Source: Paracoccus everestensis
Lineage (GTDB): Bacteria > Pseudomonadota > Alphaproteobacteria > Rhodobacterales > Rhodobacteraceae
DNA: 64,000 nt
NCBI RefSeq assembly: GCF_021491915.1
Contig: NZ_CP090836.1
Location: 62,001 to 126,000 of the forward strand
Direction of reading: 5' to 3'
This document shows positions 1 through 64,000 of this stretch, piece by piece. The notes under the pieces are model-generated. The model made no database searches. It was not told the origin of the DNA and saw nothing but the letters and a program-made list of their open reading frames with translations. The translations under genes and the position numbers were made by a program. Numbering within the stretch: position 1 is the first letter of the stretch; each line of letters starts with the position of its first letter.

Positions 1-675
1 AAGGGGCCGGTCGCACAAACCATCGCGCGCCGTTTGCAGGACATGATCAGGTCGGGGGAATTGCGTCCGGGCCAGAAGCTGCCGTCGCAACGCATCCTGG
101 CGGAACAGTTGAACGTGTCCCGACCGTCGCTGCGCGAGGCCCTGCTGACGCTGGAAACCCTGGGCTTGGTCCAGACCCTGCCCGCGCGGGGCAGCTTTGT
201 GACCGATCCTGCCTCGCGCCCCGCATCGCTGCCCTGGCGGTACGACAATGCCCATGATTTGCGCGACGTGTTCCAGACGCGTGTCCTGATCGAGGCCGAA
301 CTGTGCCGCCTGGCAGCTACCGCCATGACGCCCCCCCTGCTGGAAGGCCTGAAGAACGCCGCCCAGGCCTTCGAGGATGCCTGGCAGTCCGGCGACCTGG
401 TGGCCCATGTCGAGGCCGATCTGGCGCTTCACCTGGGCATCGCGATGGCTTGCCCCAACCGGATGCTGACCGACCTGTATCGCACGGTTCAGCAACTGCT
501 GACGGAAACGCAGCGCCAGCCCATTCCGAACACCGACCCGGACCGAATGCGCCAATCGATTGCCGAGCATTGGCGGATCCTTGACGCCCTGGAACGGGGC
601 AACGGCAAGGCGGCAGGAAAAAGAATGCGCCTCCATGTGCAGAACACTGCCGGATCCGCCGGGGTAAAGCTGTGA
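1..675 (+). CDS. GntR-family regulator, FadR/FCD subfamily (5' end outside window)
   Basis: The reading frame is open from the first base and reads a typical winged-helix start (VAQTIARRLQDMI), so the true start lies upstream and the TTG at 34 is not credible as the start. Residues about 1-65 of the visible part are the GntR DNA-binding domain (PSQRILAEQLNVSRPSLREAL). The remainder is a helical FCD ligand-binding domain of the FadR/PdhR/LldR type, which usually senses small carboxylic acids. The gene ends 194 bp before the convergent aminotransferase gene. Its target and ligand cannot be read from the sequence. Confidence 0.85.
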   Translation, partial: KGPVAQTIARRLQDMIRSGELRPGQKLPSQRILAEQLNVSRPSLREALLTLETLGLVQTLPARGSFVTDPASRPASLPWRYDNAHDLRDVFQTRVLIEAELCRLAATAMTPPLLEGLKNAAQAFEDAWQSGDLVAHVEADLALHLGIAMACPNRMLTDLYRTVQQLLTETQRQPIPNTDPDRMRQSIAEHWRILDALERGNGKAAGKRMRLHVQNTAGSAGVKL

Positions 676-869
676 TTTTGGCGGGCGATGGGTGCCGTGT
701 CAGTTTACCGTCCGCCCGCATGATCGCGGCCGGGCGGCATGATGATCCCAGACATGACGGGAATCATGCCTCGTGCCGACAACAAGGCGGCGCGAGGCGA
801 GGACAGCATGGTCAATGAAGCAATATCGTCAAAAGCCGGCAGGGTGCTTCACATGGAACCCGCTGCTTC

Positions 870-2249
870 TTAGGTCATCACTCGCGTCAACGCCGTGTCG
901 ATTGCATCGGTGATCCGGTCGATGTCGTCCTTTGTGGCGATCAGCGCGGGCGACAGGCACAGCGTGTTGTTCAGGCCCGGCAAGCTGCGGTTGGTCGCGC
1001 CGATGATCACGCCCTGGCTCAGGCAATCGGCCACCACGGCCTGAACGCGGCGTTCGTCCAGCGGCTCCTTTGTGGTGCGGTCGGCGACCAGTTCGGCCCC
1101 GCAGAACAGCCCCTTGCCGCGCACGTCGCCGATCACCGGATGACGCTCTTGCAGCGCCCGCAGGTTGGCCAGCACCCGCTCTCCCATCGCCACGGTGTTT
1201 TCCAGCAGTCCCTCGTCCTCGATGATGCGCATATTTTCCAGCGCGGCCACCGGACCCGCCGTGCAGCCGCCAAAGGTCGAGATGTCGCGGAAATGGCTCA
1301 TCGTGTCCTCGGGGACGTCCTTGAACATCTCGAAGACGGCTTCCGTCGTCACTGTGCAACTGATCGCCGCATAGCCCGAGGCCACCCCCTTGGCCATGGT
1401 GACGAAGTCGGGCTGGATGCCGTAATGCTGGTATCCGAACCAGGTGCCGGTGCGGCCCAGGCCGCAGACCACCTCGTCGATGTGCAGAAGGATGTCGTAC
1501 TTGCGGCAGATCTCCTGGACCCGCGGCCAGTATCCCTCGGGCGGCACGATCACCCCGCCGCCCGCGGTGATCGGCTCCAGCACGATGGCGCCCACGGTGT
1601 CGGGGCCTTCGCGCAGGATCGCTTCCTCGATGGCGTCCGCCGCGCGCTGCCCATAGTTTTCCACATCCCACTGGGCACGGTATTCCAGGCAATGCGGCAC
1701 GCGGACGAAGCCGTCGGGATAGGGGCCGTATTGGGCGGCCCGCTGGTCCTGGCCGCTGGTCGCCAGCGTGCCGATGGTGGTGCCGTGATAATCGCGGTCA
1801 CGATACAGGATTTTCCACTTTCTGCCGCCATGCTGCCTGTGGGCGATCTGGCGGACCATCTTGTAGACCTTCTCGTTGGCCTCGGACCCGGAGTTCGAAT
1901 AATAGACCCGGCTCATCCCCGGCATCTTGGCGATCAGCCGTTCTGCAAACAGCGCCGCCGGGACGTTGCCCGCCGCCCCCGCATAATAGTTCAGCTTGAC
2001 CAGTTGGTCGCGCACCGCATTGGCAATGCTTTCCCGACCATAGCCCACGTTGACCGTCCACACGCCGCCAGAAACCGCGTCCAGATACTCGCGCCCGTTG
2101 GTGTCCCAAAGCCGCATCCCCTTGCCTTCCACAAAGACACGCGGGTCGGTGGTTTCATAGGGTTTGTGCTGGGACAGGTGATGCCAGACATGGGCGCGGT
2201 CGGCAGACACCACATGGGACAGGTCGTTCTGGTTCAGATCAAGAGACAT
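870..2249 (-). CDS. tpa: Taurine--pyruvate aminotransferase (class III PLP aminotransferase)
   Basis: This 459-residue class III aminotransferase has the usual PLP features: SGSEANEKVYKM for phosphate binding, HIDEVVCGLGRTG with the cofactor Asp, and TMAKG with the Schiff-base Lys. From memory the N-terminus (DLNQNDLSHVVSADRAHVWHHLSQHKPYE) and overall sequence strongly resemble Paracoccus Tpa, which transfers the amino group of taurine to pyruvate to give sulfoacetaldehyde and alanine in the cytoplasm. ATG 2249 is chosen because the family begins MSxDLNQND; the open frame continues to 2339 without a plausible start. No sulfoacetaldehyde acetyltransferase or taurine transporter lies nearby, so another omega-amino acid substrate remains possible. 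Confidence 0.75.
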   Translation of the reverse strand: MSLDLNQNDLSHVVSADRAHVWHHLSQHKPYETTDPRVFVEGKGMRLWDTNGREYLDAVSGGVWTVNVGYGRESIANAVRDQLVKLNYYAGAAGNVPAALFAERLIAKMPGMSRVYYSNSGSEANEKVYKMVRQIAHRQHGGRKWKILYRDRDYHGTTIGTLATSGQDQRAAQYGPYPDGFVRVPHCLEYRAQWDVENYGQRAADAIEEAILREGPDTVGAIVLEPITAGGGVIVPPEGYWPRVQEICRKYDILLHIDEVVCGLGRTGTWFGYQHYGIQPDFVTMAKGVASGYAAISCTVTTEAVFEMFKDVPEDTMSHFRDISTFGGCTAGPVAALENMRIIEDEGLLENTVAMGERVLANLRALQERHPVIGDVRGKGLFCGAELVADRTTKEPLDERRVQAVVADCLSQGVIIGATNRSLPGLNNTLCLSPALIATKDDIDRITDAIDTALTRVMT

Positions 2250-2355
2250 GGCATTCGTTCCCAAGAAGGTTGTGTCCGGCGGATTGGAAGGGCCGACACA
2301 GGCTGGACCCCACGAAACCAAATCCCCCGCAAAAGGCAAGAGAAAGCCGCAGCCG

Positions 2356-2380
2356 GGAACGGACCCCGAGGCTGTGGGTT
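2356..2380 (+). promoter_or_regulatory. Candidate EcfG-type promoter for the 66-residue protein
   Basis: GGAAC (2356-2360), 16-bp spacer, GGTT (2377-2380). This fits the alphaproteobacterial EcfG form GGAAC-N16/17-(C)GTT with G for C. The start codon it would serve is at 2411, 31 bp beyond the -10 element. Confidence 0.6.
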
Positions 2381-2410
2381 GATCCTTGCACCCTTGGAAA
2401 GGAGCAGACC

Positions 2411-2611
2411 ATGTCAGAGAAATTCGACCCCAAGGCCGAGAACGAGAAATACGCCACCAAGCAATCCGCCCAGCAGGCCAAGATGGATCATGCGGACCTG
2501 AACCCCAAGCAGATCCACCAGTCTCATGAACCGAATGCCGGCGGCCAGAACCGAGAGGCTGGCGACCGGTCGGCCAGGCAGAACGACCGCGCCACGAATG
2601 GCGGGGAATAG
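2411..2611 (+). CDS. Small hydrophilic protein (66 aa), probable stress protein
   Basis: A 66-residue, very polar, Gln/Asn/Asp/Lys-rich protein (MSEKFDPKAENEKYATKQSA...) with no signal peptide, membrane segment, Cys or Trp; it is probably intrinsically disordered. ATG 2411 has a strong ribosome binding site (GGAAAGGAG) upstream and an EcfG-type promoter just ahead of that. The composition resembles small hydrophilin-like proteins of general stress regulons, but no named family was recognised. It converges on the small genes on the other strand, with a long hairpin between them. Function unknown. Confidence 0.65.
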   Translation: MSEKFDPKAENEKYATKQSAQQAKMDHADLNPKQIHQSHEPNAGGQNREAGDRSARQNDRATNGGE

Positions 2612-2633
2612 GATCAGAATACCAACTGATCTT

Positions 2634-2664
2634 GGCCGGTGCCGGATATCATCCGGCACCGGCC
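2634..2664. terminator. 14-bp perfect inverted repeat, likely bidirectional terminator
   Basis: GGCCGGTGCCGGAT (2634-2647) and its exact complement (2651-2664) are separated by three bases. The hairpin lies 23 bp after one stop codon and 33 bp from the convergent gene's stop. There is no U-run on either side, so it may be a transcript stabiliser or Rho-associated rather than a classic intrinsic terminator. Confidence 0.6.
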
Positions 2665-2696
2665 ATGCTGGCCCGCGATCATGCGGACGGCCCCCC

Positions 2697-2846
2697 TCAT
2701 TCCTCGGACTGATCGTCCTTGCGCGCCTCGCGCCGTTCTGACGCCTTCAGATCGGGGCGCGGATCGAAATCAGGATCGGCATTGGTCGTATCGACCTTCT
2801 TTTCGATGATCCGCTGTTGCTGGTCATGGGTTTTCTTTCCGACCAT
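2697..2846 (-). CDS. Very small charged protein (49 aa)
   Basis: A 49-residue reading frame, MVGKKTHDQQQRIIEKK..., ending in DDQSEE. It is supported by a perfect AGGAGG at the right spacing before ATG 2846, and by sitting 9 bp after the stop of the gene upstream on the same strand. It is strongly charged, without Cys, membrane segments or a signal peptide. It appears to be the last gene of a three-gene operon of tiny hydrophilic proteins reading 3296 to 2697. No family recognised; the composition suggests a disordered stress protein. Confidence 0.6.
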   Translation of the reverse strand: MVGKKTHDQQQRIIEKKVDTTNADPDFDPRPDLKASERREARKDDQSEE

Positions 2847-2855
2847 GGCTGCCTC

Positions 2856-3050
2856 CTATTTGTTGGTGCGGCCGCGCTGATCGGGATCGACGCCGCCTTG
2901 AGGGGTGGTGTCGTTCAGCACGTCGCCTTCAAAAGTATTGTCGCCGTCGATTTCGGGATCGTCGGGGCCAGCACCCTTGGATCCGCCGATACCGGGATCC
3001 TCGCGCAGATCCCTGTCGGTCGGATCATCGGACTTGGGATGCTTGCCCAT
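2856..3050 (-). CDS. Small acidic hydrophilic protein (64 aa)
   Basis: A 64-residue Asp/Gly/Pro-rich protein (MGKHPKSDDPTDRDLREDPGIGG...), acidic and probably disordered. It starts 3 bp after the stop codon of the preceding gene on the same strand and ends 9 bp before the next, so all three are probably co-transcribed. No catalytic or metal-binding motif is visible. Short Asp/Pro/Gly proteins of this kind recur near stress genes in Rhodobacteraceae, but that is general knowledge rather than an assignment. Confidence 0.6.
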   Translation of the reverse strand: MGKHPKSDDPTDRDLREDPGIGGSKGAGPDDPEIDGDNTFEGDVLNDTTPQGGVDPDQRGRTNK

Positions 3051-3053
3051 GGC

Positions 3054-3296
3054 CTAATCCTGCCCATCGCCGGTGGCATCGGACTGGCGGTTCGCAACAT
3101 GGTCTTGATGCTGCTCGGTCTGGACATGACGGGAATCCAGGCCCCGCTGGTCCGAATGCCGGGACTTGTCGCGATTGGACAGAACCTCGTTTTCCGGCAG
3201 CTCGTCCATCGTATCGGGTGACATCCCGCCGCTGCCGTCGCCCTTTCCCTGGTCCTGTTGACCGGCGCCGAACTTCTTGCTGCTTGCATTTGCCAT
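3054..3296 (-). CDS. Small hydrophilic protein (80 aa), first gene of small-protein operon
   Basis: MANASSKKFGAGQQDQGKGDGSGGM... is an 80-residue protein rich in Gln, Asp, Gly and His, with no hydrophobic segment. ATG 3296 is preferred over the longer frame to 3329 because CAGGAGG lies directly before it. An EcfG-type promoter candidate on the same strand ends about 40 bp upstream. The His-rich C-terminal part (RHSDQRGLDSRHVQTEQHQDH) might bind metal, but no defined motif is present. Function unknown. Confidence 0.6.
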   Translation of the reverse strand: MANASSKKFGAGQQDQGKGDGSGGMSPDTMDELPENEVLSNRDKSRHSDQRGLDSRHVQTEQHQDHVANRQSDATGDGQD

Positions 3297-3335
3297 TCTC
3301 GATCCTCCTGTCTGTCTCGGTGGTGGCATTGGAGA

Positions 3336-3361
3336 AACCGGCGCGCGGGGCGATTTGTTCC
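3336..3361 (-). promoter_or_regulatory. Candidate EcfG-type promoter for the small-protein operon
   Basis: Read on the minus strand: GGAAC (3361-3357), 17-bp spacer, GGTT (3339-3336). It faces the small-protein gene starting at 3296. Its -35 element lies 11 bp from the -35 element of the divergent promoter at 3373. Confidence 0.5.
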
Positions 3362-3372
3362 GTTCCCGCCCG

Positions 3373-3397
3373 GGAACCGCCCCTTGTTCCCGCCGTT
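3373..3397 (+). promoter_or_regulatory. Candidate EcfG-type promoter for the PAP2 gene
   Basis: GGAAC (3373-3377), 16-bp spacer, CGTT (3394-3397): an exact match to the EcfG consensus. The -10 element is only 8 bp before ATG 3406, so the transcript is either nearly leaderless or translation begins at ATG 3466. Confidence 0.65.
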
Positions 3398-3405
3398 ACG
3401 AAGGC

Positions 3406-4029
3406 ATGTCACACACAACTGATCCCCCGGACCATCCCGCCCCCCAAACCGAGGGGTTGGAGCGGATGGATGTCGAGGCAGCGGCATCGGCCGCCCGGCA
3501 CCGCCATCATCCCGTGGTCCAGACCCTTGGCACGGCCAGCGAACTGGCCGACCAAATCCCGTTGGCCCTGGTCTGCGGCGCGGTCATCGCGGGCGGGCTG
3601 GTCAGCGGGCGGCCCCATGTCGCGCGCACGGGAATGCGGATGATGGCGGCCCATATCCTGGCCAATGTCGTCAAGCGCCGGATCAAGAACCGTCTGCGCC
3701 GCACCCGCCCCGAAGAAATCGTCAAGGACCGCGATTATGCTTTCGAGGTGGGGGAAAGCGAGGGTGGGCATGACACATCCTTCCCGTCGGGCCATACCGC
3801 CGGGGCGGTCGCGGTGGCGGCGGTGGTGGTGCGCGACGTGCCGCCCCTGGCCCTGCCCGCAAGCATTGCCGCAGCACTGGCATCCGGCGTGCAGATCCCG
3901 CGCGCCAGACACTACCCGGTCGACGTGGCCGCCGGTGCGGCGCTTGGCCTGACCGCCGCTCGCCTGGTCGATCTGCTGCTGCCGGGCGCCCCCAATCCCC
4001 GATCACAGGAGAAACATCATGTCGGATAA
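3406..4029 (+). CDS. PAP2-superfamily phosphatase-like protein
   Basis: A 207-residue protein with PAP2 signatures: K-x6-RP (KNRLRRTRP), PSGHT, and a third motif ending RHYPVD. The Arg normally six residues before the last His is replaced by Gln, with Arg only at -1 and -3, so activity is uncertain. Several hydrophobic stretches suggest membrane association; family members remove phosphate from lipid or undecaprenyl substrates. ATG 3406 is the default start, but a promoter -10 at 3394-3397 and a GGAG before ATG 3466 make the shorter 187-residue form plausible. It overlaps the next gene by 11 bp. Confidence 0.75.
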   Translation: MSHTTDPPDHPAPQTEGLERMDVEAAASAARHRHHPVVQTLGTASELADQIPLALVCGAVIAGGLVSGRPHVARTGMRMMAAHILANVVKRRIKNRLRRTRPEEIVKDRDYAFEVGESEGGHDTSFPSGHTAGAVAVAAVVVRDVPPLALPASIAAALASGVQIPRARHYPVDVAAGAALGLTAARLVDLLLPGAPNPRSQEKHHVG

Positions 4030-4324
4030 TGCCACAACGACCATCTCGGCCGTCTTTCAGACCCGCGAAGCCGCCGATTACGCCATCGAACATCTGGTGC
4101 AGCAGCATGGCCTGAACCGCGCCGATATCTTTGCCGAGGCGCAGGGTGACGATAACACCTCCGGCACCCGCCCATCCGGCGGGGATGCGAACAAGGGTGA
4201 CGCGCCATCCGAACCGGCGCTGCAGGGGGCGGTGAAGGTATCCGCCGATGCAAGCCGGGACACCGCGGATCTGGTCCGGGCCACGTTCCAGGAAATGGGC
4301 GGCCAGGACATCACCGCGCGTTGA
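4019..4324 (+). CDS. Small hydrophilic protein (101 aa), coupled to the PAP2 gene
   Basis: This 101-residue protein begins MSDNATTTISAVFQTREAADYAIEHLVQQHGL, which looks like a short alpha/beta fold of the kind found in general-stress YflT/heat-induced proteins. A Gly/Asp/Asn-rich low-complexity middle and a second short helix-forming stretch follow. The ATG overlaps the PAP2 gene's end and has AGGAG before it, indicating translational coupling. Both genes would be driven by the EcfG-type promoter at 3373. The family assignment is tentative and the function is not known. Confidence 0.65.
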   Translation: MSDNATTTISAVFQTREAADYAIEHLVQQHGLNRADIFAEAQGDDNTSGTRPSGGDANKGDAPSEPALQGAVKVSADASRDTADLVRATFQEMGGQDITAR

Positions 4325-4362
4325 TCGCCCCAAACCGCCTGCCGGGAAAGCGACGGACGCAT

Positions 4363-4387
4363 GGAACGTCCGGCCCGGCTGGTGGTT
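4363..4387 (+). promoter_or_regulatory. Candidate EcfG-type promoter for the aldehyde oxidoreductase operon
   Basis: GGAAC (4363-4367), 16-bp spacer, GGTT (4384-4387), ending 45 bp before ATG 4433. It occupies the only intergenic space ahead of the five-gene molybdoenzyme operon. Confidence 0.5.
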
Positions 4388-4432
4388 GAGGCCTGCCACC
4401 AGCCAGCCCAGATGCCAGCAACCGGGGGATTC

Positions 4433-4957
4433 ATGCAGATCACACTTCACCTCAACGGCGCCGCCCATGCCCTGGACGTGGATCCGCGCACCACGCTTTT
4501 GGACGCATTGCGCCATCACCTGGGGCTGACCGGCACCAAGAAGGGCTGCGACCATGGGCAATGCGGCGCCTGCACGGTGCTGATGGACGGGCGCCGCGTC
4601 AATTCCTGCCTGACGCTGGCCTGCATGGCGGAAGACGCGCAGATCACCACCATCGAGGGTCTGGGCAGCCCGGATCGCCTGTCGCCCTTGCAGCAGCAGT
4701 TCCTGGACCATGACGGCTTCCAGTGCGGCTATTGCACGCCGGGGCAGATCTGTTCGGCCACGGCAATGCTGGAGGAGATCGCGGCAGGCTGGCCCAGCCA
4801 CGCGTCGGAAACACTGGACGGACCCTTTGACCTGTCCCATGCCGAGATCGCCGAGCGGATGAGCGGCAACCTGTGCCGCTGCGCGGCCTATTCCAACATC
4901 GTCGCCGCCATCCGGCAGGCGGCGGGCACGACCGACCGGCGCGAGGACGCGGCATGA
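4433..4957 (+). CDS. Aldehyde oxidoreductase, 2Fe-2S subunit (PaoA/YagT-like)
   Basis: This 174-residue iron-sulfur subunit belongs to the xanthine dehydrogenase family. The N-terminal plant-ferredoxin-like domain holds Cys39, 44, 47 and 59 for one [2Fe-2S] cluster. The C-terminal four-helix domain holds Cys98, 101, 148 and 150 ([13 protein letters not shown]) for the second. It passes electrons from the Mo site towards FAD. Unlike E. coli PaoA it has no twin-arginine signal, so the complex is probably cytoplasmic. ATG 4433 gives the family's MQITLHLNG start. The stop overlaps the next start (ATGA). Confidence 0.92.
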
Positions 4958-5922
4958 GGGAATTCACCTTTCACCGCGCGGCGTCGGTGGCGGATCTGCC
5001 CGCCGGTGCCACGATCATCGCGGGCGGCACCAACCTGCTGGACCTGATGAAGCTTGAAGTGATGGCGCCGAACGCCATCGTGGATATCACCCGGCTGGAT
5101 CTGGATCGGGTGGAATCCGGTGGGCCAGGGCTGCGCATCGGCGCCCTTGTGAAAAACAGCGACCTGGCCGCGCATCCGGCGGTGCGGCGCGATTATCCGG
5201 TCCTGTCGCGCGCCCTGCTGGCAGGAGCCAGCGGGCAGTTGCGCAACATGGCGACCACCGGCGGCAACCTGATGCAGCGCACGCGCTGTCCGTATTTCTA
5301 TGACCGCCGCATGGCCTGCAACAAGCGCGACCCCGGCGCGGGCTGTTCGGCCATTGGCGGGGTGACGCGCAACCATGCAATCCTGGGGGCGTCGGAACAT
5401 TGCATCGCTACATATCCCGGCGACATGGCCGTAGCCCTGCGCGCGCTTGACGCCGTTGTGGACATTGACGGCCCCGCGCCGCGCCAGGTGCCGCTGGCCG
5501 ATTTCCACCTGCTGCCGGGCGACACGCCGCATATCGAAACCGTGCTGCGCCCGGGCGAGATCATCACCGGCGTTACCCTGCCCGCCCCCGTGGGCGGTCA
5601 ACAGCGCTACCGCAAGGTGCGGGACCGGGCATCCTATGCCTTTGCCCTGGTGTCGGTCGCGGCGGTGATTGTCATGGACGGAAACCGCATCGGCCATGCT
5701 GCCCTGGCCTTTGGCGGGGTCGCCGCAAAGCCTTGGCGCGACCCGGATGTCGAGGCGATGCTGGTGGGCCAGGAACCCTCGGACGCGCTGTTCGCGCAGG
5801 CGGCGGACATCCTGCTGCGTCCTGCGAAAGCCTGGGGCGAAAGCCAATTCAAGATACCCTTGCTACGCCGCACCCTGATCGCCACGCTGCGCGACGCCAC
5901 CGGACTGGAGGCCACGGCATGA
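4954..5922 (+). CDS. Aldehyde oxidoreductase, FAD-binding subunit (PaoB/YagS-like)
   Basis: A 322-residue FAD subunit with [10 protein letters not shown] (residues 21-30) and [12 protein letters not shown] (101-112) for FAD binding, and a CO-dehydrogenase-flavoprotein-type C-terminal domain. Cys112, 122, 131 and 150 sit in an insertion ([15 protein letters not shown]... GC... HC) matching the extra [4Fe-4S] cluster described for E. coli PaoB. This separates it from ordinary xanthine dehydrogenase flavin subunits. It overlaps both neighbours by ATGA, so the three subunits are translationally coupled. Confidence 0.9.
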
Positions 5923-8099
5923 CCGCCACACGTCACCTGCGGGTCGATGGCCCGAACCATGACAACCGCCTGGACCACATGGCCCAAGGCGTACTGGGCC
6001 AGCCCCTGAACCGGCTGGAGGGGCCGTTGAAGGTGACGGGCCGTGCCGCCTATGCCGCCGAGGCCCGTCCCGAAAACATGGCTTACGGCGTGCTGGTCGG
6101 GGCAGCCATCCCGGCAGGCAAGGTGCTGGACATCGGCGATGCCCCCGGTGTCCTTGCGGTGATCCAGGACAAGCGCATGGTCCGCTATGCCGCGCAGGGC
6201 ATGGACGAAAAAGGTCCGACATCAGGGCCCGAACAGGTCGAATACATGGGCCAGGCCATTGCCCTGGTCGTGGCCGAAACGTTCGAGGCTGCACGCCACG
6301 CCGCCCAGAACATCGCCATCCGCTATGCCCCCGAGACCGTTCCGGTCATCCCGGAATCGGTCACGCCGGAACTGCCGCCGAAAAAGCAGTCTGCTGCGGG
6401 CAACGTGGACAAGGCCATGCGGGAAGCGGCCCATACCCTGGACCAGATCTGGCACACGCCCTCGCAGATGTCAGCCGCCATGGAGCCCCACGCCGCCATT
6501 GCCGAATGGGACGGGAAAAGCGTCACCATTCGGGCGGGCCTGCAAATGCTGTCGTCGAACCGCAAGCAGATGGCTGATGCCCTGGGAATCCGGGAAAGTC
6601 GCGTGCGGTTGCTGGCCCCCTATGTCGGCGGCGGCTTCGGATCCAAGCTGGGCATCAATGCCGAGGCCGTGGCAGCCGCGATCGCCGCCAAGCAACTGGG
6701 CCGGCCCGTGATGGTCGCAATGACCCGCCAGCAGGTCTTTGACCTGGCCCATCGCCGGTCCGAAACGCGCCAGCGGATTCGTCTGGCCTGCAATGCCGAC
6801 GGCCATCTGACCGGCATCGGCCACGACGTCCTGGTATCGACCTTGCCCAGCAGCGAGTTTACCGAACCTGTCGCCCAGGCAACGCCCTTTACCTATGAGG
6901 CGGCGCATCGCCAGGTCGTTCATGCCGTGGCCCGCATCCATCGCGGATCCGCCGGATCAGTGCGCGCGCCGGGCGAGGCAGTGGGCGTCACCGTTTTCGA
7001 ATGCGCCATGGACGAACTGGCCGAAACCGTTGGCATCGATCCGGTGGACCTGCGCCTGCGCAACATCCCCGATGTCGAACCCACCACGGATCGACCCTTT
7101 TCCAGCCATAAGCTGGCCGAAGCCCTGCGCGACGGCGCCCAGCGGTTTGGTTGGTCCGCCCGCAAGCCCATGGGGCAGCGGGTGGAAGGCGAATGGTGTA
7201 TCGGCATGGGCATGGCTGCGGCGGTGCGGGTGAATATGCTGGTGGAATCCCGCGCACGCGTCACCCTGATGCAGGACGGCCATGCCATTGTCGAAACCGA
7301 CATGACCGATATCGGAACCGGCACCTATACGATTCTGGGCCAGCTTGCCGCCGAGATGCTGGGCCTGCCCCCCGACCGGGTCGAGGTCCGGCTGGGCGAT
7401 ACGGATTTTCCGCCGGCCTCGGGGTCGGGCGGATCCTTTGGCGCGGCGTCCAGCGGAAATTCGGTGTATCTTGCCTGCGAGGAGATCCGCACGAAAATTG
7501 CCAAAGCGATGCGCTGCGACGAAGGTGATCTGACCCTGCACAATGGCATGGCCCGGGCAGGGAACGTATCAAAGCCCCTATCCGACCTGATCAAGGGCCA
7601 GATCGTCGCCGAGGGTCACCTGCAGCCCGGCAAGACCGAAAAGTCCCATCGTCAGGCCACCTGGGGCAGCCACTGGGCCGAGGTCGCCGTGAACCGCTGG
7701 ACCGGAGAGGTGCGGGTCCGCCGCATGATGGGCGTCTTTGCCTGCGGGCGGGTGCTGAACGAAAAGACCGCCCGGTCGCAATGCCTGGGCGGCATGACCT
7801 TCGGCATCGGCATCGCCCTGACCGAGGCCCTTGAACACGACCCCCGCGACGGCCATGCCGTAAGCCGCGACCTGGCGGAATACCACATCCCCACCCATGC
7901 GGACGTCCCTGCGCTGGAGGTGCATTTCCTGCCGGAACGCGATGCCTATGTCGGGCCGCTGCAGGCCAAGGGCTTGGGGGAACTGGGCATCTGCGGGGCG
8001 GGTGCTGCGGTGCTGAACGCCATCCGCAATGCTTGTGGCGTCCGGGTGCGCCAGCTTCCGGCAACACCGGACAAGATCATCGCGGGGCTGGAGGGATGA
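5919..8099 (+). CDS. Aldehyde oxidoreductase, molybdenum-binding catalytic subunit (PaoC/YagR-like)
   Basis: This 726-residue large subunit of the xanthine oxidase family oxidises aldehydes (or related hydroxylation substrates) at a molybdopterin site. Visible motifs in order are [64 protein letters not shown], and near the C-terminus [10 protein letters not shown], carrying the catalytic Glu. The length fits PaoC, which uses molybdopterin cytosine dinucleotide; the MocA-like gene two positions downstream agrees. The aldehyde specificity is inferred from the subunit architecture, not from active-site residues. Confidence 0.9.
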
Positions 8100-9019
8100 T
8101 GCAGACCGCAGCCCTTCCGGCGGCAGATGATGCGGTCGGCGATCCGCTGGCCGCAGCACTGGGTTGCGACCATCCGGTTCTGGCGATCATCACCGCAATC
8201 ACCGGACCCTCCTATCGCCCGCTGGGCGAGATAATGGCCTTTTGCGGCGACCTGCATATCGGATCGCTAAGTTCCGGCTGTATCGAGACGGACGTGGCCC
8301 GCCATGCCCGCGCGGCGCTGCGTGACGGCCCCACCCGTCTGCATTATGGCGAGGGTTCCCCCTGGTTCGACCTGCGCCTGCCCTGCGGCGGCGGGCTGGA
8401 GGTCACCTTGATCCCCCATCCCAGCCCTGCCCTGCTTGCCGATGTTGCCGCAGCGCGTGCGGCCCGGCGACATATCGCACTATGCATTACCCCGGATCTG
8501 CACCTGCAACGCTGCGACCCAGGACCGACAGGTCCGATGCCGGACGGTTTCCGCATCGCCCTGACGCCCCCGCCGCGCTTCCTGATCTTCGGCCAAGGCC
8601 CCGAGGCGTCGATCTTTGCCAATCTGGTCCGGGCGGCAGGCTATCCTCATCTGGTCCTGGCCCCTGACCGCCAAACCCTGTCGCAGGCCGAGGCTCGGGG
8701 TTCCCCCACCCGCCTGCTGCATTGGCCTGCCCTGCCCGCGGACCTGGACATCGACGACCGCAGCGCCGTCGTGCTGTTCTTCCACGATCACGACTGGGAA
8801 CCACCCATCCTGGCCCGCGCGCTGAATTCCCCTGCCTTTTACATCGGCGCCCAAGGGTCGCGGCGCGCCCGCGAAACCCGCATGGACCGCTTGCGTCAGC
8901 TTGGCGTCACAAACGGCTTGGATCGCCTGCATGGTCCGATCGGCTTGATCGGCTCAGCCCGCGATCCCCGCGTGCTGGCGGTGTCTGTCTTGGCCGAGGT
9001 TCTGGGACAGGCGTCTTGA
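8096..9019 (+). CDS. XdhC/CoxI-family molybdoenzyme maturation protein (PaoD-like)
   Basis: This 307-residue protein has an N-terminal XdhC_CoxI domain (VLAIITAITGPSYRPLGEIMAF, then GSLSSGCIE with the conserved Cys). The C-terminal Rossmann-like domain has RFLIFGQGPEAS, a HDHDWE stretch, and FYIGAQGSRRARETRMDRLRQLGV. Such proteins bind the mature, sulfurated molybdenum cofactor and insert it into partner enzymes. Its place directly after the catalytic subunit, overlapping by ATGA, matches PaoD in the E. coli paoABCD cluster. ATG 8096 and ATG 8099 are adjacent; the first is chosen for the overlap. Confidence 0.88.
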   Translation: MMQTAALPAADDAVGDPLAAALGCDHPVLAIITAITGPSYRPLGEIMAFCGDLHIGSLSSGCIETDVARHARAALRDGPTRLHYGEGSPWFDLRLPCGGGLEVTLIPHPSPALLADVAAARAARRHIALCITPDLHLQRCDPGPTGPMPDGFRIALTPPPRFLIFGQGPEASIFANLVRAAGYPHLVLAPDRQTLSQAEARGSPTRLLHWPALPADLDIDDRSAVVLFFHDHDWEPPILARALNSPAFYIGAQGSRRARETRMDRLRQLGVTNGLDRLHGPIGLIGSARDPRVLAVSVLAEVLGQAS

Positions 9020-9543
9020 CCACGGTCGTGCTGCTGGCCGCAGGGGCATCGCGCCGGTTCGGCACCGCTTGCAAATTGCAGTACCTGTACCGCGGAAAGC
9101 CTTTGGTTCGTCATGCAGCGGAAGCGATCCTTGCAACCAGTTTTCCAGCCCTGGCTGTAACCGCAGATCCGGCAGTCGAGGCTTTGTTACCGGAATTTCG
9201 GATTATCCGCAGTATCGGCCTCCAATCACACTCTTTGCAAGCAGGCTTGGCCGAGGTAAGGGATGATTGCGCCTTGGTGGTCCTGGGCGATATGCCCCAT
9301 ATCGATGCCGCTCTGTTGCGCTGCATTGCCGCATCGCCGGCGCCTGCTGCGGCAAGCGATGATGACCGCATTACACCGCCAGCCAGCATCCCGCGAACCT
9401 TGTTTGCCGATATCGCACGTTTGTCAGGCGACCAAGGTGCCGCATCGGTCCTACGGACCCGAAACGACCTTTGTCGCATCCCTGTCCCCACGGGAACCTT
9501 GGCGGATATAGATACCCAAGAAGATATCTTTTTATTTCAATAG
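9016..9543 (+). CDS. MocA/MobA-like molybdopterin nucleotidyltransferase
   Basis: A 175-residue NTP-transferase with the nucleotide-binding loop LLAAGASRRFGTACKL and the metal-binding LGDMPHID. In this context it probably attaches CMP to molybdopterin (MocA role) for the oxidoreductase encoded upstream. The start is a TTG at 9016 overlapping the previous stop as TTGA, with no closer ATG. From about 9050 onward the DNA is visibly less GC-rich than the four genes before it. It ends 12 bp before the convergent parB. Confidence 0.8.
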   Translation: MTTVVLLAAGASRRFGTACKLQYLYRGKPLVRHAAEAILATSFPALAVTADPAVEALLPEFRIIRSIGLQSHSLQAGLAEVRDDCALVVLGDMPHIDAALLRCIAASPAPAAASDDDRITPPASIPRTLFADIARLSGDQGAASVLRTRNDLCRIPVPTGTLADIDTQEDIFLFQ

Positions 9544-9555
9544 TTTGCCTTGATC

Positions 9556-10446
9556 CTATCGACCCAGAAGCTGGCAAAGCCGGTCAAGTTCCTCAAGGTC
9601 TCGATACCCGATCGTGACGGTTCCGCCCCCATTGGATCCGTGGTCGATGGTCACGGACATTTTCAACTGGGCAGACAGATCCGCTTCCAAGGCCCGAGTA
9701 TCGGCATCCTTATTGGCTTTCCTGCTCGCTTTAGCATTGGGGCTATCCGTAGTGGCCTTGCCTTGCTTTCGCACAAGATCTTCGGTTTCACGCACAGACA
9801 ATGTGTTGTCGATCACCCGCCGAGCCAAGGCCAAGGGGTTATCCGCTGTAATCAAGGCGCGGGCATGACCAGCCGTTAGCTTGCCATCCTTGACGTAGTC
9901 CTGGATCTGATCAGGCAGGCTCAGCAGCCGCAGCAAATTGGCGATATGGCTGCGGCTTTTGTTCAAGGCCTCGGCCAGTTTCTCCTGCGTATGGCCGAAC
10001 CGGTCCATCAACTGGCGAAAGGAGGCGGCTTCCTCGATGGCGTTCAGATCCGCACGCTGAATGTTTTCGATAATGGCGACTTCCAGAACCTCGGTGTCCG
10101 ACAACTCTCGGATGATGACCGGCAGTTCGTGCAATTGCGCCATCTGCGCCGCACGCCAGCGGCGTTCACCGGCGACGATCTGAAAAAGACTGTCATCCTG
10201 GGGGTGCTTGCGCACGATCAACGGCTGCAAGACTCCTCGCTGACGCAATGAGTCCGCCAGTTCCAGCAATGCCCCATTGTCGAAGTGTCGCCGAGGCTGG
10301 TCAGGGTTCGCAGTGATCTGCTCGATAGGAACCATCGTGCGGTCCTTGACCGGCTTCGCCTCGGCCGGTCCATCCAAGTCCAGATCGGCCATCAGGGCCG
10401 ACAAACCGCGGCCCAAACCACGCTTGGCAAGTTTGCTGTCGGACAT
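9556..10446 (-). CDS. parB: Chromosome-partitioning protein ParB
   Basis: A 296-residue ParB with the N-terminal CTP-binding region (PDQPRRHFD, GERRWRAAQMA box II), a central helix-turn-helix (TQEKLAEALNKSRSHIANLLRLL) and a C-terminal dimerisation domain. It binds parS and, with ParA, segregates the origin region. Two perfect parS sites lie 1.3 and 3.2 kb upstream of its start. Its ATG overlaps the parA stop by one base. The sequence between the HTH and the C-terminus is Lys/Ala/Asp-rich, as usual. Confidence 0.96.
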   Translation of the reverse strand: MSDSKLAKRGLGRGLSALMADLDLDGPAEAKPVKDRTMVPIEQITANPDQPRRHFDNGALLELADSLRQRGVLQPLIVRKHPQDDSLFQIVAGERRWRAAQMAQLHELPVIIRELSDTEVLEVAIIENIQRADLNAIEEAASFRQLMDRFGHTQEKLAEALNKSRSHIANLLRLLSLPDQIQDYVKDGKLTAGHARALITADNPLALARRVIDNTLSVRETEDLVRKQGKATTDSPNAKASRKANKDADTRALEADLSAQLKMSVTIDHGSNGGGTVTIGYRDLEELDRLCQLLGR

Positions 10447-11228
10447 CAGGCTTCCTCCTTGGCCAGTTTCAGGCGCACTGCGAATTCAGCCGCGAACTGA
10501 CGATAGGCGGCGCTTCCCTTGGATGAGGGATCATACAACAACACCGGCTGCGCGAAGGAAGGCGCCTCGGACACACGCACGTTGCGCGGAATAACCGTGG
10601 TAAAAACCAGATCACCCAAGGTGGCGCGAGCATCAGCCTCGACTTGTTGCGACAGGTTGTTGCGGTAATCAGACATGGTCAACAGGACGCCATTCACGCG
10701 GAGGTTTGGATTGCCGCCTTGCCGGACGTGCTTGACCGTGGACAGCAGCTGGGAAAGACCTTCAAGAGCATAGAATTCCGCCTGCAACGGCACCAGCACG
10801 GCATCGGCGGCAACCATGGCATTGACGGTCAACAAACCCAAAGCCGGCGGGCAGTCGATCAGAACAATGCTGTCACTTGCTGCCTGATCCAACTTGCGCT
10901 TCAAAAGACGCGTACGATCCTTGACCTGCGACAAGTCCACATCGGCCGAGGACAGATCCGAGGTGGCAGGCACTATGGACAGGTTCGGGATGTCGGTGTC
11001 AATACTGCAGTCAGTCACCGAATCCGTGCCAGCCAGCAGATCATACACCGTCTTGTGTCGTTGTTCGACATTGATCCCCAAGCCAGTCGAGGCATTGCCT
11101 TGCGGATCCAAGTCGATCAGGATGGTCCGATGCCCATCCATGGCCAAGGCCGCGCCCAAATTGATGGCTGTTGTGGTCTTCCCCACCCCACCTTTCTGGT
11201 TTGCAATGGCAACGACGCTATGCGCCAT
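10446..11228 (-). CDS. parA: Chromosome-partitioning ATPase ParA
   Basis: This 260-residue ParA/Soj-type ATPase has the deviant Walker A motif KGGVGKTTTAINLG near the N-terminus, and further conserved motifs LIDLDPQGNASTGLG and VLIDCPPALGLLTVNA. There is no N-terminal DNA-binding extension, as in chromosomal ParA. It overlaps rsmG by 11 bp upstream and parB by 1 bp downstream, so rsmG-parA-parB are translationally linked. It drives separation of ParB-parS complexes across the nucleoid. Confidence 0.97.
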   Translation of the reverse strand: MAHSVVAIANQKGGVGKTTTAINLGAALAMDGHRTILIDLDPQGNASTGLGINVEQRHKTVYDLLAGTDSVTDCSIDTDIPNLSIVPATSDLSSADVDLSQVKDRTRLLKRKLDQAASDSIVLIDCPPALGLLTVNAMVAADAVLVPLQAEFYALEGLSQLLSTVKHVRQGGNPNLRVNGVLLTMSDYRNNLSQQVEADARATLGDLVFTTVIPRNVRVSEAPSFAQPVLLYDPSSKGSAAYRQFAAEFAVRLKLAKEEA

Positions 11229-11811
11229 GTGTGACCCCGCTTATTTCCAGTATCGCCGCACCATCCTGCGTTTGGCTCGGGTGGGCGGTATAGTCGAAGG
11301 ACCAAGCCTTCATGGCTTCTTCCACCTCGGTCCGCCAATGACGGCCTTTCATTAAAAAAGCCGCTCCAGAGGGTGCAAGGTGAAGATCAAGATATGCCAT
11401 AAGCTCACCAAGAGGAGCAAGAGCGCGCGCACTGACATATTCAGCATTCAGCGGAGGCACCGCGTCGATTCTTTGAGACAGTACGGTTACCTTGGTCAAT
11501 TCGGTTTCACGAACAACGGCACGCAAAAACGCAGCCTTTCGTTGATCACTCTCAACCAGAATAAATTTGGTCGCTCTGTCTGCGAAGGCAATTGCTATGA
11601 TCAACCCGGGCAGGCCCCCACCACTTCCCAAGTCGGCCCAAACGCCTCCTTCAGGATTTGCGAGATGTGTCAGTTGCAATGAGTCTTTGATGTGTCGAGC
11701 TTCAAGATCATTTAGAGTTGAAGGGGCTACCAAATTGATGCGAGGATTCCACCGCTGCAGCATGGATTTGTAAACTTCCAAGCGCCCGGTTGTTTCACGT
11801 GAAACAGTCAT
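11218..11811 (-). CDS. rsmG: 16S rRNA (guanine527-N7)-methyltransferase RsmG (GidB)
   Basis: A 197-residue SAM-dependent methyltransferase with the glycine loop [15 protein letters not shown], which modifies G527 of 16S rRNA; loss in other bacteria confers low-level streptomycin resistance. Codons 2-7 (TVSRET) are encoded by a perfect parS palindrome, so the N-terminal peptide is constrained by a DNA site. The ATG overlaps the mnmG stop as ATGA. The DNA is clearly less GC-rich than most of the window. Confidence 0.95.
11791..11806. other. parS site (ParB-binding palindrome)
   Basis: TGTTTCACGTGAAACA is a perfect 16-bp palindrome identical to the canonical bacterial parS. It lies inside the first codons of rsmG, 563 bp upstream of the parA start codon. 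Confidence 0.95.
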
Positions 11812-13676
11812 GCCTGCTTTCTGGCCGATATGCGAGTAGCTGTAAGCAGCAGGGTCAAGGCGGCGGGTGTCATGCCTTCAATTTTTGCAGCAGCAGCCAG
11901 GGTCGCAGGTCGGATTGCCATCAGCTTAGCGGTAAGTTCACCCGACAATCCAGATAATATAGAGTAATCAAAGTCGTACGGAAGGTGAACTCCTTCGTCG
12001 TTGCGGAGCAAATCCGCATCCCTCGCCTGCCTGTCTGTGTATCTATGATACAAGGCATCGTTTCTGATTTGCTGCAGGGTCTCCGGTTGAATCCGGGACA
12101 ATGGCGGGAAAACCGCCATTAACTTTTCCAAAGAAATGTCAGTCTGACCCAAAAGACTGAAAACAGACCGCTGTTGTCCATCCTGGCTGACCGTGATGCC
12201 AGCTTTCGTCAATGTAGTCGGGGCAAAGGTTGCTGCCTCCATTTCTGATCTTGCTGTGTCATAGCGAGTTTGGCGCTCTTCAAAGGCAACGCGCCTTTCC
12301 TCCCCCACGCACCCCAGTTTCAGGCCCTGTCCCGTCAGCCTCTGATCAGCATTGTCTGCACGCAGCGTTAGCCTGAATTCTGCACGTGATGTAAACATCC
12401 GGTACGGCTCGGTCACGCCCTTTGATGTCAGGTCATCAATCATGACTCCAATATAGCTTTTGGTGCGGCTAAAAACTGCAAGCTCCCGGTCTTGCGCCGC
12501 ATATGCAGCATTTAGCCCCGCCACCAGCCCCTGCGCAGCGGCTTCTTCATATCCGGTGGTGCCATTGATCTGCCCTGCAAGATAAAGACCAGTGACACTC
12601 TTTATGCTTAGAGTCGCCGTTAAGGCCCGTGGATCAACATAATCATATTCGACTGCGTAGCCTGGTTGCAGGATATCTGCACGTTCCAAGCCTCTTATGG
12701 AACGTACAAAATCCAATTGCACATCCGCAGGAAGCGAAGTGGAAACCCCGTTTGGATACACCGTGTCGTCATTTAGGCCTTCCGGCTCAAGGAAAATCTG
12801 ATGTGAATCCTTGTCTGCGAAACGAATCACCTTGTCTTCTATTGAAGGACAGTAACGAGGGCCCGTGCCAGAGATGTGTCCACCGTACATTGCGGAACGA
12901 GACAAGTTTTTGGTAATGATGTCGTGGGTGCGCTGATTGGTATGCGTAATTCCGCAAGCAATTTGGGGCGTTGCAAGAGTCCGGCTTAGATAAGAAAAAA
13001 GTAAAGGGTCACTGTCTCCCCATTGTTTTTCAAGACTATTCCAGTCAATTGTCCGACCAGCTAAGCGTGGGGGTGTGCCAGTCTTGAGGCGGCCAAGAGG
13101 CAGGTCAAAGCGCATCAAGGATTGTGCCAGGCTGTTTGACGCCTGATCACCCCAACGTCCTGCCGGTCGGCTGACATCTCCAATGTGGATTGTTCCATTC
13201 AAGAAGGTACCCGTTGTAAGGACCACCGAATGTGCAAAGAGAACAGTGCCGTCTGCCAGTTTAATACCAGTAATTTTGTCGTCTGTCCCGACAAGCGACG
13301 CAACCTCCGAAAAAACCAATTTAAGATTTGGCTGGCGCGAGATAGTCGCAAAGGCAGCTCTACGATATAGATGACGATCCATCTGCGCACGCGGGCCCTG
13401 CACCGCGGGTCCTTTTTTTCGATTAAGAAGTCTAAACTGAATTCCCGCTTGGTCAGCCAGCCGCCCCATCAGACCGTCCAAGGCATCGACCTCCCTGACC
13501 AAATGACCCTTACCCAGGCCACCAATGGCCGGGTTGCAGGATAAAGTGCCGATGTCTTCACGGCGCATCGTAACGAGAACTGTGCTTGCGCCGACTCGTG
13601 CCGAGGCGGCCGCTGCTTCCAAGCCAGCGTGCCCTGCGCCAATAACTATCACGTCATATTGTTTCACGTGAAACAC
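11808..13676 (-). CDS. mnmG: tRNA uridine 5-carboxymethylaminomethyl modification enzyme MnmG (GidA)
   Basis: A 622-residue FAD protein with an N-terminal dinucleotide-binding motif ([16 protein letters not shown]), the GidA signatures [26 protein letters not shown] and TGTFLNG, and a helical C-terminal domain. With MnmE it modifies the wobble uridine of several tRNAs. The start is GTG 13676, the base next to the mnmE stop (TAG directly followed by GTG). An internal GTG four codons in is the alternative. No separate ribosome binding site is visible, so coupling to mnmE is likely. A parS site covers the first codons. Confidence 0.95.
13660..13675. other. parS site (ParB-binding palindrome)
   Basis: A second perfect copy of TGTTTCACGTGAAACA, 1.9 kb from the first. 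It occupies codons 1-6 of mnmG (FHVKQ). Confidence 0.95.
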
Positions 13677-14942
13677 CTATTTCCCAATGCAGAAGGACGT
13701 AAAGATAACATCCAAGTAATCCTCAGCACCGATTCTGCCAAGTAAACGATCCAGTGAAACGGCAGACTGCCGGATGTTTTCCGCCAAAAGCTCGGGTGGA
13801 AGGTCATCAACGCCTGTCATTGCTGTGACTGCCTCTATCAAGGCGGTGACCTGTCGTTGATGACTAACCAGACCAGCGTTAGAAGTGCGGTCCGAAAGCG
13901 TTTCAAAGATTTTGTCAAGCAACAAGTCAAGCCCCTGACCTGTCAGAGCAGATACAGACAAACCCTTCCTAATTGAATTGAAATCAGACTTGCTGGCAAC
14001 TGCCAGGTCGCCGTCTTGCCACAATATCGTATCAATTTCCCCATTGGGAGAAAGATGCACCCGCAGATCCGCCGCACTCGCTCTTTCGCGTGCGCGGACA
14101 ATTCCGAGGCTTTCGACGTGATCCTGAACATCTCGAAGCCCCGCCGTATCCAACAAGGTCACTGCCAGCCCGCGCAGATCAATCCGCAGTTCAATGATAT
14201 CTCGGGTCGTCCCGGCCACATCCGATACCAAAGCTACCTCTCGCCGAGCAATTCGATTGATCAGGCTGGATTTTCCGGCGTTGGGCGGACCAATGATCGC
14301 CACCTCGAAGCCATTGCGGATACGTTCTGCAGCGGAATAGCCTTGGATCTGCTCCTCCAGTTCCCGCCGAAAGGTGGCAAGCAGATCGAACACCTCGACT
14401 GGGACGTCTTCAGGAACGTCTTCATCGGCAAAATCAACGCTGCTTTCGACCAAGGCACCAGCCCGGATCAGCAAGGAACGCCATCCATCCGCCTTACGGG
14501 CCAGCTCGCCTTGGCTCATCCGAAGTGCCAGACGACGCTGCGATTCAGTTTCGGCGGCAAGAAGATCGCCCAAACCCTCGACTTCGGACAGATCCATCTT
14601 GCCATTCAGGAAGGCTCGGCGTGTGAATTCTCCGGCTTCTGCCAAGCGTAATCCCTGACTTGCAAGGACGTGACCTAAGCGTCTGACAATGACCGGTGCA
14701 CCGTGCAAATGAATCTCGGCCACTTCTTCGCCGGTATAACTATGTCCCGCTTCGAACCACATCACCAGGGCGCGATCCAGAATCTCGCCCTCCTCGCAGA
14801 TGTTACGCAGGTAAGAATAACGCGAGCAAGGCAAGGGTCCTGCCAGGCGTTCGGCCGCAAACTTCGCGCCATCCCCGCTGATCCGAATAATGGAAACGCC
14901 ACCCCGCCCAGGCGGAGTGGCTTCGGCAAAGATCAAGTCCAT
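13677..14942 (-). CDS. mnmE: tRNA modification GTPase MnmE (TrmE)
   Basis: A 421-residue protein with the N-terminal folate-binding domain (FAEATPPGRGGVSIIRISG), a helical domain, and an inserted G domain: G1 GPPNAGKSSLIN, G2 DVAGTTRD, G3 DTAGLRD. It ends in FCIGK, whose Cys is the conserved MnmE terminus. The usual G4 NKxD reads SKSD and the G domain is somewhat short; the whole protein is about 30 residues shorter than E. coli MnmE. It lies 10 bp downstream of rho and abuts mnmG, its partner. Confidence 0.95.
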   Translation of the reverse strand: MDLIFAEATPPGRGGVSIIRISGDGAKFAAERLAGPLPCSRYSYLRNICEEGEILDRALVMWFEAGHSYTGEEVAEIHLHGAPVIVRRLGHVLASQGLRLAEAGEFTRRAFLNGKMDLSEVEGLGDLLAAETESQRRLALRMSQGELARKADGWRSLLIRAGALVESSVDFADEDVPEDVPVEVFDLLATFRRELEEQIQGYSAAERIRNGFEVAIIGPPNAGKSSLINRIARREVALVSDVAGTTRDIIELRIDLRGLAVTLLDTAGLRDVQDHVESLGIVRARERASAADLRVHLSPNGEIDTILWQDGDLAVASKSDFNSIRKGLSVSALTGQGLDLLLDKIFETLSDRTSNAGLVSHQRQVTALIEAVTAMTGVDDLPPELLAENIRQSAVSLDRLLGRIGAEDYLDVIFTSFCIGK

Positions 14943-14952
14943 GGCTGCCTCG

Positions 14953-16224
14953 TCAGGCGTTCATTGAATCGAAGAATTCCGCGTTGGATTTCGTCTGCTT
15001 CAGTTTCGAGATCAGGAATTCGATGGCGTCCGTCGTGCCCATCGGGTTCAGGATCCGCCTCAGCAGATAGGTTTTCTGCAAATCCTTCGAATCGACCAGC
15101 AATTCTTCCTTGCGGGTGCCAGACTTGAGGATATCCATCGCCGGGAAGACGCGCTTGTCGGCCACCTTGCGGTCAAGGACGATCTCGCTGTTACCGGTGC
15201 CCTTGAATTCCTCGAAGATCACCTCGTCCATGCGTGATCCAGTATCGATCAGCGCCGTCGCGATGATGGTCAGCGATCCGCCTTCCTCGATATTCCGCGC
15301 CGCGCCAAAGAACCGCTTGGGCCGCTGCAAGGCGTTCGCATCGACGCCCCCTGTCAGAACCTTGCCCGAACTTGGGACAACGGTATTGAACGCCCTACCA
15401 AGTCTTGTGATAGAATCAAGCAAGATAACAACATCTCGTTTATGCTCGACAAGGCGCTTGGCTTTTTCGATGACCATTTCCGATACCGCGACGTGGCGGC
15501 TGGCCGGTTCGTCAAAGGTCGAGGACACGACCTCACCCTTGACCGACCGCTGCATGTCGGTCACCTCTTCGGGACGCTCGTCGATCAGTAGCACGATCAG
15601 ATAGCATTCCGGATGGTTGCGCGCGATGGAATGGGCGATGTTCTGCAACAGCACCGTCTTGCCGGTACGAGGAGGGGCCACGATCAGCGACCGCTGCCCC
15701 TTGCCGATAGGCGACACCAGGTCGATGATCCGGGCCGAGCGGTCCTTGGTCGTCGGATCCTCGATTTCCATCTTCAACCGCTCGTCGGGGTAAAGCGGCG
15801 TCAGGTTGTCGAAGGCGACCTTGTGGCGGGCCTTTTCGGGATCTTCGAAATTGATCCGCTCGACCTTGGTCAGCGCGAAATAGCGTTCGTTTTCGCCAGG
15901 CGCACGGATCACCCCCTCGACCGTGTCGCCGGTGCGCAGGGCGTGCTGGCGGATCATGTCGGGGCTGACATAGATGTCATCGGGACCGGGCAGATAGTTG
16001 GCGGCGGTGGACCGCAGGAAGCCAAAACCGTCCTGCACGACCTCCAGCACGCCGTCGCCGCCGATGTCGAACCCTTCCTCGGCGTGCTCCTTGAGGATCG
16101 AGAACATCATCTCGCCCTTGCGCATGGTCGAGGCGTTCTCGATCTCCCATTCCTCGGCCAGGGACAGGAGTTCGGCCGGGCTTTTGGCCTTGAGTTCGGA
16201 CAGGTTCAGGCGTTCTTCGGACAT
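14953..16224 (-). CDS. rho: Transcription termination factor Rho
   Basis: This 423-residue hexameric RNA helicase has an N-terminal Rho_N helical domain ([15 protein letters not shown]), a cold-shock-like RNA-binding domain ([23 protein letters not shown]), and a RecA-like ATPase with Walker [12 protein letters not shown] and Walker [14 protein letters not shown]. The length is normal. It lies between hemJ and mnmE in the origin-proximal order familiar in Rhodobacteraceae. Confidence 0.98.
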
Positions 16225-16351
16225 GATGGCACCGCAATCCCGCGCAGCATGGCCACACGGCTGGTCAGATGGGAATCGGGAAACCCCGTGCCGGACGGCC
16301 GGGCTTGTGCGTCACATAGACAGGCCCGCCGCCTGAGTCAATCTTTGCAGG

Positions 16352-16795
16352 TCAGAACTTGACGATCACAGACAGCACGATCACTGCCATCAGCAGCGTC
16401 GGCACTTCGTTCATCATGCGATAGCGCCGTCCCGGGTGCCCCCTGCCCGCCACCAGGGCACGCCGCTGACCCGCGCACCACATATGAAACCAGGTCATGC
16501 CCAGGACACCGGCGGCCTTGGTCCAGGGCCAGACCATCGACCAGTCGACGATGCCGGGTGTCAGGACCAGTGTCAGTCCGCTGAGCCAGGTGGCGATCAT
16601 CGCCGGGTTCATGATCAGGCGCAGCAGCTTGTCTTCCATGATGGTGAAGCTGCCTGCGGGTTCGGGCGTCCCGCCCCGTTCCGCGTGATAGACGAACAAC
16701 CGTGGCAGATAGAACAACCCTGCCATCCAGGAAATCACCGCCATGACGTGAAACGCCTTGGCATAGGGATAGATCACCAAAAGCCAATCCAGCAT
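16352..16795 (-). CDS. hemJ: Protoporphyrinogen IX oxidase HemJ
   Basis: A 147-residue integral membrane protein of the HemJ (UPF0093/CopD-like) family with about four hydrophobic segments and the conserved His in KAFHVMAVISWMAGLFYLPRLFVYH. It oxidises protoporphyrinogen IX to protoporphyrin IX in haem synthesis. The start is ATG 16795 (MLDWLLVIYPYAKAFH, the family start); the open frame runs further into the origin region but without a credible start. In several alphaproteobacteria hemE separates hemJ from the origin; here hemE is absent. Confidence 0.9.
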   Translation of the reverse strand: MLDWLLVIYPYAKAFHVMAVISWMAGLFYLPRLFVYHAERGGTPEPAGSFTIMEDKLLRLIMNPAMIATWLSGLTLVLTPGIVDWSMVWPWTKAAGVLGMTWFHMWCAGQRRALVAGRGHPGRRYRMMNEVPTLLMAVIVLSVIVKF

Positions 16796-17246
16796 CGCTG
16801 TTCTTCTTCTTAAATAGAAAGAAAGATAAAGGATGATGTTGATGTAGGGCCTGTGGACAGTGGGATAAAGCAGAAATTCCAAGATTCTCCCCCGGATCTG
16901 CTGGATGTGGATAATTCCGGGACGAAGGTGTCAAAAAAAGAAATAGTCATTATTTGTCAGCGTTATAAGATGTGGATAAATCTGTGGAGACGGTTGTCGT
17001 GGCGTGTTTTTCCACAGATCCGCCGGCGCAGATCCGGCAGTTATGCACCTGGGTGCGTATCGCGGCTGTTCGACGGATGTTCCGGTCCGATTGTAGCCAC
17101 TTGCCCCTGCACTGGATCCTGCCCCCATGATTCGACCCGATTCCCCCCGGCTGTTATCCACAGCCCTGCTGGCGCACTGGCCATCCTGTTGCAAAAGGGC
17201 GCTTTTTTTCATGGCCGCCAGGATTTAGGGTAAAGCGAGCCAAGGG
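16796..17246. other. Putative chromosomal replication origin (oriC)
   Basis: A 451-bp gene-free stretch between hemJ and aroE. Three perfect DnaA boxes are present: TGTGGATAA at 16906-16914 and 16971-16979, and TTATCCACA at 17154-17162. Near matches are TTTTCCACA at 17008-17016, TTATGCACC at 17041-17049 and TGTGGACAG at 16852-16860. Two A+T-rich stretches (16800-16845 and 16925-16985) are candidate unwinding elements; the second contains a run of seven A. The parABS genes within 8 kb and the aroE-coaE-dnaQ flank support origin identity. Confidence 0.88.
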
Positions 17247-18107
17247 ATGCCCGCCATGACCGACGATCAGCCAAGCCACCCTGCCCATGTTCCACTTGCC
17301 GGGGTGATCGGAATGCCGATTGCCCATTCCCGGTCGCCCCGCCTGCACGGCCACTGGCTGCGCCGCTATGGCATTGCCGGTCACTACATCCCCATGCCCG
17401 TCATGCCCGAACACCTGGCCGAGGTTCTGCGCGCCTTGCCCCGGCTGGGCTTCGTGGGGATCAACGTCACCATTCCCCATAAGCAGGCCGTGCTGACCCT
17501 GGCCGATGCCGTGACTGATCGTGCGGCGCTGATCGGGGCGGCCAATACGCTGATCTTCCGACCGGACGGCAAGATCCATGCGGACAATACGGACGGCTAT
17601 GGCTTCGTGGCCAACCTGCGCCAGAACGCGCACGGCTGGCAGGCCGATGCCGGACCCGCCGCCGTGATCGGCGCGGGGGGCGCCGCACGGGCAGTTGTGG
17701 CCTCGCTTCTGGACAGCGGCGTCAAGGAACTGCGGATCACCAACCGGACCCGCATCCGGTCGGAACAGATCAAGGCCGAGTTCGGTGCCCGCCTGATTGT
17801 CTATGACTGGGCACAGGCGGGCAATATGCTGCAAGGCGCCGCCACTGTCGTGAACGCCACATCCCTGGGGATGGAGGGAAAGCAGCCCCTGTGCGTGCCG
17901 CTGGACGCCTTGTCGCCGGACGCCTTGGTCACGGATCTGGTCTATACGCCGTTGATGACGCCCTTTCTGCTGGAAGCGCAGGCGCGGGGATGCCGGGTGG
18001 TCGATGGGTTGGGAATGCTGCTGCATCAGGCAGCCCCCGGGTTCGAACGCTGGTTCGGCCGCCGGCCCGAGGTTGACGACGAAACCCGCCGGGTCGTTCT
18101 GGAATGA
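17247..18107 (+). CDS. aroE: Shikimate dehydrogenase (NADP+)
   Basis: A 286-residue AroE that reduces 3-dehydroshikimate to shikimate in aromatic amino-acid synthesis. Motifs are SRSPRLHGHWL (substrate binding), NVTIPHKQAVL with the catalytic Lys, NTDGYGF, and GAGGAARAVVASLL for NADP. The start may be ATG 17247 or ATG 17256 (MTDDQPSH). It begins the rightward operon leaving the origin and overlaps coaE by ATGA. Confidence 0.95.
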   Translation: MPAMTDDQPSHPAHVPLAGVIGMPIAHSRSPRLHGHWLRRYGIAGHYIPMPVMPEHLAEVLRALPRLGFVGINVTIPHKQAVLTLADAVTDRAALIGAANTLIFRPDGKIHADNTDGYGFVANLRQNAHGWQADAGPAAVIGAGGAARAVVASLLDSGVKELRITNRTRIRSEQIKAEFGARLIVYDWAQAGNMLQGAATVVNATSLGMEGKQPLCVPLDALSPDALVTDLVYTPLMTPFLLEAQARGCRVVDGLGMLLHQAAPGFERWFGRRPEVDDETRRVVLE

Positions 18108-18691
18108 CCTTTCGCCTGGGCCTGACCGGCAGCATCGGCATGGGCAAATCCACGACCGCGCAAATCTTTCGCGACCTGGGACATCCGGTCTGGGACGCCG
18201 ATGCGGCGGTCCATCGCCTTTATGCGCCGGGCGGCGCGGCGGTCGGCCCGGTGGCCGTGGCCTTTCCGGCGGCCCTGCGGGACGGCGGCATCGACCGTGC
18301 CACGCTGAAATCCGCGATTGCTGACGACCCGGCGGCACTGGACCACCTGTCGGCCATCGTTCATCCCCTTGTCGCGGCGGACCGCGAGGCCCATGTCGCC
18401 CGCCATGCCGACGCGCCCTTGGTCGTTCTGGATATTCCGCTGCTGTTCGAAAACGGGTATCAGGCACAGATGGACGGCGTGGCGGTGGTGTCCACGGATG
18501 CGCAAACCCAGCGGCGGCGGGTAATGGCCCGACCGGGGATGACGGAAGATATGCTGGCCTTGGTCCTGTCGCGGCAGATGCCCGATGCGGAAAAACGGGC
18601 ACGGGCCGACTGGATCATTCCAACCGACAGCCCAGAAGGCGCCCGCCAGGCCGTCGAGGACATTGTGAAGGAGATCGCCGCCCGTGCGTGA
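18104..18691 (+). CDS. coaE: Dephospho-CoA kinase
   Basis: A 195-residue P-loop kinase with Walker [26 protein letters not shown], and [12 protein letters not shown]. It catalyses the last step of CoA synthesis, phosphorylating the 3'-hydroxyl of dephospho-CoA. It overlaps aroE and dnaQ, as in the aroE-coaE-dnaQ group beside the origin of Caulobacter and relatives. Confidence 0.96.
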
Positions 18692-19385
18692 GATCGTGAT
18701 GGATACCGAAACCACGGGTTTCGACGCGGACAAGGACGACCGCATCGTCGAAATCGGCGGGATCGAGCTGGTGAACCACTTGCCCACCGGGCGGGTTTTC
18801 CATGTCTATATCAACCCCGAACGCCCCATGCCCAAGGACGCATTCGAAGTGCATGGCCTGGGCGACGACTTCCTGCGCGACAAGCCGAAATTCGCCGATA
18901 TCGTCCAGGGCTTTGTGGATTTCATCGGCGACGACGCGCGCCTGGTGATCCACAATGCCAGCTTCGACATGAAATTTCTGAATGCCGAATTCCGCCGCCT
19001 GGGCCGCCCTGCCCTGCCCTGGTCGCGTGCCTTGGACACCCTGGCCCTGGCGCGGGAAAAATTTCCCGGCTCGCCCGCGTCGCTGGACGCGCTGTGCCGC
19101 CGCTTTGGCGTGGACAACTCCAACCGGCAGCGGCACGGGGCGCTGCTGGACAGCGAATTGCTGGCCGAGGTTTATCTGGAACTGATCGGCGGCAGGCAGC
19201 CCGACCTGGTGCTGGACCAGCCCCGCGACAGCGTTGCCAGCGCCGGGCCGCAAGGCGGCACCGGCACCCGCGCCGCGCGCCGCGCGCCATTGCCCCCGCG
19301 CCTGACCCCGGCCGAGGCCGAGGCCCATGCCGAATTTGTCGCAGGGCTGGGCGAAAGCGCGATCTGGGCACGCTATACAGGTTGA
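18684..19385 (+). CDS. dnaQ: DNA polymerase III epsilon subunit (proofreading exonuclease)
   Basis: This 233-residue DEDDh exonuclease has the ExoI motif [14 protein letters not shown] near the N-terminus, Exo[13 protein letters not shown] and Exo[18 protein letters not shown]. It removes mismatched 3' nucleotides during replication. The C-terminal 50 residues are Ala/Arg/Pro-rich and would carry the alpha-subunit tether. The start is GTG 18684 inside the coaE end, with AAGGAG about 10 bases ahead. The next gene is not secB, which often follows in relatives. Confidence 0.94.
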
Positions 19386-19443
19386 CAGATCCGCTTGCCG
19401 GTGACGCCATGGTGCTGGGCCGATCACAAGGGCGAAGGTGCCG

Positions 19444-20334
19444 ATGCTGACCATGCTGCGCGAGATCTGGGCCTTTGTGGCGGCGGTTCTGGAACGCATG
19501 GACAAGATCCACATGGGCCTGATCGCCGCAGGCGTGGCTTTCTACGCCATGTTCGCGGTCTTTCCGGGCCTCGCCGCCATTATCGCCCTGTGGAGCCTTT
19601 GGTTCGATCCGAACGTGATCACGGCCTATCTGGATGTGGCGCATGAATTCCTGCCCGACGGCGCCGCGGACCTGATCGACGCGCAGATTATGTCGCTGAC
19701 CTCGGCGGGCAGCACCTCGGTCGGGTGGGCATCTTTCGTGTCCTTCATGGTGGCCACCATTGCCGCCCGTGCCGGGGTCGAGGCGGTGGTGGGCGGCCTC
19801 AATGCGGCCTATGGGGTGCGGTCCCATTCGACGGTCTTCGGCTTTGTGCTGGCCTATGGGCTGACGCTGGCCATCGTGGGCATATCGCTGGCGGGACTGG
19901 CGACCATCGTCCTTGTGCCGATCCTGCTGAATTTCCAGGTCTTCGAACAGGTGCGCGGCTGGCTGGTGGCGGGCCTGCCCTGGGGCGCGATGTTCATCCT
20001 GGTGATCCTGGGGATCGGCATCCTGTATCGCTATGGGCCGAACGTGAAAACGCCGCGCACGCCGGTCTTTACCTGGGGGGCGGTCTTTGCGGCCTTCTTA
20101 TGGGCCGTAGCCTCGGTCGCCTTTTCGGCCTATCTGAGCAGTTTCAACAGCTATAACCGGATCTATGGCTCCATCGGCACGGTGGTGGCCCTGCTGATGT
20201 GGTTCTATCTGGCCGGGTTTTCGGTCTTGCTGGGGGCGTTGATCAATGTCGAACTGGCCCGCCGCCGCCGCGTCCGCGCCGCCCGAGAGGCGCGCGCATC
20301 CCTGCTGGCGGATGTGAAAAAGGCGGCGGAATGA
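19444..20334 (+). CDS. YihY/BrkB-family inner-membrane protein
   Basis: A roughly 296-residue integral membrane protein of the YihY/virulence-factor-BrkB family with about six hydrophobic segments. The conserved region DKIHMGLIAAGVAFYAMFAVFPGLAAIIAL and the C-terminal YGSIGTVVALLMWFYLAGFSVLLGALINVEL are both present. The biochemical role of the family is unsettled; it was once misnamed RNase BN. ATG 19444 has GAAGG at good spacing; a GTG at 19438 is in frame. It is followed by a convergent phyR, 30 bp away. Confidence 0.88.
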   Translation: MLTMLREIWAFVAAVLERMDKIHMGLIAAGVAFYAMFAVFPGLAAIIALWSLWFDPNVITAYLDVAHEFLPDGAADLIDAQIMSLTSAGSTSVGWASFVSFMVATIAARAGVEAVVGGLNAAYGVRSHSTVFGFVLAYGLTLAIVGISLAGLATIVLVPILLNFQVFEQVRGWLVAGLPWGAMFILVILGIGILYRYGPNVKTPRTPVFTWGAVFAAFLWAVASVAFSAYLSSFNSYNRIYGSIGTVVALLMWFYLAGFSVLLGALINVELARRRRVRAAREARASLLADVKKAAE

Positions 20335-20364
20335 TCCGCCGCCCTTGGTCGAAGGATTGCCCCT

Positions 20365-21171
20365 TCAGGCCGCGTCCAGCCCCTCGGTCGAGGCGAAGAA
20401 CATCGCCTGGCTGACGGCGGACCGCACCTGCTCCTCGGAATAAGGCTTCGAGATCAGGAAGGCCGGTTCGGGCCGTTCGCCGGTCAGCAGCCGTTCGGGG
20501 AAGGCGGTGATGAAGATCACCGGGATGTCGCCCAGGTCGCGCAGCAGTTCGTTGACCGCGTCGATACCGGAGGATCCGTCGGCCAGCTGGATATCGGCCA
20601 GGATCAGATCCGGGCGGCTTTGGGCGGCCAGCTCGATGGCGGCGGTATGGGTGCGCGCCACGCCCGTGACCTCGTGGCCCATGGACTGGACGATGCCCTT
20701 CAGGTCCATGGCGATGATCATCTCGTCCTCGATCACCATGACCTTGCCGCGCAAGGTCGCGCTCATTTCCGACAGGGCGATCCCGACCAGTTCCTCGGCC
20801 TCGGCCTGGTCGATCTGCATGATGCGGGCGATCTGGTCGTAACGCAGTTCCTCGATCGTGCGCAGCAGCAAGGCCTCGCGGGAATTGGCGGTCAGGCCGC
20901 GCAGATGATCCTGCGCACGCGACTCGCGCGCGGTGCGGTCGCCGTCCTCGATCGGTTGGCCGGAACTCTGCCAGATGGCATGAAAGGTGCGGAACAGGCC
21001 GATGCGGGTATCGTCCTCGGCCTCCAGCACCGAGCGATCCGACAAGATCGCCTCCAGGGTGGCTGCGGCATAGTTGTCACCAGCACGCTGGCTGCCGGTC
21101 AGCGCACGCGCGTAACGCCGCAGATAGGGCAGCTCGCGCCCGATCGACTGGGCAAGGTCGGCAGACGACAT
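20365..21171 (-). CDS. phyR: General stress response regulator PhyR
   Basis: A 268-residue protein with an N-terminal sigma-factor-like domain (region 2-like to about residue 60, region 4-like at about 85-140) fused to a C-terminal receiver domain. The receiver carries acidic residues VIEDEM, the phosphorylated Asp193 (LILADIQL), T/A in FITAFPE, and Lys in SKPYSE. When phosphorylated, the sigma-like domain captures NepR and frees EcfG. It is transcribed divergently from nepR-ecfG with 97 bp between start codons, the standard order in alphaproteobacteria. No EcfG-type motif was found in its own direction. Confidence 0.96.
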   Translation of the reverse strand: MSSADLAQSIGRELPYLRRYARALTGSQRAGDNYAAATLEAILSDRSVLEAEDDTRIGLFRTFHAIWQSSGQPIEDGDRTARESRAQDHLRGLTANSREALLLRTIEELRYDQIARIMQIDQAEAEELVGIALSEMSATLRGKVMVIEDEMIIAMDLKGIVQSMGHEVTGVARTHTAAIELAAQSRPDLILADIQLADGSSGIDAVNELLRDLGDIPVIFITAFPERLLTGERPEPAFLISKPYSEEQVRSAVSQAMFFASTEGLDAA

Positions 21172-21203
21172 GTTTCACATCCTTCGAATTTCACATATTG
21201 CGC

Positions 21204-21229
21204 GGAACCTATCCCAACCCCTACAGGTT
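21204..21229 (+). promoter_or_regulatory. Candidate EcfG-type promoter for nepR-ecfG (autoregulation)
   Basis: GGAAC (21204-21208), 17-bp spacer, GGTT (21226-21229), ending 39 bp before the nepR ATG. Autoregulation of this operon by its own sigma factor is the rule in the family. Confidence 0.7.
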
Positions 21230-21268
21230 GGACAACGTGCGCACAAGATTTCCGGGACTAACAAAATA

Positions 21269-21415
21269 ATGACACCGAAGCGAGATGACCGTCGCAAGGC
21301 GGCAGTCGAAAAGCAGATTGACGAGAATTTGCGTCGGGCCTTTGAACAGGACACGACCGAACAGATTCCCGACCGTTTTCTGGCCCTTCTTGAACAATTG
21401 CGCGACCAGAAGTGA
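21269..21415 (+). CDS. nepR: Anti-sigma factor NepR
   Basis: A 48-residue protein, MTPKRDDRRKAAVEKQIDENLRRAFEQD..., ending LLEQLRDQK. The core (IDENLRRAFEQ... IPDRFLALLEQL) is the two-helix NepR signature that binds EcfG, or PhyR after phosphorylation. It is short even for this family because little flanks the core. ATG 21269 is chosen; upstream sequence in this frame would run through the promoter. The stop overlaps a possible GTG start of ecfG. Confidence 0.92.
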   Translation: MTPKRDDRRKAAVEKQIDENLRRAFEQDTTEQIPDRFLALLEQLRDQK

Positions 21416-21459
21416 CTCATTTGCAAAAGCGACGAAGCGCAGCGGTGGACGGTGACAGA

Positions 21460-22026
21460 ATGAAGACTCCTGCAACGACGGATCCGCGCGACCAGTTGGT
21501 GGACCATTTGCCCGCCCTGCGCGCCTTTGCCTTGTCGTTGACGCGCGAAGGCGCAGGCGCCGACGATCTGGTCCAGGACACCATCGTCAAGGCCTGGACC
21601 AACATGGACAAGTTCCAGGCCGGCACAAACCTGCGGGCATGGCTGTTCACCATCCTGCGCAACACCTTCTATTCCGCGCGCCGCAAGACCAAGCGAGAGG
21701 TCAGCGACACCGACGGCATCCATGCCGCGCGCCAGGCCACGCGTCCCGATCACGACGGGCGATTGGCGCTCAAGGATTTCCGGGCGGCCTTCCAGCAACT
21801 GCCCGACGAGCAGCGGGAAGCGCTGATCCTGGTCGGCGCGTCCGGCTTTTCCTATGAGGAAGCGGCAGACATGACCGGCGTGGCCATCGGCACCGTCAAG
21901 TCACGGGCCAATCGCGGGCGGCGCAAGCTGGCCGAACTGCTGCACATGGAAAACGGTGAGGATCTGGACATGACCGATCAGGCGACCCTGGCCGTGATGG
22001 CGTCCAGCCACACCATCGCCCGCTAG
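21460..22026 (+). CDS. ecfG: RNA polymerase ECF sigma factor EcfG (general stress)
   Basis: A 188-residue ECF15-type sigma factor with region 2 (LRAFALSLTREGAGADDLVQDTIVKAWTN... LRAWLFTILRNTFYSARRK) and region 4 (LPDEQREALILVGASGFSYEEAADMTGVAIGTVKSRANRGRRKL). It directs transcription of general-stress genes from GGAAC-N16/17-CGTT promoters. ATG 21460 gives a normal N-terminus. A GTG at 21412 overlapping the nepR stop would add 16 residues and couple translation, so the start is not settled. Confidence 0.95.
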   Translation: MKTPATTDPRDQLVDHLPALRAFALSLTREGAGADDLVQDTIVKAWTNMDKFQAGTNLRAWLFTILRNTFYSARRKTKREVSDTDGIHAARQATRPDHDGRLALKDFRAAFQQLPDEQREALILVGASGFSYEEAADMTGVAIGTVKSRANRGRRKLAELLHMENGEDLDMTDQATLAVMASSHTIAR

Positions 22027-22035
22027 GATACGCCG

Positions 22036-23817
22036 GTGCTCCGGCGGATCAGCGATCGGCTGGATTTCACGCGCAAGCTGGGGTTCCGGCTTGGTGCCCT
22101 TTTGTCGGTCGCGATCCTTCCGCTTGGCCTGATCTCGCTGATCCAGAACTTCAACCTGGTTCAAGAGGCCGAGCGTGGGGTCGAACTGGCCCTTCTGGGC
22201 CGCACGTCATCGGCTGCGGCGGGGGAACGGGCGCTGCTGCAAAGCGCCCTTGGCTCGGCCGACGCGCTTGGTCCGGCGGTGCTGGAATCGATGGACCGGC
22301 CGGAGCTTTGCGCCGATCTGATGCGCAATTTCATCGAACGCAGCGCGACCTATGTTTTTGCGGGCTTTGTGCCGCTGGACGGGATCAGTTCCTGCACCTC
22401 GTCCCCCCAGGACGGGCCTGTCGATTTCACCCCCTCGGAAGGCTATAAAAGGTTCATCGCCGAGCCGGGCACGCTGGTCACATCGCTGGACAGGGGAACA
22501 GTCACCCAGCGGTCCGTCGTCCTGGTCATGCAGCCCTTGTATCGCAACGGGCAGTTGCTGGGCTATATCGGCCTTTCGCTGACGAACGAGCTTTTGCGGT
22601 CCACCCACAATACCACCTTCGGCACCGAAGGCGCGCGGATCGTGACCTTCAACCAACGGGGCGAAATCCTGACATCGGACAGCGATGCCCAGGTTTCGAC
22701 CCAGGATATCCTGCCGCAGAACATGGATCTGGCCGACCTGCTGTCCCGGACAGAGACGACCTTCAAGGCGCGTGCAGGCAACGGGCAGACGCGAATGTTC
22801 ACCGTGGTTCCCGCCGTGCCGGGCCTGGTTTACGCGCTTGGAAGCTGGTCGCCCAAGACCGCCAGCGTGGGGCTGTTCCAGATTTCCCGACTGGGCGCGG
22901 TGACGATCCCCATGGCCTTGTGGCTGGTGTCGCTTGCCGTCGCCTATTTTGCGGTGTTCCGCATGGTCTTGCGCCATGTCAGCGTTCTGCGCAGCCAGAT
23001 GCGCCGCTTTGCCATCGGCAACCGGTCCGAACCACCCCCCGTCCTGACCGATGCCCCGACCGAGATTTGCGATGTCAGCCAGACCTTTCACAACATGGCC
23101 CGCATCCTGATCCGCGACGAGGAAGCGATGGAGGAAGCGGTCGCCGAAAAGACCGTCCTGCTGAAAGAGGTTCACCACCGGGTCAAGAACAACCTCCAGC
23201 TGATCGCCTCGATCATCAACATGCAAAGCCGGGTGATCGACGATCCCGATGCCAAGCGTGTCCTGCGCTCGGTCCAGGACCGGGTGGCGGCCTTAGCGAC
23301 CATCTATCGCAACCTGTATCAGGCCGAACACCTGGATGCGGTCGAGGCAGGGCGGCTGATCCAGGACATCGTCAACCAGATGGTTAGCGCATCCATGGAA
23401 CCGGGCAGCGGCTTGCGGATCGAAACGCAGATCGAGACGCTGGTCCTGTTACCCGATCAGGCCGTACCCTTGTCGCTTCTGGCGACCGAGGCTTTCACCA
23501 ATGCGCTGAAATATGCAGGTGTCGCCCCTGGCCAGGGCGCGCCCTGGGTCAGGATCAGCCTGACCTCGCCCGCGCCGGGCCGGGGCGTTCTGGAAATCGC
23601 CAACTCCATCGACGAAACCGACAAGTCGGGGGGAACCGGGCTGGGCAGCCAGTTGATCGATGCCTTTACCACGCAGCTCGAAGGACAGGCGACTGCCGGG
23701 ATGGAAGGCAACAGCTTCCGGCTGCGGCTGGAATTCGCGGTCGAGACCGGGGATGTCGCGGCCGATGGACGCAATGTCGTCCTGACTTCGGCCGCACGGG
23801 CCGGGGCCCGGCATTAG
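22036..23817 (+). CDS. Sensor histidine kinase of the HisKA_2/HWE type, probable PhyR kinase
   Basis: This 593-residue membrane kinase has a transmembrane segment at about residues 18-38, a periplasmic sensory region of about 250 residues, a second membrane segment at about 287-308 and a HAMP-like linker. The phospho-acceptor site is LLKEVHHRVKNNLQLIASI (His380/381), followed by an ATPase domain with TEAFTNALKYA and GGTGLGSQLID. This family supplies phosphate to PhyR. It starts 10 bp after ecfG with a GTG at 22036, so it is probably co-transcribed. The signal sensed by the periplasmic part is unknown. Confidence 0.9.
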   Translation: MLRRISDRLDFTRKLGFRLGALLSVAILPLGLISLIQNFNLVQEAERGVELALLGRTSSAAAGERALLQSALGSADALGPAVLESMDRPELCADLMRNFIERSATYVFAGFVPLDGISSCTSSPQDGPVDFTPSEGYKRFIAEPGTLVTSLDRGTVTQRSVVLVMQPLYRNGQLLGYIGLSLTNELLRSTHNTTFGTEGARIVTFNQRGEILTSDSDAQVSTQDILPQNMDLADLLSRTETTFKARAGNGQTRMFTVVPAVPGLVYALGSWSPKTASVGLFQISRLGAVTIPMALWLVSLAVAYFAVFRMVLRHVSVLRSQMRRFAIGNRSEPPPVLTDAPTEICDVSQTFHNMARILIRDEEAMEEAVAEKTVLLKEVHHRVKNNLQLIASIINMQSRVIDDPDAKRVLRSVQDRVAALATIYRNLYQAEHLDAVEAGRLIQDIVNQMVSASMEPGSGLRIETQIETLVLLPDQAVPLSLLATEAFTNALKYAGVAPGQGAPWVRISLTSPAPGRGVLEIANSIDETDKSGGTGLGSQLIDAFTTQLEGQATAGMEGNSFRLRLEFAVETGDVAADGRNVVLTSAARAGARH

Positions 23818-23857
23818 GGCGCTTGTGCAAGGCGGCCGGGGCATTATCTTGGAACGC

Positions 23858-24538
23858 ATGGATGCACCCGACACCTTTGATCTGACGACCGGCCGAGGGC
23901 TGATGGCCTGTCCGCGCTGCGATGCCCTGCACGTCGAGGAAGAACTGGAACCGGGCGAAACCGCCCGCTGTATCCGCTGCGGCGGGGTGCTGGCCAAGCC
24001 GCGCGGGGGGGCTTTCACCCAACTGATTGCCCTGGCATTCACGTCGATGGTGCTGATGATGGGGGCGGTGTTCTTTCCGTTTTTGGAAATATCGCGCATG
24101 GGATTTGGCAACGCGACATCGCTGTTCGGGGTGGGCATGGCCTTTGCCGACGGGGTGTTGCTGCCCCTGGTGCTGGCGGTCATGGCGATGATCGTCGGCC
24201 TGCCGGTCCTGCGGTCCTTTCTGCTGGTCTATACGCTGGCGCCGCTGGCGCAGGGCCGTGCGCCTTATCGCCACGCCGCACGGGCGTTTCGCTGGTCCGA
24301 ACTGATGCGGCCCTGGTCCATGGCGGAAATCTTCGTGATCGGAACCGCGGTGGCCCTGGTCAAGGTCGCGGGACTTGCGACCGTCCATCTTGGTCCCGCC
24401 TTCTGGGCCTTCTGCGCGCTGATCCTGGTCAACCTCGCCTCGCGCGGGTTCATGTGCCAGACGACCATCTGGGATGCGATCGAGGACGCGGGCCTGCATA
24501 CCGATGGCCGGGAAATGGCCCGGGGGCGCGCCTCGTGA
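23858..24538 (+). CDS. PqiA-like membrane protein, first half
   Basis: A 226-residue protein with an N-terminal zinc-ribbon (CPRCDALH... CIRCGGVL) and about four transmembrane segments with the PqiA-domain feature MGAVFFPFLEISRMGFGN. E. coli PqiA has two such zinc-ribbon/membrane halves in one chain; here each half is its own gene. PqiABC forms a lipid-transport route between inner and outer membranes. ATG 23858 has GGAACG ahead; a GTG at 23825 is also in frame. The stop overlaps the next start (GTGA). Confidence 0.82.
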   Translation: MDAPDTFDLTTGRGLMACPRCDALHVEEELEPGETARCIRCGGVLAKPRGGAFTQLIALAFTSMVLMMGAVFFPFLEISRMGFGNATSLFGVGMAFADGVLLPLVLAVMAMIVGLPVLRSFLLVYTLAPLAQGRAPYRHAARAFRWSELMRPWSMAEIFVIGTAVALVKVAGLATVHLGPAFWAFCALILVNLASRGFMCQTTIWDAIEDAGLHTDGREMARGRAS

Positions 24539-25203
24539 CCGTTGACGCGCCGGACGCGCCGATCATGACCGCGCATCGCGCCGGACTGCTGGGCTGTCGG
24601 TCCTGTGGCCGCGTCTGGCCCGAGGATCGGGAAACCTGCGACCGCTGCGGCGCGGATCTGGTGCCGCCCGACCGGCGCGGCCTGCAGAAGGTCTGGGCCT
24701 GGTGGGCGGCGGGACTGATCATGTATGTCCCCGCCAACCTGTTCCCGATGATGCGCACCCAGACATTCGCAGGCCTGCAAGGCAGTTCCGAGGCGACGAT
24801 CCTGCAAGGCGTGGTCGAACTGATGCATTACGGCAATTACGACATCGCCATCATCGTCTTTGTCGCATCCGTCATCGTGCCGGGGGCCAAGTTCCTGGCG
24901 ATCGCTTGGCTGGCGACGGTTGCCGGGCGGCCCGCGACCGTGGAACAGGCCCATACCCGCTTGAAAATCTATGAGGTGGTGGAATTCATCGGCCGATGGT
25001 CGATGATCGACGTGTTCGTGGTGGCGATCCTGTCGGCGCTTGTGCAACTGGGCTTTGTCGCCTCCATCCATCCCGGTCCTGCCGCCGTGTCTTTCGCGCT
25101 GTCTGTTGCCTTCACCATGCTTTCCGCGCAAAGCTTTGATCCAAGACTGATCTGGCGCGGCTTGCCGCTGCGAAGCCGGACGGGGACCGAGGGGCAGGAC
25201 TGA
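24535..25203 (+). CDS. PqiA-like membrane protein, second half
   Basis: A 222-residue protein starting with GTG 24535 inside the end of the previous gene. A zinc-ribbon (CRSCGRVWPEDRETCDRCGADL) is followed by about four membrane segments, with PANLFPMMRTQTF and VVEFIGRWSMIDVFVVAIL typical of PqiA domains. It pairs with the first half to form the equivalent of a full-length PqiA. It ends 7 bp before pqiB. Confidence 0.82.
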   Translation: MTVDAPDAPIMTAHRAGLLGCRSCGRVWPEDRETCDRCGADLVPPDRRGLQKVWAWWAAGLIMYVPANLFPMMRTQTFAGLQGSSEATILQGVVELMHYGNYDIAIIVFVASVIVPGAKFLAIAWLATVAGRPATVEQAHTRLKIYEVVEFIGRWSMIDVFVVAILSALVQLGFVASIHPGPAAVSFALSVAFTMLSAQSFDPRLIWRGLPLRSRTGTEGQD

Positions 25204-25210
25204 CATCGCG

Positions 25211-27253
25211 ATGACCGAAACGCCGCCGCCCCCAAGACCGGCAAGCCCCGTGCGCAAGACGGCCGCGCGCGCCGCCCAGGCCGGGATCAACGTGATCTGG
25301 CTTGTTCCGATCATTGCCCTTGTCGTGACGCTGGGCATTGCCTGGAACGCCTATGCCGACCGGGGCGCCATGATCGAGGTTGAATTTGCCGACGCCACCG
25401 GCGTGACGCCCGGCGAAACGGCGCTGCGGTTTCGCGAAATCACCGTGGGCCAGGTTGAATCCGTAAGCTTTACCGCGGATCTGTCCCGCGTGGTCGTCAA
25501 GATTCGCGTGGACAAGGACGTTGCCCCTTATATCGACGCCGACGCCTCGTTCTGGATTGTCCGTCCGCAGGTCACGGCCCAGGGGGTCACGCGCCTGGAC
25601 ACGGTCCTGACCGGATCCTTTATCGAGGGATATTGGGACGCAAACGTGGGCGCGCCCCAGGATCGTTTCGTGGGCCAGGATCGCGCGCCCCTGATCCGCG
25701 AGGATACACCGGGCACCCAGGTGACGCTGGCGATGGAGAATGCCGACGGCATCAGCGAAGGCGCGCCGGTCCTGTATCGCGGGGTTCAGGTAGGCCGGAT
25801 GGAAAACATCCGCCTGGCCGGAAGCGAGGATCAGGTCATTGCCGACGCCTTTATCGAGGCGCCCCATGACAAGCGCCTGACCACATCGACCGTGTTCTGG
25901 GACACTTCGGGTTTTTCGCTGTCGCTAGGCGCGTCGGGGGTGTCCTTCAGCGTCAATTCGCTGTCTTCGGTCCTGCAGGGGGGCGTGGCTTTCGACACCC
26001 TGGTCAGCGGCGGGCGGCCGGTCGAAGGTGGCCATGTCTATACCTTGCAGCCGGACGAGGAAACGGCGCGCAACGACATCTTGGCCAGCGACAATGCCGA
26101 ACCCCTGCGCATCGCCATGCTGATCGACGATTCCCTGGAAGGCCTGGCTAAGGGCGCGGATGTGCAGTTCCAAGGCCTGCGCGTAGGCCAGGTCACCGAT
26201 CTGGCCGTGTCGGTGGACGAACCGAGGGGCGAAATCCGGCAGATCGTGACCATGGCGATCTCGCCCGCGCGGTTGGGCCTTGCCCAGGATTCCACGCCCG
26301 AGGATGCCCTTTCCTTCCTGCAGCAGGCCGTGGCCGATGGCTTGCGCGCGCGCGTCGCCAGTGCCGGGTTCCTGGGCACATCGCTGATGGTCGAGCTGGT
26401 GGAAATCCCGAATGCCGAACCAGCCAGCATCAACCTGGACGCCAACCCGAACCCGATCATGCCCTCGGTCCCCGGCGATCTGGACGATTTCAGTGCAAGC
26501 GCCCAAAGCTTCCTGTCGCGCATGGGCAGCCTGCCGCTTGAAGACGTGCTGCAATCGGCCACCGACATGATGAACAGCATCACCGCCCTTGCCAGTTCCG
26601 ACGATACCCGCGCCATTCCCGAAAGCCTGCGGCAGACATTGGACCAGACCCGCGATGCGGCCACCGATATAGGCGGCATGGCCCGCGACCTGCGCGAGGC
26701 GGGCACGGCGGAAAACATTGCCCGCCTGGTCGAGGAAGCCGCCGCCGCAGCCGAGGCCGTCAAGCTGGCCGCAGCCGATGCCCCCGAGATGGTCGAAAGC
26801 ATCGACGCCGCCGCGGCTGCGGTCGAGGAGTTCAACTTTTCGGAAATCAGCGCCCAGGCCGAAGGAATCCTGGCCGACCTGCGCGCCATGCTGGGCAGCG
26901 AGGATGCCGAGCAACTGCCGCGCAACCTGTCAAACACGCTGGAAGCGGCATCGGGCCTGCTGAACGACCTGCGCGACGGCGATGCGGCGGGCAGCCTGAA
27001 CAATGCCCTGGACAGCGCCAGCACTGCCGCGGATGAAATCGCCACCTCGGTCCAGCGGCTGCCGCAGTTGATCCAGCGTCTCGAGGCGGCGGCGGCGCGG
27101 GCCGACGGGGTGCTGGCCTCCTATGGCGACCGGTCGGCCTTCAACACCGAGGCGGTCAACATGCTGCGCGAACTGCGCCGCGCGACCGAGGCCTTCGGGT
27201 CGCTGGCCCGGCTGATCGAACGCAACCCCCGCGCCTTCATTCTGGGACGATGA
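25211..27253 (+). CDS. pqiB: PqiB-like MCE-domain protein
   Basis: A 680-residue protein with one N-terminal transmembrane segment (about 27-47) and the rest periplasmic. Three MlaD/MCE domains are seen at about 55-140, 165-260 and 300-405, each beginning with the pattern pGxxVxFRGixVGxV or a variant. Residues about 440-660 are Ala/Glu/Asp-rich helix, expected to form the coiled-coil needle of PqiB that spans the periplasm for lipid passage. It is one base away from the lipoprotein gene downstream. Confidence 0.88.
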   Translation: MTETPPPPRPASPVRKTAARAAQAGINVIWLVPIIALVVTLGIAWNAYADRGAMIEVEFADATGVTPGETALRFREITVGQVESVSFTADLSRVVVKIRVDKDVAPYIDADASFWIVRPQVTAQGVTRLDTVLTGSFIEGYWDANVGAPQDRFVGQDRAPLIREDTPGTQVTLAMENADGISEGAPVLYRGVQVGRMENIRLAGSEDQVIADAFIEAPHDKRLTTSTVFWDTSGFSLSLGASGVSFSVNSLSSVLQGGVAFDTLVSGGRPVEGGHVYTLQPDEETARNDILASDNAEPLRIAMLIDDSLEGLAKGADVQFQGLRVGQVTDLAVSVDEPRGEIRQIVTMAISPARLGLAQDSTPEDALSFLQQAVADGLRARVASAGFLGTSLMVELVEIPNAEPASINLDANPNPIMPSVPGDLDDFSASAQSFLSRMGSLPLEDVLQSATDMMNSITALASSDDTRAIPESLRQTLDQTRDAATDIGGMARDLREAGTAENIARLVEEAAAAAEAVKLAAADAPEMVESIDAAAAAVEEFNFSEISAQAEGILADLRAMLGSEDAEQLPRNLSNTLEAASGLLNDLRDGDAAGSLNNALDSASTAADEIATSVQRLPQLIQRLEAAAARADGVLASYGDRSAFNTEAVNMLRELRRATEAFGSLARLIERNPRAFILGR

Positions 27254-27254
27254 C

Positions 27255-27887
27255 ATGACCCACAGCCTGCCCCTTGCCCTTGCCTGCCTTGGCCTTCTGG
27301 GACTGTCGGCCTGTTCCAACCCGGAAAAGACTGCGCGCTACATCATCGACCCGCCGGTGACGGGGGACCAGGTTCCAAACCGCCTGGGTAGCGCGGAACT
27401 GAAGGACGTGTCGCTGCCCGAATATGCGTCGGGGCAAGAGGTGGCCTTCCAGACCGAGGACGGCGCCGTGCGGTCGAACCCGCGCAACCTGTGGGCCGAC
27501 AACCCGGAACGGGCATTCACCCTGTCGCTGGCCCGTGCGATTTCCGACGCATCCGGTGCGACCGTGATCAGCGAACCCTGGCCCCTGGCCGAACCCCCGC
27601 AGCGACGGCTGGAGGTTCGGGTCGAACGCGCCCTCGCCCAGGCCAATGGCACCTATCGCCTATCGGGGCGCTATTTCGTGTCGGACGAAGGCAGCGGCGG
27701 GGCGAACCACGCCCGCAGCTTCGACATTTCCGTGCCCTTGGGAACCACCGGGCCAGAGGCCTCGGCTGCGGCGGCGTCATCGGCCATTGCCATCTTGGCC
27801 CGGCAGATCGCCACCCTGTCCGGTCCCGGCCGCACGATTGCCACCTCGGCCGCCGTGGATCCCTTCGCCCTTGATCCGTTGTTCTAG
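27255..27887 (+). CDS. pqiC: PqiC-like ABC-type transport auxiliary lipoprotein
   Basis: A 210-residue lipoprotein with signal peptide and lipobox LLGLSACSN (Cys at about residue 20) and a DUF330/PqiC domain (RLEVRVERALAQANGTYRLSGRYFV, then SAIAILARQIATL). It would sit at the outer membrane as the receiving end of the PqiAB route. It is the last gene of the operon, followed by a strong hairpin. Confidence 0.85.
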   Translation: MTHSLPLALACLGLLGLSACSNPEKTARYIIDPPVTGDQVPNRLGSAELKDVSLPEYASGQEVAFQTEDGAVRSNPRNLWADNPERAFTLSLARAISDASGATVISEPWPLAEPPQRRLEVRVERALAQANGTYRLSGRYFVSDEGSGGANHARSFDISVPLGTTGPEASAAAASSAIAILARQIATLSGPGRTIATSAAVDPFALDPLF

Positions 27888-27896
27888 GGCAAGAAA

Positions 27897-27928
27897 TTTG
27901 GCGGATGGTGCAAAAACCATCCGCCAAA
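27897..27928. terminator. 12-bp inverted repeat between convergent operons
   Basis: TTTGGCGGATGG (27897-27908) and its exact complement (27917-27928) with an 8-base loop, beginning 9 bp after the pqiC stop and ending 25 bp from the convergent gene's stop. On the minus strand the outer end reads into a T-rich stretch (AAATTTCTTG), so it may terminate both directions. Confidence 0.7.
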
Positions 27929-27953
27929 CAACCCGCAAGGGACAGGACACTGG

Positions 27954-28418
27954 TTACACGGGGGAACTTGGCGGGTTGTCCCGATCCCGGTAATCGCCGG
28001 GACGGGGTTCAGGGTCGTCGTGCAGATCGGCCCGCCCCATGACGCGGACGATGACCGGCAGCACGAACTGGTCGAAACAGCTTCGGTCGGGGGCAAAGGC
28101 ACCGGGACGACCGACGCCTCCGCAGTCTTCGCAATCCTCGATCCTGCCCCAGCAATTTGGGCAGGCACCCAGGGCGCAGGCCAGCATCTCGACATGATCG
28201 ACAAGAAGCTGGTTTTCCTGCTCGAGCCGGCGAAACGCGGCCCAGGTCGGGCGGTCGGGTTCGGCGAGAGGAGCACCGTTCCCTGACCGCCCTGGTATCA
28301 CCGTTTCCAGATCGTCGGACAGATGGACCGGCGCATTCCGCGCACCCCCCGGTCCACCGCCCAAGAGCTGAAGCGCGGCGATTACGTTGTTGAAATTCGG
28401 AATTGTGTCACCCGGCAT
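27954..28418 (-). CDS. Uncharacterised protein with zinc-ribbon-like cysteines (154 aa)
   Basis: No family was recognised. The 154-residue protein has a helical, Leu/Ala-rich N-terminal half (RRLEQENQLLVDHVEMLACALG) and a Cys cluster at residues 81, 86, 89, 96, 99 and 114. CPNCWG and CEDCGG resemble DnaJ-type zinc-binding repeats. The C-terminus is polar and Pro/Asp-rich. It has no signal peptide. AGGGA precedes ATG 28418. It lies 154 bp downstream of the subtilase-like gene on the same strand and may be the last gene of that operon. Confidence 0.65.
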   Translation of the reverse strand: MPGDTIPNFNNVIAALQLLGGGPGGARNAPVHLSDDLETVIPGRSGNGAPLAEPDRPTWAAFRRLEQENQLLVDHVEMLACALGACPNCWGRIEDCEDCGGVGRPGAFAPDRSCFDQFVLPVIVRVMGRADLHDDPEPRPGDYRDRDNPPSSPV

Positions 28419-28572
28419 GTCGTTCTTCCCTCTTGCTGCTGCCTAGCGAGGCGTCACCCCGTGCGACCGATCATCGGTTACAATGGAAGCAGTATTGGCC
28501 CGGGCCGTGAAACGGACGTGAAAGCAAGCCGAGGGAATCGCCTGAAAACCGTGAAATCCGACCGGGCGGGCG

Positions 28573-30336
28573 TTAATAATCCTTGAAACGCGCCGAAAGA
28601 CCGATGACCGGCGTGGCCGTGGAGGGGAGGATCTGATTCGGGGTTGTCTCGTTCCAGGCCAACCGGCGAATCGCTGCCCGGTCGGCCGGGGTCATGCCCT
28701 CGGACAGTTGCCGGGCCAGCCAGCGGGTCAACTGCGGAGCCGCCAGAGATGTCCCCGAGGCGAGGGTGAAGCTGCCGCTGTCGCGACCGCGCACGATCAT
28801 GCCGGGGCTGTTTCTTGCGCGGTCCACAGGCACCATGCAGTCGCCGGGCCTGATGTCGCCGCCAAGGCTGTCGGCATCCAACAGCGCCGTATAGATCGCC
28901 GCATCGTTCCCCTGTCCGCAAACCGCCCCCGCCCGCAGCGGCCAGTCGCCTGTGGCATAGGTATTGATCGTATCCTGGCGGATCACCAGGGAAGGCCCGC
29001 CATTCTTGTCGTCGGACGGAATCGGAAAGCCCGACGGATCGTGGCTTCGATAGGCGGGGTCTTGAAACCAGCTTTGCCGGGCACCCCGGCGGAACCCCCG
29101 GATCACCGCGTCGCGCTGCACGGACAGGTCATGGCGGGCGCCGGACAAGCCCTTGGCGATCCCCACCCGCCATTCGCCGGGCGGCGCAAAGGGATCCCCC
29201 AAGCGTTCGGGACAGGTCGGCGTGGCGATCACCGCGATCCCGTCGCGCCATCTGCCGCCCCGGGTCTGCTGTGGCGTGTAATAAGCCCGCGCCAGGGGGA
29301 TCCCGTCCGGACCGCTCAGGATCGAGCATTGGCCAGGCTTCGTGAAGGCGGTCGTGGCAGGCCCCAGTCCGGGCACCGTCAGGGTGATCTGCAAACCGCC
29401 GCACGGGGGGTCGTCCTGGGGCGGACCCCAGATTTCGATGGCATTGATGGTCGTGTCGTCAGGGGGCAGGCGCCAGCCGACCGATTGGCCCGGCAGCAGG
29501 CGGGCACGCAGCCGGTCCTGCCGGTGATTGCCCGCTGGCAGCACGAAATGCACCGGATCCAGATCCGCAACCTGTTGCGCGGAAACGGCATCCATGAACC
29601 GTTCCAAAAGGCTGGATCCGTCGCGCGACCCGGCGGTCAGTCCAAGGCTGATGTTGATCACCACCGGCAAACGGGCCGGACCATGGCCCTGCCGTTCCAT
29701 GAATCGGCACAGGCGCCTGGCACGATTGATGATGAAAAGGATCCCGGCAAGGATCGGGACAGGCGCCAGGGCACCCGTCGAATCGGCCGTGATCCTGGGC
29801 GGCAGGCAGACCGCGATGACCGGATGGTTCCTCGCCCGGCGGCAGGACGGATCGAAACCGGCGGCCAGGGGCGCCACCGCCGCGCCATGTCCTGTCTCGA
29901 ACGCGCCGGAGGGGGTGGCAGGACGGGTCATGTCCACCGCCCCCGTGTGGCGATAGATAGCATCCTCCCCGCCCATGTCGCCGGCCAGCAGGTCCGACAA
30001 TTCAGCCCCCCGCCATTCCGCGCCGAATGGAAGGTCTGTGGTCCGGCCGGCCCGAGGCCTCGCGTCCTGCAGCCAGACCGCGGCCATGCGCGACAGGTTG
30101 CCGGGCAGCGTGAACCGCTGATGAACAAAGGGGATTGCGTCGTCGATCACCCCGATGATGCAGCCGGTCTTTGGATCGGGCAGGGCGCCCGGGGACATCC
30201 AGGCCAGGGCCGGATCCCCGCAATCATCCTGGTCCCCTTTTGCAGGATGGGCGTTCAATGCATCGGGCGACAGGAAACCTCTGTGATCCTTCAGAAAATC
30301 CCGAAAGGCCCCCAGGATGTTCTCGGTCTCGATCAT
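28573..30336 (-). CDS. Subtilase-like (S8) serine protease, cytoplasmic
   Basis: A 587-residue protein with a plausible intact S8 triad: Asp65 in IIGVIDDAIPF, His150 in ETGHGAAVAPLAAG, and Ser530 in SGTSLAAPQL. LPAGNH at about residue 290 may provide the oxyanion Asn. The usual HGTHV around His is changed to HGAAV. No signal peptide or propeptide is evident, so it probably acts in the cytoplasm. Its ATG overlaps the stop of the 72-residue gene upstream (ATGA), linking it to the haloperoxidase-like operon. Substrate unknown. Confidence 0.75.
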   Translation of the reverse strand: MIETENILGAFRDFLKDHRGFLSPDALNAHPAKGDQDDCGDPALAWMSPGALPDPKTGCIIGVIDDAIPFVHQRFTLPGNLSRMAAVWLQDARPRAGRTTDLPFGAEWRGAELSDLLAGDMGGEDAIYRHTGAVDMTRPATPSGAFETGHGAAVAPLAAGFDPSCRRARNHPVIAVCLPPRITADSTGALAPVPILAGILFIINRARRLCRFMERQGHGPARLPVVINISLGLTAGSRDGSSLLERFMDAVSAQQVADLDPVHFVLPAGNHRQDRLRARLLPGQSVGWRLPPDDTTINAIEIWGPPQDDPPCGGLQITLTVPGLGPATTAFTKPGQCSILSGPDGIPLARAYYTPQQTRGGRWRDGIAVIATPTCPERLGDPFAPPGEWRVGIAKGLSGARHDLSVQRDAVIRGFRRGARQSWFQDPAYRSHDPSGFPIPSDDKNGGPSLVIRQDTINTYATGDWPLRAGAVCGQGNDAAIYTALLDADSLGGDIRPGDCMVPVDRARNSPGMIVRGRDSGSFTLASGTSLAAPQLTRWLARQLSEGMTPADRAAIRRLAWNETTPNQILPSTATPVIGLSARFKDY

Positions 30337-30551
30337 CTTTCGAACGTCCGGCAGATCAGATCGTGCAACGCCTCTTCAAGCTTCACCAACAGATCTGCAT
30401 CGGCCCTTTGCCCGGGTGGTTCGCCCGAGGAAACCTTGGTCCGATGCGCCTGCAGGTCATGATGGTAATGCAGATAGGACGACAGCCCGGGCTGAGACAT
30501 ATGAGCCGCGTAGGGTTCGGACCAGCGGACCGGGGGCGGGTCTTCCTTCAT
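30333..30551 (-). CDS. Small uncharacterised protein (72 aa) between haloperoxidase-like and subtilase-like genes
   Basis: A 72-residue protein, MKEDPPPVRWSEPYAAHMSQPG..., rich in His, Pro and Tyr in its first half, with a short C-terminal helix (DADLLVKLEEALHDLICRTF). No family recognised. Its existence is supported by ATGA overlaps with both neighbours, upstream at 30548-30551 and downstream at 30333-30336. The position suggests a partner or adaptor for one of the two enzymes; that is inference. Confidence 0.65.
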   Translation of the reverse strand: MKEDPPPVRWSEPYAAHMSQPGLSSYLHYHHDLQAHRTKVSSGEPPGQRADADLLVKLEEALHDLICRTFER

Positions 30552-31648
30552 GACCACCGGTCCCCCCATTCCTTTGCCGCGCGCTGGCACAGCGATGTCC
30601 ACAAGGGCGCCGGGCGTGCCGTGGTCGCGTCATCATTGAACCGGGTCGAGGGATCCTGGTTCGTCACCATCTGGTTCAGGATGGCGTAATGAAAATCGCG
30701 GGGCGTCCCCGCACCCCCGTTGAACGCGCCGCCGTCGAATGTCGCCGACCCCAACTGGCCGTTCGATCCGCGCGCCATCAGGTAACGCCCCAACTGGATG
30801 CCCAGCACCGCCCCCGCCGCGCTGTCGATGGGGAAATGCACCCCCGCAACCGTCCGGTTGATCGCGATGCGGCAGGCCAGGCGATAGATCTGGCTGTCGC
30901 TGACCACCTTGGCTGCCGGGTCATCCAGAAGCGACAGCATCGTCGCCAGGGTGAACATCTGCGTCGCATGGCCGCTGGGCAGCGTGGGATGAGCTGGTTC
31001 GGGGATCATCGGCTGGATGCGGTCGCTGAACTGATTGGGCCGGGGGCAGCCAAGCGCCAGCTTGACCCGCATCACCACGGGCGTGACCAGGGCCAGCCCC
31101 AGTTCCAGCATCTCGGCCAGGGCCGGGTTGCGGACAGGGTCAAGGGGCAAGATGCTGGCCAGGAAGGGGATCAGGTATTGCTGCTGGGCCAAGATCTCGG
31201 CCATGCGATCGGACCGCAGCTCGGCATAGTTGACAACCAGGGGCGCGGCGTTGGCGAAATCCGCCACATCCGGACGGGTGATCTTGGCAAGGGGGACATA
31301 TGCGGCCGCCCCGCAACCGGCCAGGCGCCGTTCCACTGCAATCGCTTGCGATGTTTCCTGCGTCGGGCTGTAATCCTCGGCGACGAAGGCAAGGTCTTCC
31401 AGCAACTCGGACATCAGGACGGCATCGCGATAATCGCGCGGCAAGCGGTACAACCGGTCGGCGATTTTCAACCTGCTTGGCTTGGTCTGCGGAAGGGCGA
31501 TGGTTTCCGTGCCGACAATAGCATCGCGAGATCGCATCAGGGCGGCGGCCAAAAGATCATCAACAGACGCCCAACCTAAGCCTTGCCCGTTTTGCCCATT
31601 CTGACCGTTCTGTCCATTTTGCCCGTTTTGTGTGTTAAGCAAGGACAT
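30548..31648 (-). CDS. Vanadium-dependent haloperoxidase-like / PAP2-superfamily enzyme
   Basis: A 366-residue protein with the complete vanadate/phosphate-binding signature: Lys196 and Arg203-Pro204 (VKLALGCPRPNQ), Ser225-Gly-His227 (PSGHA), and Arg265, His271 and Asp275 (RTVAGVHFPID). The large helical N-terminal domain and the lack of membrane segments or a signal peptide fit soluble vanadium haloperoxidases or related acid phosphatases rather than lipid phosphatases. Residues 8-22 are five NGQ repeats. ATG 31648 has GAGG ahead. It heads a leftward operon divergent from a SARP/TPR regulator. Confidence 0.75.
   Translation of the reverse strand: MSLLNTQNGQNGQNGQNGQNGQGLGWASVDDLLAAALMRSRDAIVGTETIALPQTKPSRLKIADRLYRLPRDYRDAVLMSELLEDLAFVAEDYSPTQETSQAIAVERRLAGCGAAAYVPLAKITRPDVADFANAAPLVVNYAELRSDRMAEILAQQQYLIPFLASILPLDPVRNPALAEMLELGLALVTPVVMRVKLALGCPRPNQFSDRIQPMIPEPAHPTLPSGHATQMFTLATMLSLLDDPAAKVVSDSQIYRLACRIAINRTVAGVHFPIDSAAGAVLGIQLGRYLMARGSNGQLGSATFDGGAFNGGAGTPRDFHYAILNQMVTNQDPSTRFNDDATTARPAPLWTSLCQRAAKEWGDRWS
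31583..31627 (-). repeat. In-frame tandem repeat encoding five NGQ units
   Basis: Five consecutive 9-bp units (AAYGGVCAR-like) encode NGQ at residues 8-22 of the haloperoxidase-like protein, preceded by a variant NTQ. Units differ only at third positions. Slippage here would change protein length without a frameshift. Confidence 0.8.
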
Positions 31649-31714
31649 CGCTCAACCTCATAAACCAATATGAATCGAAAACACTGTATCTTTGCCGTAA
31701 GGTAAAGCGTAACA

Positions 31715-31729
31715 AATACCGGGTATTTC
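31715..31729. promoter_or_regulatory. Perfect palindrome in divergent promoter region, candidate operator
   Basis: AAATACC-G-GGTATTT lies in the 98-bp A+T-rich gap between the divergent haloperoxidase-like gene and regulator gene, 18 bp before the regulator ATG. Palindromes at this position are typical operators; which protein binds is unknown. Confidence 0.5.
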
Positions 31730-31746
31730 TCCTACGTATTTCTCGC

Positions 31747-33288
31747 ATGCAGTCGCTGACGCTTCGCCTCATGGGGCCGGTCGAACTGACCGGGCCGGGA
31801 AACCTGCGCCTCACACCGCGCGGCATGCGGGCGCGTGGCGCATTGGCGGTGATAGGCAGCGCGACGGCCATGCGGGTGATGCGCGCGAGATTGCAGGATC
31901 TGCTGTTCAGCACGCGCGATCCCGATCATGCCAATGCCAGCCTGCGCCAGGTGCTGCGCGAAATTCGCGTCAGCTTGGGAACTGCGCGCGATGCCTTGGT
32001 CAGCGGACCAGGATGGGTGGGCCTGGACAGCGGCATTGTCCGGCTGGACATGACCGCCCGGCCCGGCCCCGACGGGCAGATGCCGGAATTTGCCGCCGAC
32101 CTGGACATCCCCGATCCAGAATTCGAAGACTGGCTGCGCGACGCGCGGATGCACGCGGAACAGGCCGTCACCCCATCCGCGCCCGAGCCGTCGCTGTTGC
32201 CGGTCCTGCTGACAGCGGAACCTGTCGCGGGCGACAGCGAAACTGCCGTGATTGCGTCAATCATCTTGGGCGAGGCGGCGGGCCGGGTCTGCGACCTGGT
32301 ACCAATGGTCGCCATGCCCGACCGGACGGAACCGGGGCAGTCCGCCATTGTCCTGTCGGCCATGGCCAACCGTTCGGGCCAGACCATTCACATGCTTGTC
32401 AAGCTGGCTCATCGACCCAGCAGCCGGTTATTCTGGTCGCATAAGTTCGTGTTGAACGCAGGCGACCTGACTGCTGCCATGGCCGATTGTGCCACCGAAA
32501 TCTGCGTCGGCATCCTTCGCGTCCTGGAGGCGGTGCGCACCATTGACGCGGCGCTTGGCGTGTCCCTTACCGATGTGTTCAGCTACAACGAAGCGCGACT
32601 GCACCGGGCCGAGCAGGCGTTGAGGAACATGGACGACGGGGTCAACGCATCCCTGACCAAAGCATTGCGGGCTTGGGTGATGACCACGCAGGTATTCGAA
32701 CGCCTGGTACCTGATCCGCGAAGCAGCATTCAAGAGGCCCAGGAACTTGCGACAAAGGCACGCGAAGCTGATCCCTACAGCGCAACCGCCCTGGCGGTAG
32801 GATCGGTGGTCGAAGGCTATCTGGACCATGGCCAGGTCAGCCTTTGGCTGGCGCAGCAGGCAGTGCAGATGGATCCGCGAAACTTCGTGGCACGCAATGC
32901 CTATTCCCAGGCCCTGACTGATCTGGGCCACCACAAGGAGGCCTATCGCGAAGCGCAGGCGGGGCTGGCCGAGGCGCTGCCGGTCCTGAACCCCGCCACC
33001 TTGCAGATGCGCCTGGGTATCGCACTGACGCGGCTTGGCCGCTTCGACGAGGCCGAACAGCGATTCGAGACGGTCCAGCAGTTCGCCCCGGAAAATCGTC
33101 CCTCGCTGCGGTTCCTCGCGGCCCTGCGGTACCACCGCCATGACGAAGCAGGCGCGCTGGCGGCGCTTGAATCCCTGCGCAGGGTCGAGCCTGGCTTTAC
33201 CCTGGATCTGATGCGCAGCGACGGCTATCCGGTCGCCACCCTGCGCCAGGGAGGATTGCTGGGCGTCACCCGGTCGGGACTGATCTAG
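31747..33288 (+). CDS. SARP-like winged-helix/TPR transcriptional regulator
   Basis: A 513-residue protein. Residues about 1-105 resemble the winged-helix domain of SARP/BTAD-type activators (LTLRLMGPVEL..., DHANASLRQVLREIRVSLG... VGLDSGIVRLD). A middle domain at about 150-280 has the alpha/beta pattern of adenylate-cyclase-associated or CadC-like regulators. The C-terminal part carries TPR-like helices (AYREAQAGLAEAL, IALTRLGRFDEAEQRFETVQQFAPENR). There is no membrane segment. Divergent placement suggests it controls the haloperoxidase-like operon and itself. Its stop shares CTAG with the convergent gene's stop. Confidence 0.72.
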   Translation: MQSLTLRLMGPVELTGPGNLRLTPRGMRARGALAVIGSATAMRVMRARLQDLLFSTRDPDHANASLRQVLREIRVSLGTARDALVSGPGWVGLDSGIVRLDMTARPGPDGQMPEFAADLDIPDPEFEDWLRDARMHAEQAVTPSAPEPSLLPVLLTAEPVAGDSETAVIASIILGEAAGRVCDLVPMVAMPDRTEPGQSAIVLSAMANRSGQTIHMLVKLAHRPSSRLFWSHKFVLNAGDLTAAMADCATEICVGILRVLEAVRTIDAALGVSLTDVFSYNEARLHRAEQALRNMDDGVNASLTKALRAWVMTTQVFERLVPDPRSSIQEAQELATKAREADPYSATALAVGSVVEGYLDHGQVSLWLAQQAVQMDPRNFVARNAYSQALTDLGHHKEAYREAQAGLAEALPVLNPATLQMRLGIALTRLGRFDEAEQRFETVQQFAPENRPSLRFLAALRYHRHDEAGALAALESLRRVEPGFTLDLMRSDGYPVATLRQGGLLGVTRSGLI

Positions 33289-34349
33289 CGGCCCTCGTCG
33301 GCCAGGATCCTTTCCGCTTCCTCGACCATCGGGTTCCAGTCGAACCGCGCGACGATGATGCCATGGTCGTTGTATCCAAGGCGCTTGCGGTCGCCATCCG
33401 TTGCGGTCAGGTGATCGTTCAGAACCCGCATTTCCCTGAACGACCATGAACGGATCGCCGAATGGTCGTAAAAGGAATCCGACACCAGGATGTGATCCAG
33501 CGATTCCATCTGGTTCTGGAAAACATAGGTGTAATACACGTGCCGGAACGACCGGAGCTGTTGCAGCTTTTCGACCGTGTAAAGGCCCGTGTCCGACTTG
33601 TTTCCAGCCGTGCTTTTGGCAAAGAACCGATAACCCGGATTTCCCGTCAGCAATTCGGTCGAGACCGAGGTGGTGGCATCGTTCAGATCGCCAAGGACCA
33701 CCACCGGCTTGTCGTTCCTGCGCATTTCGTCGTTCAGGATGGCGCGGAAGGCCCCGGCCTCGACCATGCGGCGGACATGGGACACCACGGTCTGCGCGAT
33801 GAACTTGTGTCGCCGCAGCACTGGATTGTCATCGTCGGCGCGCAGGGATGTCGGCCCCTTGGACTTCAGATGGGCGACAAAGACGGTGATGTCGGGCGTC
33901 CCGTCGGCCTTGTTCACCAGAACCTGCAGCAGGGGACGAGAGAACTTGCGGATCGTGACGCTGACCGATTCCTCGGCGTCGCGGGATTCCTGCAGGTCGG
34001 TGAAGCGCGCATCCTCGGGCAGGTCCGCGATCCATTCGGGCGGGCCTTGCAGCATCCCCTTGCGCACCGCAAGCGCCACCTGGATGCCGGGCGGTTCGGT
34101 GGTGCGGGCCACCAGGTCATAGCGGCCCTTCAGCGCCGGACGCTCAAAGATCTCGGCCAAAGCCTTTGCATCCCAGCATTCCTGGAAACCGATGATATCG
34201 GCGTCGATATCGTCCAGAATCCGTTCGGAAAAGGCGATCTTTGCGTCGTATTGAGCATCAGACCAGCCGTCGTCGTCATAGATCGGCTGGCCCGGCAGGT
34301 TGAGGTTCAACAGGTTGAAATTGGCGATGCTGATGTCTTTGCGGGCCAT
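33285..34349 (-). CDS. Endonuclease/exonuclease/phosphatase-family protein
   Basis: A 354-residue member of the EEP (DNase I-like) fold: Asn in SIANFNLLNLN, Glu in IIGFQECWD, Asp/Asn in VVLGDLND, and the terminal SLDHILVS and YNDHGIIVARF with the catalytic His. Such enzymes hydrolyse phosphodiesters in DNA, RNA, lipids or small molecules; the substrate is not predictable. There is no signal peptide. ATG 34349. It converges on the SARP-like gene with a 4-bp overlap of stop codons. Whether it belongs to the haloperoxidase-like cluster is uncertain. Confidence 0.8.
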   Translation of the reverse strand: MARKDISIANFNLLNLNLPGQPIYDDDGWSDAQYDAKIAFSERILDDIDADIIGFQECWDAKALAEIFERPALKGRYDLVARTTEPPGIQVALAVRKGMLQGPPEWIADLPEDARFTDLQESRDAEESVSVTIRKFSRPLLQVLVNKADGTPDITVFVAHLKSKGPTSLRADDDNPVLRRHKFIAQTVVSHVRRMVEAGAFRAILNDEMRRNDKPVVVLGDLNDATTSVSTELLTGNPGYRFFAKSTAGNKSDTGLYTVEKLQQLRSFRHVYYTYVFQNQMESLDHILVSDSFYDHSAIRSWSFREMRVLNDHLTATDGDRKRLGYNDHGIIVARFDWNPMVEEAERILADEGR

Positions 34350-34415
34350 TGCGACACCTGTTCGATCAAAGGAATACCCCGATCATAGCACGAATGGCGG
34401 CCGCAGGATCCGTGC

Positions 34416-34459
34416 TTGCACGCACCATCGGCCGTTGCGGTGCGTGCAAAGCACGCACC
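34416..34459. repeat. Interleaved inverted repeats of GGTGCGTGC, REP-like
   Basis: TTGCACGCACC (34416-34426), GGTGCGTGCAA (34439-34449) and GCACGCACC (34451-34459) can form two alternative hairpins; the tighter one is GGTGCGTGC-AAA-GCACGCACC. It ends directly at the stop of the phosphatase-family gene. The unit resembles dispersed palindromic repeats of this lineage (from memory). Confidence 0.6.
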
Positions 34460-35239
34460 CTACGCCATCCCGGCGCGCATTTCCCCATGCAGCCTTGGCC
34501 CCGCAACGATCATCCCGTCCACCGTGGCGCGCGGGCTGTTGAAGCGCATGGGATGGCCATGTCGGTCGGTCGCCAGTGCGCCCGCGCGCTGCGCAATCAG
34601 ACTGCCTGCGGCGATGTCCCATTCCCAGACATGGCGCACCGACAGGGCGGCGTCGAACCGTCCCTCGGCCACCAGGCACAGCCGCCATGCGAGCGAGGGG
34701 CGGAATTCGCGGCGAAAGGGCGGGGTCTGGCCGTTCTTCCAGTATTCGGGATCGGTCGCGGATTTATAGGTCAGCACGCGCGCGCCGTTGATGCCCGCCA
34801 CGCTGGGGCGGATCGGCTGGCCGTTCAGCAGCGCCGGGCCATCCGCATGGGCGGCGAAGGTCAGATCCATCGCGGGCAGATGCACGACCGCCGCGATGAT
34901 CCGGTCCCCTTCGGCAATTGCCAGCGAATGGGCGAAACCCGCCTGGCCCGCGATAAAGGCGCGGGTGCCGTCGATGGGGTCGATGATGAAGCAGTGGCGC
35001 GCATCCAGGCGGGATGCATCGGCCTCGCTTTCCTCGGACAGCCAGCCGTAGTCGGGCCGCGCGCCCGTCAGCATCGTTTGCAGGGCGTCGTTGACGGCCA
35101 GGTCGGCCTCGGTCACGGGACCGGCGTCGTCGGGCTTGTCCCAGGCCTTCGGTTCGGCCTTCCAGAAGGACAAGGCGATCGGCCCCACCTGCCGGGCGGC
35201 CTTGACCAGCAGGGTCAGGTCGTCCTCAGGCCCCGGCAA
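34460..35239 (-). CDS. Inositol-monophosphatase-family phosphatase (SuhB/CysQ-like)
   Basis: A 259-residue Mg-dependent phosphatase with the family motifs TEADLAVND, GWLSEESEAD, FIIDPIDGTRAFIAG and HVWEWDIAAGSLIAQRAGA. Members remove phosphate from inositol phosphates or from 3'-phosphoadenosine 5'-phosphate (CysQ); the sulfate-activation genes 17 kb away would make the latter useful, but the motif alone does not decide. The start appears to be a TTG at 35239, overlapping the pmbA end by 14 bp; no ATG or GTG gives a full-length protein. Confidence 0.85.
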   Translation of the reverse strand: MPGPEDDLTLLVKAARQVGPIALSFWKAEPKAWDKPDDAGPVTEADLAVNDALQTMLTGARPDYGWLSEESEADASRLDARHCFIIDPIDGTRAFIAGQAGFAHSLAIAEGDRIIAAVVHLPAMDLTFAAHADGPALLNGQPIRPSVAGINGARVLTYKSATDPEYWKNGQTPPFRREFRPSLAWRLCLVAEGRFDAALSVRHVWEWDIAAGSLIAQRAGALATDRHGHPMRFNSPRATVDGMIVAGPRLHGEMRAGMA

Positions 35240-36575
35240 CGGTCATCCCCCGGACCAGCAGGCTGGGCACCTCGGTCCCGCGCCAGGGCAGTGCGTCGTT
35301 CGCCGCCTCCAGCGTCATCAGCATGTCGCGCAGATTGCCCGCGATGGTGCATTCGTTGACCGGCCAGGCGATGCGGCCCCCTTCCACCCAGAACCCCGCG
35401 GCGCCCCGCGAATAATCCCCGGTCGTCCCGTTGATCGACGCCCCCAGCATCGAGGTGACGACCAGTCCCGTCCCCATCCGGGCGATCAGGTCGTCCTGTG
35501 TCGCCGTTCCAGGCGTCAGGATCACGTTGCTGTTGGTGGGCGAGGGCGCCGACGACATACCGCGCGCGGCCGACGCCGTGCTGTCCATGCCCAGCTTGCG
35601 CGCCGTTGCAAGATCCAGCGTCCAGCCTTGCAGCACGCCGTCTTCCACGATCTTGCGGGCCTTGGTCGCCAAGCCTTCCGCATCGAAGGGGCGGGACGAA
35701 GGATAGCGGGGACGCAGCGGATCCTCGGTCAGGTCGAAGCCTTCGGGCAGGACTGGCTGGCCCAGATCCTTGCGCAGCCAGCTTGCGCCGCGCGCGATGG
35801 CCGCGCCATTCACCGCCGACAGCAGGTGCCCGGTCAGCGACGATGCGACCCGGCGGTCATACAGGATCGGAAAGGCCCCGGTCGGCGGCTTTCGTGACCC
35901 GGCGCGTGCCAGCGTGCGTTCCGCCGCCAAGCGGCCGATGTCTTCGGGTGCGGGCAGGTCGGCGGCCCAGACGCGCGATTCCCCGGCATAGTCCCGTTCC
36001 ATTCCCAAGCCTTCGCCGGTGATGGCGACGGTGGAAACGGCATGGGTCGTGCGTCCGTATCCACCCGAGAACCCGTTCGAGGCCGCAAGCCACAGGAACC
36101 GGCGGCTGAATCCGGCATTGGCAGATTCGACCTGGGAAATGCCCGGCATATCCCGCGCCGCAGCCTCGGCCCGCAGAGCCATGTCCTGCAGCGCGTCGGG
36201 CGTGGGGTCGGGCTGGTCGTCGGCAATCTGCAAATCGCCCGCATCGCGGTGACGGGCCAGTTGGTCGGGATGGGCGAGGCCCAGCAAATCATCGACCGGC
36301 GCTTCTCGGGCCATGGCCACCGCGCGTTCGGCCATTTCCGCAAGGGTGGCCGGGCTGTGGTCCGAGGCCGAGACGCTGGCCTGCCGGCCGCCTAGCAGCA
36401 CGCGCAGGCCGATTTCCACCCCCTCGGCCCGGTCGGCCTGTTCCAGAGTGCCGCCGCGCATGTCGATGCTGATGGACTGCCCGCTGCTGGTCAGCGCGTC
36501 GGCCCCATCCGCGCCCGCGCGCAGCGCCGCATCGACCAGCTGTTCGGCCAGCGACTGCAAATCCACGGGTGCCAT
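35226..36575 (-). CDS. pmbA: TldE/PmbA-type subunit of metalloprotease TldD/E
   Basis: A 449-residue PmbA/TldE protein, with the N-terminal domain (ADGADALTSSGQSISIDMRGG) and the C-terminal U62 domain ending FWVEGGRIAWPVNECTIAGNLRDMLMTL. TldE lacks the HExxxH of TldD, and none is seen here. TldD/E cleaves small peptides such as microcin precursors. ATG 36575 has AAGGAGA ahead; the open frame extends upstream into a terminator hairpin, which excludes the longer form. tldD is not in the window. Confidence 0.9.
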   Translation of the reverse strand: MAPVDLQSLAEQLVDAALRAGADGADALTSSGQSISIDMRGGTLEQADRAEGVEIGLRVLLGGRQASVSASDHSPATLAEMAERAVAMAREAPVDDLLGLAHPDQLARHRDAGDLQIADDQPDPTPDALQDMALRAEAAARDMPGISQVESANAGFSRRFLWLAASNGFSGGYGRTTHAVSTVAITGEGLGMERDYAGESRVWAADLPAPEDIGRLAAERTLARAGSRKPPTGAFPILYDRRVASSLTGHLLSAVNGAAIARGASWLRKDLGQPVLPEGFDLTEDPLRPRYPSSRPFDAEGLATKARKIVEDGVLQGWTLDLATARKLGMDSTASAARGMSSAPSPTNSNVILTPGTATQDDLIARMGTGLVVTSMLGASINGTTGDYSRGAAGFWVEGGRIAWPVNECTIAGNLRDMLMTLEAANDALPWRGTEVPSLLVRGMTVAGA

Positions 36576-36603
36576 CGCGTTTCTCCTTTGGTGCGAACAA
36601 AAA

Positions 36604-36625
36604 GGCCGGGACCGTGGTCCCGGCC
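36604..36625 (-). terminator. Intrinsic terminator after the DUF2125-like gene
   Basis: GGCCGGGACC-GT-GGTCCCGGCC is a perfect 10-bp stem with a tiny loop, followed on the minus strand by TTTTTG. It lies 20 bp after the stop at 36646 and separates that gene from pmbA. Confidence 0.85.
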
Positions 36626-36645
36626 CCTGTTTCTGCAGGGGTGCC

Positions 36646-38256
36646 TTACTTGACCTGCTGGCCGTTGGCAAAGATTTGCCCGCCTTCGCGGAACTCGATT
36701 TCCGAGGTGAGCTGGTCGGGATTGCCCTCGGCCGGTTTGGCGAACATCGCCATCATCATGCGCATTCCCATCATCTGTTCCTGCGGCACCAGTCCCATGG
36801 CGACCAGCTTGTCCATCAAGCCGTTCACGCCTTCAAAGGTGCCGTTCAGCGTGCCGACCGGTTCGTTCGGATTGTCGCCGAATTCCAGGGCGCCGGTGAT
36901 GTCGGCCTTGGCGCCCACCGCGTCCAGGGCGATCCTGTTGACGGTCAGCGTTTCGGGAAGGAAGGGGCTTTCCGAGACTGGCATCCCGTCGGCATCCGTC
37001 TGCGGCTGGCCCATGGCCGGGTCGAACAGATCCTGGGTGATGACCGCATCGCCGGACAGATCGACGATCAGGCTGGCGGGGTCGCGGGGCAACTGGCTGG
37101 TCGGATCGAACAGGTTCCAGATCGCATCCGCAAAGGTCAGCCCTTCAAGCGCATAGGCCAGCTTGAAGGGTTGCGCCGCATCGCCCTTGGTCACGGGGAT
37201 CAGCATCTCGCCCGAAATCTGATCCAACGCATAGCTGACCGGAAAGGGCAGGGTGCTGATGGTCATTTCGGCCTTGGCATCGGCGGTCGTGGCCTTGTAG
37301 CCCAAGCCCCCGCCCGACATCTGGAAGGCGATGTCGCTGGCCCCGGTCGCGAAGCTGCCGGTGCCGGTCTGGTCCTGCCCGTTCTCGTCGCGGCCCGCGA
37401 CATCGAAGCTGCCTTCCAGGGTGTCATAGGTCACGGTCGTGTCCAGGGTCATGCCCGCCGCCAGGGCCTGGGCCATCTGGCTGCCCAGGTCAAAGGCCTG
37501 GCCGGGGGTCTTGCCCGTGCCTTGGCTGGCCAGATTGGTCAAGGCAAGCTGGAAATCCAGCGTGCCGCCCCCTGCATCCGCATCCTCGGCAGGCATCTGG
37601 GCCACGATCTGCATCGCCGCCTGGGCGGCCTTCAGGTCGAAGCTAGAGGTCATGCCCCCGTCCGACGCCACATTGCGCTGCGATCCGGCCAGGCCGGTCA
37701 CGGTGCCCGTGACAGGGATCGTCGCATCCTGTCCCGGTTCCGTCGGCAGCGTGAAGTCGAAGGCCAGCGTGGGATAGCTGTATTCGTACAGCATATCCTC
37801 GGGCGTGCCGGACACCACCATCTCGTTGCCGGGCACCTTGATCGTACCGGTCATGGTCATGTCGACCGTTTCCGCAGGGGCGGGTTCAGAAGGCGCCTCG
37901 GCACCTGCCTCGGGCGCATCCTCGGGCAGGTCTTCGGTGGGGGCAGGGACGGTGAACCGACTGTTCAGGGCCACGTCACCCTCGACCACGACGCGGACGC
38001 GGGCATCGCCGGTTTCCTGAAAGGTCATCTTGGGAAAGGTGACGGAACTGTTGTCGGTCTCGCCGGCCATGGTGAAGACGGCGTCGGTCACGGTCAGGGT
38101 ATTGCCCGCATCCTCGACCGTGCCGGTGACCTGATAGCCGTAATCGGCGCTGTAGTCTTGCAGGTTTTGCCAGACCTGGGCCGGGGTGACATCTGCCAAG
38201 GCGGATCCCGCCCCCAGGGTCAGCGCAAGGACGGATGTTGCAAGGGGGCGGACCAT
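36646..38256 (-). CDS. Exported DUF2125-like protein (536 aa)
   Basis: A 536-residue protein with a Sec signal peptide (MVRPLATSVLALTLGAGSALA, cleavage after ALA). A long beta-rich region of repeated TVxGTxxGLxG and DxTVTYDTLEGS-like strands follows, plus an acidic Pro/Glu-rich linker at about residues 95-120. This resembles DUF2125-type periplasmic proteins of Rhodobacteraceae; the assignment is from general appearance. It is probably periplasmic or outer-membrane associated. ATG 38256 is chosen for the signal peptide. Its own terminator follows. Role unknown. Confidence 0.7.
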   Translation of the reverse strand: MVRPLATSVLALTLGAGSALADVTPAQVWQNLQDYSADYGYQVTGTVEDAGNTLTVTDAVFTMAGETDNSSVTFPKMTFQETGDARVRVVVEGDVALNSRFTVPAPTEDLPEDAPEAGAEAPSEPAPAETVDMTMTGTIKVPGNEMVVSGTPEDMLYEYSYPTLAFDFTLPTEPGQDATIPVTGTVTGLAGSQRNVASDGGMTSSFDLKAAQAAMQIVAQMPAEDADAGGGTLDFQLALTNLASQGTGKTPGQAFDLGSQMAQALAAGMTLDTTVTYDTLEGSFDVAGRDENGQDQTGTGSFATGASDIAFQMSGGGLGYKATTADAKAEMTISTLPFPVSYALDQISGEMLIPVTKGDAAQPFKLAYALEGLTFADAIWNLFDPTSQLPRDPASLIVDLSGDAVITQDLFDPAMGQPQTDADGMPVSESPFLPETLTVNRIALDAVGAKADITGALEFGDNPNEPVGTLNGTFEGVNGLMDKLVAMGLVPQEQMMGMRMMMAMFAKPAEGNPDQLTSEIEFREGGQIFANGQQVK

Positions 38257-38332
38257 GCCTGATACCTTTCGGAAAATCGTTGCTTGCGGGATTTGTCGCA
38301 CAGCGGCCCGCCCGCGCCAAGGGAGCAATCGC

Positions 38333-38944
38333 GTGATCCGTTTCGTGAACCAGGACGGCCTGGCCATTGTCACCATTGACCGTCCCGGCAAGGCCAATTC
38401 GCTGACCGGCCAGATGCTGCGCGACCTGACGGCGGCCTTTGACCGGATCGCGGACAGCGATTGCCGGGCCGCCGTGCTGACCGGGGCAGGCACGGTCTTT
38501 TCCGCAGGGGCCGACCTGGAGGAGGCCCGGGCGGGCCTTGCCACCTCGCCCGAATGGGAATGCCTGTCGGGCCGCATCGCCGCCCTGCCCTGCCTGACCG
38601 TCGCGGCGCTGAACGGCACGCTGGCCGGCGGCGCCTTTGGCATGGCCTTGGCCTGCGACCTGCGCATCGCCGTGCCGGATGCGCGGTTCTTTTATCCGGT
38701 GATGCGCCTGGGATTTCTGCCCCAGCCTTCGGATCCCCGGCGGTTGTCGGCCTTGGTCGGCCCTGCGCGGGCCAGGATGATCCTGATGGCGGGCCAGCGG
38801 ATCGACGCCCGGGAAGCCCTGGCCTGGGGCCTGATCGACCGCATCGCCGCGCCGGGCGACCTGATGGAGGCAGCCCGCGCCTTGGCGGCCGATGCCCTGG
38901 CTGCCGCGCCAAGCCATGTCGCCGCGATCAAGGCGATGATCTGA
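38333..38944 (+). CDS. Enoyl-CoA hydratase/isomerase-family protein
   Basis: A 203-residue crotonase-fold protein, short for the family (usually about 255-265). The N-terminal half is conserved: VTIDRPGKANSLTGQML, FSAGADLEEA and the oxyanion region ALNGTLAGGAFGMALACDLRIA. The position of the usual catalytic Glu in the second motif is occupied by FGMAL-type residues, so hydratase activity is doubtful and isomerase or thioesterase-like chemistry is possible. GTG 38333 has AAGGGAG ahead. The protein stops after the first C-terminal helices, so the trimerisation helix is short. Confidence 0.8.
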   Translation: MIRFVNQDGLAIVTIDRPGKANSLTGQMLRDLTAAFDRIADSDCRAAVLTGAGTVFSAGADLEEARAGLATSPEWECLSGRIAALPCLTVAALNGTLAGGAFGMALACDLRIAVPDARFFYPVMRLGFLPQPSDPRRLSALVGPARARMILMAGQRIDAREALAWGLIDRIAAPGDLMEAARALAADALAAAPSHVAAIKAMI

Positions 38945-38957
38945 CGGGCCGGGCTGC

Positions 38958-38982
38958 GGAACATTGTCCTGCCTTGGCCGTT
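38958..38982 (+). promoter_or_regulatory. Candidate EcfG-type promoter for the amino-acid ABC transporter
   Basis: GGAAC (38958-38962), 16-bp spacer, CGTT (38979-38982): exact consensus. It starts 14 bp after the enoyl-CoA hydratase stop and ends 96 bp before the substrate-binding-protein ATG at 39079. Confidence 0.6.
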
Positions 38983-39078
38983 TCCCAGCACCTGTTGTCC
39001 CGGACGCTTTCCGGCAGGCGCTTGCGCGGACCGCACGCCCGGCGCATCATGAAGGCCATGAAGATAAAGGAGTTTTCC

Positions 39079-39840
39079 ATGCGCAGCATTATCCTGTCCG
39101 CTGTCCTTGCCGCCACCACCGCCCTGCCCGTCGCCGCCGACACGATCCGCGTCGGGATGTCTGGCGGGTATTTCCCCTTTACCTTCACCCGCGCCGACGA
39201 ATTGCAGGGCTTCGAGGTGGACCTGATGAACGCCGTGGGCGAGATCACCGGCGATGACATCGAATTCGTCACCATGTCCTTTTCCGGCCTGATCGGCGCG
39301 CTGGAATCGGGCCGCATCGACACGATCGCCAACCAGATCACCATCACCCCGGAACGACAGGCGAAGTTCGCCTTTACCCAGCCTTATGTCTATGACGGCG
39401 CTCAGGTGGTGGTGAAGGCCGGAAACGAAGGCGACATCACCGGCCCGGAAAGCCTGAAGGGCAAGTCGGTCGCCGTGAACCTGGGATCGAACTACGAGGA
39501 ACTGCTGCGCGCGCTGCCCTATGCCTCGGAAATCGACATCCGCACATACGAATCCAACATCGAACAGGACACCGCCCTGGGCCGGGTCGATGCCTTTGTG
39601 ATGGACCGGGTGTCGTCGGCCCAGGTGATCAAGGAAAGCCCGCTGCCCCTGGCCTTGGCAGGCCAGCCCTTCAGCGAGATCCAGAACGCGCTGCCCTTCC
39701 GCAACGACGAGGCCGGGCTGGCCCTGCGCGACAAGGTCGATGGGGCGATCACGCAGCTCAAGGAAAACGGCCAGCTTTCCGAGATCTCGCAAAAATGGCT
39801 GGATGCCGACGTGACAAAGCCCCTGGCCGCCGCTGAATGA
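39079..39840 (+). CDS. Amino-acid ABC transporter, periplasmic substrate-binding protein
   Basis: A 253-residue solute-binding protein of the polar-amino-acid family with a signal peptide (MRSIILSAVLAATTALPVAA). The core shows YFPFTFTRADELQGFEVDLMNAVGE, SGLIGALESGRIDTIANQITITPERQ, and GSNYEELLRAL. The ITITPERQAKFAFTQPYVYDG segment is typical of cystine/glutamine-type binders. AAAGGAG precedes ATG 39079. It overlaps the permease gene by ATGA. Confidence 0.92.
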   Translation: MRSIILSAVLAATTALPVAADTIRVGMSGGYFPFTFTRADELQGFEVDLMNAVGEITGDDIEFVTMSFSGLIGALESGRIDTIANQITITPERQAKFAFTQPYVYDGAQVVVKAGNEGDITGPESLKGKSVAVNLGSNYEELLRALPYASEIDIRTYESNIEQDTALGRVDAFVMDRVSSAQVIKESPLPLALAGQPFSEIQNALPFRNDEAGLALRDKVDGAITQLKENGQLSEISQKWLDADVTKPLAAAE

Positions 39841-40511
39841 GGGGGCTGGACACCGCGTATATGTGGGATCTGGTGCCGATCATCCTCGGCTATGTCCCGC
39901 TGACCCTGGGCATGGCGCTGATCGCGATGATGGCGGCGCTGATCCTGGCGGCGGCTCTTGCCATTGTGCGCGTGTTGCGCGTGCCGGTGGCGGACAGCAT
40001 CGTGGCGGTGTTCATCAGCTTCTTTCGCGGCACGCCGCTGCTGGTGCAGTTGTTCCTGTTCTATTACGGCCTGCCGCAACTGGTCCCGGCGCTGACCAGC
40101 ATCGACGGGGTCACGGCGGCGGTGATCGGCCTGACGCTGCATTTCGCGGCCTATATGGCCGAAAGCATCCGGGGCGCGATCCTTGGCGTGGACCGCAGCC
40201 AGTGGGAAGCCGCGCAGTCGATCGGCATGACCCCCGGCCAGGTGCTGCGCCGGATCGTCCTGCCACAGGCGTCGCGGGTGGCCGCGCCCACGTTGATGAA
40301 CTACTTCATCGACCTGATCAAAAGCACCTCGCTGGCCTTCACCCTTGGCGTGACCGAGATGATGGGCGCAACGCAAAAGGAAGCGGCGGGCAGTTTCCTG
40401 TATCTGGAAGCCTTCCTTGTGGTCGCGGTGATCTATTGGATCATGGTCGAGGTTCTGTCGGTCGGGCAACGCTGGATGGAACGGCATCTGGGAAAGGCTG
40501 TGGCGCGATGA
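39837..40511 (+). CDS. Amino-acid ABC transporter, permease
   Basis: A 224-residue His/Glu/Gln/Arg-type permease with about five membrane segments. It has the family pattern FFRGTPLLVQLFLFYYGLPQL and the EAA loop EAAQSIGMTPGQVLRRIVLPQA that contacts the ATPase. Only one permease gene is present, so the pore is presumably a homodimer. It overlaps both neighbours by ATGA. Confidence 0.94.
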   Translation: MRGLDTAYMWDLVPIILGYVPLTLGMALIAMMAALILAAALAIVRVLRVPVADSIVAVFISFFRGTPLLVQLFLFYYGLPQLVPALTSIDGVTAAVIGLTLHFAAYMAESIRGAILGVDRSQWEAAQSIGMTPGQVLRRIVLPQASRVAAPTLMNYFIDLIKSTSLAFTLGVTEMMGATQKEAAGSFLYLEAFLVVAVIYWIMVEVLSVGQRWMERHLGKAVAR

Positions 40512-41248
40512 AGTGCGAAATCGACATCGCGGGCTTGGTCAAGCGCTTCGGCGCGAACACGGTCCTTGACGGCATCGACCTGTGCCTGAAACCGGGCGAA
40601 CGCGTGGCGATCATCGGCCCGTCGGGAACGGGCAAATCGACGCTGCTGCGCTGCCTGAACTGGCTGGACGCGCCTGATGCCGGACGGATCACGGTAGGCG
40701 ATCTGTCGGTCGATGCCGCGCGCGCCACGCGGGCCGAGATCCTGGCCTTGCGGCGCAGGACGGGTTTCGTGTTCCAGAACTATGCGCTGTTCGCCAACAA
40801 GACCGCGCGCCAGAACCTTATGGAAGGGCTGACCACCGTGCGCGGCTGGCCCAAGGCCAAAGCCGCGGCGCGGGCCGACGAGATCCTGGCCCAGATCGGG
40901 CTGGCCGACCGGGGCGACAGCTATCCCTCGGCCATGTCGGGGGGCCAGCAGCAGCGTGTAGGCATCGGCCGGGCCATGGCGTTAGACGCCGACCTGCTGC
41001 TGTTCGACGAACCGACCAGTGCGCTTGATCCCGAATGGGTCGGAGAGGTGCTGGATCTGATCCGCAGCATCGCCGACGGACGGCAAACCATGCTGATCGT
41101 CACGCACGAGATGCAGTTCGCCCGCGAAATCGCCGATCGGATCGTCTTCATGGAAGGCGGGCGGATCGTCGAGCAAGGACCGCCCGCGCAGATCTTCGGC
41201 GATCCGCAGGACGACCGCACGCGCGCCTTTCTGCGCCGCGTGGTCTGA
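40508..41248 (+). CDS. Amino-acid ABC transporter, ATP-binding protein
   Basis: A 246-residue ABC ATPase with Walker A GPSGTGKSTLLRCLNWL, Q-loop FVFQNYALF, signature SGGQQQRVGIGRAMA, Walker B LLLFDEPTSALDPEWV and H-loop IVTHEM. It powers import together with the two preceding gene products; the LxxPDAGxI and ALDPE features are those of the polar-amino-acid class. It ends the operon. A gap of 198 bp before the next, convergent gene contains one isolated DnaA box. Confidence 0.94.
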   Translation: MKCEIDIAGLVKRFGANTVLDGIDLCLKPGERVAIIGPSGTGKSTLLRCLNWLDAPDAGRITVGDLSVDAARATRAEILALRRRTGFVFQNYALFANKTARQNLMEGLTTVRGWPKAKAAARADEILAQIGLADRGDSYPSAMSGGQQQRVGIGRAMALDADLLLFDEPTSALDPEWVGEVLDLIRSIADGRQTMLIVTHEMQFAREIADRIVFMEGGRIVEQGPPAQIFGDPQDDRTRAFLRRVV

Positions 41249-41306
41249 AAGGACGTAAATCCCTCTCGCAGGTCAAGTTTGAAAGATACACGGCGGACGG
41301 TGCAGA

Positions 41307-41315
41307 TTATCCACA
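41307..41315. other. Isolated perfect DnaA box
   Basis: TTATCCACA lies in the short gap between two convergent genes, 24 kb from the putative origin. No second box or A+T-rich region accompanies it. Confidence 0.45.
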
Positions 41316-41446
41316 GTAGAGTTGCAGACTGTTGCCATGAGCGGATACGCCCCTGCATGGACCGCATTTCCGCGGCTGAACACCAAGGCGGTCCACGCCG
41401 TGAAGGCCTTCCGGATCGGGCTTGTGGTCCTGGCCTTTCAGGCGGT

Positions 41447-41878
41447 TCAGCGCAGCCCGGCCGTCTGGTAATAGACATCCACGTTGCGTGCCATGTCATA
41501 GCCGATGCCCGATGCGATGATGCAGCTGGTATTGTCGGGGCGCGGGGCGACCAAGGTCCAGGTTCCCATCTGGTCCGAGGCCCACAACTCGGTGGCGGCA
41601 TGACCGTCGCCCGGCACCGGGGCCTCGTTGAAATCGTCCTGCAGGGTTTGGTGAATCTCGGAATCTGCCGCGCAATAGGGCTGGTCGCCCACGGCCATGT
41701 CGGATGTGGGCAGATCCTGGGCTTGTTCCAGCAGCGTGGCGGTCTCGACGCCCGCCATGGCGGGCCAGGCCTGGACCGGCTGGTCGGGGCGGGTGGCGGA
41801 CAGGGCGGGCATGGCCATCAAGGCCGCGACGCTGCCAGCCATCCCGACACGGGCGATGCGGGTTGCGATGCGGGTCAT
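41447..41878 (-). CDS. Secreted protein of unknown function (143 aa)
   Basis: A 143-residue protein with a signal peptide (MTRIATRIARVGMAGSVAALMAMPALSA, cleavage after LSA). The mature part of about 115 residues contains two Cys residues (QPYCAADSEI and NTSCIIASGIGYD) that could form a disulfide. The pattern ELWASDQMGTWTLVAPRPDNTSCIIASG resembles small periplasmic proteins of Rhodobacteraceae; no named family can be given. AAAGG precedes ATG 41878, and an EcfG-type promoter lies 36 bp upstream of it. Confidence 0.75.
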   Translation of the reverse strand: MTRIATRIARVGMAGSVAALMAMPALSATRPDQPVQAWPAMAGVETATLLEQAQDLPTSDMAVGDQPYCAADSEIHQTLQDDFNEAPVPGDGHAATELWASDQMGTWTLVAPRPDNTSCIIASGIGYDMARNVDVYYQTAGLR

Positions 41879-41913
41879 GGTTTCTGCCTTTCATTCAGTA
41901 TTTGCTGGGGGAA

Positions 41914-41939
41914 AACGTGCCATCATCGCCATGGGTTCC
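41914..41939 (-). promoter_or_regulatory. Candidate EcfG-type promoter for the secreted protein
   Basis: On the minus strand: GGAAC (41939-41935), 17-bp spacer, CGTT (41917-41914), an exact consensus match, 36 bp before ATG 41878. Confidence 0.65.
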
Positions 41940-42034
41940 ACCCTTTGCCGTGACGCGGCGTTGCGCCGCCCCCGGAAACCGGGCAATTCTGTCGGGGAAT
42001 GAAGGACTAAGGCGACAGGAAGGACGGTCACCGA

Positions 42035-42961
42035 ATGGCGATACTTCTGGGCGATGTGGGGGGCACGAACGCCCGATTGGCGATCGCGCGCAATGGCAGC
42101 ATCGACCGGGACACGGTGACGCGCTTTCGCGGCGACGACTACCTGACCTTTGACGACGTGGTGCGGCAGTTCCTGCAGGAACAGGACCAGCCGCGCATCA
42201 GCGCCGTCTGCGTGGCGGTGGCGGGGCCTGTCAGCGGAGGACGGGCGCGATTGACCAATCGGAACTGGGATTTCGACCAGGACCGGCTGGCCCGGCTGAC
42301 CGATGCCGATCATGTCCGGCTGATCAACGACCTGACCGCGATGGGATATGCCACACCGGTCCTGGGGGGCGACGGGCTGGCCACGCTGCGCCTTGCACCT
42401 GCGGACCGGGCGCGCAACGGACAAGCCCTGGTCGTGAACTTGGGCACCGGCTTCAACGTCTGCGCGGTGCGCAGCCTGCCCGGCGGCTCCATCACCGCGA
42501 TGGAGGCCGAGGAAGGCCACACCAACCTGCCCGCTAACATCCATCAGCGGCTGCTGGAGGCCGTGGGTCCAGAGGCCATCAAGGGCTTCATCTCGACCGA
42601 GGAGGCCTTTGCCGGGCGCGGGCTGTCGCGCCTGCACGCGGCCCTGACCGGCACCGCCCCCGTGCGCAGCGAACAGATCGACGCGGCAGCCGATGCGGGC
42701 GACCCGGCGGCCAATGCGACCTATGACCTGTTCACTGAACTGGTCGGATTGCTGTGCCGGGAACTGGCGCTGCGCTTCATGCCGCTGGAAGGGCTGTTCT
42801 TGGCAGGCAGCGTCGGCCGCAGCATCGCCGACCGGATGGATCTGTTCGAGAAGTCCTTCCTGGCCGAGCCTTACATGCGCCATATCCCTGAAAACACGCC
42901 AATCTTCCTGATCCGGGACGACATGGCCGCGCTGCATGGCTGCCTGGCCGCGCTGTCCTGA
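42035..42961 (+). CDS. glk: Glucokinase
   Basis: A 308-residue ROK-independent glucokinase of the Glk family. It has the ATP phosphate-binding loop LLGDVGGTNARLAI, sugar-binding TNRNWDFDQDRL, LINDLTAMGYA with the catalytic Asp, and GTGFNVCAV, plus EEGHTNLP. It makes glucose 6-phosphate in the cytoplasm, feeding the Entner-Doudoroff pathway common in these bacteria; gluconokinase is encoded 8 kb downstream. AGGAAGGA lies ahead of ATG 42035. Confidence 0.9.
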   Translation: MAILLGDVGGTNARLAIARNGSIDRDTVTRFRGDDYLTFDDVVRQFLQEQDQPRISAVCVAVAGPVSGGRARLTNRNWDFDQDRLARLTDADHVRLINDLTAMGYATPVLGGDGLATLRLAPADRARNGQALVVNLGTGFNVCAVRSLPGGSITAMEAEEGHTNLPANIHQRLLEAVGPEAIKGFISTEEAFAGRGLSRLHAALTGTAPVRSEQIDAAADAGDPAANATYDLFTELVGLLCRELALRFMPLEGLFLAGSVGRSIADRMDLFEKSFLAEPYMRHIPENTPIFLIRDDMAALHGCLAALS

Positions 42962-43076
42962 CCGCAACAGATCACGGAAAGCTGACCACCGGCGGTTTTT
43001 TGGCCCATGAATCGCTGGATTCGCCCGAACGATCCTGTTCAAATGCCCCAAAGCAAGAACACACGGGGCAGGAACA

Positions 43077-44933
43077 ATGCGGGCATATCTGCGGGCGGTG
43101 CTGGTGGCCGCGGCCACGGCAGGCTTGGGCGGCGCGGTATGGGCGCAATCGTCCAACCCTTTTTCGGGGCTGTTCGGCGGCAACCAGGCCGAAGGCCCCG
43201 TGTCCCTGCGGTTCGAGGTTCAGGGCGACGACGATCTGGACCAGCGGCTGCGCAACAGCTCTCTGATCTCGGGCGCCCTGTCCGAGGGGCGCACCACCGG
43301 CCAGGACGTGCTGGCTGCGGCCCGGGGCGATTACGCGCGCATCCTGGGCAACCTGTATGACCAAGGCTATTATTCCGCGATCATCAACATCACCCTGGAC
43401 GGGGTCGAGGCGGCGGAAATCGCGCCGCTCGACGCGCCCGACATCGTGCGCACGGTCGTGGTCAGCGTCCAGACCGGACCGCGCTTCCGCTTTTCCCGCG
43501 CGGCCATTGCCCCCGTGGCACCGGGGACCGAACTGCCGGACGAATACCGGCAAGGAGAGGTCGCGGGCACCGGCACGATCCGGAGCGCGGCGCGTGCGGG
43601 TGTGGCAGGCTGGCGTGACGTGGGCCACGCCAAGGCCGAGGTCGCGGGCCAGGAAATCACCGCCGATCACATCGCCAATGTCGTGGACAGCCGGATCGGC
43701 CTGGCGCCCGGCCCCACCGTCACCTTTGGCCGGTTGAACATGCGCGGCTACGACCGCCTGGATCCCCGCCGCCTGCACAAGATCGCGGGCCTGCCCGAGG
43801 GCAAACGCTTCGACCCCGAGGAGGTCGAGGATGTGCGCAAGCGCCTGCGCCGGTCGGGGGTCTTTTCCGCCATCACGCTGGAAGAAGCGGAAACCCTGAA
43901 CCCCGACGGCAGCATGGACATCAACCTGACCGTGGTCGAACAGAAACCCCGGCGCATCGGGGCGGGGTTCGAGATCTCGTCCACTGACGGGGCGATGGTC
44001 TCGGCCTACTGGATGCACCGCAACCTGCTGGGCGGCGGCGAACGGCTGCGAATCGAGGGCGAGGTCAAGGATGTCGGATCCGACACCAGCGGCAAGGACG
44101 AACGGATCACCCTGCGCATCGACCGCCCGGCGACCGTCACGCCCGACACCACCGCCTATGTGCTGACAAGCCTGTCCCGGATGCGGGAGGAAGATTACGA
44201 CGAGGATACGGGCAGCATCGCCTTGGGCTTCAATCACATCTTCAGCGACCGCTTCACCTTTGACACGGCGATCCAGTACCAGGTCTCGCGGGTTTATGAC
44301 GAGGGCGGCGAGGAAACGGATTTCAAGACGCTGGCCTTTCCGACCAGTGTGATGTGGGACGCGCGCGACAATGAAAACAACGCCAAGCGCGGTTATTACC
44401 TGCAAGGCGACGCGACGCCTTTCAAGGGTTTCGACGGGACCGATACCGGGGTCCGCCTGTTGGGCGAAGGCCGCGCCTTTTATTCCCTGGGGGACGAGGA
44501 TCGGTTCACCTTCGCAGGCCGCGCCCGCATTGGCAGCGTCCTGGGCAGCGAGATCGAGAACACGCCGCGCAATTACCTGTTCTTCTCGGGCGGCGGCGGC
44601 ACCGTGCGCGGACAGCCCTATCAGTCGCTGGGGGTCGAGGAGATCGCCGGTCCCAATGGTCCGATCAAGACCGGCGGGATGAGCGTGGCCAACCTGTCCG
44701 CCGAGGTCCGCTTTCAGGTGCGCGAACGCATCGGCGTCGTGGCATTCGCCGATTACGGCGAGGTTTGGGCGGAAGATGGCTGGAATGGCGGCAGCGAATG
44801 GCACTCGGGGGCGGGCATCGGCGTTAGGTACGACACGCCCATCGGGCCGCTGCGTTTCGACGTGGCCGGACCTACCGGGGGGGACACCGGCGAGGGCGTG
44901 CAACTGTATCTTGGACTGGGGCAGGCTTTCTGA
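43077..44933 (+). CDS. tamA: Outer-membrane translocation/assembly protein TamA
   Basis: A 618-residue Omp85-family protein with signal peptide MRAYLRAVLVAAATAGLGGAVWA. POTRA domains span about residues 35-270 (VVSVQTGPRFRFSRAAI, TFGRLNMRGYDRLDPRRL) and a C-terminal 16-strand barrel follows. The L6-type motif is seen in GGGTVRGQPYQSLG, and the last residue is Phe (LGLGQAF), as required for barrel assembly. It works with TamB in outer-membrane biogenesis. The tamB start overlaps its stop (TGATG). Confidence 0.92.
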   Translation: MRAYLRAVLVAAATAGLGGAVWAQSSNPFSGLFGGNQAEGPVSLRFEVQGDDDLDQRLRNSSLISGALSEGRTTGQDVLAAARGDYARILGNLYDQGYYSAIINITLDGVEAAEIAPLDAPDIVRTVVVSVQTGPRFRFSRAAIAPVAPGTELPDEYRQGEVAGTGTIRSAARAGVAGWRDVGHAKAEVAGQEITADHIANVVDSRIGLAPGPTVTFGRLNMRGYDRLDPRRLHKIAGLPEGKRFDPEEVEDVRKRLRRSGVFSAITLEEAETLNPDGSMDINLTVVEQKPRRIGAGFEISSTDGAMVSAYWMHRNLLGGGERLRIEGEVKDVGSDTSGKDERITLRIDRPATVTPDTTAYVLTSLSRMREEDYDEDTGSIALGFNHIFSDRFTFDTAIQYQVSRVYDEGGEETDFKTLAFPTSVMWDARDNENNAKRGYYLQGDATPFKGFDGTDTGVRLLGEGRAFYSLGDEDRFTFAGRARIGSVLGSEIENTPRNYLFFSGGGGTVRGQPYQSLGVEEIAGPNGPIKTGGMSVANLSAEVRFQVRERIGVVAFADYGEVWAEDGWNGGSEWHSGAGIGVRYDTPIGPLRFDVAGPTGGDTGEGVQLYLGLGQAF

Positions 44934-47900
44934 TGCGCAAGATCTGGTTGATCGTCTTTGCAATGCTGTTTCCGCTGTCGGTCATGGCACAGACCGCCGC
45001 CGAGATTTCCCAGCAGGAAAGCGACGACCGGGGCTTTCTGACCCGGCTTCTGGAACGCAACCTGTCGGGTGCGGGCCGCGAGGTCGTGATCGACGGGTTC
45101 CAAGGCGCGCTGTCGTCCCGCGCGACCTTCGAGCGGATCAGCATCGCCGATGCGGACGGCGTCTGGCTGACGCTGAACGACGGCGCAATCCAGTGGAACC
45201 GGTCTGCCCTGCTGCGCGGCCGGATCGAGATCGCGGAACTGTCGGCCCGCGAGATCCTGCTGCCCCGCCTGCCCATGGGCGAAGAACAGGCCCCGACTGC
45301 CGAAGCGCGCGAATTCGAATTCGCCCTGCCTGAACTGCCGGTGGCGATTAACATCGAGCAGATCCGGGCCGAGCGGGTGGAACTGGGGGAACCCGTGATC
45401 GGCGTTGCCGCCGCGATTTCCCTGGCTGGCAGCATGAGCCTTGAAGGCGGCGAGGGCCAGGCCAAGCTGGCGATCCAGCGGTTGGATGGCCCTCGCGGCA
45501 GCTTCAACCTGGATGCCGGGTTTTCCAACGAAACGCAAGTTCTGCGCGTGGACCTGACGCTTGACGAGGCCGAGGACGGGCTGCTGGTCAACCTGATCGA
45601 CCTTTACGACAAGCCATCCGTGGTGGCCGAGATCAGCGGCGAAGGCCAGATCAAGGACTTCGGCGTCGATATCAAGCTGGCGACCGATGGGTTGCCGCGG
45701 GTGACGGGCCGGGTCAGCGCATCGGGCGCCCTCGGCCCTGCCGGAACGCCCGGCACAAATTTCACGCTGCAACTGGGCGGCGACGTGGCCTCCTTGCTGG
45801 CGCCGGGAAACCGCGCCTTCTTCGGCAATGAGGTGCAGCTTCGCGCCGAAGGCTGGCGAGGCGACGATGGGCGGCTGGCCATCCCGACGCTGAATCTGGT
45901 GACGGAGGCGCTGTCGTTGGAGGGATCGCTGGCCGTCAATGCCCAGGGCGCCCCCCAGAACGCCGAATTGCGGATCGCGCTTGGATCGGATGCGGGCGCG
46001 GCGCAGGTGCCGGTCCCCCTGCCCTTTGCGGGCGAAAACTCGACCGTCGAATCGGGGCGACTGGAACTGCAATACGATGCGGCCGAAGGGCAGGGCTGGA
46101 CGTTGAACGGGCGTGTCGGCGCCCTGGATCTGGGCGATGTGCGACTGGGCGAGTTGCAACTGGACGGATCCGGCGCCGTGGTTCTGGACGGCGGCAGCCT
46201 GCAGTCGCTGAAAAGCGGCATCCGCTTCGGGTCGCGGCAGATGGTCTTTGCCGATGCGGGCCTGGCCCAGGCCATCGGGTCCGAGATCACGGGCAGCACC
46301 CGCTTTGATTTCACCCCCGGAAACGTCGTGGAATTTTCCGGCCTGACGGTCAGTGGTCCCGATTATGGTCTTGACGGCCTGGTCCTGCTGTCAGGCCTGG
46401 GCAGCGGCTTTGTCCTGTCGGTCGATGCCGATGCCCGATACGAGGACTTGGCCCGCCTCTCGACCCTTGTGGGGCGGGATGTCCAGGGCCAGGCCCAGGC
46501 AAGCCTGCGCGGTTATTACCGCTTCCTGACCCGCAGCTTCGACATCGACGCCAGCGTGACCGGCACCGATATCGCGGTGGACCAGCCGCAGCTGGACCGG
46601 CTGCTGGAAGGCCAGTCTACGATCACCCTTGACGCCCGCCGCGATGAAACCGGGATCGAGATCGAAAGCCTGTCCGTCAACGCGCAGCGGCTGACCGCCC
46701 AGGCCCAGGGCTATGTCAACAGCCTGTCCAGCGACATGACCGCGACGATCTCGATGCCTTCGTTGCAGGATGCCGATCCCGATTTCTCGGGCGCGCTTCA
46801 GGCGGATGCCAAGCTGTCGGGGCCGTCCGGCGCCCGGCAACTGACCGTCAGCGGAGAAGCCGAGGATCTGCGCATCGGCATCCAGGCCTTGGACAACGCG
46901 CTTGCAGGCCAGACCACCCTGACCGTGCTGGCGGCCGAGAAGCCCGAGGGTTACGAGGTCGAGATCTTCCGCCTGGCGAACCCCCAGATCCGCGCCGAAG
47001 GGCGGGGCAGCTTTGCCCAAGGCGCGCTTGACGCGACCGTCGATCTGTCGGTGCCCGACCTATCGGCCATCCGCAGCGGCTGGACCGGCGGCTTCGATGC
47101 CATGGCACGGTTGACCGAACAGGACGGGACACGCTTTGTCGACCTGACCGGATCGGGGCAGAACCTGTCCTTCGGGGTCCAGAACGCCGATGCTGCCCTG
47201 ACCGGCACCACCCGCCTGCGCGTTCAGGCCGAGGAAAAGGACGGCACCGTCACCCTGCGCGACGTGGAACTGGTCAACGATCAGATGAACGCAACCGCGC
47301 AAGGCACCTATGGTCCCGGCGTCACGGATATTTCCGCCGATGTCGCGGTGGCCTCGCTTGCGCCATTCGGTCCCGGTTGGCGCGGCGCCTTGGATCTGAC
47401 CGGCAGCTTTCGCGAGGCAGGCGACGGCGTCCGGCGGCTGGAGGTCACGGGCACCGGGCGCGACCTGGCCTTTGGCCAGGCCCAGGTCGATGGCGCGCTT
47501 GCGGGCGAAACCCGGCTGGCGGTCACCGGCACCGAGCAAAACGGCGTCTTCACCATCGAGCAGGCGCAGATCGACAACCTGCGCCTGAACGCCACGGCTG
47601 CTGGCACCGTGGGCGGCGACCAGACCGACGTGTCGGCCCAAGTCAACGCCCAGGATCTGCGTTTCCTGGGCAATGGCATCAGTGGCGCGCTGAACGCGGA
47701 TGCGCGGCTGGTCCAGGACGGCGCGGTCCGCCGTATCACTGCAACGGGGTCGGCATCGGGCCTGTCGGTCGGTCAGCCGCGTGTCGATCCTCTGTTGCGG
47801 GGGCAGACCAGCTTTGACATCGCTGCCACGCAGGGAGAGGCCGGGATCTCGGTCCAGCGGCTGAACGTCCAGAACCCGCAACTTCAAATCCAGGCCGAAG

Positions 47901-49417
47901 GCGACACCGCCAGCGGCATGACCGTCACGGCCAGGCTGGCCGACCTGGGTCTGCTGCAACCTGAATTCCCCGGCCCGGTGCAGGTGAACGGCAGCGTCCG
48001 AGAGGAGGGCGCGAATTTCGTCCTGGACCTGTCCGCCACGGCCCCCGGCAACACCCGGATGCAGGTCGCGGGCAGCGTGGCGCGCAACTTCTCGACCCTG
48101 TATCTGGGGATCAACGGCAGCAGCGATGCCTCGATCGCCAATACCTTTGTCCGCACCCGCAGCATCGAGGGGCCGTTGTCCTTTGATCTGGCGGTCAACG
48201 GCCCGCCTTCCTTGCAATCGGTCAGCGGGCGGGTGCAACTGACCGACGGTCGCATTTCCGACCCCGGCGTCGGCATCAGGCTGGAAGGGGTGAATGCCAC
48301 CGCCGACTTGGCGGGCGGGCGGATCAACCTGGATGCGGATGCCGCCGTGGCCGCTGGCGGGCGCGTCAGCGTAACCGGGCCGATCGATCTGCAAGGCGGC
48401 ACGCTGGATCTGGCGATCCTGCTGGACCGGGTCGTCGCGCGCGATCCCAACCTGTATGAAACCGAAATTAGCGGCAATCTGCGCATGTCAGGCCGCAATG
48501 CCGACGGCCCGCTGATTTCCGGCACCATCGAGCTGGGCGAAACGGAAATCCGCATCCCCTCGACGGGGCTTGGCGGAGCAAAGGCGATCCCCGACATCAA
48601 CCATGTCGGCGACACCCGGCCCGTCCGGTCCACCCGCGCCAAGGCGGGGCTGGAACCTTATCCCAGCGATGCATCCCGCGAGGCGGGTCTGGCCGGGCCG
48701 CCGTCCACCCCGCCATCGGCCCCGCCGCGGCTGGATCTGCTGATCAATGCCCCAAACCAGGTCTTCGTGCGGGGACGTGGCGTGGACGCCGAACTGGGCG
48801 GGTCGCTGCGGGTCCAGGGCACCACGCGAAACGCCATTCCCATCGGCTTTCTGGAACTGATCCGGGGCAGGGTCGATTTGCTGGGCAGGCGCTTCGACCT
48901 GACCGAGGGGCTGGTCGAACTGCAAGGCAGCCTGATCCCGGTGATCCGGCTGGTGGCCGAAACCGAACAGGACGGCATCACCACCCGCGTCATCATCGAC
49001 GGAGAGGTGCGCGACCCCGAGATCACCTTCGAATCCTCGCCCGAACTGCCCGAGGAGGAGGTCTTGTCCCAATTGCTGTTCGGTCGAGGGCTGGACAATA
49101 TCAGTCCCTTGCAGGCAGCCCAGCTTGCCAATGCCATTGCCGTCCTGGCCGGGCGCGGGGGCGAGGGGATCATCGGCAACCTGCGCAACCAGGTGGGTTT
49201 GGATGATCTGGATCTGGCGACCGACGACGACGGCAATGTCCAGGTCCGGGCCGGCAAATACCTGTCCGACAATCTTTATACCGATGTCGCAGTGGGGGCG
49301 GACGGCAAAAGCAGCCTGAACCTGAACCTGGATGTGACAGAATCGCTGACCGCGCGCGGATCGGTGGGAACAGAAGGGGACAGCACCCTGGGGATCTATT
49401 TCGAACGGGATTACTAG
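44933..49417 (+). CDS. tamB: Translocation/assembly protein TamB (AsmA-like, DUF490)
   Basis: A 1494-residue periplasm-spanning protein anchored by an N-terminal hydrophobic segment (IWLIVFAMLFPLSVMA). Residues about 100-1150 are repetitive beta-strand sequence, with recurring units such as GQTTLTVxAxxxxxGxxxxxFxLxNPQIRAEG, expected to form the lipid-carrying taco-shaped groove. The C-terminal about 350 residues are the conserved TamB/DUF490 domain (LINAPNQVFVRGRGVDAELGG, LSQLLFGRGLDNISPLQAAQLA) that meets TamA. A Pro-rich patch lies near residue 1255. The length is normal. Confidence 0.93.
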   Translation: MRKIWLIVFAMLFPLSVMAQTAAEISQQESDDRGFLTRLLERNLSGAGREVVIDGFQGALSSRATFERISIADADGVWLTLNDGAIQWNRSALLRGRIEIAELSAREILLPRLPMGEEQAPTAEAREFEFALPELPVAINIEQIRAERVELGEPVIGVAAAISLAGSMSLEGGEGQAKLAIQRLDGPRGSFNLDAGFSNETQVLRVDLTLDEAEDGLLVNLIDLYDKPSVVAEISGEGQIKDFGVDIKLATDGLPRVTGRVSASGALGPAGTPGTNFTLQLGGDVASLLAPGNRAFFGNEVQLRAEGWRGDDGRLAIPTLNLVTEALSLEGSLAVNAQGAPQNAELRIALGSDAGAAQVPVPLPFAGENSTVESGRLELQYDAAEGQGWTLNGRVGALDLGDVRLGELQLDGSGAVVLDGGSLQSLKSGIRFGSRQMVFADAGLAQAIGSEITGSTRFDFTPGNVVEFSGLTVSGPDYGLDGLVLLSGLGSGFVLSVDADARYEDLARLSTLVGRDVQGQAQASLRGYYRFLTRSFDIDASVTGTDIAVDQPQLDRLLEGQSTITLDARRDETGIEIESLSVNAQRLTAQAQGYVNSLSSDMTATISMPSLQDADPDFSGALQADAKLSGPSGARQLTVSGEAEDLRIGIQALDNALAGQTTLTVLAAEKPEGYEVEIFRLANPQIRAEGRGSFAQGALDATVDLSVPDLSAIRSGWTGGFDAMARLTEQDGTRFVDLTGSGQNLSFGVQNADAALTGTTRLRVQAEEKDGTVTLRDVELVNDQMNATAQGTYGPGVTDISADVAVASLAPFGPGWRGALDLTGSFREAGDGVRRLEVTGTGRDLAFGQAQVDGALAGETRLAVTGTEQNGVFTIEQAQIDNLRLNATAAGTVGGDQTDVSAQVNAQDLRFLGNGISGALNADARLVQDGAVRRITATGSASGLSVGQPRVDPLLRGQTSFDIAATQGEAGISVQRLNVQNPQLQIQAEGDTASGMTVTARLADLGLLQPEFPGPVQVNGSVREEGANFVLDLSATAPGNTRMQVAGSVARNFSTLYLGINGSSDASIANTFVRTRSIEGPLSFDLAVNGPPSLQSVSGRVQLTDGRISDPGVGIRLEGVNATADLAGGRINLDADAAVAAGGRVSVTGPIDLQGGTLDLAILLDRVVARDPNLYETEISGNLRMSGRNADGPLISGTIELGETEIRIPSTGLGGAKAIPDINHVGDTRPVRSTRAKAGLEPYPSDASREAGLAGPPSTPPSAPPRLDLLINAPNQVFVRGRGVDAELGGSLRVQGTTRNAIPIGFLELIRGRVDLLGRRFDLTEGLVELQGSLIPVIRLVAETEQDGITTRVIIDGEVRDPEITFESSPELPEEEVLSQLLFGRGLDNISPLQAAQLANAIAVLAGRGGEGIIGNLRNQVGLDDLDLATDDDGNVQVRAGKYLSDNLYTDVAVGADGKSSLNLNLDVTESLTARGSVGTEGDSTLGIYFERDY

Positions 49418-49762
49418 GGCCGGGACAGCACAGTCCCCGTCTGCGCCTCTGTGGCACCTTGGGCCTGCACTGGAACAAGACCCAAGGACAGCCTGACGCA
49501 AGATTTCGGCAAGGCTGTAGAAGGGGTTATGTCCTGCTTTTCCTACCCAGGCCACCAGCATGGTGACGCCGGTTCAGGAAAAGCCGGTGCCGCTGCCTGC
49601 ACAGGGGGTGCCGGGTTTCGCACTGTCGGGCGGCGTGGTCCGGAAAAAACCTGCCGGTGCAATCGCCAGATCGGCGGTATTCCGCATTTGATGTTTCATA
49701 ATCGATCTTTTTCTGAAAATGCACGTTATGGTTGAGGATTATCACTCTGCCAAGGCGTGTCC
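49418..49762. other. Gene-free gap between tamB and the CAP-RTX gene
   Basis: 345 bp without a convincing reading frame. The last 70 bp (from about 49690) are A+T-rich and probably hold the promoter of the CAP-RTX gene. No terminator hairpin with a U-run was seen after tamB. Confidence 0.5.
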
Positions 49763-51022
49763 ATGTCCTATGCCAATGCGAACGAACGCTATTTCGCCAG
49801 CCTGATCAATCAGTCCCGCAAGGCCGAGGGGCTGGCGGCCCTGACCCTGGAAAAGCGCCTGAACGATTCGGCCGATGCCCACAGCCGCTGGATGCTAGAC
49901 ACGGATGTGTTTTCCCATACGGGGCAGGGGGGGTCATCCTCGCGCCAACGGATGGAAAAGGCGGGCTTCGATCTGGCCGGGAAATGGATGACGGCAGAAA
50001 ACATCGCTTATGTCAGCGTCCAGGGCGAAAGCGACCTGCGGGACGAGATTCGGGCATTGCACCAGAACCTGATGAATAGCCCCGGCCATTACGCCAATAT
50101 CATGGGCAATTCGGCCTATGTGGGCATCGGGCTTCAGCTTGGAACCATGACGGTCGGCGGCAAGGATTACCGGGTGCTGATGGCGACGCAGAACTTTGCC
50201 GATACCGATGGGCTGGTTCGGGTGGATACCGGAACGTTCCAACGTGTCGCGCAGCCTGCGGTGAGCGGCGCCATGCAGGCCCGCGCCGACTGGCTGGACG
50301 TCTTTAACGGAAAAGGCTTCGTCACGGCTGCCAGTGGCACGGCGTTGAACGACGATTACCGCTTGGGCGACCATCATGACAGCGTATCCGCCGGGGCGGG
50401 CCATGACTGGATCGCAGGCGGCGGCGGCAATGACCGGCTGCTTGGTGAGGCAGGCGATGACCGATTGGTCGGGGATGTGGGGGCCGACACGCTGAACGGC
50501 GGGACGGGCCATGACACCCTGCAAGGCGGCACCGCCAATGATACGCTGTCGGGCGAGGACGGCAATGATCTGCTGCGCGGTGACGCGGGCAACGACAGCC
50601 TGTGGGGCGGGACAGGGTCCGATCGCCTGTTAGGGGGCGACGGGCAGGACAGGCTGGCAGGGGATGCCGGCAATGACTGGCTGGCCGGGGATGCGCTGAA
50701 CGACACCCTGTCAGGCGGCGACGGCAACGATACCTTGCATGGTGGCGCAGGAAACGACCTGCTGAACGGCGGTGCAGGGATGGATACCTTCTTGTTTGCG
50801 CCGGGCGGCGGATCCGACACGATCCAGTCCTATGAACAGGGGATAGACCGTTTGCTGATCCCCCAGGCCCGGCTGGATTCGGATCCTGCGGCCTTTATGC
50901 GCGATCACATGGAAAAGACATCTGCTGGTGTGGTGATCGACCTTGGCGGAGGCGACCGCATCGTCGTGGCGGGCGCCACCCTGACGATCACCCAAATTGC
51001 GGATGATATTTTCGTATATTGA
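49763..51022 (+). CDS. CAP-domain protein with C-terminal RTX calcium-binding repeats
   Basis: A 419-residue protein. Residues about 5-150 form a CAP/SCP (YkwD-like) domain with the family's His and Glu residues in DSADAHSRWMLDTDVFSHTG, AENIAYVS, and HYANIMGNSAYVGIG. Residues about 205-340 carry roughly fifteen RTX nonapeptides of the form GGxGxDxLx (GGGGNDRLLGEAGDDRLVG...). The C-terminal about 75 residues are the usual Type I secretion region. There is no N-terminal signal peptide, so export by a Type I system is expected, although no such genes are nearby. ATG 49763 is preferred to GTG 49757. Confidence 0.88.
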   Translation: MSYANANERYFASLINQSRKAEGLAALTLEKRLNDSADAHSRWMLDTDVFSHTGQGGSSSRQRMEKAGFDLAGKWMTAENIAYVSVQGESDLRDEIRALHQNLMNSPGHYANIMGNSAYVGIGLQLGTMTVGGKDYRVLMATQNFADTDGLVRVDTGTFQRVAQPAVSGAMQARADWLDVFNGKGFVTAASGTALNDDYRLGDHHDSVSAGAGHDWIAGGGGNDRLLGEAGDDRLVGDVGADTLNGGTGHDTLQGGTANDTLSGEDGNDLLRGDAGNDSLWGGTGSDRLLGGDGQDRLAGDAGNDWLAGDALNDTLSGGDGNDTLHGGAGNDLLNGGAGMDTFLFAPGGGSDTIQSYEQGIDRLLIPQARLDSDPAAFMRDHMEKTSAGVVIDLGGGDRIVVAGATLTITQIADDIFVY

Positions 51023-51061
51023 ACGGTGGATCAACCCCAAGGTGTAAGATGACACGAAAAT

Positions 51062-51081
51062 GCCCGCCAAAATAGGCGGGC
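51062..51081. terminator. Hairpin after the CAP-RTX gene
   Basis: GCCCGCC-AAAATA-GGCGGGC begins 39 bp after the CAP-RTX stop. The T-run (ATTTTC) is on the minus-strand side, so on the plus strand it is a stem without a U-tail. Probable terminator or 3'-end stabiliser. Confidence 0.6.
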
Positions 51082-51383
51082 ACACTCGCTAAGTCATTGC
51101 AATAACGCAATTCTACTACCCGCACTCAACAAATCCGGGCGTGGGGGGTTCCTGGGTTTCTGCTAAAATCGACCGTTTGGTCAGGGTTTTTGCTTCACAT
51201 TCTTGCGCATTGACAAACCGGGAGAACCGGACGTCCCTTGGGCAAGGATGAGATCAGAACAGCGTGGCGCCCATGATCGTCGATCCTATCGCACCGGTGC
51301 GGGATATCACCAGCCGCCCTCTGGCGCGCCTTGCCTTGGGTAGGGGGCTGGCCAGCAGGGGTTGGTCGCCTGCGGCCTGACCG
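51082..51383. other. Gene-free gap before gntK
   Basis: 302 bp with no supported reading frame, RNA gene or long repeat. A TTGACA occurs near 51217, but no matching -10 element is convincing. Presumably it contains the gntK promoter. Confidence 0.45.
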
Positions 51384-51872
51384 ATGCACCGCTGCATCAT
51401 GGTCATGGGTCCAAGCGGGGTGGGCAAGTCCACAGTGGCCGAAGGCATCGCCCGCTACCTGGACGCCGCGCTGATCGAGGGTGACGATTACCATCCCCCG
51501 GAAAATCGCGCCGCTATGGCGGCAGGACACCCGCTGGACGATGCGATGCGCCGCCCTTGGCTTTTGGCGCTTGCCGAGGCGGTACGCCAATCGGCCAGGA
51601 CTCGCGAGACCGTCTTTGCCTGCTCGGCCCTGCGCCGCAGTTATCGCGACCTGCTGCGCGACCGCATCGGGCCGCTGGTGCTGGTTTATCCCCATGCGCC
51701 GCGCGACCTGATCCTGTCGCGGATGAAGAACCGAAATCACTTCATGCCGCCTGCGCTTCTGGCGTCGCAGCTTGCCACGCTTGAAGAACCGGGAACGGAC
51801 GAAGACCCCATCCGGCTGGACACCGCCCGCCCCCTGGATCAAGTTCTGGCTGCGGCCTTGGAACACCTATAG
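51384..51872 (+). CDS. gntK: Gluconokinase (carbohydrate kinase, thermoresistant GntK family)
   Basis: A 162-residue P-loop kinase with Walker A MGPSGVGKSTVAEGIA, the gluconokinase signature EGDDYHPPENRAAMAAGHPLDD, and FACSALRRSYRDLLR, HFMPPALLASQLATLEEP. It phosphorylates gluconate to 6-phosphogluconate, the entry to the Entner-Doudoroff and pentose phosphate routes. ATG 51384 is the first start; a second Met at residue 7 is possible. It is unlinked to gluconate transport genes here. Confidence 0.92.
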   Translation: MHRCIMVMGPSGVGKSTVAEGIARYLDAALIEGDDYHPPENRAAMAAGHPLDDAMRRPWLLALAEAVRQSARTRETVFACSALRRSYRDLLRDRIGPLVLVYPHAPRDLILSRMKNRNHFMPPALLASQLATLEEPGTDEDPIRLDTARPLDQVLAAALEHL

Positions 51873-52028
51873 CCCTCTGCTGCGCCAGGGTTGCAGCGGA
51901 TCAGCATCATACATCCAGCACCGGGAAAACGTGCGTCACTGGTCCTGCCGGGACACAGGAATCCTGCGGCCTATGGCGCAGTGCTGATGCCGGATGCCCT
52001 GGCGATGCCGTCGGCCGGGATCGCCGGC

Positions 52029-53948
52029 TCAGCCTTGGGACAGGATCGCCTGGATCACCCGGTCTGCGGCATCTTCGGGGGACAGCGACGCCGTGTTGAC
52101 GACCAGTTCGGCCTGTTCGGGGGCCTCATAGGGGCTGTCGATGCCGGTGAAGTTCTTCAGCTGGCCCGCCCGCGCCTTTTTATACAGGCCCTTCACGTCA
52201 CGCGCCTCGGCCACCTCCAACGGGGTATCGACATAAACCTCGATGAACTCGCCCGCCGCCATCATGTCGCGCACCATCCGCCGTTCGGACCGGAAGGGCG
52301 AAATGAAGGCCGTCAGCACGATCAGGCCTGCGTCAGACATCAGTTTTGCAACCTCCCCCACGCGGCGGACGTTTTCGACGCGGTCGGCGTCGGTAAAGCC
52401 CAGGTCGCGGTTCAGCCCGTGGCGCACGTTGTCGCCGTCCAGCAGGAAGGTATGCTTGCCCATCGCGTGCAGCTTGCGTTCGACGATATTGGCGATGGTC
52501 GATTTGCCCGACCCCGACAGGCCGGTGAACCAGACGACCCTGGCCCGCTGGTTCTTCTGGGCGGCATGGGCGTCGCGGTTGATGTCGGTCGATTGCCAGT
52601 GGATGTTCTGCGACCGGCGCAGCGCGAAATGCAGCATCCCGGCGGCGATGGTGGCATTGGTCATCCGGTCGATCAGGATAAAGCCGCCCAGGTCCGGGTT
52701 GTCGCCATAAGCCTCGAACGGGACAGGCCGGTCGGTCGAGATGTTGACCACGCCGATGGCATTCAGGCCCAGCGTCTTGCTGGCCAGATGCTCGGTCGTG
52801 TTGACGTTCACCTCGTATTTCGGCTCGGTAATGGTGGCGCTGACGGTCTGCGTCCCGATCTTGAGCAGATAGGGGCGGCCCGGCAGCATCTCGGCCTCGT
52901 CCATCCAGACCAGGGTTGCCTCGAACTGGTCTGCGACCTCGCAGGGCGCGTCGGCGCGCACGATCACATCGCCGCGCGAACAGTCGATCTCGTCGGAAAA
53001 GGTCAGGGTCACGGATTGGCCTGCGACGGCCTGGGTCAGGTCGCCGTCAAAGGTGGCGATGGACTTGACGGTCGTGGTCTTGCCCGAGGGCAGGACGCGG
53101 ACCGGATCGCCCGGATGGACAAGGCCCGCGCTGATCTGGCCCGCAAAGCCGCGGAAATCCAGATGCGGGCGGTTCACCCATTGCACCGCCATGCGGAACG
53201 GGCGGTCCTGCATGCGGGTGTCGCTGATCGGCGCGTCTTCCAGATGGCCCAGCAGGGTCGGGCCCTGGTACCAGGCCATTTCGGGGCTTTGCGTGACGAT
53301 GTTGTCGCCCTTCAGGCCCGAAATCGGGATCGGCAGAAAGCTTTCCAAGCCGATCTGCTTGGCAAAGTGGCTGTAGTCGCTGACAATTTCATAGAACCGC
53401 TCGGCCGAGTAATCGACCAGGTCCATCTTGTTGACGGCCAGCACCACATTGCGGATGCCCAGCAGGTTCACCAGATAGCTGTGGCGCCGCGTCTGGGTCA
53501 GCACGCCCTGGCGCGCGTCGATCAGGATCACCGCCAGATCGGCGGTGGAGGCGCCCGTGACCATGTTGCGGGTGTATTGTTCATGGCCCGGGGTGTCGGC
53601 CACGATGAACTTGCGCTTGTCGGTGGCGAAGAAGCGATAGGCCACGTCGATGGTGATGCCCTGTTCGCGTTCGGCCGCCAATCCATCGACCAGCAGGGCA
53701 AAATCGATGTCTCCACCTTGGGTGCCCGATACCTTGCTGTCGTATTCCAGCGACGCCAGTTGATCCTCGAAGATCATCTTGCTGTCGTAAAGCAGCCGCC
53801 CGATCAGCGTCGATTTGCCGTCATCGACCGATCCGCAGGTGATGAAGCGCAGCATGGTCTTGTGCTGGTGCTTCACAAGATAGGCGTCGATGTCCTGGGC
53901 GATCAGGGCATCGGTGACATAGACGGGATCCTGGGCATGCGCGGTCAT
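52029..53948 (-). CDS. cysNC: Bifunctional sulfate adenylyltransferase subunit 1 / adenylylsulfate kinase (CysN-CysC fusion)
   Basis: A 639-residue fusion. Residues about 25-440 form the CysN GTPase ([36 protein letters not shown]) with EF-Tu-like domains 2 and 3. Residues about 460-635 form APS kinase ([32 protein letters not shown]). With CysD it makes APS from sulfate and ATP, then PAPS. Its ATG overlaps the cysD stop by one base. The fusion is common in alphaproteobacteria. Confidence 0.95.
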
Positions 53949-54877
53949 CAGAAATACCCCTCTTGCTTCTTCTTCTCCATGGACGCTGCCTGGTCCTTGT
54001 CGATGGCGCGGCCCTGGCGTTCGGACGTGGTGGTCAGCAGCATTTCCTGGATCACCTCGGGCAGGGTGCGGGCACTGGATTCCACCGCCCCGGTCAAGGG
54101 ATAGCAGCCCAGCGTGCGGAACCGGACCGAGCGCATCTGCGGCTGTTCCCCATCCTTCAGGGGCATACGGTCGTCATCGACCATGATCAGCAGCCCGTCG
54201 CGTTCCACGACCGGGCGCGGTTCGCTGAAATACAGCGGAACGATGTCGATATTCTCCAGGTGGATGTATTGCCAGATGTCCAGTTCGGTCCAGTTAGACA
54301 ACGGGAACACCCGGATGGATTCGTCCTTGGCTTTGCGGGTGTTGAACAGCTTCCACAGTTCCGGCCGCTGGTTCTTGGGATCCCAACGGTGGTTGGCAGA
54401 GCGGAAGGAAAAGATGCGTTCCTTGGCGCGCGATTTTTCCTCGTCACGGCGCGCGCCGCCGAAGGCCACGTCGAAATTGTATTTCGTCAGCGCCTGTTTC
54501 AGCCCCTCGGTCTTCCACATGTCGGTGTGCAGGGGGCCGTGGTCAAAGGGGTTGATGCCTTGCGCCAATGCCTCGGGATTCTGATGGACGATCAAGTCCA
54601 TGCCTGCCGCCTTGGCAGCCTTGTCGCGCAGGTCGTACATCGCGCGGAATTTCCAGGTCGTGTCCACGTGCAGCAGAGGAAAGGGCGGGGGGGCCGGAAA
54701 AAAGGCCTTGCGCGCCAGATGCAGCATGCAGGCCGAATCCTTGCCCACCGAATACAGCATCACCGGGTTTTCGGCGTTTGCCACAACCTCTCGCATGATA
54801 TGGATGCTTTCAGCTTCCAGGCGTTGCAAATGCGTCAGGGTTGCCGGGGCGATCGGGGTATCTGATTGGCTGTTCAT
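53948..54877 (-). CDS. cysD: Sulfate adenylyltransferase subunit 2
   Basis: A 309-residue PP-loop ATP sulfurylase subunit. It has [20 protein letters not shown] (PP-loop), [33 protein letters not shown], and [14 protein letters not shown] near the C-terminus. ATG 54877 (MNSQSDTP) is preferred; an in-frame ATG at 54910 adds 11 residues. It is first in the cysD-cysNC operon. No cysteine-biosynthesis reductase gene lies nearby, so PAPS may serve assimilation via genes elsewhere. Confidence 0.95.
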
Positions 54878-54995
54878 GGCATCGGCTTTCGGTTCGTCAC
54901 GGGCAGGCATCTGCCAGGTCAGGCTGATCCGCTATCCTTCAGCAGGGGGCAAGATGCAAGTTTGGAATGCGGAAAAACCCAAGTTTCCTGCGGAT

Positions 54996-56249
54996 TCAAC
55001 CTTCCCCGGAACGCTGTTCCGCCGCCGTGGCCAAGGCCAGGCCATCGACCACGGCGGTAAAGGCCTCGGACCGGTGCAGGCGGGCATCGGGCAGGCAGCG
55101 CGCCGTCAGATTCGTGACCAGGCGCATCAGGCTGGACCCGCCCACCAGCACCACATCACCAATGTCGCGCCCGGCGATCCCCGCCCGCACCAGCGTTTCC
55201 GCGACGGCCCTTTCCAGATCCGTGCCGAACCCCTGCAATGCGTCCGCCAGCGACCGGCCGCAGATCGGCGCCGCCAGGCGCGGCTGGATGAAGCCCATGC
55301 CGATCTGCGCGTCGTCCCCCCGGTTCGCGGCAATCTTGCCGCGTTCCACGGCAAAGGCCAGGTCGTTGCCCGTTTCGTCCGTCAGCACCGTGACCAGCCG
55401 GTCCATTTGCTCCGGTTGCACCGCCAGCCGCGCCATCTGTGCGGCCAGCCTGCGGTTTTCCGGGGTATAGACAAAGGGAATATGCGCCCAGGTTGCCAGA
55501 TCGGCATAGATCGCGTTGGGCACCGGCAGCAGGCCCGGTCCCATCTCGCGACGCAACTGCGATCCGTGGCCCAGCAGCGGCATGGCATGGCTCAGCGACA
55601 GGGCGCCGTCGAAATCCGTCCCGCCCAGGCGGATGCCGTGGCTGGCAAGGATCCGCACCCCGTCCCCTTCTGTGCGATACACCGAAAAGTCCGAGGTGCC
55701 GCCGCCGATATCCACGATCAGGCCGGTCCGGCCCGCAGCCCCCATGCCGTGGCAGGCCAGGGCCGCAGCCTCGGGTTCGGGCATGAAGCCCACATGATCG
55801 AAGCCCGCCGCATGATAGCAGGCACGCAGATCGGATTCCGCCTGGGCGTCGCGGACAGGATCGGCATGGAAACGCACCGGACGCCCTGACAAGGCGCGGG
55901 TCTGCGGCTGGCCGGTCGCGGCTTCGGCCCGCGCGCGCAATTCGGCCAGGAAGGCGGCGATCACCTCGGCCAGCGTCCGCCGCTTGCCGCTGATGAGCCG
56001 CGATTCATGCAGCAAGGGCGTGCCCAGAACGCTTTTGAGCGCCCGCATGTAACGGCCTTCCTCGCCGCCGATCAAAGCCTGTGCGGCGGCATCGCCGATG
56101 CGCATGGCGCCGCCGCGCGCGGGAAAGAAGACGGCGGTGGGCAGGGTATCGGATCCCCCCTCGATCGGCACGCGCCGTACCGTCCCGCCCTCCAGGATCG
56201 CCACGGCGGTGTTCGAGGTTCCAAAGTCGATGGCAAGCGTGCTGGTCAT
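54996..56249 (-). CDS. Hsp70-family (YegD-like) chaperone-type ATPase
   Basis: A 417-residue protein with actin/Hsp70 ATPase motifs: phosphate 1 LAIDFGTSNTAVAIL, phosphate 2 GLIVDIGGGTSDFSVY, and adenosine VVLVGGSSLMRLV. It corresponds to YegD-like short Hsp70 proteins that lack the peptide-binding domain of DnaK (no C-terminal beta domain). Client and cofactors are unknown. ATG 56249 has GGAAGG ahead; the open frame extends to 56399 but without family similarity. It is divergent from the AI-2E-type transporter. Confidence 0.88.
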   Translation of the reverse strand: MTSTLAIDFGTSNTAVAILEGGTVRRVPIEGGSDTLPTAVFFPARGGAMRIGDAAAQALIGGEEGRYMRALKSVLGTPLLHESRLISGKRRTLAEVIAAFLAELRARAEAATGQPQTRALSGRPVRFHADPVRDAQAESDLRACYHAAGFDHVGFMPEPEAAALACHGMGAAGRTGLIVDIGGGTSDFSVYRTEGDGVRILASHGIRLGGTDFDGALSLSHAMPLLGHGSQLRREMGPGLLPVPNAIYADLATWAHIPFVYTPENRRLAAQMARLAVQPEQMDRLVTVLTDETGNDLAFAVERGKIAANRGDDAQIGMGFIQPRLAAPICGRSLADALQGFGTDLERAVAETLVRAGIAGRDIGDVVLVGGSSLMRLVTNLTARCLPDARLHRSEAFTAVVDGLALATAAEQRSGEG

Positions 56250-56397
56250 GGCTGGACCTTCCGGCTGAAAGGCAGGCTGGCTATCCGATGCGACACAAGC
56301 CCGCAAGCAGAAGCCCGAAAGACGGGTTGACGCCGCGATCAACAATGCAACAGTCAGGGGACGCAAGGCGAACCACCCGGAAGGCAGGCGCGACGGC

Positions 56398-57531
56398 ATG
56401 ATCGACCCACAGCACGCAACGCCCCGGCCTCACGCCCCGGTCCCTGACGATCCGGCGACAATGCCCTTTCCGCTGATCAGCGACATATCCGCCGCGCGTT
56501 GGCTGCTGGTCTTCATCATCGCCGCTGCGATCTATTTCTTTCACGGCTTTCTGGTGCCGGTGCTGGCGGCGACGATCATCGCATTCGCCAGTTGGCCCCT
56601 GTCGCGCAGCGTGCAGCGTGCCTTGGGGATCGACCGCACCACCACGGCGGCGCTGTTCGTTCTGGTGATCGTGCTGTTCCTGGTGGTGCCCGTCACGATG
56701 GCGCTGCTTTATGCGTTCCGCGAATTGCAGCAATGGATTTACTGGGTGTTCGAGGTGAATGCCAATGGCGCCCCCGCACCCCTGTGGATGACCGGCCTGC
56801 CCCGCATCGGCGACTGGATCGACGAACAATGGACGCGCCATATCGGCCAGCCCGGCGCCATCGCGGAATTGGTGCAACTGACCAGCGGAAACACCATCGC
56901 TTCCATCTATCGCAGCGTGCTGGCGGCGGGAAACCTCGCCTTTCACCTGGCGCTGAATTTGCTGTTCATGCTGATCGCGTTGTTCGTGTTCTATCGCGAC
57001 GGCCACAAGATCGCGGGCCAGATCGACATCATCGGCGCGCGCATCCTGCCGCGCCGTTGGGAACGGCTGTCGCGCGTGGTGCCGCTGACGATCAGCGCCA
57101 CGGTCACCGGCATGACCCTGATCGCCATCGGCGAGGGGGTGGTGCTGGGCATCGCCTATTGGATCGCGGGCGTGCCCTCGCCGGTGACGCTGGGCGTCAT
57201 CACGGGCATCTTGGCGCTGATCCCCGGCGGCGCGCCTTTGTGTTTCACGCTGGTGTCGATCTACCTTGTGGCCAGCGGATCGGCGCTGGCGGGCGTCTTG
57301 CTGTTCGTCTGGGGGTCGGTCGAACTGTTCATTGTGGACAAGACCATCCGCCCGGTGCTGGTCGGCGGGCCGGTCAAGATGCCGTTCCTACCCACGTTCT
57401 TCGGGCTGGTGGGGGGCGTCAAGACCATGGGCATCGTGGGCCTGTTCGTGGGTCCGGTGCTGATGGCCCTGCTGGTCGCGATCTGGCGCGAATGGCTGCG
57501 AGAGATCAGCGAACATCCGCAAACCCCTTGA
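56398..57531 (+). CDS. AI-2E transporter-family (YdiK/PerM-like) membrane protein
   Basis: A 377-residue protein with about eight membrane segments and the family signatures FLVPVLAATIIAFASWPLSR and FTLVSIYLVASGSALAGVLLFVWG... VDKTIRPVLVGGPVKMP. The YdiK/TqsA/PerM family includes exporters of autoinducer-2 and Na+/H+ antiporter-like members; the substrate cannot be told here. The start is ATG 56398; ATG 56461 is the shorter alternative. A Na+/H+ antiporter gene follows 112 bp downstream. Confidence 0.85.
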   Translation: MIDPQHATPRPHAPVPDDPATMPFPLISDISAARWLLVFIIAAAIYFFHGFLVPVLAATIIAFASWPLSRSVQRALGIDRTTTAALFVLVIVLFLVVPVTMALLYAFRELQQWIYWVFEVNANGAPAPLWMTGLPRIGDWIDEQWTRHIGQPGAIAELVQLTSGNTIASIYRSVLAAGNLAFHLALNLLFMLIALFVFYRDGHKIAGQIDIIGARILPRRWERLSRVVPLTISATVTGMTLIAIGEGVVLGIAYWIAGVPSPVTLGVITGILALIPGGAPLCFTLVSIYLVASGSALAGVLLFVWGSVELFIVDKTIRPVLVGGPVKMPFLPTFFGLVGGVKTMGIVGLFVGPVLMALLVAIWREWLREISEHPQTP

Positions 57532-57643
57532 TTGGCCGCCCGGGCTGAATATGATCCCGCCATGGCGTGTGCTGCGTGCGCCCAGGGACGACCCCTGAAT
57601 ACGGAGACTGGTTGCAACCGTTTCTGACAAAGGGGGGCTGTTC

Positions 57644-58831
57644 ATGGCAGGCCGCATTCAAAACACCATCCGCAAGTTTCTGGACAACGGGTCATCGGGG
57701 GGGCTGCTGCTGATGGCCTCGGCGGCGCTTGCGCTGATCGTTGCCAACTCGCCGCTGTCAGAGGCCTATTTCGACATCCTTCACGCCTATGTCGGGCCGC
57801 TGTCGGTGGCGCACTGGATCAACGACGCGTTGATGGCGCTGTTCTTCCTGATGGTCGGGCTGGAGATCAAACGGGAAATGGTGGACGGCCACCTGTCGTC
57901 CTGGCCGCGCCGGATCCTGCCCGGTGTCGCGGCGGCGGCAGGGATGGCGGTTCCGGCCCTGGTCTATCTGTTCTTCACCACAGGCACAGGGGCGACGCAT
58001 GGCTGGGCGATCCCGTCGGCCACTGACATCGCCTTTGCGTTGGGCGTGCTTTCGCTGCTGGGACCACGGGTGCCCACATCGCTCAAGGTGTTTCTGGCGG
58101 CCCTGGCGATCATCGACGATCTGGGTGCGGTGATCGTGATCGGGCTGTTCTATACCGCCGACGTGTCGCCTGTTTATCTAGGCCTTTCGGCAGTTGTTTT
58201 GGCCGTCTTGGCCGGGTTGAACCTTTCCGGCGTGATGCGGCTTTCGCCCTATCTGATCATGGGCGCAGTCCTGTGGTTTTTCGTCTTGCAGTCGGGAATC
58301 CATGCCACCATCGCAGGTGTCATGCTGGCGCTGACCATCCCGTTGAAGCGCACCCCCACCACGCCAGAGGCGCATGGATCAGAAAGCCCGCTGCACCGGC
58401 TGGAACATGCCCTGATCGTGCCGGTATCATTCGTCATCATCCCAATCTTCGGCTTTGCCAATGCCGGGGTCAGCTTCGCGGGACTGGGGATGGAGGCACT
58501 TGTGGCCCCTGTGACCCTGGGCGTTGCCGCTGGCCTGTCCATCGGAAAGCTGGTCGGGATCTTCGGGGCCGTCACCATCCTGGTCAAGCTGGACTGGGCC
58601 GACCTGCCGGTCGGCGCAAGCTGGATGCAGATGCTGGGCACCACCCTTTTGTGCGGGATCGGCTTTACCATGAGCCTGTTCATCTCGCTTCTGGCCTTCA
58701 ACGAGCCGCTTCTGCAAGACGAGGCCAAGATCGGCATCCTGATCGGGTCTCTGATCTCGGGCCTTGCGGGCTATACGGTCCTGCGCTTTGCCAAACGCGA
58801 GGCGCCGCGCCGGATGCAGCCGGCCCGCTGA
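57644..58831 (+). CDS. nhaA: Na+/H+ antiporter NhaA
   Basis: A 395-residue antiporter with about 12 membrane segments. It has FLMVGLEIKREMVDGHLSS, the ion-binding Asp pair in the region SATDIAFALGVLSLLG and AALAIIDDLGAVIVIGLFYT, and a long hydrophilic loop at the middle (KRTPTTPEAHGSESPLHRLEHAL). It exchanges Na+ for protons in salt and alkaline stress. Convergent with the transporter gene downstream; the two stop codons are adjacent. Confidence 0.95.
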   Translation: MAGRIQNTIRKFLDNGSSGGLLLMASAALALIVANSPLSEAYFDILHAYVGPLSVAHWINDALMALFFLMVGLEIKREMVDGHLSSWPRRILPGVAAAAGMAVPALVYLFFTTGTGATHGWAIPSATDIAFALGVLSLLGPRVPTSLKVFLAALAIIDDLGAVIVIGLFYTADVSPVYLGLSAVVLAVLAGLNLSGVMRLSPYLIMGAVLWFFVLQSGIHATIAGVMLALTIPLKRTPTTPEAHGSESPLHRLEHALIVPVSFVIIPIFGFANAGVSFAGLGMEALVAPVTLGVAAGLSIGKLVGIFGAVTILVKLDWADLPVGASWMQMLGTTLLCGIGFTMSLFISLLAFNEPLLQDEAKIGILIGSLISGLAGYTVLRFAKREAPRRMQPAR

Positions 58832-60607
58832 TCATACTGGCCAGACCGACAGGATCAGCGGCACCCCGGTCAGCACGACCAGGATTGACAGCGGCAGGCC
58901 CAGCCGGGGATAGTCGCTGAACCGGTATCCCCCCGGTCCCATGACCAGGGTGTTGCACTGATGCCCGATGGGCGTCAGGAAATCGCAGCCCGCGCCCACC
59001 GCGACGGCCATCAGGAATGCCTCGGGCGCGTAACCCAGCGTGCCCGCAAAGGTCACGGCGATGGGGGCCATCACCAGGACGGTGGCCGCGTTGTTCAGGA
59101 ACGGCGTCACCGCCATGGCCGCGACCATGATCAGCGCCACCGCCCCCCAGACCGGCAGCCCGGTCGCCACATCCGACAGCCAGGCGCCGATCAGGTCGGT
59201 GCCGCCGGTGGTCTGCAGGGCCTCGCTGACGGGGATCAGCGATCCCAGCATGATCAGCAGCGGCCATTCGACCGCGTCATAGGCGCCTTCCGGGCTGATC
59301 GCCCCGGACAGGATCATCAGAACCGCCGCGCCGAAAAAGGCGATGGCGACTGGCAGGATTCCGGCGGCCGTCAGTCCCATTGCCGAACCCAGGATCAGGA
59401 TCGGCATCAGTTCCTTTCTGACGCTGCCGATGCGCAGGAGGCGTTCGGCCAGGGGCAGCAGGCCCAGCGACCGGATGCGTTCGGGCAACAGCTCTACCGG
59501 GCCTTGCAGCAGCAGCACATCGCCCGCCTGCAACCGCGTCTTGGACAGCCGTTCGGTCATCCGGTGGCCCGACCGCGACACCGCCAGCAGGCTGATGCCT
59601 TGTTCATCGAACAGCCGGATGCTGCCGACGCTCTTGCCGATCAGGCTGGAGGTTACGGTCGTCACCGCCTCGATCACCCCGATCTTGCTGGCTGGCAGTT
59701 CCAGCTTCGAGGCCGCGTCATGGCCTGTCAGTTCAAGCCCGCCCTGGGCGACGGCGCGTTCGATCCCGTCGGGTTCGCCTCGCAACAGCAGGATGTCGCC
59801 GTGCTCGATCACGGTGTCGAACAGCACCACCTTGCGCCGTTCGCCGCCCCGGATCAGGCCGGTGATGGTGATCTCGCCATCCGCCATGCCGATCAGCGCG
59901 CCAATGGTGCGGCCGGCTGCGGCGGATCCCTCGGGGACTGTGGCCTCGGTGTTATAGTCGCTGATCTTGACCGCCTCGCCCAGGGATGCGGTGGCGCGGC
60001 GGTCGGACGGCAGCAGCCGCCAGGCAAACATCAGGAAGATGACGCCCACCGCGGATAGGCCCAGCCCCACCGGGGCAAAATCGAACATCCGGAACGGCTG
60101 GCCGGTCATCTCCTCGCGCACCCCCGATACGATGATGTTGGGCGATGTGCCGACCAAGGTAATGAGTCCCCCCAGCAGCGATCCAAAGGACATGGGCATC
60201 AGATAAAGCGAGGGCGACTGGCCGGATTTCTTGGCCATCTTCAAGGCGGCGGGCATCATCATCGCCAGGGCGCCGATGTTCTTGACCAGCGACGACAACA
60301 GCGTGACCGTGCCGACCAGCACCAGAAGCTGCACCCCCATGGTCGTGAACTTGCGCACCAGCCAGCGCAGCACGGCCTCGATGATGCCGGACCGGGACAC
60401 GGCGGCGCTGACCACCAGGGCGCTGCCCACGATGATGACGATGTCGTCGCTGAACCCGGTGAATGCTTCGTCGGGCGAGACCGTTCCCGCCAGCAGGGAT
60501 GCCAGCAATGCCAGCATCGCCACCACGTCATAGCGAAGCCTGCCCCAGATGAACAACACCATCATCACGCCGACGATGGCGAAGGCAAGCATCTGCAGTA
60601 GTGTCAT
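58832..60607 (-). CDS. SLC13/DASS-family transporter with two RCK_C domains
   Basis: A 591-residue membrane protein with two transporter halves, each with about five to six segments. The first half has the SLC13 pattern MMPAALKMAKKSGQSPSLYLMPMSFGSLLGG, and the second has NNAATVLVMAPIAVTFAG and LTPIGHQCNTLVMGPGGY. Between them (about residues 215-390) are two TrkA-C (RCK_C) regulatory domains, as in bacterial sulfate- or dicarboxylate-type transporters. Substrate not determined. ATG 60607 is the natural start (MTLLQMLAFAIVGVM). Confidence 0.88.
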   Translation of the reverse strand: MTLLQMLAFAIVGVMMVLFIWGRLRYDVVAMLALLASLLAGTVSPDEAFTGFSDDIVIIVGSALVVSAAVSRSGIIEAVLRWLVRKFTTMGVQLLVLVGTVTLLSSLVKNIGALAMMMPAALKMAKKSGQSPSLYLMPMSFGSLLGGLITLVGTSPNIIVSGVREEMTGQPFRMFDFAPVGLGLSAVGVIFLMFAWRLLPSDRRATASLGEAVKISDYNTEATVPEGSAAAGRTIGALIGMADGEITITGLIRGGERRKVVLFDTVIEHGDILLLRGEPDGIERAVAQGGLELTGHDAASKLELPASKIGVIEAVTTVTSSLIGKSVGSIRLFDEQGISLLAVSRSGHRMTERLSKTRLQAGDVLLLQGPVELLPERIRSLGLLPLAERLLRIGSVRKELMPILILGSAMGLTAAGILPVAIAFFGAAVLMILSGAISPEGAYDAVEWPLLIMLGSLIPVSEALQTTGGTDLIGAWLSDVATGLPVWGAVALIMVAAMAVTPFLNNAATVLVMAPIAVTFAGTLGYAPEAFLMAVAVGAGCDFLTPIGHQCNTLVMGPGGYRFSDYPRLGLPLSILVVLTGVPLILSVWPV

Positions 60608-60953
60608 GAAAAGCCCTTCCCTGCGCCCCTGCGCAAGGGGACCGTCGCAAAACAGACGGCGCGGGGATTTGGTTGCCAGCCGTCCCGCTGCGGACAGCAA
60701 GAATTTTCGCCTGGGATCATGCTGGCTTGGCCTGGACTGGGGGTGGGCCGGTTCCCGTGACAGACTCTGAAATTGCAAGCAGGGAAGCGCGTGCCTTTCC
60801 CGTTTTCCGCCGTGACCAGGCTGCCATTCCCGGCAATGAAGCAGTCAAAGCCCTTCGCCGCGCCTTCGATTGCGTCAGAGCCGTTGGCGGCGGGTTCGGC
60901 TTATCTGTTGCTGGAAAGGCCGTGACCCTGCGCGCAAGCCCTCCGCCCTCGCA
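60608..60953. other. Gene-free gap between the DASS transporter and the siderophore operon
   Basis: 346 bp. No supported reading frame, RNA gene or strong hairpin was found. It must contain the DASS transporter promoter and the 3' end of the siderophore operon. Confidence 0.45.
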
Positions 60954-61757
60954 CTATTCCGCCGCCATCCGGTGCCGTCCGATGGGCAGCATCATCGGCC
61001 GTCCCGAGGTGGGGTCGGGGATGATCCGGCTGTCCAGGCCGAAGACCGCGCGAACGGTGTTTTCGGTCAGCACATCCTCGGGGGCGCCCTGGGCGTGCAG
61101 GGTGCCGCCCGCCATGGCGACCAGTTGGTCGGCGTATCGCGCGGCCAGGTTCAGGTCGTGCAGCACCATCACGACCGTGGTCCCGCGCCGGTGGTTGAGG
61201 TCGGTCAGCAGATCCAGAACCTCGACCTGGTGGCTGATGTCCAGGAATGTCGTGGGTTCGTCCAGCAGCAGCAGATCCGTTTCCTGCGCAAGCGCCATGG
61301 CGATCCAGACCCGCTGGCGCTGCCCGCCCGACAGCTCGTCCACGGCGCGTTCGGCCAGGTCCAGGGTCTTGGTGGCCTCCAGGGCGGTGGCCACGGCCTG
61401 GTCGTCCTCGCGCGTCCAGCGCGACAGGATCCCGTGATGGGGATGGCGGCCCCGGCTGACCAGATCGGCCACGGTGATGCCCTCGGGGGCGATGGGCGAT
61501 TGCGGCAACAGGCCCATCACCTGCGCCACGCGGCGGGGCGCCATGCGGTGGATCGCCTTGCCGTCCAGAAGCACCCGGCCCGCGCGCGGGAACAGCAGCC
61601 GCGACATGGTGCGCAGCAGGGTCGATTTCCCGCAGGCATTGGCGCCGACAATGGCGGTGATCCGTCCCGGCAGAACCTCCAGGTCCAGATCCTGCAGGAT
61701 CGTCCGGTCGCCATAGCCCGCCGAAAGCCGATGGACGGAAAGGGAATGATTGCTCAC
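60954..61757 (-). CDS. Iron-siderophore ABC transporter, ATP-binding protein (FepC/FhuC-like)
   Basis: A 267-residue ABC ATPase with Walker A IVGANACGKSTLLRTMSRLL, Q-loop MGLLPQSPIAPEGITV, signature SGGQRQRVWIAMALAQ, Walker B LLLLDEPTTFLDISHQ and H-loop VMVLHDLN. The DEPTTxLDIxHQ pattern is characteristic of iron/B12 uptake ATPases. It starts with GTG 61757, overlapping the previous stop (GTGA). It is the last gene of the operon. Confidence 0.92.
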   Translation of the reverse strand: MSNHSLSVHRLSAGYGDRTILQDLDLEVLPGRITAIVGANACGKSTLLRTMSRLLFPRAGRVLLDGKAIHRMAPRRVAQVMGLLPQSPIAPEGITVADLVSRGRHPHHGILSRWTREDDQAVATALEATKTLDLAERAVDELSGGQRQRVWIAMALAQETDLLLLDEPTTFLDISHQVEVLDLLTDLNHRRGTTVVMVLHDLNLAARYADQLVAMAGGTLHAQGAPEDVLTENTVRAVFGLDSRIIPDPTSGRPMMLPIGRHRMAAE

Positions 61758-62782
61758 AAGGATCCTCCGGCGCGGTTCACGCGCACGATCAGCCAGATCA
61801 GGTAGGGCGCGCCCAGGGCGCCGGTGACGACCCCCACGGGAAAGCGCGTGGGCAGCAGGAACTGGCCGATGTAATCGCCCCCCAGCACCAAAAGCGCCCC
61901 GACGAGGCCCGAGGGGATCAGGACCGATCCATTCGGGCCCAGGATGCGCGCGGCGATCGGGCCGGACAGAAAGGCCACAAAGGCCACAGGGCCGGTGATG
62001 GCGGTGGCGACCGCGATCAGGCCCACTGCGGACAGGATCACCAGCATCCGCGTGGCGGCGACATTCGTGCCAAGCGCGGCCGCCGTATCGTCGCCCAGGC
62101 GCAGCGATTCCAGGTCGCGGCTGCGGCTGACCAGCAGCCCGCCGAAGACCGCCAGCGACGCCAGCATCGGCAAGGCCTGGGACAGTTGCGCGCCGTTCAC
62201 GCTGCCTGTCAGCCACCGCATCGCCTCGGCCAGATCCCAGGACGGCGCGCTCGTCAGGACATAGGCGATGAAGCTGTCCAGCATGGCCGAGACGCCGATG
62301 CCGACCAGGATCAGGCGCGTGCCTGCCACGCCCCCCTGGAAGGACAGCCCATAGATCAGCAGCGCCACGCCCAACCCGGCGATGACCGCGAAGATCGACA
62401 CCACCGGCCCGTCGAGTCCCAGGACCACGATGGCAAGAACCGCCGCAGCACTTGCCCCCCGGCTGATGCCGATGATGTCGGGACTGGCCAGCGGGTTGCG
62501 CAGCATGATCTGGAAAGCGGCGCCCCCCAGGCCGAAGGACAGGCCTGCAAGTACCGCCAGGACCGCGCGAGGCAGCCGCAACTGGCCCACGGTGAAGGAT
62601 TGGCCGGGCACGTCCTCGCCTGCCAGAACCCGCAGCACGGTTTGCGGGGAAACAAAGGACTGGCCCAGCATCAGCGTCAGCGCAAACCCGGCCAGCAGCA
62701 AGATCAGCGCCCCGCCGACAACCGCCCTGCGGCGCCTGGCGCGGCGCAGGCGGCCGGAGGCGATCAGGTCGATAAAGGTCAT
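61754..62782 (-). CDS. Iron-siderophore ABC transporter permease (FecCD family, FepG-like)
   Basis: A 342-residue FecCD permease with about nine to ten membrane segments. It has LPRAVLAVLAGLSFGLGGAAFQIMLRNPLASPDIIGISRGASA and a C-terminal GPVAFVAFLSGPIAARILGPNGSVLIPSGLVGALL. Two different permeases in the operon form a heterodimer. ATG 62782 overlaps the previous stop (ATGA). Confidence 0.92.
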   Translation of the reverse strand: MTFIDLIASGRLRRARRRRAVVGGALILLLAGFALTLMLGQSFVSPQTVLRVLAGEDVPGQSFTVGQLRLPRAVLAVLAGLSFGLGGAAFQIMLRNPLASPDIIGISRGASAAAVLAIVVLGLDGPVVSIFAVIAGLGVALLIYGLSFQGGVAGTRLILVGIGVSAMLDSFIAYVLTSAPSWDLAEAMRWLTGSVNGAQLSQALPMLASLAVFGGLLVSRSRDLESLRLGDDTAAALGTNVAATRMLVILSAVGLIAVATAITGPVAFVAFLSGPIAARILGPNGSVLIPSGLVGALLVLGGDYIGQFLLPTRFPVGVVTGALGAPYLIWLIVRVNRAGGSL

Positions 62783-63822
62783 AATTCCCGCACCCGGGCG
62801 CGGCGCACGATCCAGATGAAGAAGGGCGCGCCGACAAAGGCGGTGACGATGCCCACATCCAGTTCGCCGGGGCGGGCGATCAGGCGGCCCGCGATGTCCG
62901 ACGCGATCAGCAGGCACGCCCCCGCCAGGGCCGAGAACGGCAGCAGCCAGCGGTGATCCACGCCCACCAGAACGCGGCACAGATGCGGCACGATCAGGCC
63001 CACGAAGGCGATCGGCCCGCAGACCGCCGTGATCGCCCCGCATAACAGGATCGCGCCCAGGGCGGCCAGCCCGCGTGCAACCGCCACGCGTTCACCCAGG
63101 CCAGCAGCCATCTCGTCCCCCAGGGCCAGCAAATTCAGCTTGCGCGCGCAGGCGAGGCTGATGGCAAGACCCGCCGCCAGGAAAGGCAGCACCGGAACCA
63201 GGCGCGCAAAGGTCGCGCCGCCCACGCCGCCCACCTGCCAGGATTGCAGTCCCCCCGCGACATCGCCCCGCGACAGCATGATCGCCAGCACCAGCGACAG
63301 GAACGCGACCGAGGTCGCGACCCCCGCAAGCGCCAGCTTCAACGGCGTCGGCCCCCCGCGTCCCAGAGACCCGATGGCATAGACAAAGACCGCCGTGGCC
63401 CCCGCGCCCCCGATGGCCACCCAGATATAGGCCTGGGCGGACGCGATCCCGAAAAAGGCCACCGCCACCGCGACGGCCAGGGCCGCGCCCAGGTTCACCC
63501 CCAGAATCCCCGGATCGGCCAGCGGATTGCGCGTCACGCCCTGCATGATCGCCCCCGCAAGGCCAAGCGATGCCCCGGCAAGCGCGGCCAGAACCGTGCG
63601 CGGGATCCGCGCGGCCACCGACGCCTGGCCGATGGTGTCCACTTGCCCCCGCAACGCGGCGGCGATGTCGTCCAAGCCCACGTCCCGCGTGCCAACGGCC
63701 ACCGACAGCGCACACAGCATCGCCAGCAGCCCCAGCATCGCGGCCAGCCAGACCGCGCGGACGGGGTTCGACCGGGGCGCAACGGCGGCGCGCGGCAAGG
63801 GGCTGGCGGTGCCGGTCATCAT
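62779..63822 (-). CDS. Iron-siderophore ABC transporter permease (FecCD family, FepD-like)
   Basis: A 347-residue FecCD permease with RIPRTVLAALAGASLGLAGAIMQGVTRNPLADPGILGVNLGAAL and the cytoplasmic-loop feature GPIAFVGLIVPHLCRVLVGVDHRWLLP. The NPLADPxILG motif is the FepD-type signature. It overlaps the partial binding-protein gene upstream by ATGA and the next permease by ATGA. ATG 63822 and ATG 63819 are adjacent. Confidence 0.92.
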   Translation of the reverse strand: MMTGTASPLPRAAVAPRSNPVRAVWLAAMLGLLAMLCALSVAVGTRDVGLDDIAAALRGQVDTIGQASVAARIPRTVLAALAGASLGLAGAIMQGVTRNPLADPGILGVNLGAALAVAVAVAFFGIASAQAYIWVAIGGAGATAVFVYAIGSLGRGGPTPLKLALAGVATSVAFLSLVLAIMLSRGDVAGGLQSWQVGGVGGATFARLVPVLPFLAAGLAISLACARKLNLLALGDEMAAGLGERVAVARGLAALGAILLCGAITAVCGPIAFVGLIVPHLCRVLVGVDHRWLLPFSALAGACLLIASDIAGRLIARPGELDVGIVTAFVGAPFFIWIVRRARVREL

Positions 63823-64000
63823 TCGGATTTCTGCGCGGCCCCGGCCAGCAGGGCGGCGTAATCGTCAAGCACCCAGGGCAAGCCCAGCGGCGTGGGGTTG
63901 GCGGCATTGCCCGCAGGGTCGTTCTTCAGCATTACGATGGCGCCATTGGCAACGGCGGGCATATGCCTGAACAGGGGATCGGCGCGCATCGCCTCCAGCA
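63819..64000 (-). CDS. Iron-siderophore substrate-binding protein, C-terminal fragment (window edge)
   Basis: The frame on the minus strand continues through the window end: 60 codons are visible, ending AALLAGAAQKSE and then TGA. The segment DPLFRHMPAVANGAIVML and the preceding helix fit the C-terminal lobe of FepB/FhuD-type periplasmic iron-siderophore binding proteins. It overlaps the permease gene by ATGA, the usual first gene of such an operon. The N-terminal part is outside the window. Confidence 0.7.
   Translation of the reverse strand, partial: LEAMRADPLFRHMPAVANGAIVMLKNDPAGNAANPTPLGLPWVLDDYAALLAGAAQKSE

Follow-up and report, generated by a model that had tools for sequence, protein, structure and literature searches.

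Organization and occurrence of the locus

What holds a PAP2-superfamily enzyme, a subtilase-like peptidase and a divergently encoded regulator together at one locus of Paracoccus everestensis, and how might the three proteins work with one another? In the window (the whole stretch of 64,000 nucleotides that was analysed), the minus strand carries the PAP2 gene (30548..31648; 366-aa product; Pfam PAP2 E 4e-14), a 72-aa ORF (30333..30551) with an ATGA overlap at both ends, the gene for the S8 subtilase-like peptidase (28573..30336) and, after a gap of 154 bp, the gene for a 154-aa zinc-ribbon protein with CPxC/CxxC motifs (27954..28418). The gene for a 513-aa regulator, REG, is divergent on the plus strand (31747..33288). 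The sequence confirms the coordinates of this arrangement as originally predicted, with three genes joined by ATGA, a fourth on the same strand and a divergent regulator, and by eye the enzymes have no signal peptide, as had been stated. A Pfam search returned no family for the 72-aa or the 154-aa protein.

REG, PAP2 and S8 form a conserved three-gene module in Alpha- and Betaproteobacteria. S8 adjoins PAP2 in 66 of 71 loci, the remaining five being truncated, and REG lies upstream in 67 of the 71, again with truncated loci as the exceptions; among regions from the genus, PAP2 adjoins S8 in 56 of 58. Independent scattering of homologues, set beforehand as the outcome that would speak against a common system, is not seen for these three genes. 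The prediction of an undescribed, conserved gene set with a linked regulator was borne out for REG, PAP2 and S8, and not for its other two members. The zinc-ribbon protein was rejected as a component and belongs to the neighbouring pqi locus: of 125 genus genomes, 40 have its gene, which adjoins S8 in 29, and in seven of the ten genomes fetched from the 11 where it is not beside S8, pqiC adjoins it. The 72-aa ORF, proposed as a separate protein, is the detached front part of the subtilase. It stands alone in the window and most close relatives, in two relatives (L100 and L101) the same segment runs on in frame into S8, and fused S8 proteins elsewhere start with a similar PYxxW motif.

The module is patchy, occurring in 55 of 125 genus genomes, and both plasmid-borne and decayed copies exist, which would fit an accessory role. 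At one locus (L181), no peptidase was seen beside PAP2. Nine Firmicutes loci (L072-L080), with a generic PAP2 and no S8 match, were excluded from the alignments. No description of the gene set, of a PAP2 protein with tripeptide repeats or of tandem-repeat/TPR pairs was found in the available portions of open-licence PubMed Central papers, and the available part of PMC7159879 gives none either.

A perfect tandem repeat at the enzyme N-terminus

PAP2 begins with five copies of the tripeptide QNG (31586..31630, minus strand), perfect in the protein and diversified in its codons. This array was overlooked in the original prediction. Residues 1-25 are disordered in the structure model, and three consecutive GQN copies are encoded only here in the genome. 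Of 125 PAP2 genes, 115 open with tandem repeats detected by script, a count in which one locus was entered twice (L001 = L099), with 58 different units and 3-21 copies per protein; a repeat was seen by eye in at least four of the ten genes that the script missed and, likewise by eye, at all 22 places in the phylum sample (L156 in part). Units other than tripeptides account for 11 of the 115, and these are unexplained by a strict match of one TPR motif per tripeptide.

Codon differences between adjacent copies comprise 1500 synonymous and 42 nonsynonymous changes, showing that amino-acid change between copies is strongly biased against. Between adjacent copies, codons are less alike than shuffling would produce (z 8.6, none of 1000). 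Because the codons differ between copies, a DNA-level element was rejected, and because many units lack Gly (NAQ, HAK, SSY, HAD), a collagen-like tract was rejected as a general account. A scan of 4257 long open segments in 151 sequences yielded 144 arrays, of which 116 were PAP2 by motif. Among the other 28, the 15 that differed mainly at third positions were inspected by eye: seven were further PAP2 N-termini, six were antisense reads of arrays, and the last two came from a single collagen-like gene (L072).

Co-variation of the repeat unit with the regulator

The structure model of REG (pLDDT 89.9) has a SARP-like winged helix at residues 1-130, a FlgO/CadC-like alpha/beta middle domain at about 164-263 and a TPR superhelix at about 301-480 (residues 301-480 = 32647..33186, plus strand). 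The winged helix and TPR-like repeats of the original prediction are supported by the Pfam TPR match (E 1e-6) and agree with the model, in which the N-terminal helix/strand domain was read as a winged helix; the Pfam match to the BTAD domain of SARP proteins (E 0.0088) was below the cut-off. Consensus TPRs, the CadC periplasmic domain and the OGT TPR were among the top Foldseek matches. CadC-type membrane-anchored regulators resemble REG in combining a winged helix, an alpha/beta middle and a TPR-like bundle, but in the sequence and helix list of REG no membrane segment is apparent between the winged helix and the middle domain. In relatives, a class III nucleotide cyclase replaces the winged helix and is joined to the TPR superhelix.

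The repeat unit co-varies with the TPR domain of REG and not with the winged helix, S8 or the PAP2 core. The comparison covered the 107 loci for which an array and all three proteins were available; the three families comprised 122, 118 and 124 sequences, and the duplicate L001 was excluded. From 53 disjoint pairs, 13 at or below 0.42 identity, all with different units, and one more without TPR data were removed, leaving 39. TPR divergence relative to PAP2/S8 was 0.33 in same-unit pairs (n=22) and 0.86 in different-unit pairs (n=17), with p 6.9e-6, a value uncorrected for the 0.42 limit and the nine compared regions, both of which were the analyst's choice. The signal recurs in codirectional loci (p 0.015) and in loci outside Paracoccus (p 0.0037). 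Among divergent loci only, the TPR gave p 1.2e-4, compared with p 0.42 for the winged helix, which is located between the repeat and the TPR, and stratified permutation gave p 2e-4 for the TPR vs 0.27 for the winged helix. The middle domain of REG co-varies too (p 0.007 over all pairs). The S8/PAP2 control was flat, and values for S8 regions from residue 52 onward against the unit ranged from -0.009 to +0.016, every bootstrap interval including 0. Nearest neighbours shared the unit in 52 of 68 cases for the TPR and in 46-49 of 68 for other regions, so that the TPR was only slightly better by this measure.

Groove positions of TPR motifs are given as 2, 5, 9, 12 and 13 in the available part of PMC1261162. 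These positions were enriched among the covarying columns over all pairs, the looser of two tests (p 0.004), but only at p 0.06 for independent pairs, with a different register shift scoring nearly as high; a first TPR register guessed before the model had given p 0.024. The signal had no 34-residue autocorrelation. Near-identical regulators with different units differ at residues 350, 360, 384, 388 and 419: HGE loci have G350, K360 and R388, and HGQ loci have A350, N360 and Q388. Exceptions to a salt-bridge reading are L102 (QGQ), which also has K360, and the HAK loci, which also have R388. Position 360 ranked second in REG in a charge scan in which S8 columns were equally large, and charge complementarity over all columns was not beyond chance.

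A model for self-addressed regulation

The change of unit wording with the TPR domain suggests recognition of the enzyme by REG through this tag. With a probability of roughly 0.6, we consider the module to be a self-addressed regulatory circuit, in which the TPR groove binds the repeat and the peptidase releases or resets REG. REG would be a cytoplasmic regulator, with a winged helix or cyclase joined to a TPR superhelix, whose groove, judging from the co-variation, would bind the disordered, single-peptide tail of PAP2. PAP2 would thereby be tied to the REG encoded next to it and would control it, this direction of control being presumed. Bound PAP2 might hold REG off, a guess by analogy with MalT, and the peptidase, given its near-constant presence, would most likely cut the tail or PAP2 so that REG is released or reset. 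MalY is an enzyme, and we know of no repeat tag in MalT regulation. MalT is sequestered by the inhibitory protein MalY, according to the available part of PMC10427625. The likeness lies in a regulator held by an inhibitory protein; the difference is that REG has no STAND ATPase match at the Pfam cut-off.

The repeat would then link enzyme and regulator as an address particular to each species. Many wordings of its unit would work as long as all copies agree with one another and fit the groove, so that the unit would vary from species to species and among the modules within a genome. More tentatively, and with somewhat less than even odds, the array may represent a natural, re-writable peptide code, with TPR motifs reading successive copies, selection keeping the copies identical in protein as their codons diversify, and the wording renewed together with the groove, giving a private address to each species and to each module in one cell. 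Designed repeat proteins bind tripeptide-repeat peptides with repeats matched one-to-one, as described in the available part of Wu et al. (2023; PMC10115654). Those binders are man-made, whereas the pair proposed here would be natural and comes in dozens of unit wordings. If true, nature already has, in dozens of versions, what protein designers built in 2023, a repeat protein that reads many copies of a short peptide. The natural pairs would then form a data set from which a TPR recognition code might be derived, and would supply synthetic biology with tags. The repeat, perfect in the protein although its DNA is diversified and its wording changes between close relatives, is also a directly testable evolutionary puzzle. 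The module itself would be a regulatory system that is widespread in Proteobacteria yet unnamed, in which either a winged helix or a cyclase can serve as output and either S8 or A4 as peptidase.

RRNPP regulators combine a helix-turn-helix with TPRs, and their systems have a separate short propeptide gene whose peptide is exported and imported. An RRNPP-like reading, which we regard as unlikely though the strongest of the alternatives, holds that the peptidase cuts the repeat into identical short peptides inside the cell, and that the TPR regulator senses these and not whole PAP2. It would account for the nearly constant peptidase from two unrelated families, for the identical copies and for the TPR co-variation; a receptor gene beside its propeptide gene is the RRNPP layout (available part of PMC10075063), and in ComR/ComS, PlcR and Rap the receptor gene adjoins its cognate peptide gene and both co-evolve (PMC8605241 and PMC10075063, each in part). 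Here, by contrast, the hosts are Proteobacteria, the peptide is a tandem repeat fronting an enzyme, a gene for a peptidase is present, and a nucleotide cyclase can act as the output domain. By inspection there is no separate propeptide ORF, export signal, signal peptide or evident processing site, the repeat being the N-terminus of the 366-aa enzyme itself. GGA or GQ cut short would make poor specific ligands, the unit shows no co-variation with S8, and because its active site is conserved PAP2 would not be a mere carrier.

That the repeat drives self-assembly of PAP2 without contact with REG, the TPR co-variation being a by-product of joint segment replacement, is improbable. The two genes are adjacent, and perfect low-complexity repeats often assemble, but a single exchanged segment cannot explain the signal in divergent loci because the intervening winged helix does not share it. 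The winged-helix argument does not hold for codirectional loci (5 different-unit pairs).

The enzyme and the peptidase

The motifs K-x6-RP, PSGH and R-x5-H mark the pocket of vanadium-dependent haloperoxidases, and class A non-specific acid phosphatases, which are secreted and have a signal peptide, carry the signature K-x6-RP / PSGH / SR-x5-H-x3-D. The PAP2 pocket is intact (K196, R203, PSGH 224-227, R265, H271) and conserved among 68 sequences, with K196, R203 and H227 in all 68, R265 and H271 in 67, G226 in 60 and S225 in 59. It matches the vanadate pocket motif, in a form common to haloperoxidases and acid phosphatases, and the class A signature is complete except that SR is replaced by NR (N264-R265, each 67/68). 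By fold, PAP2 seems closer to class A acid phosphatases than to the haloperoxidases. It is predicted, from sequence and model, to be a soluble class A acid-phosphatase-like core. It differs from PhoC, PhoN and 7f17 in its N-terminus, which by eye in the window is a polar repeat with no signal peptide, and in having extra beta strands and some 70 N-terminal residues that the match does not cover.

Of the haloperoxidase-like enzyme originally predicted, the shared pocket stands, and sequence and fold make a haloperoxidase less likely than a phosphatase. The accompanying idea of an oxidising haloperoxidase acting with a protease and the zinc-ribbon protein in defence or a damage response is likewise improbable: the intact vanadate/phosphate pocket and the patchy occurrence agree with it, but the defence role is without support, the six proteins matching no PADLOC family at E 0.001, and REG matching one family at 0.05.

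The peptidase of the module is S8 or an unrelated A4. In S8, the catalytic residues and the oxyanion Asn are conserved (D65 65/67, H150 67/67, N270 67/67, S530 66/67); the Pfam S8 match is below the cut-off in the window (E 0.014), absent at E 0.01 in L002 and above the cut-off in L020 and L209. A role for the repeat as a multi-site substrate tag matched to and read by the peptidase was set aside as very unlikely, since S8, despite its near-constant partnership and hypervariable N-terminus, does not co-vary with the unit from residue 52 onward.

Intergenic DNA

A palindrome between operon and regulator, AAATACCGGGTATTT, exists as predicted at 31714-31728. None of the ten closest relatives examined (L093-L102) has this palindrome, which was rejected as an operator for lack of conservation. 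An imperfect inverted repeat between REG and PAP2, TTTGCC-N4-GGTAAA (31691..31706), is conserved in the window and L093-L102 as TTTGCC-N4-GG(T/G)AAA and is a candidate operator.

Conservation of the module

In the window, a regulator containing TPRs (REG; 31747-33288, + strand) is divergent from a - strand operon. The operon begins with an acid-phosphatase-like enzyme of the PAP2 superfamily (PAP2; 30548-31648) and runs, through ATGA overlaps, via a 72-aa open reading frame (30333-30551) into a subtilase-like peptidase gene (S8; 28573-30336). Pfam recognized PAP2 (E 4e-14) and the TPRs, while S8 gave a sub-threshold match only. The top PDB sequence matches of PAP2 were acid phosphatases, and S8 had weak matches to germination proteases of clostridia, namely CspB and a relative. 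An endonuclease/exonuclease/phosphatase gene (33285-34349), convergent with REG and overlapping its end by 4 bases, adjoins the module in several close relatives.

REG, PAP2 and S8 do constitute a module. Searching GTDB genomes with PAP2 yielded 117 relatives, from which 80 loci were kept, 71 of them proteobacterial (L001-L071). S8 adjoins PAP2 in 66 of these 71, the remaining five loci stopping no more than 0.9 kb from PAP2, and REG lies directly upstream in 67 (23 divergent, 44 codirectional), the other four starting within 0.9 kb of it. The catalytic residues of PAP2 are conserved (K196, R203 and H227 in 68/68; R265 and H271 in 67/68), as are those of S8 (D65 in 65/67, H150 and N270 in 67/67, S530 in 66/67). 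An S8 match was obtained in 55 of the 125 genomes of the genus, and PAP2 is present in 56 of the 58 regions fetched around such matches, a set that leaves out G110, a weak 74-residue match; the two regions without PAP2 are L146, near a contig end, and L150, which also lacks REG. In a phylum sample of 398 genomes, including that of the window, PAP2 (E 1e-20 or better) was found at 22 places in 20 genomes, with REG at all 22 (21 by tblastn, one by eye) and, as peptidase, S8 at 19, an A4 peptidase at two and none seen at one. The module is in pieces in L122, L133, L135 and L179, with REG, PAP2 or S8 decayed or split; because of these copies, it seems to be dispensable. On the Phaeobacter inhibens plasmid L174, which was typed as conjugative, the module lies near a kynureninase/3-hydroxyanthranilate dioxygenase gene group (one record read that far).

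A tandem repeat at the PAP2 N-terminus

A script detected tandem arrays of a short peptide unit in 115 of 125 PAP2 genes, a count that includes one locus twice (L001 and L099). There are 58 different units, tripeptides in 104 of the 115 arrays, and copy number ranges from 3 to 21. Arrays were visible by eye in four of the ten script-negative genes (L054, L068, L139, L144) and at all 22 PAP2 places of the phylum sample, at L156 only in part. The unit is QNG in the window, HGE, HGQ, NAQ, HAK or NAH elsewhere in the genus, and GGA, SSY, HAD, STQ or GQ further away. Leaving aside reads of the antisense strand and a single collagen-like gene from Firmicutes, arrays in the scanned loci are PAP2 N-termini (144 arrays, 13 uninspected), and a search of the window's whole genome found three consecutive QNG copies coded nowhere else. 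Residues 1-25 are disordered in the PAP2 structure model.

Between adjacent copies, imperfect ones allowed, there were 1500 synonymous versus 42 amino-acid codon changes, a ratio that carries some bias against the latter, as the script starts from three exact copies and adds further ones only if they are at least half alike. Where adjacent copies encode the same residue, they use different codons in 1432 of 2074 cases (69%), versus 61.5% expected from within-array shuffling (z 8.6; 0 of 1000 shuffles reached the observed value) and 51.6% from same-gene usage; GC3 is 0.56 in the arrays versus 0.76 in the rest. Such codon differences under a constant peptide imply that DNA identity is avoided or that arrays of identical DNA are short-lived. 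The unit NSF is constant across seven Phaeobacter records, while copy number varies from 5 to 7.

Co-variation of the repeat unit with the TPR region

Among nine regions compared at matched PAP2 identity, loci sharing a unit were more similar in the TPR region of REG (+0.118; bootstrap 0.059 to 0.186) and in its middle region (+0.107; 0.039 to 0.194), with no such effect in the REG winged helix (+0.015; -0.032 to 0.078), S8 (+0.004; -0.019 to 0.034) or the PAP2 core (+0.009; -0.004 to 0.023). Disjoint pairs drawn from a PAP2+S8 tree (40 of 53, those above 0.42 identity) gave a TPR divergence relative to PAP2/S8 of 0.33 in the 22 same-unit pairs versus 0.86 in the 17 of 18 different-unit pairs that had data (p 6.9e-6). 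The effect was seen in divergent loci (p 1.2e-4; 14 same-unit and 12 different-unit pairs), in codirectional loci (p 0.015; 8 and 5) and outside Paracoccus (p 0.0037; 10 and 6, overlapping the other two sets). For the middle region, p was 0.007 overall but 0.31 when only codirectional loci were compared; no effect was seen for the winged helix (p 0.11 to 0.42), and the S8/PAP2 control was flat. An identity-stratified permutation (38 pairs) gave p 2e-4 for the TPRs and 0.27 for the winged helix, and in a nearest-neighbour test of unit sharing the TPRs did only slightly better than other regions. Exchange of a single segment cannot explain the co-variation, because in divergent loci the winged-helix part separates the repeat from the TPR part.

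In the REG model (pLDDT 89.9), TPR repeat starts were placed at 346, 380 and 417. TPR positions 2, 5, 9, 12 and 13 are the concave ligand positions (PMC1261162). These positions co-vary with the unit above the rest (0.329 versus 0.207, p 0.004; independent pairs, p 0.06), and the chosen register narrowly tops 35 shifts (next 0.320). No 34-residue autocorrelation of the signal was found, and a charge scan of unit against columns did not go beyond chance. Residues 350, 384 and 388 are identical in 100%, 100% and 95% of same-unit pairs versus 59%, 69% and 56% of different-unit pairs, respectively. Near-identical regulators have G350, K360 and R388 in HGE loci (L093, L097, L100), and A350, N360 and Q388 in HGQ loci (L094-L096, L099); D360, F380, V381 and L419 occur in both the window (QNG) and L098 (NAQ). 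Similarity between L093 (HGE) and L095 (HGQ) is 95% for PAP2/S8 and 98% for the winged helix but 91% for the TPRs; the corresponding figures for L094 and L096, both HGQ, are 94%, 98% and 99%. It is tempting to suppose that Lys/Arg of the TPRs might face Glu of the unit, a pairing with exceptions in K360 of L102 (QGQ) and R388 of the HAK loci.

Units differ in all five genomes in which two arrays were read: HAK and AGK (G047), QAH and GNH (G080), GGF and NAE (G223), TAM and GNQ (G462), and NSF with an irregular GL-rich tract (G239). Such differences would fit insulation, but also plain divergence.

A literature search among open-licence PubMed Central papers found no description of this module or its repeat-tagged PAP2. 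The component families are known; we can name no kind of regulator that follows a re-writable tandem tag carried by the enzyme it is paired with. The module resembles RRNPP systems in pairing a receptor with a cognate peptide encoded next door, but differs in lacking their propeptide feature.

Exchangeable parts and neighbouring genes

REG varies at its front, which is SARP-like in the window; L174 and L209 have an OmpR-type winged helix there, and L003, L006, L016, L017, L182, L183, L206 and L207 a class III nucleotide cyclase. The TPR part is retained throughout. S8 is the usual peptidase, replaced by the unrelated A4 (eqolisin, or G1) in L182, L183, L205 and L206, where a cyclase-TPR regulator (by eye in L205), a repeat-PAP2 and the A4 gene stand in a row. 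These swaps of REG fronts and peptidases leave as the persisting core the TPR regulator, PAP2 and nearly always some peptidase. In L213, a 983-aa open frame (8241-11192), without a Pfam match at E 0.01, points towards a convergent TPR regulator gene and a PAP2 gene whose product starts in GL-rich repeats.

The original prediction had counted the 72-aa protein as a component of its own. It is instead the front of S8: L100 and L101 encode its SPYLHY segment and S8 as one in-frame fusion, and fused S8 proteins elsewhere start with a (D)PYxxW motif. In L002-L071, the stretch before the S8 domain, often of 100-180 residues, is hypervariable, often with PYxxW at its start. A palindrome noted between REG and PAP2 is missing from all ten of the closest relatives. 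Membership was likewise not borne out for the 154-aa zinc-ribbon protein gene after S8 (27954-28418), present in 40 of 125 genus genomes and S8-adjacent in 29; pqiC adjoins it in seven of the ten regions fetched from the eleven where S8 is not adjacent, and we take the gene to belong to the pqi neighbourhood. Across the genus it is often found with pqiC (interval 27255-28418 in the window) whether the module is present or absent, and it may be a pqi-linked gene.
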